From Okeania sp. SIO3B5 (lineage in GTDB: Bacteria; Cyanobacteriota; Cyanobacteriia; Cyanobacteriales; Microcoleaceae), in the NCBI RefSeq assembly GCF_010692555.1, contig NZ_JAAHHG010000049.1, positions 1 through 38,111 of the forward strand: a stretch of DNA of 38,111 bases. The letters run 5' to 3'. Of this stretch, positions 1 through 38,111 are shown one piece after another. Numbering within the stretch: position 1 is the stretch's first letter; each line of letters opens with the position of its first letter. A model generated the notes under the pieces. The model saw only the letters and a program-made list of their open reading frames with translations, had not been told where the DNA came from and did no database searches. Position numbers and translations under genes: made by a program.

Positions 1-127
1 TCTGCCACAATAATCCCAAAATACTAGCTTTTTTAGCTTTTTCCACCGAAAAACTGGTACTTTTTTTAACCCAAAAACGCTAAAGCCTTTATCTGTAAAT
101 ACTTTGAGAATTAATCAGCAAGCCCTA
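1..127 (-). repeat. Partial MITE, family 4 (GGGYTTGCTGA ends)
   Basis: Read on the minus strand this matches the 274-bp element at 19312-19585: the end reads TAGGGCTTGCTGATTAA and is followed by the shared internal text on AGTATTTACAGATAAA and TTTTTGG. The inverted end lies at 116-127 and is flanked by TA. The other end is cut off by the start of the window. Seen directly; the family assignment rests on comparison with the other copies in this window. Confidence 0.6.
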
Positions 128-360
128 AATAGAGCTTTGATTCAATATTTAATCCCCAAAAACTAGCAAATTAAATCCGTGCTGACACTTACGTTATTTC
201 CACTATAAATATATTAATTCAGTGCGATCGCTGAGGCTATTTCTAGAAGTAGTGCAACAAAATAGAAGAGGCGATCGTAAATTCTCAGAAATTGCACGAG
301 TTTAAAGCAAATATAGCTAATAGATATCTAGTGGAGAGCAGGGGAGTAGGGGAGTGGGAC

Positions 361-517
361 AGGGTCTATTTATTGTCACGCTTAGAAAAATTGATGGGGA
401 GATGGGGAGATGGGGAGATAGGGAAATGGGGGGATGGGGAGATGGAGAGATTTGTATATTTGCACAATTAAATGTATTTCTAACTTAATATTCTAGGCGC
501 GACAATGAATTAGCCCT
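361..517. repeat. Putative MITE with AGGGYTWATTYATTGTC ends
   Basis: The left end AGGGTCTATTTATTGTCACGC (361 on) is matched in inverted orientation by the right end ending at 517 (GCGCGACAATGAATTAGCCCT), with a few mismatches. The interior is G-rich GGGGAGAT minisatellite. I see no exact target duplication; the flanks on both sides are G-rich and similar, so any duplication is masked. Confidence 0.5.
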
Positions 518-586
518 GGGGGAGTGGGGAAGTAAGGGAGATTGAAGTAATCAGAACTTACCGAATTATTAATTATTAATTATTAT

Positions 587-675
587 AGGACTTACGCAGA
601 TACGCTATATATAGTACTCATAACTGTTGTCCAATAGTTACTGGACTCTATACACAGTGTCTTTGCGTAAGTCCT
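587..675. repeat. Putative MITE with AGGACTTACGCA ends
   Basis: An 89-bp unit starts AGGACTTACGCAGA and ends TTTGCGTAAGTCCT, a near-perfect inverted repeat. GGACTTACGCA termini are, from memory, common on cyanobacterial insertion sequences and their miniature relatives. There is no room for a transposase. The target duplication is unclear because both flanks are TTATTAAT-like. Confidence 0.55.
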
Positions 676-1027
676 GTTATTAATTATTAAATAATTCTGG
701 TTTAAAGCCTCCCCTTTTAAGGGGAAAAAAAGCGGTCGTTTGCGGAGCATTCCGTAGGATGGGATGGCGTTTTGCTCCGCAACATATAAAGCGGAGCGGC
801 TCTGTCACTCTTCGGGTCTCCTCGCTGGCCTCCAATGGACCAAGAGAAGAAATAATATCTCCTCATATTCAATTCCGTAGCGGTTTTAACCAGAGGTAAT
901 TATCAATTATCCATTATCAATTAATGAAGCATGAGGTAGGAAAAACTAGGATTTGAGATGGTTTTCCGTCCTGGAATGCTGCGGGTTGCTTCGGACGAAA
1001 ATACGTTGCAGACGGGTAAGTCCTATT

Positions 1028-1494
1028 TAGGGGTTGCTGATTAAATCTAAAAGCATTGACATATAAAGATTTTAGCCTTTTTGGGACCTTTAAAAAGTAC
1101 CTGGTATCACGTCTAAAACGCTCAAAAAGTTAGTATTTTAGGCGCATAGTTGGGCAGAAAAATTAAGGGAAAATTCTTACTTCTACCCCCTCGCTCATTC
1201 CCCGTTCCTCCTGTCTCCTGTCTTCCTCTCCACGGTCGGGGGAGGGGCGAGGGGTGGGTTGTCTCCTGTCTCCTACCCCAGCAAAAAGACTTTCCATACG
1301 CAAACCCTAAACGCTTAAAAAGTTAGTATTTTAGGCGCATAGTTGGACAGAACAATCTTGGGAAAATTCTTACTTCTACCCCCTCGCTCATTCCCCGTTC
1401 CTCCTGTCTTCCCCTCCTGGGAGGGGTTAGGGGTGGGTTGTCTCCTGTCTCCTGTCTCCTACCCCTACTAAAAGACTTTTGAACGCAAACCCTA
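1028..1494 (+). repeat. MITE family 4 with internal tandem duplication
   Basis: The left end TAGGGGTTGCTGATTAAA is at 1028 and a first right end CGCAAACCCTA ends at 1309. The distal part, from AAAAAGTTAGTATTTTAGG to the right end, is then repeated once more with a period of about 190 bp, ending at 1494. Both right ends are followed by A/T. The interior carries a C-rich module (CTCCTGTCTTCC, GGGGTGGGTTGTCTCC) that also occurs in other elements of the window. TA flanks suggest a TA-targeting (IS630/Tc1-like) mobiliser; that is inference. Confidence 0.55.
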
Positions 1495-1539
1495 ATTATT
1501 AATTATTAATTATTAATTATTAATTGTTAAACACCTTCT

Positions 1540-3285
1540 TCAACGTGGCCAAGAAATTCCAGAACTAGCAGCAATATAACGAGCTACAGCAGCAGCACCA
1601 TAACGATTTAGATGACTGGGGTCAAAGAAATATTCATTTTTGGCTAGTTGAGGCTGATATAAATTGAAATTTAGGAATGTAAAGCCATTTGCTCTTGCCC
1701 GACTTAGCATCCATCGATGAAAGTCTTCTTCGGCAGACCAACGCACAGAATCTAAATAACTATCAGATAGAGGTAAATTAACAAAAACTAAAGGAATATT
1801 GCGAGATTTAGTAAAATTAACAACAGAAATTAAAGCTTGAGCCTGAGTACCCCCAAGATAAAAACCAGCATAGTCGCCATCATAAAGTCCTGCTACATAA
1901 GGTCGTCGCTGATAATAATAGGAAGGATTAAATCGCCCATCCATTGGCAGAAACCCATTAGCATCAATAGCATTGGCAACATCGGCGATCGCTACTGTTT
2001 GTACAGGTTGAGTAGAATATTGAGGATAAGATGTTAAGTTTGAGGAGTTTTGCGATAGGGGTTTATAAGAATATTGGGTAGTCTTAAAATAGTCAGGATA
2101 AAGAGTATTAGAACTATTCCCTACTCCGATATTTCCTCTGTTACTGCGCGTTCCCTCTGTTGTTACGCGTTCCCATCGCAAGGTTTCCTCGCCTAGTTTC
2201 CACCGCTTGTTTCTGTCACGGACGCGGCGCACCGCTGTTGTCTGTTCCCTATAGTTAATTTCTATTGCTTCTCCTCGCGATATCTCAAAAGGAGAGTATG
2301 GAGGTGCAAATACATTATAAGGTTTGGGAAACTGATAACAGGTAGAAGCCAAATTAGACTGAGCGCGAGGTAACTGGGGACGAACACCTGAAAGTAATTT
2401 TCTTTTTCCCTCAGAAGCAACAATTGAATTATAAGTTCGATCTACTCGTCCACTATTAAAAGCTCGTACTCCATCCGCCCAGATAATTAATTTTGGCAGT
2501 TGATTATTGCTCAAAAGTTGACGCAGTTGAAAGTCTACTACTCTAGCAGTTGCCCCATTAATGCTAAAGTTAAATACGTTTAACGGACGATTGCCTTTCG
2601 CTACTAAATATTGTTGTAGTTGTTGCGGATCGACCCCATATAAAGCACGGGAACTACCCACAATTAAAACATCTGGCGGACCTACAGTAGCAATGAAAGA
2701 CAGATAAAGCTCTAACTGGGTGTCGAGAATATCACTATTGAAGGAAACAGGATTATACTGAGAACGTGCAGAAGCTGCTTGTTTTTGAGAGTAAGCTAAG
2801 TTTCTCATATACTCAGCAACTTTTTTCTCAGCAAAAGCACGTCTAGGGTTTCCTGGTGGTACAGCTTGCATCCAAGCCACTGCCTGTACCCATTCTTGGG
2901 CGACTTTATCCCACTGTTGTTTAGTTCTCGCGGTCTGAGCTAACTGTGAGGCTTTTGTCGCAAACCTAACTGCTTGACTAAACGGATCTACAGAAGCACA
3001 TTGAGTAGCATTGGAATTTTGAGAGACTAGAGAAATTTGTGAGTTATTTTCTTTGGCAGAAGTTAAATCACAGTTATTAACTGATATAAGATTTTTCTCT
3101 GAAGTAGGAGATATTTTGCTTTGAAACTTTTGAGTGGGAATATATCCAAAAGTTAGGGTTAGCAAAATAGTTGCCGTCAAAGATTTAAGTAAGCTAGATG
3201 AAAGTCTAGCAAGATGGAATTGATTTTCTATATTTTGTTGCCAACTACGTTCAGGAGTGGCGTCGGATGAATGGATTTTAGTCAC
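1540..3285 (-). CDS. DUF1574-like SGNH-fold secreted or membrane-anchored protein
   Basis: 581 residues. A hydrophobic segment at about residues 34-48 (LTATILLTLTFGYIP) suggests an N-terminal membrane anchor or uncleaved signal. The block VLIVGSSRALYGVDP near residue 208 resembles SGNH block I (nucleophile Ser). FFDPSHLNRYGAAAVARYI near residue 553 has the Asp-x-x-His of block V. Between them, LIIWADGVRAFNSGR and the long Ser/Tyr/Asn-rich linker are typical of cyanobacterial DUF1574 proteins. The family is generally linked to cell-surface or acyl-transfer chemistry, but no substrate can be named from sequence. The gene is monocistronic, followed by a repeat-rich tail and preceded by 1.3 kb of non-coding sequence. 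The start codon is the first Met of a frame consistent with the anchor. Function is by family resemblance only. Confidence 0.75.
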   Translation of the reverse strand: MTKIHSSDATPERSWQQNIENQFHLARLSSSLLKSLTATILLTLTFGYIPTQKFQSKISPTSEKNLISVNNCDLTSAKENNSQISLVSQNSNATQCASVDPFSQAVRFATKASQLAQTARTKQQWDKVAQEWVQAVAWMQAVPPGNPRRAFAEKKVAEYMRNLAYSQKQAASARSQYNPVSFNSDILDTQLELYLSFIATVGPPDVLIVGSSRALYGVDPQQLQQYLVAKGNRPLNVFNFSINGATARVVDFQLRQLLSNNQLPKLIIWADGVRAFNSGRVDRTYNSIVASEGKRKLLSGVRPQLPRAQSNLASTCYQFPKPYNVFAPPYSPFEISRGEAIEINYREQTTAVRRVRDRNKRWKLGEETLRWERVTTEGTRSNRGNIGVGNSSNTLYPDYFKTTQYSYKPLSQNSSNLTSYPQYSTQPVQTVAIADVANAIDANGFLPMDGRFNPSYYYQRRPYVAGLYDGDYAGFYLGGTQAQALISVVNFTKSRNIPLVFVNLPLSDSYLDSVRWSAEEDFHRWMLSRARANGFTFLNFNLYQPQLAKNEYFFDPSHLNRYGAAAVARYIAASSGISWPR

Positions 3286-3828
3286 CTAAATTCCTCTCCA
3301 AATTTATATGTAATATTTGTGGTAGATTATAGTACCTTTTTCGGCAAGTTTATTTGTCAAAAGGAAACTAGAAACAGGCAATAGGCTAAAGCTTAACTGG
3401 GGTAAGGGTTTTTAGCTTATTTTTAGGAGAGAATAATTTTTTTATATGTAAGATTTAGGATTACTATATATCTTTTGAGAATGGAAGGTTGAATAGCTTT
3501 AGCAGTTATATAAAAATGCTGTTTCTTTTACTTTTACCGAAAAAAATTGGTTGAAACCCTCCCCTTTTAAGGGGATAATAAAGAAAAATTTTCCTTTTAA
3601 TCAATCCTCTTCTTTTCAAGGAGAAGTAATAATTAATAATTAATAATTATTGAAACATACTGTTTTATTTAAGTTAAATCGATATAATTTTTGGGATAAC
3701 TTTTATGTTCCTAATAGTGCCTAACCAGCTAAATATATCTCTTGTGCTAAAGTATTGTACAAACATTTTGATTATTCAGTAATTAAAGGGAAATATTTTA
3801 ATAGAATCAATTCTACTTGTTTCACTTT

Positions 3829-3897
3829 TTATAGCAGTCTCAGGAAAGAGCGCGGAAAAATCAAAAGCTTAAAAATCACACAAGGCAAGATTTTTAT
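3829..3897 (+). repeat. 70-bp direct repeat, copy 1
   Basis: Starts at TTTTATAGCAGTCTCAGGAA and runs through GCGCGGAAA and AAAAGCTTAAAAATCACACA. It matches 4132-4200 with only a few substitutions. The two copies are about 300 bp apart in the same orientation, with unrelated sequence between. The nature of the repeat is unknown. Confidence 0.7.
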
Positions 3898-4131
3898 TTC
3901 CTACTTATTTATTCTTCCTTCTACTATATTCCTTTAAGTTTAGGTATTTATGAATAAAATCAAAACTATTTTTTATCAAAATTTTGATAATTATTAAAGT
4001 TTTAATAAGTAGGTAGAGATAAATAAATGTTTCTGTTTGTCGTGCTGTGCAAAAAAAAAATGAAGAATCTTAAAATGAAGTCATAAGGCAGTTTTCAGCT
4101 TAATATTTAATGTTTTGAATTTCTATCGCTA

Positions 4132-4200
4132 TTTTATAGCAGTCTCAGGAAGGGGCGCGGAAATATCAAAAGCTTAAAAATCACACAAGGCAATATTTTT
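4132..4200 (+). repeat. 70-bp direct repeat, copy 2
   Basis: Second copy of the unit at 3829-3897, again starting TTTTATAGCAGTCTCAGGAA. It lies about 360 bp past the end of urtE. Confidence 0.7.
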
Positions 4201-4563
4201 TAGTTCTAAAGTTTTTCCAACTTCAGTCCTTCCTTATCCTATACGGATAATTAAATCCACCTACTTAATTACTATTGGGTATTATAGGAGGGTTTATACT
4301 ATCAAAAAATAATGCAATGAATGGAAGAAATAGTATAAAACTATAGAGTAAAAAAAATGGGAAAAGTTTTCCATAGTTGATGTTTTCCACCCTCAAACCT
4401 ATGAATTTTTCAGCATATTCTATTTAAGCCCTCTCAAATCCGGTATCTTGGCATAATTTAGTATTGAAATTTAAGAATAATACTCAATACTGTAGGGATA
4501 AACTGCTATTTACTCCTACTGACAATAGAAATTATATTACTCACCAAATAAACGGATTTGATA

Positions 4564-5316
4564 TTAAACGGCTAAAAATCTTTGGATTACTTCTTGACTT
4601 AAATCTGTAGTATTTCCTGATGCCACAATTCCTCCTTTTTGCATTGCATAATATCGGTCTGCTTTACGCACAAAATGGAGATGTTGTTCTACCAATAAAA
4701 CAGAAATACCTCTACTTTGAATAATATTTCTCACCGCAGTTTCTATCTCTAAAATAATAGAAGGTTGAATACCCTCAGTCGGTTCATCTAACAAAAGTAA
4801 ATTTGGCTTACCCATCAATGCACGAGCGATCGCTAATTGTTGTTGTTGACCCCCGCTCAAATTTCCTCCCATCCTAGATAACATTGTTTTTAGAACAGGA
4901 AATAACTCAAATATTTCTTCCAGAATTTCATTTTTCCCTTTTCTATTTTCTTTTCTGGCTTCTAAACCAAGCAATAAATTTTCTTTGACTGTTAATCTGG
5001 GTATAATTTCTCTACCTTGAGGTACATAACCAATACCTAGTCGAGCACGTTGGTCTGGTCGGAGAGTGGCGATCGCTTGACCCCATAAATTAATTTTTCC
5101 TGTCCGTGGCCTGAGTAGTCCCATTACTGTTTTGAGTAATGTTGTTTTGCCCACTCCATTTCTACCGATTAAACATACCATTTCTCCAGGTTTCACGCTT
5201 AAATCAACATCGCGCAAAATATGACTTTCCCCATAAAATACATTTATATTAGATACTTGTAAGGTGGTATAATTAATTTGATTTTGTCCAGCTTGATTCT
5301 GTTGATTAAAATTCAT
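4564..5316 (-). CDS. urtE: Urea ABC transporter ATP-binding subunit UrtE
   Basis: LivF-type ATPase of the high-affinity urea importer; it pairs with UrtD on the cytoplasmic face of UrtB/UrtC. 250 residues. Walker A GRNGVGKTT at 51-59, Q-loop region near 95, signature LSGGQQQQLAIARAL near 153, Walker B LLLLDEPTEGIQ near 172, switch His in LLVEQHLHFV near 208. The core motif TLQVSNINVFYGESHILRDV is typical of UrtE. The first 17 residues (Gln/Asn-rich) are an extension beyond the usual start, so a start nearer residue 18 is possible, but no other Met lies before the core. It is the last gene of the urt series but is separated from urtD by 2.1 kb containing an IS element, so it may need its own promoter. 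Confidence 0.93.
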   Translation of the reverse strand: MNFNQQNQAGQNQINYTTLQVSNINVFYGESHILRDVDLSVKPGEMVCLIGRNGVGKTTLLKTVMGLLRPRTGKINLWGQAIATLRPDQRARLGIGYVPQGREIIPRLTVKENLLLGLEARKENRKGKNEILEEIFELFPVLKTMLSRMGGNLSGGQQQQLAIARALMGKPNLLLLDEPTEGIQPSIILEIETAVRNIIQSRGISVLLVEQHLHFVRKADRYYAMQKGGIVASGNTTDLSQEVIQRFLAV

Positions 5317-5384
5317 AATTTTTTGATGTTTTTTAATTTTTTATTTTAATAAAGTAAAAACTATAGTGCTAGAGTAAAAATGAC

Positions 5385-5560
5385 TATCAGTGAAGTTCTC
5401 TCCCGTTAAATAAGAGCGATTATAACGGGAGCTTCTAAAACAGAGATAATTGAACCCAGGTTTCAGAAGTTTCTTGTCTCACAGGCTGGCTAATGCCTAA
5501 GCCTCCACAAGCAGACAAGATGATACCCACCTCGTTTAATGCTTTATTTAATATGTTAAT
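5385..5560 (-). ncRNA. Putative omega RNA (TnpB guide RNA)
   Basis: Inference from family knowledge. TnpB nucleases use an RNA transcribed from the 3' end of tnpB through the right end of the element, with the guide taken from the flanking DNA. Here that would cover the end of the tnpB frame, the 5400-5431 hairpin and the adjacent 15-20 nt, which on the minus strand read about CTTCACTGATAGTC. Exact boundaries cannot be seen in the sequence. Confidence 0.4.
5400..5431 (-). repeat. IS200/IS605 right-end subterminal hairpin
   Basis: CTCCCGTTA (5400-5408) pairs with TAACGGGAG (5423-5431), a perfect 9-bp stem. The same stem, with almost the same loop and in the same orientation, occurs at the other end of the element (7156-7186), as expected for IS200/IS605 ends recognised as single-stranded hairpins. 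It lies just past the tnpB stop, so by family knowledge the TnpB guide RNA (omega/reRNA) should include this hairpin and continue into the flank. Confidence 0.85.
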
Positions 5561-6694
5561 TGCAGCATTTTCATCTCTATCTAAAACTGTTCCACAGTTA
5601 GGACATGAATGAGTTCTAACTGACAAAGTTTTAGGTACTTTTTGACCACAATTACTGCAATTTTGTGATGTATTGTGAGGATTAACTTTAACTACATGAA
5701 CACCGCGTTTGACCGCCACTGCATTCAACTTGTCAATAAAAGCTCCCCAGGCTACATCATAAATTGATTTTGATAATTTGCTGTTTCTAGCTAAACCTTT
5801 AATGTTAAGGTTTTCGACAGCAATTAAATCATACTCTTTAACTAATTTATGAGCATTTTTGTAATGAAAATCTTCTCTTTGTCTAGCAATATGTTGATGT
5901 AATCTAGCTATTCTATTTTGTGCCTTTTTCCAGTTGTTAGAACCAATTTCCTTTCTATCTGTTTTCCGTTGCTTTCTAGCTAAATTAGATTGTGCTTTTC
6001 TATAGAAATTTGGGACAGAAATAGTTTCTCCAGTATTGGTAGTCAAAAACTCTTTTAAACCTACATCAATACCGACAGCATTTTTGATATTATTTGTAGG
6101 AATCAAACTAGGAACTGACTTGTCTTCTAAGCTAAAACTTATATAATAACCATCAGCTTTTTTGATTATAGTTGCAGTTTTGATAACACATCCATCTGGA
6201 ATAGGTCGATGAACTATAACTGGAATAGCACCAAATCTACTAATAATTATTTGTTTTCCATCAAATTTAATTACTGCTTTGGGATGATTTACTCTACTGA
6301 AACAAAATGACCTTAATTTACCTGATTTTTTAAATCTTGGTCGTCCTCCACGTTTACCAGTTTGATTGGGTATTAGCCAACGTTTCCACGCTTTATCTAG
6401 TCTTTGTAAATTAATTTGTTGAACTTCCGAATAGATTTCCTTGTAGTCAGGAAATAACTGTTTTGTCTGTTTAAGTGCTGATTGCTGAAAATAATAATCG
6501 GGCTTGCCAGGAATCTCACCAATAGGGCATGATACTATTGAACATCGGTCTATGTGACACCTGGTTCTGTTTAACCAGTCTAGCCTTTGCCCAAGAGAAT
6601 AATTCCAATGCCTCCTTAGCAGTTCCAACCAATAATCCATTTTGGCTGACTGTCCAAGAGTAGGCTTGATTTTATAGCAATGAGTAATTATCAT
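5435..6694 (-). CDS. tnpB: TnpB RNA-guided nuclease of an IS605-type element
   Basis: 419 residues, full length for the family. RuvC-I Asp in AVGIDVGLKEFLTTN near residue 210, RuvC-II Glu in LIAVENLNIKGLARN near 291, a four-Cys zinc finger (CSNCGQK near 347 and CPNCG near 365), and RuvC-III Asp in LDRDENAAINIL near 372. All catalytic residues are present with no frameshift, so the nuclease appears intact. TnpB proteins cut the target next to a short target-adjacent motif under guidance of the right-end RNA, which favours retention of the element. The start region overlaps the divergent tnpA region. The element sits between urtD and urtE. Confidence 0.93.
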   Translation of the reverse strand: MIITHCYKIKPTLGQSAKMDYWLELLRRHWNYSLGQRLDWLNRTRCHIDRCSIVSCPIGEIPGKPDYYFQQSALKQTKQLFPDYKEIYSEVQQINLQRLDKAWKRWLIPNQTGKRGGRPRFKKSGKLRSFCFSRVNHPKAVIKFDGKQIIISRFGAIPVIVHRPIPDGCVIKTATIIKKADGYYISFSLEDKSVPSLIPTNNIKNAVGIDVGLKEFLTTNTGETISVPNFYRKAQSNLARKQRKTDRKEIGSNNWKKAQNRIARLHQHIARQREDFHYKNAHKLVKEYDLIAVENLNIKGLARNSKLSKSIYDVAWGAFIDKLNAVAVKRGVHVVKVNPHNTSQNCSNCGQKVPKTLSVRTHSCPNCGTVLDRDENAAINILNKALNEVGIILSACGGLGISQPVRQETSETWVQLSLF

Positions 6695-6724
6695 AATTTC
6701 TATTATGCACTTTATCGCTATATT

Positions 6725-7135
6725 ATGTCAAGCAACTATAATAAAGGTTTTAGGTCTGTTTATTCTCTTACTGTTCACATAGTATTTGTCACTAAATACC
6801 GAAAAAAGGTAATTACCTCTGAAATACTCCAGCAGTTAAATAAAATATTTGATGAAACCTGCCAAAAGTGGGAATGTGGGTTAGTAGAATTTAGTGGTGA
6901 AGTTGACCATGTACACTTGTTAATCACATTTAACCCAAAAGTTCAACTGAGCAAATTTATAGCCAATCTCAAAACTGTTTCTAGTAGGTTGATCCGCAGA
7001 GACTTTGCTGATTACCTAGCTAGGTTTTACACCAAACCTGTACTGTGGACTGGTTCTTATTTTGTTGCTAGCTGCGGAGGTGTAACTATTGAGCAATTAA
7101 AGGAATATGTTGAACATCAATCGAAACCTACATAA
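6725..7135 (+). CDS. tnpA: TnpA Y1 HUH transposase of IS200/IS605 family
   Basis: 136 residues from the Met at 6725. A start at 6680 would add 15 residues not seen in the family and would overlap tnpB, so I prefer 6725. The HUH motif is His62-Val-His64-Leu-Leu (DHVHLLI), and the catalytic Tyr is Tyr128 in EQLKEYVEHQ. The N-terminus YSLTVHIVFVTKYRKKVI is characteristic. It acts on single-stranded DNA, cutting and rejoining the hairpin ends without producing target duplications. Divergent from tnpB with about 30 nt between starts. It appears complete and active. Confidence 0.93.
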   Translation: MSSNYNKGFRSVYSLTVHIVFVTKYRKKVITSEILQQLNKIFDETCQKWECGLVEFSGEVDHVHLLITFNPKVQLSKFIANLKTVSSRLIRRDFADYLARFYTKPVLWTGSYFVASCGGVTIEQLKEYVEHQSKPT

Positions 7136-7155
7136 CCTTGTTGTCGGCAATTCCC

Positions 7156-7186
7156 CTCCCGTTAAATCTCGCAATTATAACGGGAG
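7156..7186 (-). repeat. IS200/IS605 left-end subterminal hairpin
   Basis: CTCCCGTTA (7156-7164) pairs with TAACGGGAG (7178-7186). It matches the right-end hairpin in sequence and orientation. The minus-strand TTGAT at 7204-7200 lies 13 nt from its base. Confidence 0.85.
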
Positions 7187-7217
7187 ACCCCGAGACCGAA
7201 TCAAGTTGGGTTATCAA

Positions 7218-7370
7218 ATGGAAATTCACGGTATGTGCCGCATAGTATATCAGCCTTATCATCCATTACCCTGCGGAGCACGTTTGTGGATCGAGACTTA
7301 TTCTCCAGTGCAGTTTGTAGATACTAAGTTTAATCCTTCAGTAGCAAGGCGACCTTACAGATATACCTAA
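7218..7370 (+). pseudogene. C-terminal part of a small gene apparently split by the IS
   Basis: From Met 7218 this encodes 50 residues including HGMCRIVYQPYHPLPCGARL and WIETYSPVQFVDTKFNPSVA, rich in Tyr, Pro and Arg. It looks like real protein-coding sequence rather than A/T-rich spacer. I do not recognise it. The frame stays open upstream into the IS end. On the other side of the IS, an ATG at 5380 starts MTISEV on the same strand, so removing the IS could give one protein of about 62-66 residues. It is opposite in orientation to the urt genes. It might instead be an intact 50-residue gene, but no ribosome-binding site precedes 7218. Confidence 0.4.
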
Positions 7371-7459
7371 TATTTAATATTTAAACTTTAAGCAATTCAA
7401 GTTTTCAGTAAAACCAAGCGCGATAAATGTTTGGTAAAAATTCCTGTTGCTTGTTGCCT

Positions 7460-8209
7460 TCAGATTTTTTCAACAGTTCCTAAATAAACTTCGATAACTC
7501 TTGCATCATTCTGCACCTCATCCATAGTTCCTTCACAAAGTACAGAACCTTGATGTAAAACAGTTACTTTTTTAGCTATTTGACGCACAAATTCCATGTC
7601 ATGTTCAATGACAATAATTGAATGACTGGCAGCCAAGTTTAACAAAAGAGAACCTATATTTTCTGTTTCTTCATCAGTCAAACCAGCTACGGGTTCATCT
7701 ACTAATAATAGGTCGGGAGATTGAGCAACTAACATACCTATTTCTAAGCGTTGTTTTTCACCATGAGATAAAAAAGCTGCTTTAATATTTGCTTTTCCTA
7801 CTAAATTTATAGTTTCTAATAAACCAGCCACACTTCTAATTTCTGCGGAAGGAACTTTACGAAATAAAGTAGCAATTACTCCTTTATGGCGATTAATAAC
7901 TAAATCTAAATTTTCTCTAACAGTTAAATTTAGATATACTCTAGGTGTTTGAAATTTACGCCCAATTCCCATACAAGCTATCTTATGTTCGGGAATTTTC
8001 ATTAAATTCTCACCTCCAAATAATACTTTTCCTGTTGTTGGTTGAACTTTGCCAGTAATCACATCTAAAAAAGTAGTCTTTCCAGCTCCATTGGGACCAA
8101 TAATAACTCGCAACTCACCAAAATCCATCGTAAAATTAAGGTTATTTAGAGCCTTAAAACCATCAAAACTAACTGTTAAATTTTGAATTTCTAAAATTTT
8201 TTCTACCAC
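7460..8209 (-). CDS. urtD: Urea ABC transporter ATP-binding subunit UrtD
   Basis: LivG-type ATPase of the urea importer, partner of UrtE. 249 residues. Walker A GPNGAGKTT at 38-46, signature LSHGEKQRLEIGMLVAQ near 148, Walker B LLLVDEPVAGLT near 167, switch His in IIVIEHDMEFVRQIAKKV near 198. The start MVEKILEIQNLTVSFDGFKA is typical. It follows urtC after 237 bp of spacer rather than the few bases usual in compact urt operons. Confidence 0.94.
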   Translation of the reverse strand: MVEKILEIQNLTVSFDGFKALNNLNFTMDFGELRVIIGPNGAGKTTFLDVITGKVQPTTGKVLFGGENLMKIPEHKIACMGIGRKFQTPRVYLNLTVRENLDLVINRHKGVIATLFRKVPSAEIRSVAGLLETINLVGKANIKAAFLSHGEKQRLEIGMLVAQSPDLLLVDEPVAGLTDEETENIGSLLLNLAASHSIIVIEHDMEFVRQIAKKVTVLHQGSVLCEGTMDEVQNDARVIEVYLGTVEKI

Positions 8210-8446
8210 GCTTTTTATCAGTTATCAGTTATTAGTTATCAGTAGATATCTCCAACAATAAAAAATAAAATCAATTATCCCACATAAATTATCAATTATT
8301 TCTCCTTTCCTCCTACTCCCTCTTTTCTGGAGATATCTAGTTATCAATTATACAGCAGATTTCATTGTGCTACTATTTGAACTTCAAATGGCTATCACAG
8401 GCAATATGACTGTACTATTTTTAACTTTTGACTTTTGACTTTACAC
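8210..8446. other. urtC-urtD spacer with heptamer repeats
   Basis: 237 bp without a gene. It contains TTATCAGTTATTAGTTATCAG near 8218 and the ACTTTTG heptamer tract at its right side (8422-8482), which continues into the 3' end of urtC. No terminator or promoter was recognised. Confidence 0.6.
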
Positions 8447-8482
8447 TTATTTTTGACTTTTGACTTTTGACTTTTGACTTTT
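8422..8482. repeat. ACTTTTG heptamer tandem repeat (STRR-like)
   Basis: The 7-bp unit ACTTTTG is repeated about eight times with one interruption (TTACACTTAT). Heptanucleotide short tandem repeats are known from filamentous cyanobacteria. The repeat covers the last 11-12 codons of urtC (FKSQKSKVKSQK) and supplies its stop. A similar tract lies immediately after urtB at 12575-12612. Confidence 0.8.
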
Positions 8483-9517
8483 AAACCAAGCATATTCTTG
8501 CCACCAACCAACAATTCCATTAGGTAATATTGTCACGACTAATAAAAATAACGCACCTTGGAAAAATAACCATATTTGAGGAAATTGTTCGCTTAAAAAA
8601 GTACGTCCGAAATTAACTAATAATGTACCAAGAATTGCACCGACTAAAGTTCCTCTACCTCCTACCGCTACCCAAATAACCATTTCAATTGAAAAAGCTA
8701 CTTCCATATAACTAGGAGTAACAATGCCACTTTGAACTGTATATAATGCTCCAGAAATTCCGGCAATAGCTCCAGAAATAGCAAATACTAAAACTTTAAA
8801 TTCTGTAGGATTATATCCTGAAAATCTTACTCTAGTTTCATCGTCTCTAATAGCAATTAATAGACGACCAAATCTACCACTGGTTAGCCAACGACAAATT
8901 AAATAAGTAGCGATCAGACTAATAATTGTTACTTCATAAAATATTAATTGTGCTTGGTCTGAGCCTGCTAAAATACCGAAAAAATTTTCTGTGTCTGTTT
9001 TTAAACCATTTGTACCATTAATTAATTTTTGTTGACCGTTGAAAAAGTTAAAAAATACCAGTAAAGCTGCTTGAGTAAGAATGGAAAAGTAGACTCCTTT
9101 AATTCGATTTTTAAATACTAGATAACCGAGAATTGCTGCCACAATAGCAGGCAAAATTATAATTGCTAAAATTGTCAGAGGAAAAGAGTGAAAAGGCTGC
9201 CAAAATAGGGGAAGTTTTTCTACACCATAAAGAGTGAAAAATTCTGGCAATTCTCCTTCTGGCAATTGTAGTTTGAGGTACATTGCTAAAGCATAACCTC
9301 CTAGTGCAAAAAATATGCCATGACCTAAACTTAATAAGCCAGTATAACCCCAGATTAAGTCTATGCCTAAAGCCACAATTGCTAGAGAGAGAAAACGCCC
9401 TAATAATTTCAGTCTAAATCCTGGTAAAATTAATGGCATTATGATGGCAAAGATTAAAGTTATTGCTATTATTATGCCGATTTGAATTAATAATTTCTGA
9501 TGTTGATTTTTGATCAT
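8447..9517 (-). CDS. urtC: Urea ABC transporter permease UrtC
   Basis: LivM-type inner-membrane permease that forms the urea channel with UrtB. 356 residues with about nine or ten hydrophobic segments. Characteristic stretches are LGIDLIWGYTGLLSLGHGIF near residue 50, GVYFSILTQAALLVFFNFFN near 140, and GISGALYTVQSGIVTPSYME near 255. The cytoplasmic coupling segment is RDDETRVRFSGYNPTEFKVL. The last residues SQKSKVKSQK come from an ACTTTTG heptamer tract that has replaced the native C-terminus; the transmembrane core is untouched, so function is probably retained. It starts 3.1 kb from the end of urtB, an unusually long gap inside a urt operon. Confidence 0.93.
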   Translation of the reverse strand: MIKNQHQKLLIQIGIIIAITLIFAIIMPLILPGFRLKLLGRFLSLAIVALGIDLIWGYTGLLSLGHGIFFALGGYALAMYLKLQLPEGELPEFFTLYGVEKLPLFWQPFHSFPLTILAIIILPAIVAAILGYLVFKNRIKGVYFSILTQAALLVFFNFFNGQQKLINGTNGLKTDTENFFGILAGSDQAQLIFYEVTIISLIATYLICRWLTSGRFGRLLIAIRDDETRVRFSGYNPTEFKVLVFAISGAIAGISGALYTVQSGIVTPSYMEVAFSIEMVIWVAVGGRGTLVGAILGTLLVNFGRTFLSEQFPQIWLFFQGALFLLVVTILPNGIVGWWQEYAWFKSQKSKVKSQK

Positions 9518-9940
9518 ATTTGGGGAATAAGGAATATGGAGAATAGTATACCGAAACAGCTAATGCTAATTTAGTGCAAAATTTGTAGTGGACAGTTTCA
9601 TTTTATAGCAAATCTGATGAGAGTCAGGAGATATTCACAAAATTCAAAATCTTCGCCTGATAAATATTTAGATATTTAGGTCATATCAAGCGTGATAAAT
9701 GTTTGCTACAAGATGTGGCGATCGTTCTCTTTATCTGATAACTAATGTTATTTATTTAGCCTTTGGAGGAAAAATTATTCCTATCAAGGACAACTCTTAC
9801 CGAATCATTAAGGTTGAAAGCCTCTCCTTTAAAGGATAAACAATGAATTAATTTTCCCTTTGGCATCAATCCTATCCGTTTTCAAGGAGAGGTAATTGTT
9901 AATTATTAATTATTAATTATTAATTATTAATTGTTGAAAA
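9518..9940. other. Non-coding region upstream of urtC
   Basis: No gene seen. It holds a dispersed motif at 9815-9905 (GAAAGCCTCTCCTTTAAAGG, then TTTTCAAGGAGAGGTAATTG) and a TTAATTA tract at 9900-9933. The same motif pair recurs at 3552-3655 and 14438-14545, each followed by the A/T tract, so it is a dispersed repeat family. Confidence 0.6.
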
Positions 9941-10026
9941 TGTTATATCCTATCTTGTTGGGTAACAAAATTTTATTTACCAATTAACTTAATAAGATTA
10001 GATGAGCGTAGCAAGAATATTGGGGA

Positions 10027-10438
10027 GTAAGCATTTCCTGCGGACTGCTGCGCAAACAGCTATTAGTCGTCAGCTATCAGCAATAATATACCAACCTTAA
10101 AAACTTGCTCTAAATGAATATAGCCTTTAAAGTCGGGTTTTGTAGTAATATCATGTCCGGTTGAACAGTTATAAATAAATAACGACGGAGGAGTCAGGAG
10201 TCAGGAGTCAGGAGTCAACCCACCCCTAACCCCTCCCAGGAGGGGAAGACTGAAGTTGGAAGAAGGAAGAAGAAGAACTGGAGTTGAAGGAGAAAGTTTT
10301 TTTATCACGCTATTATCCGGACATGATATAAGATTGAATTTTGACTTAATTAATAAAGCCTTTATCTAAAACTCAAATAAATAGCTGATAGCTGATAGCT
10401 GACGGCTGTTTGCGCAGCATTCCGTAGGAAATGCTTAC
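10027..10438. mobile_element. 412-bp MITE, family 1, with 8-bp target duplication
   Basis: The inverted ends begin GTAAGCATTTCCT and continue through TGCTGCGCAAACAGC; over the first 34 bp only two positions differ between ends. Similarity extends further through CGTCAGCTATCAGC. The element is flanked by the perfect direct repeat ATTGGGGA (10019-10026 and 10439-10446). Removing it restores the reading frame of the DUF6888-like gene. It encodes no protein. A second, unrelated MITE (10149-10328) is nested inside. The transposase family that moves it is unknown; an 8-bp duplication fits several DDE families. Confidence 0.9.
10149..10328. mobile_element. 180-bp MITE, family 2, nested in family 1 element
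   Basis: The ends are TATCATGTCCGG and its exact inverse CCGGACATGATA. A second copy with the same ends lies at 37459-37586 in opposite orientation, sharing TTGAACAGTTATAAATAAA and AAAGTTTTTTTATCA. Flanking TA (or 3-bp TAA) repeats suggest a TA-targeting IS630/Tc1-like mobiliser. The interior contains GGAGTCAGGAGTCAGGAGTC and a CCTCCCAGGAGGGG module shared with family 4 elements. Confidence 0.8.
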
Positions 10439-10488
10439 ATTGGGGAAGATATTGAGATTGAAATTAAACCTAATAGTGAATGGAGCAA

Positions 10489-10695
10489 ATGAATAAAAAA
10501 CCTGATTTGAAAACTATGACTTATCAAGAGTTAAAAAGTTATGTTTTATCTCATCGAGATGATGATGAGGCTTTTTATGCTTATGTTGATAAAGTAAATG
10601 AAAGGAAAGATAGAGTAGTTTATCCGCCTTGAAAATCATTAGAAGATTTGGATAAATATCCCGAATTTATTGAAAAAATGCGTCATACGCAATAA
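10489..10695 (+). pseudogene. DUF6887-like small gene with an in-frame TGA
   Basis: The frame MNKKPDLKTMTYQELKSYVL and SHRDDDEAFYAYVDKV resembles DUF6887 proteins of cyanobacteria. It is broken by TGA at 10630-10632 (codon 48, after VVYPP) and then continues in frame as KSLEDLDKYPEFIEKMRHTQ to TAA at 10693-10695. With one readable codon in place of TGA it would be a normal 68-residue protein, so this looks like a single nonsense mutation. Its partner upstream is also broken, so the pair is likely dead. The last codons run into the first unit of the 75-bp array. Confidence 0.65.
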
Positions 10696-12530
10696 AAGGA
10701 AATTCTCACTCTCCATCTCTGAAGTTATGGTGCTTCAGACAATGAATTAATTACTGCTCTATACCTAATAGAAGGAAATTCTCACTACCCATCTCTGAAG
10801 TTACAGTGCTTCAGACAATGAATAATTATTGCTCTATACCTAATAAAAGGAAATCCTCACTACCCATCTCTGAAGTTACGGTGCTTCAGACAATGAATAA
10901 TTATTGCTCTATACCTAATAAAAGGAAATCCTCACTACCCATCTCTGAAGTTACGGTGCTTCAGACAATGAATAATTATTGCTCTATACCTAATAAAAGG
11001 AAATCCTCACTACCCATCTCTGAAGTTACGGTGCTTCAGACAATGAATAATTATTGCTCTATACCTAATAGAAGGAAAATTTCACTACCCATCTCTGAAG
11101 TTACGGTGCTTCAGAAAATGAATAATTATTGCTCTATACCTAATAGAAGGAAAATTTCACTACCCATCTCTGAAGTTACGGTGCTTCAGAAAATGAATTA
11201 ATTACTGCTCTATCAGCAATAAAAGGAAATCCTCACTCTCCATCTCTGAAGTTACGGTGCTTCAGAAAATGAATTAATTACTGCTCCATACACAATAAAA
11301 GGAAATCCTCACTCTCCATCTCTGAAGTTACGGTGCTTCAGAAAATGAATTAATTACTGCTCCATACACAATAAAAGGAAATCCTCACTCTCCATCTCTG
11401 AAGTTACGGTGCTTCAGAAAATGAATTAATTACTGCTCCATACACAATAAAAGGAAATCCTCACTCTCCATCTCTGAAGTTACGGTGCTTCAGGAAATGA
11501 ATTAATTACTGCTCCATACCCAATAAAAGGAAATCCTCACTCTCCATCTCTGAAGTTACGGTGCTTCAGACAATGAATAATTATTGCTCTATACCTAATA
11601 GAAGGAAATTCTCACTACCCATCTCTGAAGTTACGGTGCTTCAGGAAATGAATTAATTATTGCTCTATACCTAATAGAAGGAAATTTTCACTATCCATCT
11701 CTGAAGTTATGGTGCTTCAGACAATGAATTGATTATTGCTCTATACGCAATAGAAGGAAATTCTCACTACCCATCTCTGAAGTTACGGTGCTTCAGGAAA
11801 TGAATTAATTATTGCTCTATACCTAAATAGAAGGAAATTCTCACTACCCATCTCTGAAGTTACGGTGCTTCAGACAATGAATAATTATTGCTCTATACCT
11901 AATAGAAGGAAATTCTCACTACCCATCTCTGAAGTTACGGTGCTTCAGACAATGAATAATTATTGCTCTATACTCAATAGAAGGAAATTTTCACTACCCA
12001 TCTCTGAAGTTACGGTGCTTCAGGAAATGAATTAATTATTGCTCTATACCTAATAGAAGGAAATTCTCACTACCCATCTCTGAAGTTACGGTGCTTCAGG
12101 AAATGAATTAATTATTGCTCTATACCTAATAGAAGGAAATTTTCACTATCCATCTCTGAAGTTACGGTGCTTCAGACAATGAATAATTATTGCTCTATAC
12201 TCAATAGAAGGAAATTTTCACTATCCATCTCTGAAGTTACGGTGCTTCAGACAATGAATAATTATTGCTCTATACTCAATAGAAGGAAATTTTCACTATC
12301 CATCTCTGAAGTTATGGTGCTTCAGCAAATGAATTGATTATTGCTCTATACGCAATAGAAGGAAATTTTCACTATCCATCTCTGAAGTTATGGTGCTTCA
12401 GACAATGAATTGATTATTGCTCTATACCTAATAGAAGGAAATTTTCACTATCCATCTCTGAAGTTACGGTGCTTCAGACAATGAATTAATTATTGCTCTA
12501 TAAGCAATAGAAGCAATAGAAGGAAAATTT
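10692..12530 (+). repeat. 24-copy tandem array, unit about 75-76 bp
   Basis: Each unit reads roughly GGAAATTYTCACTAYCCATC, then TCTGAAGTTACGGTGCTTCA, then GACAATGAATAATTATTGC and a TATACCTAATAGAA link. I count 24 copies of the CTGAAG...CTTCAG core. Each core can fold into a hairpin with stem CTGAAG/CTTCAG and loop TTACGGTG (occasionally TTATGGTG). Local subtypes are homogenised: CTCTCC units at about 11220-11540 and ATCC units at about 12130-12480. The array lies between urtC and urtB, inside the urt series. No spacers, so not CRISPR. Confidence 0.95.
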
Positions 12531-12574
12531 CATCATTTTTTCTTACCAGTTTGGCATTGATATTTAGAGATTAC

Positions 12575-12612
12575 TGTTAACTTTTAACTTTTGACTTTTA
12601 ACTTTTGACTTT
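12575..12612. repeat. ACTTTTG/ACTTTTA heptamer tract after urtB
   Basis: About five heptamers (AACTTTTGACTTTTAACTTT and on) end at the urtB stop codon. It is the same heptamer as at 8422-8482 near the end of urtC. Confidence 0.75.
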
Positions 12613-13771
12613 ATAACTCCACTCCTCGACCTTTTTGCGGAAATATACCTGCTGGTTTAACTTGTAAAAAGACAATAATTAAAGCAAATACTGTTACTTT
12701 TGCCATGCTAGTAGTTGCCAAAAAATTGAATAAATCAGTCAAAAATTTTAGACTTCCTGTATTTCCCAAAATTAAAACGATAGTTCCTGAACCAATCAAA
12801 TAATTTGTAATGCCAATTCCCATAGCAGCAATAACAGTACCAAATAAATTACCTACCCCACCAACTACCACAACCATAAAAGCATCTACTATATAATTTT
12901 GCCCTGTATTCGGACCGACTGAACCTAATAATGTAATTGCACAACCAGCAACTCCAGCTAACCCCGAACCCAAAGAGAATGTAATAGCATCAACCAAGTC
13001 TGTTGAGATACCCAAACAAGCACTCATACTTCTATTTTGAGTAACAGCTTTAATTCTTAAACCCCAATTTGATTTATTCAAAAACAAGTAAATACCTAGC
13101 AAACTTATAGCAGTCAATATAATAATAAAAATCCGAGAATAAGGTAATTGAAACTCACCAATAGGTAATCCACCCTGTAACCAAACAGGAGCAGTAACAT
13201 CAACATTTCTAGAACTAAACCAAGGTTTTGTTAATCCAGGACTTCTCAATAAAAATCCCAAAGTAGTAGCGATCGCTAAAGACAGAAAACAAATAATTGC
13301 TATTGCTAAATTTTTAATTCTTTCCCAATCAGAGCGACGTTTTTTGAGGAAGTAAAGACTGCCAAAATAAAACAGACAAAAAACTGTTATCCCGATAATT
13401 AATACCCCATTTACACTGCGGACAAATTGACGCAAAATCAGACTAACACCCCAAGTTGCTAATAGAGTTTCTAAAGGTCTGCCATAGAGAAAACGTATCA
13501 CCCCTTTTTCTAAAATTAAACCAGCGATCGCTACAACTATAAAGGCAATAGGAATGGCGAAAAAAATATAAATATTAGAAATAGGTTCACCCATGCCATT
13601 ACAAATATTTTGAACCACGAAAGTAGTATAAGCACCTAACATCATTAATTCACCATGAGCTAAGTTAATTACTCCCATTAATCCAAAAATAATAGCTAAT
13701 CCTAGAGCGACAATTAATAAAACTGAACCAATACTTATACCATTAAATATAGCGATTAATAATTCTTGCAT
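12611..13771 (-). CDS. urtB: Urea ABC transporter permease UrtB
   Basis: LivH-type inner-membrane permease of the urea importer. 386 residues. Typical features are IVALGLAIIFGLMGVINLAH and GELMMLGAYTTFVVQ near residues 20-55, the coupling segment AVTQNRSMSACLGISTDLVD near 240, and VVVVGGVGNLFGTVIAAMGI near 305. It ends PAGIFPQKGRGVEL, a common UrtB terminus. The start follows from the conserved N-terminus. Immediately upstream is a GGAAGAA heptamer run; no clear ribosome-binding site is seen beyond that G/A-rich text, which could act as one. Confidence 0.94.
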   Translation of the reverse strand: MQELLIAIFNGISIGSVLLIVALGLAIIFGLMGVINLAHGELMMLGAYTTFVVQNICNGMGEPISNIYIFFAIPIAFIVVAIAGLILEKGVIRFLYGRPLETLLATWGVSLILRQFVRSVNGVLIIGITVFCLFYFGSLYFLKKRRSDWERIKNLAIAIICFLSLAIATTLGFLLRSPGLTKPWFSSRNVDVTAPVWLQGGLPIGEFQLPYSRIFIIILTAISLLGIYLFLNKSNWGLRIKAVTQNRSMSACLGISTDLVDAITFSLGSGLAGVAGCAITLLGSVGPNTGQNYIVDAFMVVVVGGVGNLFGTVIAAMGIGITNYLIGSGTIVLILGNTGSLKFLTDLFNFLATTSMAKVTVFALIIVFLQVKPAGIFPQKGRGVEL

Positions 13772-13826
13772 TATACTAAGGAAGAAGGAAGAAGGAAGAG
13801 GGAAGAAGGAAGAGGGAAGAAGGGAA
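13772..13826. repeat. GGAAGAA heptamer run upstream of urtB
   Basis: GGAAGAAGGAAGAAGGAAGA and variants (GGGAAGA) cover about 45 bp directly before the urtB start on its 5' side. The same heptamer lies inside cobN (25354-25412) and near the cobN start (26281-26315). Confidence 0.8.
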
Positions 13827-13843
13827 ATAATGACAAGAGATTA

Positions 13844-14350
13844 GTCAGTTATTAGATAAAATGGAGTCACCTCTAGGCAGAAATTTCCAGCTTTTCTTTT
13901 TTTCCGTTCTTTTTGATAATTACTCCAGAATTAGGAATAAAAAAAATCGGGAAATCATGATAGAGAAGGTCAGTTATCAGATAAAACGGAGCCACCTCTA
14001 GGCAGAAATTTCCAGCCTTTATTTTTTTCCGTTCTTTTTGATAATTACTCCAGAATCAGGAACAATAAATCAAGGGAAATAATGATCAAGAGAAAGGTCA
14101 GTTTTCGGATAAAACGGAGCCATCTCTAGGCAGAAATTTCCAGCTTTCCTTTTTTTTCATTCTTTTTGATAATTACTCCAGAATCAGGAATAGGAAAAAA
14201 GGAACAATAAATCAAGGTAAATAATGATAGAGATAGGTCAGTGATCGGATGAAACAGAACTACCTCTAAACAGAAATTCCCAGTTTTCCTTTTTTTCTAT
14301 TCTTGTTGATAATTACTCCATAATCAGAAAGAAAGAAGAAGGAAGAATAA
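13844..14350 (+). repeat. Four tandem copies of a 125-140 bp repeat
   Basis: Copies start at 13844, 13969, 14097 and 14237. Each has GTCAGTTATCAGATAAAA, then CCACCTCTAGGCAGAAATTT, then TTCCGTTCTTTTTGATAATT and ACTCCAGAATCAGGAA. The fourth is the most diverged and longest spaced. The array lies in the urtA-urtB gap. No coding potential and no obvious strong hairpin. Function unknown. Confidence 0.9.
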
Positions 14351-14866
14351 ATTTAATAGTCATAAATTAGAATTAAAGGAATTTTCAAGTTGAGAAAGTA
14401 GAAATTTTTAGGACTTTTAGCGAAGAATTAAAATTTAAAACCTCTCCTTGACTGCCCTACAAGCTACCGCTTTGCAAAAAGAAAAAATCTTTTTAGTCAA
14501 TCATATCCCTTTTCAGGAAAGGTAATAGTTAATTATTAATTGTTGAACTAACACTTAACAAAGAGTAGGGAATAGAGTAAATAATTAATATTCTACTTCG
14601 CTTTACCGAAAAATTGTGGTCTAAAACTTCCCCTTTTATAAGGAATTAAAAAAAGAGCATATTCGCCAAGTTCAAGCTTCCTTATTGCAGAGGTACTGAT
14701 AACTGATAACTGAAATTACCATCCGAGAAAGCGCTATAATTAGTGAGCTATTTAAACCAACTAATTACAGCACACAAAATCAGAGATTTTATAGAAAAAT
14801 TAAACCTATATATTTATCCACCACTCGTACAAAATTCTATTCTAATTTCTGACTTCTAGCCGAGGA
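14351..14866. other. Non-coding spacer in the urtA-urtB gap
   Basis: No gene. It holds the dispersed CTCTCC...TTTTCAGGAAAGGTAAT motif (about 14438-14545), a related motif at 14623-14720 (CTTCCCCTTTTATAAGG, then CTTCCTTATTGCAGA and ACTGATAACTGATAACTG) that recurs at 37628-37740, and A/T tracts. Confidence 0.55.
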
Positions 14867-14876
14867 CTTATTATAT

Positions 14877-15139
14877 CAGGGCTGTTTCATTCTAATTTTT
14901 TGAATTTCTCTCAAAGCCTGATGAGGAGATAGTTATGGGCAGTTCTACTTCTTTGAGTGGAAAGTCAACTTTTAATCATAAATCAAAAGCCTCCATCCCC
15001 ATGTCTCCGTGTCTCCGTGTCTCCGCGTCCCCGTGTCCCCGTGTCTCCGCGTCTCCGTGTCTCCATGTCTCCGCGTCTCCGTGTCCCCGTGTCCCCGCGT
15101 CCCCATGTCCCCGTGTCTATCGAGAATGAAATAGCCCTG
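14877..15139. mobile_element. 263-bp MITE, family 5, with 10-bp target duplication at the urtA stop
   Basis: The left end CAGGGCTGTTTCATTCT and right end AGAATGAAATAGCCCTG are inverted repeats with one mismatch. The perfect direct repeat CTTATTATAT flanks the element (14867-14876 and 15140-15149). The right copy overlaps the stop codon of urtA (TAA read at 15146-15144), so insertion occurred at the stop and the duplication kept it intact. The interior holds 15 copies of an octamer (14996-15115). No transposase. Confidence 0.88.
14996..15115 (+). repeat. Octamer minisatellite TCTCCGTG x15
   Basis: Fifteen 8-bp units in perfect register, all variants of TCYCCRYG (TCTCCGTG, TCCCCGTG, TCTCCGCG, TCCCCATG). 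It forms the core of the family 5 MITE. G/C-rich compared with its surroundings. The open frames across it are by-products of the repeat. Confidence 0.95.
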
Positions 15140-15143
15140 CTTA

Positions 15144-16421
15144 TTATATCTTGTATTTACCACCCTTATTAGGGTCACTCCAGTCACAAGCAAACCCCTT
15201 AGTTGCTGGAACAAATTGATTCCAAGGTATAGGTTTAATAGCTCCCTCAGTAGACCAAACTATATTAAACAAACCATCATCACGAACTTCACCTATTCTC
15301 ACAGTCTTAGAAATATGATGATTAGCATTCATAGTAACCAAACCCTCAGGAGCATCAAAAGTTTGTCCGATAGCCGCCATCCTTACCGCATCTAAATCAT
15401 CAGCAGTACCAGCTTTTTCCACTGCTTGTTTCCAAAGATAAACCATAATATAAGCAGCTTCCATCGGGTCATTTGTTACTCGGTCTGCACCATATTTTGC
15501 CTTAAAATCTGCCACCCATTTTTTATTAGCCTCTGTCTCAACAGTTTGGAAATAATTCCAAGCAGCATAATGACCTACAAGAAACTCCTTACCAATTTGT
15601 CTAACTTCTTCCTCAGCAATACTCACCGACATAACCGGATATTGTTCCGGAGTAATACCAGCACCCTTCAACTGTTTAAAAAAAGCAACATTACTATCAC
15701 CATTAAGACTATTAAAAATCACTCCACCATTAGGTAAAGCCTGTTTAATCTTAGTAATAATCGGAGTAACTTCCGTATTTCCTAAAGGTAAATAATCTTC
15801 ACCAACAGTAGCACCACCCTTAGCCTTTAACTGCTCCTTAATAATCGTATTTGCAGTCCGAGGAAAAACATAATCAGAACCAACCAAGAAAAATTCCTTT
15901 CCCTTATTTTCCAACAACCAATCTACAGCAGGTTCAATTTGTTGATTAGGAGCAGCACCCGTATAAAAAATATTTTTCGAGCATTCTTGGCCCTCATATT
16001 GCACCGGATACCAAAGCATATGATTCTTAGATTCAAAAACAGGCAAAACAGACTTCCGAGAAGCAGAAGTCCAACAACCAAAAACAGTAACTACCTGGTC
16101 TTGCTCAATAAGTTTATTAGCCTTTTCAGCAAAAGTAGGCCAGTCAGAAGCACCATCCTCCTCAATCGCCTCTATTTGCTTACCTAATACACCACCAGCA
16201 GCATTTATTTCCTCAATAGCTAACTTTTCCGCTTCAACAACCGTAGTTTCACTAATTGCCATTGTGCCACTGAGGGAATGGAGAATACCCACTTTAATTG
16301 TGTCAGTCCCAGATGTAGTGTTAGTGTTATTAGCACCACCACAAGCTTTGAGAAAAATACTCGTACCTAGAGCAGCCGAACTATAAATTAAAAATTTCCT
16401 GCGTTCTAATCCTTTAGCCAT
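15144..16421 (-). CDS. urtA: Urea ABC transporter substrate-binding lipoprotein UrtA
   Basis: 425 residues. The signal has a twin arginine ([18 protein letters not shown]) followed by a lipobox LKAC with Cys27, so it is probably exported and lipid-anchored on the periplasmic side, where it captures urea (and short amides) for UrtBC. The mature protein starts with an Asn/Thr-rich linker and [20 protein letters not shown]. Family signatures include [38 protein letters not shown] and [17 protein letters not shown]. The stop codon lies inside the target duplication of the 263-bp MITE. The upstream region (16422-16700) lacks a clear NtcA box. Confidence 0.95.
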
Positions 16422-16705
16422 GAAAAAAGCACTCTATTATGATTAATGTCAAACTTAACTTTACTATAATTAAACATCTGGAGAAAAAGATATAGAGTTT
16501 TTGTCAGAGTAGGCAACAGGTAACAGGGAAGATATTTTTAGGAAAAAGGTAGAAAAAATGTGAGTGACTTTTACTTATAATTCTATGCAATAGACATCTC
16601 CATAAAAGAGGGAACAGGGAATAGGGGTAATAGCTGATAATTTATGGACAATAATTGATTTTCTTTTTAATTTTTTGACAAGTCTAATAGTTCAAATAAA
16701 ATTAT

Positions 16706-16885
16706 TTATTTTCTGGAATAGATGCCAACGATGTAGAGGTGGCGTTCTCTTGCGGATTTTATTGCTTTGAGTATTAGTTTTTGTGACATTGCATATCTTT
16801 GTTCTTCTATAAATTCTTTTTGTTTCGGCCAATATTCATCTGATTTTTCTTGTCAGGCATTTTCAGCAGGCCAGACTTCGATTGA
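16706..16885 (-). pseudogene. Remnant of an unrecognised small gene with an in-frame TGA
   Basis: The minus-strand frame reads INLSSIEVWPAENA, then TGA (16855-16853), then QEKSDEYWPKQKEFIEEQRY and AMSQKLILKAIKSARERHLY, ending IVGIYSRK and TAA at 16708-16706. The residue composition looks like real protein, with the TGA plausibly a mutated Trp codon. No start codon is visible upstream; a TAA closes the frame. Not recognised. Confidence 0.4.
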
Positions 16886-17083
16886 AGATAGATTAATTCT
16901 TGGTTATCTTTTATTATTTTCCTGATCAGAATTTTATTTATAGTATTATTTATGTTATTAGATTATTAAGGTTAAAAATACTTTCTGTTTTATAGAAAAT
17001 AATCCGGATTCTTTACACCCTAGTTAGTAAACGTGGGTGACTGAATAGTCAATACTGAGAAGGATTAAGTAAACTATAGAACT

Positions 17084-17090
17084 AAGGAGA
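17084..17090 (+). promoter_or_regulatory. Ribosome-binding site supporting the TTG start at 17099
   Basis: AAGGAGA with 8 nt to the TTG at 17099. It is the clearest Shine-Dalgarno sequence in the window and is the reason to accept the non-ATG start. Confidence 0.7.
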
Positions 17091-17098
17091 ATATAATC

Positions 17099-17281
17099 TT
17101 GAATCAAAACCAAGAAGATCCTAGAAAATACAATAAATCTATTTTTGGGTTATTACTTACCCTATTAACTATGTTAATGGCAGGTAGCTCAATTGATGTG
17201 AATCTTTCTGAGCTTAAACTGAAAATTGAACAGGAGAACCCCATCTCCCAGTTAATTCAGAAGTGTAAAAGCAATAATTAA
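17099..17281 (+). CDS. Small single-span membrane protein, function unknown
   Basis: 60 residues, TTG start. A charged N-terminus (NQNQEDPRKYNKS) is followed by a hydrophobic segment at about 15-30 (IFGLLLTLLTMLMAGSS) and an amphipathic tail with two Cys-free helices ending QKCKSNN. It is supported as a real transcription unit by AAGGAGA upstream and a strong terminator 32 bp after the stop. I do not recognise a family. It is monocistronic and faces away from urtA. Confidence 0.7.
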   Translation: MNQNQEDPRKYNKSIFGLLLTLLTMLMAGSSIDVNLSELKLKIEQENPISQLIQKCKSNN

Positions 17282-17313
17282 ATGAACACAATTTAAAAAT
17301 CTAAAAAAGAAAG

Positions 17314-17343
17314 GGTTGTACGGTAGAGGTACAACCTTTTTTT
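17314..17343 (+). terminator. Rho-independent terminator
   Basis: Perfect 8-bp stem GGTTGTAC (17314-17321) / GTACAACC (17329-17336), 7-nt loop GGTAGAG, followed by seven T. It terminates the small gene at 17099-17281. It is the best intrinsic terminator I found in the window. Confidence 0.92.
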
Positions 17344-17448
17344 ATGTAAAAAATAGAACTAATATTTAGATTCATAGCTACGCTTTATTGATCGGGATTT
17401 TTTTATTAATTGAGTGAAAATGAATACAGGAAAGTCTGTTGAGAATAT

Positions 17449-17751
17449 TTAAAGTTGAAAATTTTGATGTTCAGGAGAAGCTAACCCAGTCTGTAGAGTT
17501 TTGAGAACTTCTGCCATATCTCCTGCTAAAAGTGCTGAGACTGCTAACCATAATCCAGGAAATACTCGACTCTTAATTATGTTATTATCGGGAGTAAGTG
17601 AAGTATAATTTCCCCCCTCTAGTGCAAACCAGTCAAATTGGCGATCGCTAACTTGCCAGGCTATATATTCTTTTACCCCAGTATTTAGTTTATAAGCATT
17701 CAGCTTTTCCTGCCGAATGCTACGCAAATAGCTTTTTAAAGAATCAAACAA
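17449..17751 (-). pseudogene. Uma2-family endonuclease, C-terminal remnant
   Basis: 100 residues that match the C-terminal half of Uma2 (DUF820) proteins: KLNAYKLNTGVKEYIAWQV, FDWFALEGGNY, SRVFPGLWLAVSALLAGDMA and a tail LQTGLASPEHQNF. Full-length members have about 190-230 residues, with PD-(D/E)xK-like residues mostly N-terminal to what remains here. The first residues MFDSLKSYLRS are probably not the native start. Uma2 proteins are very numerous in cyanobacteria and their role is not settled. Confidence 0.7.
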
Positions 17752-17902
17752 CTACTAAGGTTAACTGATGACCCTTTTTTTTATAACTTTTAACTCTCCC
17801 TAGGTACTAATTCTTCTTTCCAAGATAATGATTTAATAACTAATAGCTGATAGCTGAATGCTGATAGCTGAATGCTTTATTTGATTTTAGCGTTTTTGAA
17901 TT

Positions 17903-18265
17903 ATGCACAAGAACCAACTAATAATTATTTTTTTATCAATAATTTTATTAGTCTCTGTACCACTGAATTTCCTATTATTTTATTTTGCTAAAAAATATTA
18001 TTTACTATTAAATTATCATAAACTAGACCCATTCGGTATCAATTATTATCCTCTTAATGTTAATCAAAATCAGACTCTAAATTCTTCTCAAAAGAATGTT
18101 GTATTTTTTGGAGATTCTCGTGTTTTAACTTGGGTTCCACCAACAGATTTTGATAATTTTATTTTTTTGAATCAGGGAATTAGCGGTCAAACCACAGTAC
18201 AAGTTTTAGGGCGTTTCAATCAACATATCAAACCTTTATCGCCGGATGCGGTCAGCTATTCCTAG
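17903..18265 (+). pseudogene. Truncated SGNH hydrolase paralogue
   Basis: 120 residues closely related to the intact gene at 18550: the same N-terminal anchor, block I VVFFGDSRVLTWVPP and block II GISGQTTVQVLGRFNQH. The similarity stops at KPLSPDA (near 18249), just before the expected GVND block; the last residues VSYS come from inserted repeat sequence with family 1 MITE text (CTGCGCAAACAGC). Lacking blocks III and V, it cannot be an active hydrolase. It arose as one half of a tandem duplication. Confidence 0.85.
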
Positions 18266-18425
18266 GTCATGCTGCGCAAACAGCTTTATTACCTTTAGTG
18301 GACAATTTAAGCTCCTTGTTCTTGTGCTTCAATTCTTTCTTCAAAAATGTAGTAGAAGTTAAGCAAATACTTGGTTCATTCATTTTTATTGCCCTCGAGC
18401 TGACTGCTAATAGCTGAATGCTTAC
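18251..18425. repeat. Decayed family 1 MITE remnant
   Basis: It contains TGCTGCGCAAACAGC near the left side and GCTGACTGCTAATAGCTGAATGCTTAC at the right end (the latter finishing at 18425), both parts of family 1 ends. The outer left end is degraded and no target duplication is visible. It interrupts the SGNH pseudogene. Confidence 0.5.
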
Positions 18426-18470
18426 GTCTGTTTTTTTCTAGGTAAAATCAGTCTTATTGTTTGATATGAC

Positions 18471-18492
18471 GTAAGCATTAGGAAATGCTTAG
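18471..18492. repeat. 22-bp minimal family 1 element with 8-bp target duplication
   Basis: GTAAGCATTAGGAAATGCTTAG is essentially just the two terminal tips of family 1 fused together. It is flanked by the perfect direct repeat GATATGAC (18463-18470 and 18493-18500). This supports the 8-bp duplication and the end point of the family. Confidence 0.75.
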
Positions 18493-18549
18493 GATATGAC
18501 TACTTGTTAGTATTATTAATTTCACTTAAAGTTTGAGGAATTTTAGATT

Positions 18550-19299
18550 ATGAATAAAACCAAAATAATAATTATCTGTTTATCAATAATTATATTAGTT
18601 TCACTACGGCTTAACTTCCTCTTTTTTAACAGAAGCAGAAAATTTTATTTACAATTAAATTCCCTGCAATTAAATCCACTTGCCATAAATTATTATCCTG
18701 TCGATCCTAATCCTGAAGAGACTGGAAATTTCCAACAAAAGAATATAATTTTTTTTGGAGACTCTCGTGCCCGTGGTTGGAATTCACCTAAAGGTTTTGA
18801 TGATTTTAATTTTGTTAATCGGGGAATTTCTGGGCAAACTACAGCGCAAGTTTTAGGAAGATTGAATCAACATCTAAAACCTTTATCTGCGGATATTGTG
18901 ATAGTTCAAGTTGGTGTCAATGATTTATACAGAATTCCAATATTTCCTGAGAATAAAGAGATAATTATTTCTGAGTGTAAATCAAATATCAAAGAAATTG
19001 TCAGGCAATCTCGTCAGCTTGGTGCAGTTGTTATTCTGACAACAATTTTTCCCATTGCTGAAGTGCCACTTGAGAGAAAATTTTTTTGGTCGCCGGATGT
19101 AGAGTTAGCTATTAAGGAAGTGGATGATTTTATTTATTCTTTGGAAAACAAGGATGTGATAATTTTCGATACAAAAGCGATTTTGGCAAATGAACAAGGA
19201 AAAGTTAGGGAAGAATATAGTAGAGATTTTCTTCATCTTAATCGGGCAGGATATAAAGCATTGAATGAAAAATTAATGCCTATTTTACAAGAGTTATAG
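18550..19299 (+). CDS. SGNH/GDSL-family hydrolase, membrane-anchored
   Basis: 249 residues. A hydrophobic anchor at about 4-24 (IIIICLSIIILVSLRLNFLF) puts the catalytic domain outside the cytoplasmic membrane. Block I NIIFFGDSRARGWNSP (Ser nucleophile, near residue 68), block II NRGISGQTTAQVLGRL (Gly), block III VIVQVGVNDLY (Asn), block V SRDFLHLNRAGYKAL (Asp and His). All four catalytic blocks are present. Such enzymes are esterases or acylhydrolases; the substrate cannot be predicted. A truncated paralogue lies directly upstream. Start at 18550 fits the paralogue's N-terminus; a GAGGAA lies 15 nt upstream. Confidence 0.85.
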   Translation: MNKTKIIIICLSIIILVSLRLNFLFFNRSRKFYLQLNSLQLNPLAINYYPVDPNPEETGNFQQKNIIFFGDSRARGWNSPKGFDDFNFVNRGISGQTTAQVLGRLNQHLKPLSADIVIVQVGVNDLYRIPIFPENKEIIISECKSNIKEIVRQSRQLGAVVILTTIFPIAEVPLERKFFWSPDVELAIKEVDDFIYSLENKDVIIFDTKAILANEQGKVREEYSRDFLHLNRAGYKALNEKLMPILQEL

Positions 19300-19311
19300 A
19301 TTAGATTTAAA

Positions 19312-19585
19312 TAGGGCTTGCTGATTAAATATAAAAGTATTTACAGATAAATATTTTAGCTTTTTTATGGTCGAAAAAAGTGTCTAGTTTTCAGTCTAAA
19401 ACCCTCATGCATGGAGCGTATTTTAGGCGCATAGTTGGGCAGAAAAATTATTCTTACAATTCTTACTCCTACCTCCTCTAAGTACCCCTAACTCCTGTCT
19501 CCTGTCTTCCCCTCCTGGGAGGGGTGAGGGGTGGGTTGTATCCTGTCTCCTACCCTCGCCTATAAGACTTTTTCAGCAAACCCTA
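19312..19585 (+). mobile_element. 274-bp MITE, family 4
   Basis: The ends are TAGGGCTTGCTGA and TCAGCAAACCCTA, inverted with one mismatch and flanked by TA. The interior has the ATGCATGGAGCGTATTTTAG motif and the C-rich module with CCTCCTGGGAGGGG and GGGGTGGGTTG. Related copies lie at 1-127, 1028-1494 and 35584-35760. It sits 13 bp after the SGNH stop codon. Confidence 0.8.
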
Positions 19586-19687
19586 AATAGAGGTTTAATA
19601 ATTAGAAAATAGCTTGCCATTGGCAGAATGATATAGCTATGTTAATCAAGCTGTATTTCAACAACTTGTCCACTAATATCGAGGGAA

Positions 19688-20152
19688 ATGATAATCGTAA
19701 AATCAAACCCAAGAAATGAAAAAGTGTTTCAGCTAATTCAAGAACTTGATGAATACCAATCATCTTTATATCCTGCAGAAAGCAATCACCTAGATTCTGT
19801 AGAGACTCTAGTACAAGATAATGTATATTTTGTTTCTGCTTTCTTTGAAGATAATCCTAATCCAATAGCCTGTGGAGCAGTAAAAATTATAGAAAATTAT
19901 GGAGAAGTTAAAAGAGTTTATGTTTTGCCTGATTACCGTGGAAAAGGTGTAGCAAAAGCAATTATGAAAACTTTAGAGGAACATTTAGTCAACAATGAAA
20001 TATTAATAGCGAAGCTAGAAACAGGAATTTATCAAGAAGAAGCCATATCCTTCTACAAATCCTTGGGCTATAAATTTACTCTCCCTTTTGGCGAATATAA
20101 GCCCGATCCACTATCAGTTTTTATGGAAAAGTTATTGGCAACTGGAATTTAG
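19688..20152 (+). CDS. GNAT-family N-acetyltransferase
   Basis: 154 residues. The acetyl-CoA binding motif A is RVYVLPDYRGKGVAKAIMKT (about 79-98) with RGKGVA as the pyrophosphate loop, preceded by the beta strand IACGAVKIIENYGEV. The C-terminal motif B is AISFYKSLGYKF (about 122-133). Typical length for a stand-alone GNAT. The substrate is unknown; these enzymes acetylate amines of small molecules or proteins. Monocistronic; a GAGGGA lies 6 nt before the ATG. Confidence 0.88.
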   Translation: MIIVKSNPRNEKVFQLIQELDEYQSSLYPAESNHLDSVETLVQDNVYFVSAFFEDNPNPIACGAVKIIENYGEVKRVYVLPDYRGKGVAKAIMKTLEEHLVNNEILIAKLETGIYQEEAISFYKSLGYKFTLPFGEYKPDPLSVFMEKLLATGI

Positions 20153-20456
20153 AGTTCAACTTTAGATTCTTGTCTCTGAGTCGGAACATAGCAAATCTAT
20201 ATTAAAGTTCTTTTGAGAAGAATGTGATGGATACCTCATCCGGGGAGATAAAAATTTGCATAGGGTTCCTATAAAAAACGGTTCAAAATTGATACTTGCA
20301 TTCTCTTACGATGACTCTCCAAATAAACCATACGGTAATACAGCAGATTATTTCTATGGGTAATTTTTATGGGTAGTCTTATAGGTGTAGTGATATATCA
20401 TCGGCTACTCTACACAAGTTATAGTTGTGAGGGTGTAATATCAAGTATACTTTCAT
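20153..20456. other. Non-coding spacer
   Basis: 304 bp with no gene, repeat array or terminator that I can support. Confidence 0.5.
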
Positions 20457-20680
20457 TAAGTATTAGCCTCAATTATCCCTTCTGCTTCGAGAGCAATCGC
20501 CTGTAATTTATCTAAGGTTTTTTGATTAGCTGACTGCCATAAATTTCGTTGATTTACTTCTAATAGTCTTTCTGCCATATCGCGCAATGCCCAAGAATTT
20601 TTGGTTTGAATAAATGACTGAAAATATTCATCAAAAATATCAGCTTCTACTACTCCTTGATAAATAAAATTTGCTAAACA
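20457..20680 (-). pseudogene. Decayed copy of the cobN 3' end (copy 1)
   Basis: The minus-strand frame gives AEADIFDEYFQSFIQ-like text, then SWALRDMAERLLEVNQRNLW, QSANQKTLDKLQAIALEAEG and IIEANT plus stop. This parallels the last 73 or so residues of the intact CobN (ALRDMAERLLEANQRGLW, KLQAIALEAEGIIE). The tail EANT differs from the intact gene's ENLEFRI. No start; similarity is lost past about 20672. Confidence 0.85.
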
Positions 20681-20802
20681 TAATAACGTGGTTTTGAAAA
20701 CCGGATTTGGTATAAGACTAGAAAACTTCTGTATATCTGTTTGTGAGATGAGTTGATAATTTTGAATATTTGCTCACCTGATTAGGATGAGGTTTTTTTT
20801 AT

Positions 20803-20865
20803 TAAGCATTAGCCTCAATTATCCCTTCTGTTTCTAGAGCGATCGCTTGTAATTTATCTCAGTTT
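20803..20865 (-). pseudogene. Decayed copy of the cobN 3' end (copy 2)
   Basis: About 60 bp matching the last codons of cobN (LQAIALETEGIIEANA and stop, minus strand), then diverging after TTATCTCAG. The same tail as copy 1. Confidence 0.75.
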
Positions 20866-20974
20866 TTTTTGAATGTTCAGGTTTGGTAACAATGACAAAA
20901 TCTGACTTTACTTTCTCATAAAATTTTTAACTATTTGTGGGTACAAATTACTTCTCAATTTTCAATTCTGAATT

Positions 20975-21088
20975 GGGTACATCTCATAGCAAGCAAAAAT
21001 ACTTTTTTCCTATATATTCCCTGTTCCCTGTTCCCTGTTCCCTAAAAGCAATAACTTTTTGGCTTTATTCTTGCATTGAGATGCACCC
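20975..21088. mobile_element. 114-bp MITE, family 3, with 8-bp target duplication
   Basis: The ends GGGTACATCTCA and TGAGATGCACCC are inverted. The perfect direct repeat TCTGAATT flanks it (20967-20974 and 21089-21096). The right duplication ends one base before the cobN stop codon (21099-21097). The interior has CAAAAATACTTTTTTCC and a GTTCCCTGTTCCCT repeat, as in the second copy at 37348-37449. Confidence 0.9.
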
Positions 21089-21096
21089 TCTGAATT

Positions 21097-24000
21097 CTAA
21101 ATTCTGAATTCTAAATTCTCAATTATTCCTTCTGCTTCTAGAGCGATCGCCTGCAATTTATCCAAGGTTTTTTGATTAACTGACTGCCATAAACCTCGTT
21201 GATTTGCTTCTAATAATCTTTCTGCCATATCCCGTAATGCCCAAGGATTTTTTGCTTGAATAAATGATTGTACATTCTCATCAAAAATATAAGCTTCAGC
21301 TACACCTTGATACATAAAATCTTCGACACATTTTGCTGTAGCATCATAGGCGAATAAATAATCTATTGTGGCTGCCATTTCAAAGGCTCCTTTATAACCA
21401 TGACGCATTACTCCAGCTATCCATTTAGGATTAACAACTCTGGAACGATAAACCCTAGCAATTTGTTCTTTTAATTGTCGAACTTTAGGATTTTCTGGCA
21501 TAGAATTATCGCCAAAATAAGTATCAGGATTTTTGCCTGTTAAAGCACGAATTGCTACTGTCATTCCTCCCTGGAATTGATAATAATCATCAGAGTCTAA
21601 TAAATCATGTTCTCTATTGTCTTGATTATGCAAAACTATTTGCATTTGTTGGAGACGTTGGGAAAATGCTTCGGGAGAATTTATCGCTCTAGCTTCCTGG
21701 TTATAACTATTATTAATCCCTGTATAAGCATAGCTACTCCAATTAATATAAGCTCTGGCTAAATCTTGGTCATCTTGCCAATTTTGAGATTCGATTAAAC
21801 CCTGTAAACCCGCACCATAAGCTCCAGGTTTAGAACCAAATATTCTATATTGAGAACGTGCTTTTGCCTGAATTTCAGTTAACCCTAATTCTTGCCAATA
21901 TTTGACTTCTTTTTTGACTTGAGCAGCTAAAGGATTTTCTGTTGGAGACTCATCTAAATTAGCCACAGCAATAACAGCTTGGTCGAATAAATCGATAATA
22001 TTAGGAAAAGCATCTCGAAAGAAACCAGAAATTCTTAAAGTTACATCCACACGGGGTCTTCCTAATATTGAAACTGGCAAAATTTCAAAGTCGATAACTC
22101 TTCGAGAAGGTCTATCCCAAACAGGTTTTACTCCTAATAAAGCAAGTGCTTCAGCAATATCATCTCCACCAGTTCGCATGGTAGAAGTTCCCCATACTGA
22201 TAACCCTAAAGTTTGAGGATATTCACCATTTTCTTGAGTGTATCTTTCAATTAAATTTTCTGCTGCTAATTGCCCTATTCTCCAAGCAGTTTCTGTAGGA
22301 ATGGCGCGAATATCTACAGAGTAAAAATTCCGACCTGTGGGTAAAACATCTGGTCTACCTCTTGTAGGAGCTCCAGATGAACCACTGGGGATATATTTGC
22401 CATCTAATCCTATTAATAAATTGGTAATTTCTTGGTTAGTTTTTTGCAGAGAAGGTAAAAGTTTTTGACGAATCCATTCTAATTCTTTATTTGTCTGTGG
22501 GAAGGGAGAGTCGATCGGATTTTGATTAATTAAATTTTCCACTAAATTAGCTGCTTTTTCTTCCAGTAACTCCACAGCATCACCCAAGGTACGACAAGAT
22601 TTTCCATCTATAACTAAGCTCTGATTAATAATTGTAGAAAAGTTATCTGTGAGAGGGTTAAAATCTAAACCTAAATCTTCAGCTAAAGCGCGAGTTAAAC
22701 CCAAACGAGTAGTACTAGGATGACGAGCGATCGCTATAATTAAATCTCGTAGTTGTTGACCTTGAGGACATTGCCCAAATATATGTAAACCATCGCGAAT
22801 TTGTGCTTCTTTTAATTCGCAAAGATAACCATCTATATTAGTAATTAGTTTAGAAAATTTAGTATTTTCATCGTTTGTGGAATTAATCCGTACATCCGTG
22901 GCAAAATCCGTGTCTGCCTCCTCAAATTCTGAAAAATCAGTAGAATTAATCCGTACATCTGTGGCAAAATCCTTGTTTGCTGAGTCTTTTTCGGAATAGC
23001 AGGAGTCGGAAGTTACCTCTTCTGTTTCTTCTGAAAAATTAGTAGAATTAATCGGTACATCTGTGGCAAAATCCTTGTTTGCTGAGTCTTTTTCGGAATA
23101 GCAGGAGTCGGAAGTTACCTCTTCTGTTTCTTCTGAAAAATTAGTAGAATTAATCGGTACATCTGTGGCAAAATCCTTGTTTGCTGAGTCTTTTTCGGAA
23201 TAGCAGAAGTCGGAAGTTACCTCTTCTGTTTCTTCTGAAAAATCAGTAGAATTAATCCGTACATCTGTGGCAAAATCCTTGTTTTCTGAGTCTTTTTCGG
23301 AATAGCAGAAGTCGGAAGTTACCTCTTCTATTTCTTCTGAAAAATCAGTAGAATTAATCGGTATATCCGAGGCAAAATCCTTGTTTGCTGAGTCTTTTTC
23401 GGAATAGCAGAAGTCGGAAGTTACCTCTTCTATTTCTTCTGAAAAATCAGTAGAATTAATCCGTATATCCGAGGCAAAATCCTTGTTTGCTGAGTCTTTT
23501 TCGGAATAGCAGAAGTCGGAAGTTACCTCTTCTATTTCTTCTGAAAAATCAGTAGAATTAATCCGTATATCCGAGGCAAAATCCTTGTTTGCTGAGTCTT
23601 TTTCGGAATAGCAGAAGTCGGAAGTTACCTCTTCTGTTTCTTCTGAAAAATCAGTAGAATTAATCCGTACATCTGTGGCAAAATCCTTGTTTGCTGAGTC
23701 TTTTTCGGAATAGCAGGAGTCGGAAGTTACCTCTTCTATTTCTTCTGAAAAATTAGTAGAATTAGATTCAGGAAAAGATAGAGGAATAATAGTAGAATTA
23801 ATCCCTGCATCTGTGGCAAAATCTGTGTCTTGCCATCCTTCATTTGATAAATCCTTATCTAAACCTTCTTTTTCTATCAAATTAACTATGCGCTCCCTAA
23901 TCACAGATAACCGAGAAGGGTCTAAATTTTGTGCCTCATAATATTCATCAATTAAAGTTTCTAATTCCTGCAAAGCTCCATAAATTTCAGCACGAGTCAT

Positions 24001-26223
24001 AGGTGGAGTTAAATGGTCAATAATTACAGCTTGAGACCTCCGTTTAGCTTGAGAACCTTCTCCTGGATCATTAACAATAAATGGATAAAAATGTGGCAAA
24101 GCACCGAGAGCTATTTCTGGAAAACATTCTTGAGATAAACCGACACTTTTACCAGGCAACCATTCTAAATTTCCATGTTTTCCCACATGAATAATTGCAT
24201 CTATTTTAAATTTTTCTCTCAACCAATAATAAAAAGCTAAATAATCAGGAGTTGGTTCTAAATCTGGAGCATGATAATTTAAACTGGGGTCAATATCGTA
24301 ACCCCGCGAAGGTTGAATACCTACAAAAATATTTCCTAACTGAATTCCTGGAATTGGAAAATTCTCAATTTCTTTTACTTCATTATCTTTCTGAAATTCT
24401 GAAAAATCACTAGAAAAATCTTGGGAAAAAGATAGAGGAACTATAGTGGAATTAATCCGTACATCCGTGGCAAAATCCGTGTGTGCCGTGGCAAAATCCG
24501 TGTGTGCCGTGGCAAAATCCCTGTCTGCGACTGTGTGAAAATCTCCATCATTTTCTTTCTGAAACTCTGAAAAATCACTAGAAAAAGATTTAAAAAAAGA
24601 TGGTGAAAATATAGTGGAATGAATCCGTACATCTGTGGCAAAATCCTTGTCTGGCACCCATCTCTGAATAATTTTTTCCCTTACAACTTCTGGCAAACTA
24701 GCAAAATATGTTTCAAATTCTGCTAAGGATAAAGACTGGAAAACAGGACGTAATTCACGACTTTCCAAATCATTTGTTACTCCAGAAGTCAGACATTTAA
24801 TTAACTCATCCCCCGTTGCCGGAATACTTTCCAAATAATAACCAGCTCCTTCTAAAGCTTGAAGAATTTCTACACAACTAGCAGGAGTATCTAACCCAAC
24901 TCCATTAGCAAGACGACCGTCACGATTAGGATAATTTGCTAATATTAATGCGATGCGACGTTGAGATACTGGAGTTTGTCGTAACTTTATCCAATTAGCA
25001 GCCAATTCTGACACAAATTCAATCCTATCTTGAACCGGAAAATAACTCACTACATCTGTTTCTAAATCGGAATTCCAAGTTTGAACTGCCTTAAAAGAAA
25101 TTGCCCGACTAATAATATTTCCATCTACTTCTGGTAGGGCAATATTCATCGCCACATCCCGTGGCGAAAGACCTTGAAATTGACTTTCCCACTGCTCAAA
25201 ATTTCCACCACTAAAAATTACTTGTAAAACTGGAATGTCTAAATTTTTCCCATTTCTTAACAAGGGAGGAAAAGACAAATTTTCTAATTCTGAATCTTGA
25301 TTATCTTTTTCTTTTGGGTTTAATACCCCGCCGTCTAAACAGTGTTGAGAATTCTTTTTCCTTCTTCCTTCTTCCTTCTTCCTTCTTCCTTCTTCCTTCT
25401 TCCTTCTTCCTTCTTCAGTCACAACAGAGACAGCAAAACTGGTTGTGTTTAACAATAATTGAATTGCTTCAGCATTTTCAGGTTGAAAATATGCCAGTAT
25501 TTCTCCCTGTACTTCTACATCTCTAGGAGAAGAAACAAAGACTGGCACAGGTTCTAAATTTTGTTCTATTAAAGCTTGGCAAAGAGCATCTATAGGAGCA
25601 ACATTTCCAGACAAATAATGAGCGCGATAGAATAATATTCCAACTTTTGCCTTTGTACTTTGTTCTTCTTTTTGCAAAGGATAAATTCCGACTCGTGGCA
25701 CTGGTATAGGTAAGGCAAAATCATAACTTTTTTTCATACAAATATTAGCGATAAACTTGAGACCATTAACAAAATTATCTACCCCACCTTCTATTAAATA
25801 TTGCCAGAATTGATTAACTAGAGAAATTGAAACATTAGAATGACTAATTAAATCTGGATCTGGGCGGTCATCTCCAGGAATTACTATTAGTTTTACCCCT
25901 TCTTTTTCTATCACTTCTAGCAAGACTTCCAAACCATAAGACCAATAGGATCGCCCCCCTAAAAGTCGAACAATAATTACTTTTGCCTTAGATAAAATAT
26001 CATCAGCATAAGTATCAATAGTTAACTGTTGTTGTAAGTGAAGTAAATTAGCAACTCTCACTGATGGAAAATCTGAAGGTAGTTTATTAACTGCTGCTGC
26101 TAATGTTTGAATATCCGTATCTGCTGCAGTTAAAAAGATTATTGGTGCGGGAGTTTGTTCGATAAAAATTACCCCTTCTGCTTGAGGGTTCCAACCACCA
26201 GGAGTAGCTGCTATTCGGTGCAT
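21097..26223 (-). CDS. cobN: Cobaltochelatase subunit CobN, enlarged by in-frame repeats
   Basis: Large subunit of the ATP-dependent cobalt (or related metal) chelatase for corrinoid synthesis; CobN/ChlH superfamily. 1708 residues, against about 1250-1300 usual. The N-terminus MHRIAATPGGWNPQAEGV and core motifs HVGKHGNLEWLPGK (near 684), IQPSRGYDIDPSLNYHAPDL, VWGTSTMRTGGDDIAEAL and FGSKPGAYGAGLQGLI are conserved. Three insertions explain the excess. About 282-323 is a GGAAGAA heptamer run (EEGRRKK x3) plus a degenerate tail. About 524-617 is FATDVRINST/FATAHTD text. About 800-1118 carries eight 34-residue repeats (CYSEKDSANKDFA). All lie between conserved blocks and keep frame. The last residues NLEFRI come from AATTCTGAATTCTAA repeat text next to a MITE. 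Activity with such loops is plausible but untested. Confidence 0.9.
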   Translation of the reverse strand: MHRIAATPGGWNPQAEGVIFIEQTPAPIIFLTAADTDIQTLAAAVNKLPSDFPSVRVANLLHLQQQLTIDTYADDILSKAKVIIVRLLGGRSYWSYGLEVLLEVIEKEGVKLIVIPGDDRPDPDLISHSNVSISLVNQFWQYLIEGGVDNFVNGLKFIANICMKKSYDFALPIPVPRVGIYPLQKEEQSTKAKVGILFYRAHYLSGNVAPIDALCQALIEQNLEPVPVFVSSPRDVEVQGEILAYFQPENAEAIQLLLNTTSFAVSVVTEEGRRKKEEGRRKKEEGRRKKNSQHCLDGGVLNPKEKDNQDSELENLSFPPLLRNGKNLDIPVLQVIFSGGNFEQWESQFQGLSPRDVAMNIALPEVDGNIISRAISFKAVQTWNSDLETDVVSYFPVQDRIEFVSELAANWIKLRQTPVSQRRIALILANYPNRDGRLANGVGLDTPASCVEILQALEGAGYYLESIPATGDELIKCLTSGVTNDLESRELRPVFQSLSLAEFETYFASLPEVVREKIIQRWVPDKDFATDVRIHSTIFSPSFFKSFSSDFSEFQKENDGDFHTVADRDFATAHTDFATAHTDFATDVRINSTIVPLSFSQDFSSDFSEFQKDNEVKEIENFPIPGIQLGNIFVGIQPSRGYDIDPSLNYHAPDLEPTPDYLAFYYWLREKFKIDAIIHVGKHGNLEWLPGKSVGLSQECFPEIALGALPHFYPFIVNDPGEGSQAKRRSQAVIIDHLTPPMTRAEIYGALQELETLIDEYYEAQNLDPSRLSVIRERIVNLIEKEGLDKDLSNEGWQDTDFATDAGINSTIIPLSFPESNSTNFSEEIEEVTSDSCYSEKDSANKDFATDVRINSTDFSEETEEVTSDFCYSEKDSANKDFASDIRINSTDFSEEIEEVTSDFCYSEKDSANKDFASDIRINSTDFSEEIEEVTSDFCYSEKDSANKDFASDIPINSTDFSEEIEEVTSDFCYSEKDSENKDFATDVRINSTDFSEETEEVTSDFCYSEKDSANKDFATDVPINSTNFSEETEEVTSDSCYSEKDSANKDFATDVPINSTNFSEETEEVTSDSCYSEKDSANKDFATDVRINSTDFSEFEEADTDFATDVRINSTNDENTKFSKLITNIDGYLCELKEAQIRDGLHIFGQCPQGQQLRDLIIAIARHPSTTRLGLTRALAEDLGLDFNPLTDNFSTIINQSLVIDGKSCRTLGDAVELLEEKAANLVENLINQNPIDSPFPQTNKELEWIRQKLLPSLQKTNQEITNLLIGLDGKYIPSGSSGAPTRGRPDVLPTGRNFYSVDIRAIPTETAWRIGQLAAENLIERYTQENGEYPQTLGLSVWGTSTMRTGGDDIAEALALLGVKPVWDRPSRRVIDFEILPVSILGRPRVDVTLRISGFFRDAFPNIIDLFDQAVIAVANLDESPTENPLAAQVKKEVKYWQELGLTEIQAKARSQYRIFGSKPGAYGAGLQGLIESQNWQDDQDLARAYINWSSYAYTGINNSYNQEARAINSPEAFSQRLQQMQIVLHNQDNREHDLLDSDDYYQFQGGMTVAIRALTGKNPDTYFGDNSMPENPKVRQLKEQIARVYRSRVVNPKWIAGVMRHGYKGAFEMAATIDYLFAYDATAKCVEDFMYQGVAEAYIFDENVQSFIQAKNPWALRDMAERLLEANQRGLWQSVNQKTLDKLQAIALEAEGIIENLEFRI
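22867..23800 (-). repeat. In-frame 102-bp tandem repeats inside cobN
   Basis: Eight units of 102 bp (34 codons). Each contains TCTGAAAAATCAGTAGAATT, AATCCGTACATCTGTGGCAA, AATCCTTGTTTGCTGAGTC and TCGGAAGTTACCTCTTCT on the plus strand. Neighbouring units differ mainly at ATCTGTG/ATCCGAG and CCGT/CGGT. A shorter relative of the AATCCGTACATCCGTGGCAA core lies at about 24445-24520 and 24620-24650 in the same gene. The period is a multiple of three and no stop is present in frame. Confidence 0.95.
25354..25412 (-). repeat. GGAAGAA heptamer run inside cobN
   Basis: About eight heptamers read in frame as EEGRRKK repeated three times (three heptamers equal 21 nt or 7 residues). The same heptamer flanks the cobN and urtB starts. 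Confidence 0.9.
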
Positions 26224-26779
26224 ATATTTGTATTTTTGAAAAATCCTTATAATTTTACCATAAACTTTCTTTTTTATACCAAGGAAGAAGGAATAAAGAA
26301 GAAGGAAGAAGGAAGAAAAATTTAGTTATCTAGGAGATAAGGAAGAAAAATTTAGTTATCTAGGAGATAAGGAGTAAATATTGAAAAAAAGGGAAAAAAT
26401 AATAGCGATAGCTGTCTAAAATGAATTAGAGCTGCTCTTTTTAAGCATCTGCGATCAAGATTCACTTTTTATAGCTCAATACGGTTCATATAGGACAAAA
26501 AACCATAAAGTATGGAACAATTAGGATAGCTTTTAATATTACAGAACTACCAGAAAAAATCCTTAAGTTAACTGTATTGAGCTATAGACTCATCTACCTT
26601 CCTTCTTCCTTACTTAAAAAAAATCTTAACTAAACTGTATTGTTTTATAGCATTTTTTTTCAAAGCGGTATTATCTATTAATACTTAGACCAAACTATAA
26701 GCACTTTAACTCCCGGAATTTTTGTTGCGAACACTGTAGATTAAATGTAATAACAATTAAATTAATTTTTAAATTAGAG
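26224..26779. other. Spacer between divergent cobN and a small gene
   Basis: 556 bp. It has a GGAAGAA run at 26281-26315, a tandem pair of GGAAGAAAAATTTAGTTATC at about 26311-26370, and the 117-bp inverted-repeat element at 26470-26586. It should hold the promoters of both genes, but I cannot name a box with confidence. Confidence 0.5.
26470..26586. repeat. Putative MITE with TATAGCTCAATAC ends
   Basis: TATAGCTCAATACGGTT at the left and AACTGTATTGAGCTATA at the right are inverted with one mismatch. 117 bp, non-coding. TA at both tips would fit a TA-targeting element. Confidence 0.6.
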
Positions 26780-27277
26780 ATGGAAATGATAGAAGTAAAT
26801 TTGACAACTTGGAGAATATTCTCGATAGTATTATCAATATTTGTGGGAGTTATGAGTGGCATGAGCGGTTATCTATTTACTAAATCTCAACTATCTCAAA
26901 CTCCATCTATAAATATGGGAGTTCAAAAAAGTAATTCTCTAATATATTTAACAGGTATAGTTATTGAAAAAACTTGGAGTAAAAGTGCTGAGTATTGGAT
27001 AGCAGGAGATAGTAATTATTATGTCTTAGATATAGGATATTTAGAAATAGAAAAACGTTCTGCTGAAGAAGGTGTAATTCTGCGTGCTTCAGAAGCGATC
27101 GCTTTTGAAAGTTTTGCCGAATATGTCGGGAAAAAAGTGGAAATAAAGGGAGAATATGTTGAGAGTAAACCATATCAACCAAAAAGTGCTTATGAGTCTT
27201 ATCCAATGGGAATGGATGGCAGACCTTTACCTAGAGGAGCAGGATTTAAAGTTTATGAAATTAGGGTGTTAAATTAA
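26780..27277 (+). CDS. Membrane-anchored hypothetical protein
   Basis: 165 residues. A single N-terminal hydrophobic segment at about 11-34 (IFSIVLSIFVGVMSGMSGYL) is followed by a small domain with alternating hydrophobic strands: IYLTGIVIEKTWSKSAEYWI, YYVLDIGYLEIEK, GKKVEIKGEYVES and a terminal KVYEIRVLN. The pattern is that of an OB-like or small beta domain outside the membrane, but I recognise no family. An alternative start is Met3 (26786). The gene is convergent with the glycosyl hydrolase at 29261 and is followed 23 bp later by the 84-bp array. Confidence 0.6.
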   Translation: MEMIEVNLTTWRIFSIVLSIFVGVMSGMSGYLFTKSQLSQTPSINMGVQKSNSLIYLTGIVIEKTWSKSAEYWIAGDSNYYVLDIGYLEIEKRSAEEGVILRASEAIAFESFAEYVGKKVEIKGEYVESKPYQPKSAYESYPMGMDGRPLPRGAGFKVYEIRVLN

Positions 27278-27294
27278 TAGATATTAGTTGTTTT

Positions 27295-29245
27295 GCCACA
27301 ATAAAAAAATTGCCATTTCTAGTCTCTTTCCTCACCCAAGTCAGAAAAAATTCCTACCTTTTCCCTTCTACTATTTATCTGAGAGGAAAAAATTTGCTTG
27401 CTGGAGTTCTGTGTCTAGGAGAAAGTTAGAGAAAATTTCTATCTTTTCGACTCTAGTGTTTACCTGAGAGGGAAAAAATTGCCACTTTTAGTCTCTTCCT
27501 TTGCCCAAGTCGGAAAAATTTCGAGCTTTTACCCTCTACTATTTATTTGAGAGGAAAAAATTTACCATTTCTAGTCTCTTCCCTCCCCCAAGTCAGAAAA
27601 AATTTCGAGCTTTTACCCTCTACTATTTACTGGAGAGGAAAAAATTTGCTTGCTGGAGTTCTGTGTCTAGGAGAAAGTTAGAGAAAATTTCTATCTTTTC
27701 GACTCTAGTGTTTACCTGAGAGGGAAAAATTTACCACTTTTAGTCTCTTCCTTTGCCCAAGTCGGAAAAATTTCGAGCTTTTACCCTCTACTATTTACTG
27801 GAGAGGAAAAAATTTGCTTGCTGGAGTTCTGTGTCTAGGAGAAAGTTAGAGAAAATTTCTATCTTTTCGACCTTAGTTTTTATCTGAAAGGAAAAATTTG
27901 CTTGCTGGAGTTCTGTGTCTAGGAGAAAGTTAGAGAAAATTTCTATCTTTTCGACTCTAGTGTTTACCTGAGAGGGAAAAATTTACCACTTCTAGTCTCT
28001 CCCTTTGCCCAAGTCAGAAAAATTTCGAGCTTTTACCCTCTACTATTTACTGGAGAGGAAAAAATTTGCTTCCTTGAGTTCTGTGTCTAGGAGAAAGTTA
28101 GAGAAAATTTCTATCTTTTCGACTCTAGTGTTTACCTGAGAGGGAAAAATTTACCACTTCTAGTCTCTTCCCTCACCAAAGTCGGAAAAATTTCGAGCTT
28201 TTACCCTCTACTATTTATCTGAAAGGAAAAAATTTGCTTCCTGGAGTTCTGTATCTAGGAGAAAGTTAGAGAAAATTTCTATCTTTTCGACTCTAGTGTT
28301 TACCTGAGAGGGAAAAATTTACCACTTTTAGTCTCTTCCTTTGTCCAAGTCGGAAAAATTGCTAGCTTTTACCCGCTACTATTTATTTGAGAGGAAAAAA
28401 TTTACCATTTCTAGTCTCTCCCTTTACCAAAGTCAGAAAAAATTTCTAGCTTTTACCCTCTAGTATTTACTGGAGAGGAAAAAATTTGCTTCCTTGAGTT
28501 CTTTCTCTAGGAGAAAGTTAGAGAAAATTTCTATCTTTTCGACTCTAGTGTTTACCTGAGAGGGAAAAATTTACCACTTTTAGTCTCTTCCCTCACCAAA
28601 GTCGGAAAAATTTCTAGCTTTTACCCGCTACTATTTATTTGAGAGGAAAAAATTTACCATTTCTAGTCTCTCCCTTTACCAAAGTCAGAAAAAATTTCTA
28701 GCTTTTACCCTCTAGTATTTACTGGAGAGGAAAAAATTTGCTTCCTTGAGTTCTTTCTCTAGGAGAAAGTTAGAGAAAATTTCTATCTTTTCGACTCTAG
28801 TGTTTACCTGAGAGGGAAAAATTTACCACTTTTAGTCTCTTCCCTCACCAAAGTCGGAAAAATTTCTAGCTTTTACCCTCTACTATTTATTTGAGAGGAA
28901 AAAATTGCCACTTCTAGTCTCTCCCTTTACCAAAGTCAGAAAAAATTTCTAGCTTTTACCCTCTAGTATTTACTGGAGAGGAAAAAATTTGCTTCCTTGA
29001 GTTCTGTGTCTAGGAGAAAGTTAGAGAAAATTTCTATCTTTTCGACTCTAGTGTTTATCTGAGAGGGAAAAATTGCCATTTTTAGTCTCTTCCCTCACCA
29101 AAGTCGGAAAAATTTCTAGCTTTTCCCCTCTACTATTTATTTGAGAGGAAAAAATTTACCACTTCTAGTCTCTTCCCTTTGCCCAAGTCAGAAAAATTTC
29201 TAGCTTTTCCCTTCTACTATTTATTTGACAGGAAAAAAATTACGA
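27295..29245 (+). repeat. About 23-unit tandem array of 84-bp units, two subfamilies
   Basis: Type A units read ACCACTTYTAGTCTCTTCCC, TCACCAAAGTCGGAAAAATT, TCTAGCTTTTACCCTCTACT and ATTTATTTGAGAGGAAAAAA. Type B units read GCTTGCTGGAGTTCTGTGTC, TAGGAGAAAGTTAGAGAAAA, TTTCTATCTTTTCGACTCTA and GTGTTTACCTGAGAGGG. The two types align over their length. Type B units start near 27391, 27647, 27814, 27898, 28067, 28236, 28486, 28738 and 28988. The spacings are about 84, 168 or 252 bp, giving a higher-order pattern of AB and AAB. The array fills the gap between two convergent genes. Confidence 0.95.
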
Positions 29246-29260
29246 TATCAATGATTTTCC

Positions 29261-30457
29261 TTATTTCTTTGAACTAGAGATATGTGGTCTTGAAATCTTT
29301 CCCTGAAATATTTTTTCCAAAGCTTCATTTCTGATATTTTCTGACTCCTTTCCCCACTTCCATAAACTTTCATAGAAAAAGAACGATACTCCCGCAAAAT
29401 TTCTATTCCGCACTGCTTCTACTTGTTCTTCAATTGTCGTTATCGGAGTAGAATTATTTCTCAAACCAGTCAAAATTCCAATAGCAAAAGGAATATGCTT
29501 TCTAGCTAATTTAACCTCTGTTCGTTCCAACTCATTAATAAAACGTTTCATATCTGAACGATAAACCTGTAAAACAATTTCATCAATCAACTCTTCTCTT
29601 TCCCAAGTAAACCAGTCTTGCAAATAAGCAGGTAAAGCAAAATGGAAAGGATTAGGAGATACAGAAATAATACAGTCTGGTTTTATCGCTTTTATTTCTT
29701 CAGAAACCCGCTCCATAAAGTTATTAATTTTATCCGCTCGCCAACGCACCCAAAAAGTTTCTTGATAATTTTTAGAAGGGGATAAACCAGGAAGTTCTTT
29801 TTCATATAATTTAACTGTAAAATCGTCATAACCAAATTCGGCAGGTAAGCCAAAATGGTCATCAAATTGAATGCCATCTATATCGTATTTAGTAACAATT
29901 TCCAGGATTAAATCCAAAATAAATTGTTGTACTTCTGGATGAAAAGGATTAAGCCAAACTCTAGCATCTTCTCCTTCCATTTTAATAGTAGTTCCATTCA
30001 GTCGTTTAGTTAACCAATTAGGATGTAATTTTGCTAATTCTGAATCTGCTGGTGCCATGAAACCAAATTCAAACCAAGGAATAATTGTTAAGCCTTTTTG
30101 ATGCCCTTCGGTAATAATTTCTTGTAAAAAATCTCGCCCTTGTAAACCAGGAGTTGGGTCTAAAGATTTGCCAAATACTTGTTGAGCTACTTGACTAGGA
30201 TATAGAGTATAACCACCTTGCCAAACAGTAGGATAGAGTGTGTTGAAGTTTAGTTTTGCTAAACGATTTATCGCTGATTTTGTGCCTGAACTAGAAAATA
30301 AAACATCACTATCAATATTAGTTATCCAAACGCCACGAATTTCTGTTTGTTGTGTGGTTTTGCTAATTTGATTAGAGGCTAATACTAATGTAATTGTGGT
30401 GAAAATTGCAATTAGTGTTAGGGCGATGGTTCGGTAAATTGATTTTGATTTAACCAT
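29261..30457 (-). CDS. GHL10-type glycosyl hydrolase (DUF187 family), secreted
   Basis: 398 residues. N-terminal signal or anchor at about 8-27 (YRTIALTLIAIFTTITLVLA). The catalytic TIM-barrel domain begins EIRGVWITNIDSDVLFS (about 39), with LNFNTLYPTVWQGGYTLYPS, GLTIIPWFEFGFMAPADS, RVWLNPFHPEVQQF and YDIDGIQFDDHFGLPAEFGY (near 194). These are hallmarks of the family 10-like hydrolases (PF02638) found in cyanobacteria and YngK-type proteins, which probably act on cell-wall or extracellular glycans. The C-terminal IFQGKISRPHISSSKK is short. Upstream lie seven tandem copies of its own leader and first codons. No Shine-Dalgarno precedes the ATG. Confidence 0.85.
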   Translation of the reverse strand: MVKSKSIYRTIALTLIAIFTTITLVLASNQISKTTQQTEIRGVWITNIDSDVLFSSSGTKSAINRLAKLNFNTLYPTVWQGGYTLYPSQVAQQVFGKSLDPTPGLQGRDFLQEIITEGHQKGLTIIPWFEFGFMAPADSELAKLHPNWLTKRLNGTTIKMEGEDARVWLNPFHPEVQQFILDLILEIVTKYDIDGIQFDDHFGLPAEFGYDDFTVKLYEKELPGLSPSKNYQETFWVRWRADKINNFMERVSEEIKAIKPDCIISVSPNPFHFALPAYLQDWFTWEREELIDEIVLQVYRSDMKRFINELERTEVKLARKHIPFAIGILTGLRNNSTPITTIEEQVEAVRNRNFAGVSFFFYESLWKWGKESENIRNEALEKIFQGKISRPHISSSKK

Positions 30458-31700
30458 GAAATTTTGATAGATATTGAAATTATTTGTGATTTAGCGATCG
30501 CTCAGATTATAAGATTAAATTATCTAAATTTTTCGCGATAATTGAAATTAGGATTATGTCGATAGTTCGGCAAATTGATGTTGATTTAATCATAAGATTT
30601 TGAGAGAGGTTAAATTTGTTGATTGTTGATAAATTGCTAATATCCATAAATTTATAATTGAGATAAATAGAAATAGAGATATAGTCAAAAAGCTAAAATT
30701 CCGTTCTTGAAATTTTAGTGAGAGTTGAAATTAGTATTATGGGAATAATTCGGGAAATTGATTGAGATTTACACATGAGATTTTGAGAGAGGTTAAATTT
30801 GTTGATTGTTGATAAATTGCTAATATCCATAAATTTATAATTGAGGCAAATATTAATAGCACTCTCGTGAAAGACCTCAAATTCAATCCTGGAAATTTAG
30901 TGAGAGTTGAAATTAGTATTATGGGAATAATTCGAGAAATTGATTAAGATTTAGACATGAGATTTTGAGAGAGGTTAAATTTGTTGATTAGTGAAGCGAT
31001 CGCCTATATCCATAAATTGATAATTTAGGCAAATAGAAACAGGGATATAGTCAAAAAGCTAAAATTCCGTTCTTGAAATTTTAGTGAGAGTTGAAATTAG
31101 TATTATGGGAATAATTCGGGAAATTGATTGAGATTTACACATCAAATTTTCAGAGAGGTTCAATTTATTGATTGTTGATAAATTGCTAATATTCATAAAT
31201 TGATAATTTAGGCAAATAGAAACAGGGATATAGTCAAAAAGCTAAAATTCTGTTCTTGAAATTTTAGTGAGAGTTGAAATTAGTATTATGGGAATAATTC
31301 GGGAAATTGATTGAGATTTACACATCAAATTTTCAGAGAGGTTCAATTGATTGATTGTTGATAAATTGCTAATATCCATAAATTGATAATTTAGGCAAAT
31401 AGAAATAGGGATATAGTCAAAAAGCTAAAATTCTGTTCTTGAAATTTTAGTGAGAGTTGAAATTAGTATTATGGGAATAATTCGGGAAATTGATTGAGAT
31501 TTACACATCAAATTTTCAGAGAGGTTCAATTGATTGATTGTTGATAAATTGCTAATATCTATAGGTTGATAATTGAGGCAAATATCAATAACACTCTTGT
31601 GAAAAACCTCACACTCAATTCTTTAAACTTTGATAAGAATAAAAATTAGTATTATAGGAATAACTCGGGAAATTGACTGAGATTTGACCATGATATTTTG
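30458..31700 (-). repeat. Seven 183-bp tandem copies of the glycosyl hydrolase leader and first codons
   Basis: Minus-strand ATG (or equivalent) positions are 30593, 30776, 30958, 31142, 31325, 31508 and 31691, spaced 182-184 bp; the true gene starts at 30457. Most copies begin a micro-frame that parallels the gene's MVKSKSIYRTIALTLI: MIKSTSICRTIDIILI (30593), MCKSQSISRIIPIILI (30776, 31142, 31325, 31508) and MVKSQSISRVIPIILI (31691). The copy at 30958 stops at codon 5. The shared upstream text on the minus strand includes AACCTCTCTCAAAATCTC and TTTAGCTTTTTGACTATATC. Frames end after 22-28 codons. Confidence 0.9.
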
Positions 31701-31866
31701 AGAAAAATTAAATTTGTTGATGTTTGAGTTATCGCTAATATCTATAGATTGATAATTGAGCTAAATATAAATAGCTAAAATTAAGGATTAGTATTTGATA
31801 TTATACTTCTTTCTCGCAGTTGTCAATTCTAAATAAAAGTTCTAAATCTGGTTTAATCTCGGATGA

Positions 31867-31872
31867 TATAAT
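31867..31872 (+). promoter_or_regulatory. Putative -10 box of the DUF262 operon
   Basis: A consensus TATAAT lies 28 nt before the first ATG. No good -35 is visible at the expected distance. It is the best promoter candidate in the 200 bp upstream. Confidence 0.4.
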
Positions 31873-31899
31873 AAAGATTAAAATAAAAAAGTCAAATTT

Positions 31900-33021
31900 A
31901 TGGTCAGTCAAAAAAACTCAAATAAATATCAAGCAGAAGAAAACGGGGATGAGGAAGTTTATGAAAAAGATAATTTAACTTACGACCCTGAGAAAATTAA
32001 TATTATTACTAGGGAACCTACAATTGAACAATTAGTAAGAAGAATAAATGAAAAAGCTCTTGATTTAGCTCCAGATTTTCAGCGTCATTCTGATATATGG
32101 AATGATGAGGTTAAAAGTCGATTGATTGAATCAATTATTATTAGAATTCCTTTACCAGCTTTTTATATTGATGGTACTGATGAAGATAACTGGTTAGTAG
32201 TAGATGGTTTGCAAAGACTTTCAGCTTTAAAAAAATTCGTTGGTAATAATTTACAGTTAACAGGTTTAGAATATCTGGATGAACTTAATGGTAAAACCTA
32301 TCAAGAATTAGACCGTAAATATCAACGTCGTATTGAAGAAACCCAGGTTACAGTTTATCTAATTGCACCGGGTACACCAGCTAAAGTTAAGTACAATATT
32401 TTTAAACGTATTAATACAGCAGGAGAACGTTTAACTCCTCAAGAAATACGTCATGCTCTTAATCCTGGTAAAGTCCTAAAATTATTAGTTGACCTCGCTA
32501 AATCTCCAAAATTTACTGATGTTATTCAACTTGGTGAATCACGAATCAAACGTATGGATGATCGAGAATTTGTACTAGGTGCTTTAGCAGTGATGCTAAC
32601 ATCTGATTCTTATAAAGATTATGCAAAGTATGGCAGAGAAGAATTTTTAGATAATGCCATGAAAAAAATTAATGATTTATCTGATTCTAAAATCCAACAA
32701 CTTGGTAAGAAATTCAAAAGTACTATGATTGTTTGTCAAGAAATATTTGGCGATGAAGCTTTTCGGAAACCTAAAAAACCGAAACAAAGGAAATTCCCAG
32801 TCAATAAAGCTTTGTTTGAAACCTGGTCATTTCATATTAGTCAGCTTAATAGTCAAGAAATTCAAAAACTTAAAATGCGGAAGCAAGACTTAATAAATCA
32901 ATTTGCCAAATATGTAGACAAAGACAAAGAATTTTTCAAGTCTATATCTCAAGCTCAAGATAAGATAGAATATCGTTTTGAAACTATTGAAAAAATAATC
33001 AAGGAAGTTATAAATGATTAG
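31900..33021 (+). CDS. DUF262 domain protein (ParB/Srx-like), first gene of a putative defence operon
   Basis: 373 residues. DFQRHSDIWNDEVKSRLIES at 59-78 and WLVVDGLQRLSALKKF at 98-113 are the two hallmark blocks of DUF262. The usual DGQQR is DGLQR here. FKRINTAGERLTPQEIRHAL near 168 is the third block. The family belongs to the ParB/sulfiredoxin superfamily and forms the NTP-sensing or hydrolysing half of GmrSD-type restriction enzymes. There is no DUF1524 HNH nuclease domain in the C-terminal third, so any effector must be supplied by the neighbours. The stop overlaps the start of the next gene by 8 nt, indicating translational coupling. A defence role is inferred. Confidence 0.85.
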   Translation: MVSQKNSNKYQAEENGDEEVYEKDNLTYDPEKINIITREPTIEQLVRRINEKALDLAPDFQRHSDIWNDEVKSRLIESIIIRIPLPAFYIDGTDEDNWLVVDGLQRLSALKKFVGNNLQLTGLEYLDELNGKTYQELDRKYQRRIEETQVTVYLIAPGTPAKVKYNIFKRINTAGERLTPQEIRHALNPGKVLKLLVDLAKSPKFTDVIQLGESRIKRMDDREFVLGALAVMLTSDSYKDYAKYGREEFLDNAMKKINDLSDSKIQQLGKKFKSTMIVCQEIFGDEAFRKPKKPKQRKFPVNKALFETWSFHISQLNSQEIQKLKMRKQDLINQFAKYVDKDKEFFKSISQAQDKIEYRFETIEKIIKEVIND

Positions 33022-34123
33022 CTCAGTACATCTAAAAAACTTTAAACCTTTTGCCAATCAATTTCTATCTTTTAAACCATTAACTTTACTTTCTGGTCTA
33101 AATAGCACTGGCAAATCTTCTGTCTTACAAGCACTACTGTTAATGCGTCAATCTTATCAACAAGGACTATTAGAAAATCAAGGTTTAGCCCTTAACGGCG
33201 ATTTAGTCTGTATTGGTACTGCTCAAGATGCACTATTTGAAGGGGCAAAAGATGATTTTATTAGTTTTAAAATTGTTTGGCGAAATGATAAACAAGGAAT
33301 CTGGAATTTCTCCTGCGACCGAGAAAAAGATGTTCTAAATCTTGCCTCACCACCAGTTACTTCTGATATCTATAAACTTAGTCTTTTTAATCAAAAATTC
33401 CATTATCTTCAAGCTGAACGTTTAGGTCCGCGTTTATTTTCTCAAATGTCAGATTTCCAAGTACAAAAACTCCAACAATTCGGAGCAAAAGGTGAATATA
33501 CAGCACACTTTTTGTTTATTAATGAAAATCAAACCATACCAAATCGTAGCTTAGGACATCCACAAGAAGAATCCCTAATTTTAAGAGAGCAAGTTGAAGC
33601 TTGGATGGGAGAAATTAGTCCTGGTACACGCCTAAAAATAAACCCTAAACAAGATATAGATTTAATCAGTCTTCAATATTCTTATGGAGATAGTAATCCT
33701 TATCGTTCTACTAATGTCGGATTTGGAATTAGCTACACTTTACCAATTATTGTTGCAGTTCTTTCATCTCCTCCAGGCAGTTTAATTCTAATAGAAAATC
33801 CGGAAGCACATCTTCATCCAAAAGGTCAAGCAAAAATGGGAGAATTATTAGCTCTTGCTGCTAGTTGTGGAGTACAAATTGTAGTTGAAACTCATAGCGA
33901 CCATGTTTTAAACGGAATTAGATTAACAGTTTATAGAGGAAAACTTGACCCAGAAAAAGTTCAATTACACTATTTTGACCGCCGAAAACAAGGAACAGAA
34001 TTTATCACTGAAGTAATATCGCCCCAGATCGACCGGAACGGACGAATAGATAAATGGCCAGAAGGTTTTTTTGATGAATGGGATAATAGTTTAGAAGCAC
34101 TTTTAGAACCCAGGGAAGAGTAA
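33014..34123 (+). CDS. AAA ATPase with DUF3696, second gene of the operon
   Basis: 369 residues, an SMC/OLD-like ABC ATPase. N-terminal KNFKPFANQFLSFKPLTLL, Walker A GLNSTGKSS at 28-36, Q-loop region near 75. Walker B is ILIENPEAHLHPKGQ near 258 and the His switch is VVETHSDHVLNGIRLTV near 292. The end IDRNGRIDKWPEGFFDEWDN is the DUF3696 signature. Such ATPases act with partner effectors in several phage-defence systems. Lacks a TOPRIM domain. It overlaps the DUF262 gene by 8 nt and precedes the third gene by 3 nt. Confidence 0.9.
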   Translation: MISSVHLKNFKPFANQFLSFKPLTLLSGLNSTGKSSVLQALLLMRQSYQQGLLENQGLALNGDLVCIGTAQDALFEGAKDDFISFKIVWRNDKQGIWNFSCDREKDVLNLASPPVTSDIYKLSLFNQKFHYLQAERLGPRLFSQMSDFQVQKLQQFGAKGEYTAHFLFINENQTIPNRSLGHPQEESLILREQVEAWMGEISPGTRLKINPKQDIDLISLQYSYGDSNPYRSTNVGFGISYTLPIIVAVLSSPPGSLILIENPEAHLHPKGQAKMGELLALAASCGVQIVVETHSDHVLNGIRLTVYRGKLDPEKVQLHYFDRRKQGTEFITEVISPQIDRNGRIDKWPEGFFDEWDNSLEALLEPREE

Positions 34124-34126
34124 AAA

Positions 34127-35074
34127 ATGGATTTAGAAATGGTGCTGAATGAACTTTCCCTAGAGACTCCTGTTGCTGATATTTCCACAGCACGAAAATT
34201 AATGTCAGAATTAATTCAAACTTTAATCCAAGCAAAGAAATTAGGAGTAAAAATACTTCGGACTGACAGAGACCTTAACTATATAGAACTTACTCCTAAT
34301 TATCCTATAGCAAGTTGGCGCAACGACCGGGAAGTAGATAGAGAGGAGCGTAGATTTTTTCGTTCTCTTATTACTAAAGTTCCTCTTTGGAGTGATGTTA
34401 CTGAAGAGATTAAAAGTAAATTTGACTTGTCTGAAGTTTGGCATCAAGGAAAATTAGCAGAAGGGCTTCGTTTAGCTTTAATTAGTGATTCTCTTGCGGT
34501 TAGTTTATTATCCGAACCCCAATGGAATACAGATTTTTTGGAACTTCAGGTAACAGAAATAGACAAAAATGAACGGTTAACTGACTACTCGGAAAAAATT
34601 GTTCATGCTAGTCGAAGTAGTCATGTAAAACAACATACTGAATGGATTAAAAACCGCATCGAAAATAAATTATTTGATAGGCAAGTTGATGGAGAAACAC
34701 TATGGAAAAATAGACAAGAATTTTTTCCGAATTTAATCTTCTGTGAACAAGTAGAGCAACAGTTACAAAACCTAAACACTGGCAACAACATTTTGCAACA
34801 AGTAAAGAAACGATTATTTGAACTAGAACAATACTGTAAAACTTGGAAAACCGGAGCTTTTAATAAAAATCTTCTCCCTAACAAAACTACCCCAGAAAGT
34901 GACTCAAGAATTCAACAGTGTAGACAACAATTAACTATTAAATGTCCTGGTGGAAAAGAACGTCTTTTTAGTTGGCATCTCCGCATGACTCCTGGTGCTT
35001 GGCGACTTTATTTTTCTGAAGAATTAGGACCTGGAAAAATCATCATTGGTTATATAGGTCTTAAGCTAAAATAG
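34127..35074 (+). CDS. Unrecognised third protein of the DUF262-DUF3696 operon
   Basis: 315 residues, mostly helical and charged in the first two thirds (MDLEMVLNELSLETPVADIS, WIKNRIENKLFDRQVDGETL). There is no signal or membrane segment. A central region ILQQVKKRLFELEQYCKTWK precedes a compact C-terminal block with alternating strands: RLFSWHLRMTPGAWRLYFSE and GKIIIGYIGLKLK. That block is reminiscent of RelE/HigB-type small toxin folds (Arg in HLR, then strand, then Lys near the end), a weak impression only. I do not recognise a family. Start 3 nt after the ATPase stop with GGGAAGAG upstream. Its stop TAG lies within the target duplication of a MITE. Confidence 0.75.
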   Translation: MDLEMVLNELSLETPVADISTARKLMSELIQTLIQAKKLGVKILRTDRDLNYIELTPNYPIASWRNDREVDREERRFFRSLITKVPLWSDVTEEIKSKFDLSEVWHQGKLAEGLRLALISDSLAVSLLSEPQWNTDFLELQVTEIDKNERLTDYSEKIVHASRSSHVKQHTEWIKNRIENKLFDRQVDGETLWKNRQEFFPNLIFCEQVEQQLQNLNTGNNILQQVKKRLFELEQYCKTWKTGAFNKNLLPNKTTPESDSRIQQCRQQLTIKCPGGKERLFSWHLRMTPGAWRLYFSEELGPGKIIIGYIGLKLK

Positions 35075-35283
35075 GTAAGCATTTCCTACGGAATGCTTCC
35101 CTACGGGATGCTACGCAAACGCAAACAGCAGTCAGCATTCAGCTATTAACTTATTATCTTAGAAGGAGAATTCAAAATTATGTTTGCGTAGCACTCCGCA
35201 GTCAAGAAAAATGTCACTAACTTACTAAAGTTAGTTATTACGTCTAAAAGCTGTTTGCGCAGCATTCCGCAGGAAATGTTTAC
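35075..35283. mobile_element. 209-bp MITE, family 1, with 8-bp target duplication at a stop codon
   Basis: Starts GTAAGCATTTCCTACGGAAT and ends CATTCCGCAGGAAATGTTTAC, inverted with few mismatches. The perfect direct repeat TAAAATAG flanks it (35067-35074 and 35284-35291). The left duplication contains the last bases and stop codon TAG of the 34127-35074 gene. The interior holds further TTTGCGTAGCACTCCGCAG text of the same family. Non-coding. Confidence 0.9.
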
Positions 35284-35340
35284 TAAAATAGTAACAATAT
35301 TTTTGATAATTAAATCCATTATAGATATTAACCAAACTCC

Positions 35341-35532
35341 ATGAGTAAAAATTCCAATTTTCCAATTCCTCAATTTTCTTACATTTGTAGCATTCTCACA
35401 ATTATAACTCTATTAATATGGCTCCTCAGAGGCTTAAAAATTCTGGCATTTTTACCAGGAGGAGTGCTTTTGTTTCTAATTTTTTTATCCATAACAACTG
35501 GTGTAATTAGCCTTTTACAACGACCACATTAA
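35341..35532 (+). CDS. Small two-span membrane protein
   Basis: 63 residues with two hydrophobic segments, about 15-30 (ICSILTIITLLIWLLRG) and 34-57 (LAFLPGGVLLFLIFLSITTG), and a basic turn between. The LxFLPGGV motif is one I associate with short conserved cyanobacterial proteins, but I know no function. It stands alone between a MITE and the convergent YihY-family gene. The ATG follows an A/T-rich leader without a clear ribosome-binding site. Confidence 0.6.
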   Translation: MSKNSNFPIPQFSYICSILTIITLLIWLLRGLKILAFLPGGVLLFLIFLSITTGVISLLQRPH

Positions 35533-35583
35533 TTCAGACTTTTTTGCCCTTTTTTCTCATACTTCTATAACTTACTAAATAAT

Positions 35584-35760
35584 TAGGGTTTGCTGAATAA
35601 ATATCAAATAATTGCCAGATAAAGCTTTTAGCCTTTTTAGGTATTGAAAAAGTACATGGTTTTCAGCTCTTCATGCTCATGCATGGAGCGCATTTTTAGC
35701 GCATAGTTAAAAAAATTCTCCCCTACTCCCCTACTCCCCTACTCCCCTACTCCCCTACTC
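35584..35760 (+). repeat. Truncated family 4 MITE overlapping the end of the YihY gene
   Basis: Starts TAGGGTTTGCTGAATAAAT and shares ATGCATGGAGCGCATTTTTA and AGCGCATAGTT with the 19312 copy. It then runs into a CTCCCCTA repeat (about five units, 35718-35761) and has no right end. The minus-strand gene at 35747 takes its last codons (GVGE and stop) from this CTCCCCTA text. Confidence 0.65.
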
Positions 35761-36877
35761 CTTTGACTTCATGAACCTGTGCCATTGCTTCCCCTACTGT
35801 TACATTTAATTGTGCCCCAATTAATACCACCAATGAACTAATATATAACCACAACAATAAAATAATAAAAGTACCAATAGTTCCATAAGTTCGGTTATAG
35901 TTACCAAAATGAAAAACGTATAAACGAAATAAATTAGAAGCTCCTGCCCACATTAATGCTGATATAACTGCACCAGGCATAATAGGTGTACCTTTTCGTC
36001 TAATACTCGGACCAAAACGATAAACAAAAGCAAAAGCTGTAGAAACTATTCCTAAAGTAATAGGCCATCTTAATTGACCCCAAGTTTCTAATAATTGTGA
36101 CTTCAAAACACAATTATCAACTGGTTCTTGAAATAAACAACTAGCAACCTGGTCTGGCGGACAATTTGGTACAGTTTCTAGTAAGCAACTTTGCCGAGCA
36201 ATCATGTCTACAATTAAGTCACTAACTAATACTAATCCAGAGGCAATAATTAATAGTATGAGAGTTCCAATAGTTAGCCCTAAAGAAACTAACTTTGCTT
36301 TCCAAAAAGGTCGTTTTTTCTCAATAGGAACTTGATGAATTTCGTCAAGAGCTGCCATAGCAGAAGTCAATACGCTAGAAAATATCCATATTGAGCCAAT
36401 AAAACTGAAAGAAAATATTTGTCTATTGGGGGTTCTCAGAATTTCATCAACAGCACTGCTAATTAAAAATCGCACTTGATTAGGTACTATATCTGTTAGT
36501 AAACTACCCATTTGTAATAGAGGCGAGCGCAAAGATTCAAATAATCCAATTGCTGAAATTATTGTTAATAATCCCGGAAATAAAGCTAACATAGCATTAT
36601 AGGCCATCTCCGCTGATAAGCCTGATAATCTGCTTTTACCAGCACAAATACATACTTGTTTAATAGTATTAAAGTTTAGATGGAGGATGAACTGAAAAAA
36701 ACGAATAATTCGCTTCAGTATATGCTTGACGATTGTTTTTAATATCGTCAATATCATGCCATAACCACGTTTAGCAATTGGAGTTAATAAGTTTAAAAAT
36801 CGCTGCCTATTGGAGTGGTTTAAAACCTCTCGTAATGTGGCAGAATTAAAGTGACGTAAAAAGTGGAGAAAGCTCAT
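35747..36877 (-). CDS. YihY/BrkB-family inner-membrane protein
   Basis: 376 residues. About six hydrophobic segments; the family core is GLSAEMAYNAMLALFPGLLT near 89, FSFIGSIWIFSSVLTSAMAA near 155 and GTPIMPGAVISALMWAGASN near 295, then YGTIGTFIILLLWLYISSLV. The family was once called ribonuclease BN but is now an integral membrane family of uncertain function. Unusual is a loop near 225-260 with four Cys (SCLLETVPNCPPDQVASCL, DNCVLKS). The first 40 residues are a charged extension; Met41 is an alternative start nearer the usual family length. The C-terminus KGVGE derives from MITE text. Confidence 0.85.
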   Translation of the reverse strand: MSFLHFLRHFNSATLREVLNHSNRQRFLNLLTPIAKRGYGMILTILKTIVKHILKRIIRFFQFILHLNFNTIKQVCICAGKSRLSGLSAEMAYNAMLALFPGLLTIISAIGLFESLRSPLLQMGSLLTDIVPNQVRFLISSAVDEILRTPNRQIFSFSFIGSIWIFSSVLTSAMAALDEIHQVPIEKKRPFWKAKLVSLGLTIGTLILLIIASGLVLVSDLIVDMIARQSCLLETVPNCPPDQVASCLFQEPVDNCVLKSQLLETWGQLRWPITLGIVSTAFAFVYRFGPSIRRKGTPIMPGAVISALMWAGASNLFRLYVFHFGNYNRTYGTIGTFIILLLWLYISSLVVLIGAQLNVTVGEAMAQVHEVKGVGE

Positions 36878-37347
36878 AGGGCTTTTAGACCAAAAGGATT
36901 ATCTGAGTTACTTTTAGTAGAGAATAATTTGTCAATTAACAAAAACTTAAAAACAACAATTATAAGTTTATAAATTTCGGAAAATGTACTAAGATAAATT
37001 ACTTTTTTTCGGGCAAAAATCAAAAGTAAATAGTAATCTTTTATAAAAAAAAATTGCTAAAAAAAATAAACATTAAAGTTATACACAGACAAAATTTTTC
37101 TAATCTAGGTATCAAAAATCTATAATTATATAAGGTATTATATCAATTTTAACAAGTTATTTTACAAAAATATTTTTATAGGAAATAGATATTTTTAGCA
37201 AGTTATTTATTTAAATAAAATTGACTCCTCCTTTAATGTAATGTAAAAGTAAAAAGTATGTTCCTAAATTTATCTCTAGGAGCTTAAAATTAAGATATTT
37301 TGCTTAATAATGATAATTTTAGTAAGTACAGTAAAGGCAATGTTGTT

Positions 37348-37449
37348 GGGTGCATTTCATATTTGCAAAAATACTTTTTTCCTATTCCCTATTCCCTGTT
37401 CCCTAAGAGCGATAATTTTTTGGCTTTATTCACGCATTGAGATGCACCC
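37348..37449. mobile_element. 102-bp MITE, family 3, with 8-bp target duplication
   Basis: The ends are GGGTGCATTTCA and TGAGATGCACCC, inverted with one mismatch. The perfect direct repeat ATGTTGTT flanks it (37340-37347 and 37450-37457). The interior matches the 20975-21088 copy (CAAAAATACTTTTTTCC, TTCCCTGTTCCCTAA, TTTTTTGGCTTTATTC). Confidence 0.92.
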
Positions 37450-37458
37450 ATGTTGTTA

Positions 37459-37586
37459 TATCATGTCCGGATAATTAGTGATAAAAAAACTTTCTCCTTC
37501 TTTTCTTCTTTCTTCCCTTCTGAATTCATAATTCTGAATTCAGAATTATGAGTAGTTTATTTATAACTGTTCAACCGGACATGATA
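37459..37586. mobile_element. 128-bp MITE, family 2
   Basis: Starts TATCATGTCCGG and ends CCGGACATGATA. It is in opposite orientation to the copy at 10149-10328, sharing AAAAAACTTTCTCC and TTTATAACTGTTCAA. Flanking TTA on both sides (or TA inside it) is the target repeat. It begins one base after the target duplication of the neighbouring family 3 element. Confidence 0.85.
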
Positions 37587-38111
37587 TTACTGGTAAAGTC
37601 GAACATAAATTTGACAAAAAAGAGCAGGTCTCAAGCTCCCCCTTTGAAGGGAATAAAAAAGAAAATTATGCTTCTTCAAAGCTTCCCTATTGCAGAAAGT
37701 ACTGATAAAGCAGTTCCTCTGACAGGAGGCTAACTGATAACTGAATTGACCTTCAGTTATTGCTAATTTAAATCGCTATTTTGTTTTCCAATACTAATCA
37801 TCTATGCGTTGAAACAACACACTAAGAAATTTTATTTTTATATTAGTTAAAGTCAAAGTTATAGCACTACGTATTTTGACATTTGACAATAAATTTTAGC
37901 TATAATATGAAATATAAAAAAGAATACTACGAATAATTTCCCTTCTTAAAAGGCTTTACCTAGAAATGTCGATTTGACTAAAAACAGGGTTTGACTATAA
38001 ATCAATGATAGGCTATTTCTACTGATTTGATCCTCCTGTAAGTCGCCCAACCAACGCCTCCCATACCTGAGTTCTTGAAACAGCCTAATTATTTGTAGCA
38101 AAAATAGATAG

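Follow-up and report, generated by a model that had tools for sequence, protein, structure and literature searches.

Tandem copies of a gene's own leader and start upstream of a GHL10 glycosyl hydrolase-like gene in Okeania sp. SIO3B5 and related cyanobacteria

Seven tandem units of about 183 bp were found on the minus strand upstream of a GHL10 glycosyl hydrolase-like gene of the marine cyanobacterium Okeania sp. SIO3B5, within the stretch of 38,111 nucleotides analyzed here (the window). Every unit was homologous to the leader of the GHL10 gene plus about 22 codons, with 70–72% identity. We regard ordinary tandem duplication of a gene end inside the leader, largely neutral and growing and shrinking in copy number, as the probable explanation, although our confidence in it is only moderately high.

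TRF reported a period of 183, 6.7 copies, and 87% matches at 30542–31775; together with the positions of the unit start codons (Table 1), this confirmed the tandem array described in the original prediction. Local alignment of the gene's 5' end with each of the units gave scores of 92–103, while the maximum for 60 dinucleotide-shuffled targets was 51; thus, the proposed kinship between the units and the gene start exceeds chance. These alignments spanned about −60 to +57/+70, and the leader and the first 66–70 bases of the gene matched the units. The spacing from the ATG of unit 7 to the gene start was shorter than the other spacings, the gene's own unit being about 47 bp shorter. Unit DNA had seven matches in the window's own genome, all on one contig and at this locus only (E up to 0.001). 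No Rfam family matched the window at gathering score.

As had been claimed, most copies open short frames: a frame of 22–28 codons was present in six of the seven units, and four units encoded an identical peptide, the four copies being identical across the 60 bases listed. The equality of 183 bp with 61 codons, also pointed out earlier, has no visible meaning: the frames stop inside the unit, and in relatives with a single copy, five of the seven copies start 176–186 bases before the gene start, while the other two lie further away (271 in G057 and near 300 in G060).

Table 1. Features of the GHL10 locus in the window (unit boundaries are approximate).
Feature	Coordinates	Strand	Description
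GHL10 glycosyl hydrolase-like gene	29261..30457	-	Pfam PF02638, E 1.3e-98; start at 30457
Unit 7	30542..30677	-	ATG 30593, 28-codon frame; 136 to gene start
Unit 6	30678..30860	-	ATG 30776, 27-codon frame, 27-residue peptide the same as that of unit 2
Unit 5	30861..31043	-	ATG 30958, frame broken after 4 codons
Unit 4	31044..31226	-	ATG 31142, 27-codon frame, 27-residue peptide the same as that of unit 2
Unit 3	31227..31409	-	ATG 31325, 27-codon frame, 27-residue peptide the same as that of unit 2
Unit 2	31410..31592	-	ATG 31508, 27-codon frame
Unit 1 (outermost)	31593..31775	-	ATG 31691, 22-codon frame
Promoter-like element	31798..31826	-	TTGACA, 17 nt, TAATAT; single, conserved, upstream of all units

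The GHL10 gene itself was an intact open frame of 398 aa at the end of the array, with an N-terminus that looked signal-peptide-like when judged by eye. The array consists of adjacent direct repeats of the leader and start of the same gene and thus belongs to 5'-end partial duplications. A search of plasmids was uninformative: it returned 18 Pseudomonas records, each with a single match of 51 bases, and in 15 of them the match fell on a gene annotated as a family 10 glycosyl hydrolase. An inverted repeat, GAGC-N2..6-GCTC, preceded the start in 7 of the 12 gene units compared among genomes (see below) and in 4 of the 24 copies, mostly around GCGATCGC, which we take to be the cyanobacterial HIP1 repeat. 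In those seven gene units it took the form GAGC-N4-GCTC about 46 bases before the start (e.g., L073, L074, and L078, just before position 4001); the gene leaders of G054 and G060 kept the arms with a centre unlike the GATC type, and the window's GHL10 leader carries GCGATCGC at that place without the full inverted repeat.

Orthologues of the GHL10 gene were compared among 12 genomes: that of the window (G000) and 11 relatives of the Okeania/Trichodesmium clade, including one Microcoleaceae record. In 11 of them, one to seven copies of the gene's own 5' end were located upstream. Multiplied arrays of seven, five, and three copies were carried by G000, G056, and G004, respectively; G002 had two copies, and the other seven copy-bearing genomes had just one (G001, G007, G008, G054, G057 with an additional fragment, G059, and G060, where the copy is in two pieces). 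No copy was found upstream of the gene in G003, where the best nhmmer match had an E value of 0.28. These counts bear out the predicted amplification of the leader, the copies being those of the gene's own leader and start, as well as the variation of copy number among relatives, from 0 to 7.

In a tree of the 36 units (174 columns; 10 of the 33 inner branches open), the 12 gene units formed one group (support 100/98) apart from the 24 copies, the copy nearest to this group being G002_c1. The copies grouped partly by lineage: those of G054, G059, and G060 were placed together, and the five copies of G056 fell in two places. Because gene units and copies separate on the tree, the duplication looks ancestral, and this topology is consistent with a single old duplication and later, separate multiplication in the lineages. 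Upstream regions of outgroups (10 loci, nhmmer, E up to 1) gave no match, a search without power since the outgroup genes' own leaders were also unmatched.

In all 11 copy-bearing genomes, a block reading TTGACAACTnnnAnAAAGAAGTATAnTAT preceded the outermost copy, and every genome that retained the block also had at least one copy. At its 24 fixed positions, eight genomes showed no mismatch, two showed one, and G054 showed three. The block was not found in G003 (best match with 8 mismatches), where the upstream region has a different ORF. As the block consensus was built from these very sequences, divergence is the independent measure: the mean pairwise difference was 0.03 in the −35 box and 0.12 across the block, against 0.43 and 0.47 in the flanks, the flank values being inflated by the ungapped comparison. 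The distance from the block to the outermost ATG was 127–147 bases in 9 of the 11 genomes and 318 in G054, while in G060 the start was not reliably placed. Within the window's array, the next best match to the block had 9 mismatches. Since the duplicated stretch starts downstream of the block, the promoter was not copied, and the array is probably part of a transcribed leader of about 1.3 kb in this genome, as judged from the position of the block. On the far side, at 31900–35074 of the window, divergent GmrSD_N and AAA/DUF3696 genes and a third ORF are located; a similar-looking first divergent ORF (by eye, first 40 residues) adjoins GHL10 in 7 of the 11 relatives.

We suggest the following course of events. 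The stretch from just past the GHL10 promoter to beyond codon 22 would have been duplicated in tandem in an ancestor of the Okeania/Trichodesmium clade, so that the coding sequence remained complete, with a leader and start of its own, and the promoter remained outside the duplication. The additional leader-and-start copies would thus be situated between the promoter and the gene, where slippage or unequal recombination would have multiplied them in some lineages. A single transcript from the conserved promoter would carry all units, and ribosomes may initiate on several of them, giving short signal-peptide-like peptides. The effect of the units on the enzyme is presumably small, so that most sequence change would be near neutral, and the micro-frames would be mainly a mechanical consequence of start-site copying.

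Whether the copied starts are kept by selection was analyzed by divergence, codon-position, and simulation comparisons. Over 45 pairs of 10 of the 12 genomes (without G003 and G060), the mean divergence of the outermost-copy frame was 0.26, that of the four-fold sites of the gene 0.24, and that of the first 20 gene codons 0.13; pairs with G059 covered 39 frame bases instead of 63, and the outermost copies of amplified arrays are not necessarily strict orthologues. Differences by codon position among 22 copies were flat (4.1, 5.1, and 5.3 per pair), a weak test because the real signal peptide likewise showed no bias. A start followed by at least 21 open codons was kept in 19 of the 24 copies and broken in the other five; in this tally G060_c1, whose start had been wrongly anchored, was scored as not intact and G059_c1, with an insertion in its frame, as intact, while both were excluded from the codon-position test and from the simulations relied on (22 of the 24 copies).

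The simulations relied on had branch lengths refitted on the frame or flank alone. Under the fitted GTR models, 18 of the 22 frames were intact against 4.6–7.3 expected (P 0.005–0.019) and ATG was kept in 21 of 22 (P 0.019–0.035), while the absence of stops alone gave P 0.06–0.26. A simpler model with frame-refitted branch lengths expected 5.4–6.1 intact frames (P 0.015–0.027), with P 0.05–0.06 for start retention alone and 0.10–0.19 for stop absence alone. An initial simulation with whole-unit branch lengths had given P 0.0025–0.015; the refitted runs were preferred. Real genes in the same simulations gave similar or lower P values. Across 23 of the 24 copies (without G060_c1), no variation was seen in the AAA at positions −7 to −5, in the T at −2, or in the AT of the ATG, and the genes showed much the same pattern. 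The fitted model assigns A a low rate of change, and gene conversion may have had a share both in the invariant bases and in the open frames. A 39-codon version of the frame with a similar tail occurred in G001, G007, and the five G056 copies. Taken as sequence comparisons, these results are suggestive, and only suggestive, of copied start sites being kept by selection. On the idea of decoy leader peptides, the evidence points both ways: the frames are kept somewhat above simulated chance, but they change at about the synonymous rate, and five of the 24 are broken.

The upstream copies might instead be functional micro-ORFs, i.e., translated, signal-peptide-like leader peptides of 21–39 codons that tune GHL10 translation or mRNA stability, with copy number as a dial; we consider this possible but rather doubtful. 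The number of intact frames exceeded that in the neutral simulations (P 0.005–0.027 over both models), the 39-codon version recurs with its similar tail, and the position of the conserved block makes it likely that the copies belong to the 5' UTR. Against the neutral reading also stand the lack of any block-bearing genome without a copy, the invariant bases around the ATG, the recurrence of copied starts at three further loci in four or more of five Okeania genomes, and a 3' excess over the control that was not significant. However, stop absence alone was not significant and start retention was borderline; the substitution rate equals that of four-fold sites, codon-position bias was lacking in a low-power test, gene conversion among copies would likewise hold frames open, and the ATG was lost in 12 of the 35 copies of a comparable TPR-gene array (see below). 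A broader form of the same proposal appears to us less likely still, namely, that start-copy arrays act in Okeania and Trichodesmium as translated decoy or relay starts whose micro-peptides and copy number set the amount of enzyme, with this architecture recurring at other genes.

The array might also serve mainly as a recombination substrate, through which GHL10 expression would vary from cell to cell by leader length. Copy numbers of 0–7 among the 12 genomes and the near-identical copies in the window speak for this reading, but seven of the 11 copy-bearing genomes have just a single, diverged copy, which would be a poor substrate for recombination, and one assembly per genome does not reveal variation within populations; we hold it to be improbable. 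What stands of the earlier suggestion is that the variation in copy number is compatible with recombination or slippage between the repeats. Amplification of the promoter, with a transcription start of its own in each unit and thus many promoters for the gene, is very improbable. The units are AT-rich and may contain weak sub-threshold sites, but a scan of 30300–32000 gave two sites facing the gene, both upstream of the outermost unit, and no gene-facing site within the units at the scan threshold; the second site (31895–31868), with the same score (10 of 12), lies beside the start of the divergent gene. On both strands of this region, four promoter-like sites were found against a shuffle mean of 11.8 (sd 3.6). 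These are sequence scans; together with the conserved block, which is single and outside the array in all 11 genomes, they speak against the promoter part of the original prediction. An assembly artefact is hardly credible: the genome is a draft of 789 contigs, but diagnostic substitutions distinguish the copies, and the same arrangement, with different copy numbers, appears in independently assembled genomes of other species. Largely neutral duplication of the gene end remains the reading that we prefer.

Copies of gene ends were surveyed for ORFs of at least 150 aa in 272 kb of G000 (with the window), 809 kb of G004 (where the GHL10 locus, L071, was added deliberately), and 400 kb of G017, the sole control genome, from another genus of the family. 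A 5' copy was counted when a match of at least 40 bits extended from the start or before it to at least +30 and did not lie inside another ORF; the counts may include some spurious ORFs or tandem paralogues. Upstream copies of the own start were found for 4 of 106 genes in G000, 13 of 396 in G004, and 1 of 246 in G017; downstream copies of the own end, for 5 of 106, 5 of 396, and 1 of 248, respectively. In the Okeania samples, 5' copies (17/502) and 3' copies (10/502) did not differ significantly (Fisher p 0.24). Compared with the control, 5' copies were more frequent in Okeania (17/502 against 1/246, p 0.010; 15/500 without the GHL10 locus, p 0.028), while the difference for 3' copies was not significant (10/502 against 1/248, p 0.11).

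Three further loci of G004 were followed across five Okeania genomes, and start-region copies recurred in at least four of the five. Copies at a first TPR gene were found in all five genomes (those of G000 on a short contig that lacks the gene), and those of a 298-aa gene in four; a second TPR gene had several matches per genome, in which gene paralogy may be mixed. Upstream of the first TPR gene, 12 of the 35 copies with at least 70% identity lacked ATG, which argues that the copied starts are unneeded at that gene. This own-start-region array (L184 in G004; L185–L190) has a period of about 139–140 bp; its AGGAG-containing sequence is mostly kept, and ATT or ACT stands in place of the missing ATG. 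The GHL10 array is a real case of an apparently broader habit of tandem copying of gene ends; unusual in it are its location, with the gene on one side and one conserved promoter-like block on the other, its apparent age, and its re-amplification.

Other repeats were also observed in these sequences. A nested tandem array with periods of 42, 168, 252, and 420 occupies 27303–29238 of the window, directly past the GHL10 stop codon, and in the G004 orthologue (L071), the 50 bases that follow the stop codon likewise matched repeatedly. At 22927–23764, a 102-bp repeat (8.2 copies, 97% matches), a multiple of three, sits within a 1708-aa CobN/Mg-chelatase-like ORF (21097–26223, minus strand). A 76-bp repeat (24 copies, 94% matches) at 10691–12513 creates a repetitive, probably spurious ORF at 10806–11201. 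At 17903–18265 and 18550–19299, a GDSL-lipase-like gene is preceded by a 120-aa frame with a start similar to that of the gene (74% over 119 bases); the frame is possibly a gene fragment.

If our interpretation is correct, tandem copying of start regions behind a fixed promoter, with persistence of the copies across genera, would be a route for the growth of bacterial leaders. The natural arrays, with 0 to 7 copies at GHL10 and 11 in one genome at another gene, offer material for measuring the cost or use of extra starts. Copied starts may also be relevant to the unusually high noncoding proportion of these genomes. According to PMC4649490, the genome of Trichodesmium, which belongs to the same clade as the array-bearing genomes, is about 40% noncoding, and about 80% of the noncoding part was reported as transcribed in laboratory studies. 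The words "tandem" and "repeat" are absent from the text of that paper, so such copies are not described there in those words; our literature search, beyond which most subscription papers lay, returned no account of gene-start copying in them or their relatives' genomes.

Among the known bacterial systems of upstream ORFs and leader peptides are attenuators. The GHL10 units resemble such systems (PMC10219788) in being short frames that probably lie within a gene's 5' UTR; they differ in copying the gene's own start, in tandem, and in having no Rfam match. A closer likeness exists to partial tandem duplication of gene ends, in which a truncated 5' copy lies beside the intact gene in variable copy number, and in the same samples 3' ends were copied at a rate not significantly different. 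Unlike that pattern, the GHL10 array is amplified up to seven-fold, is apparently ancestral to the clade, and is located between a promoter-like block and the start codon.
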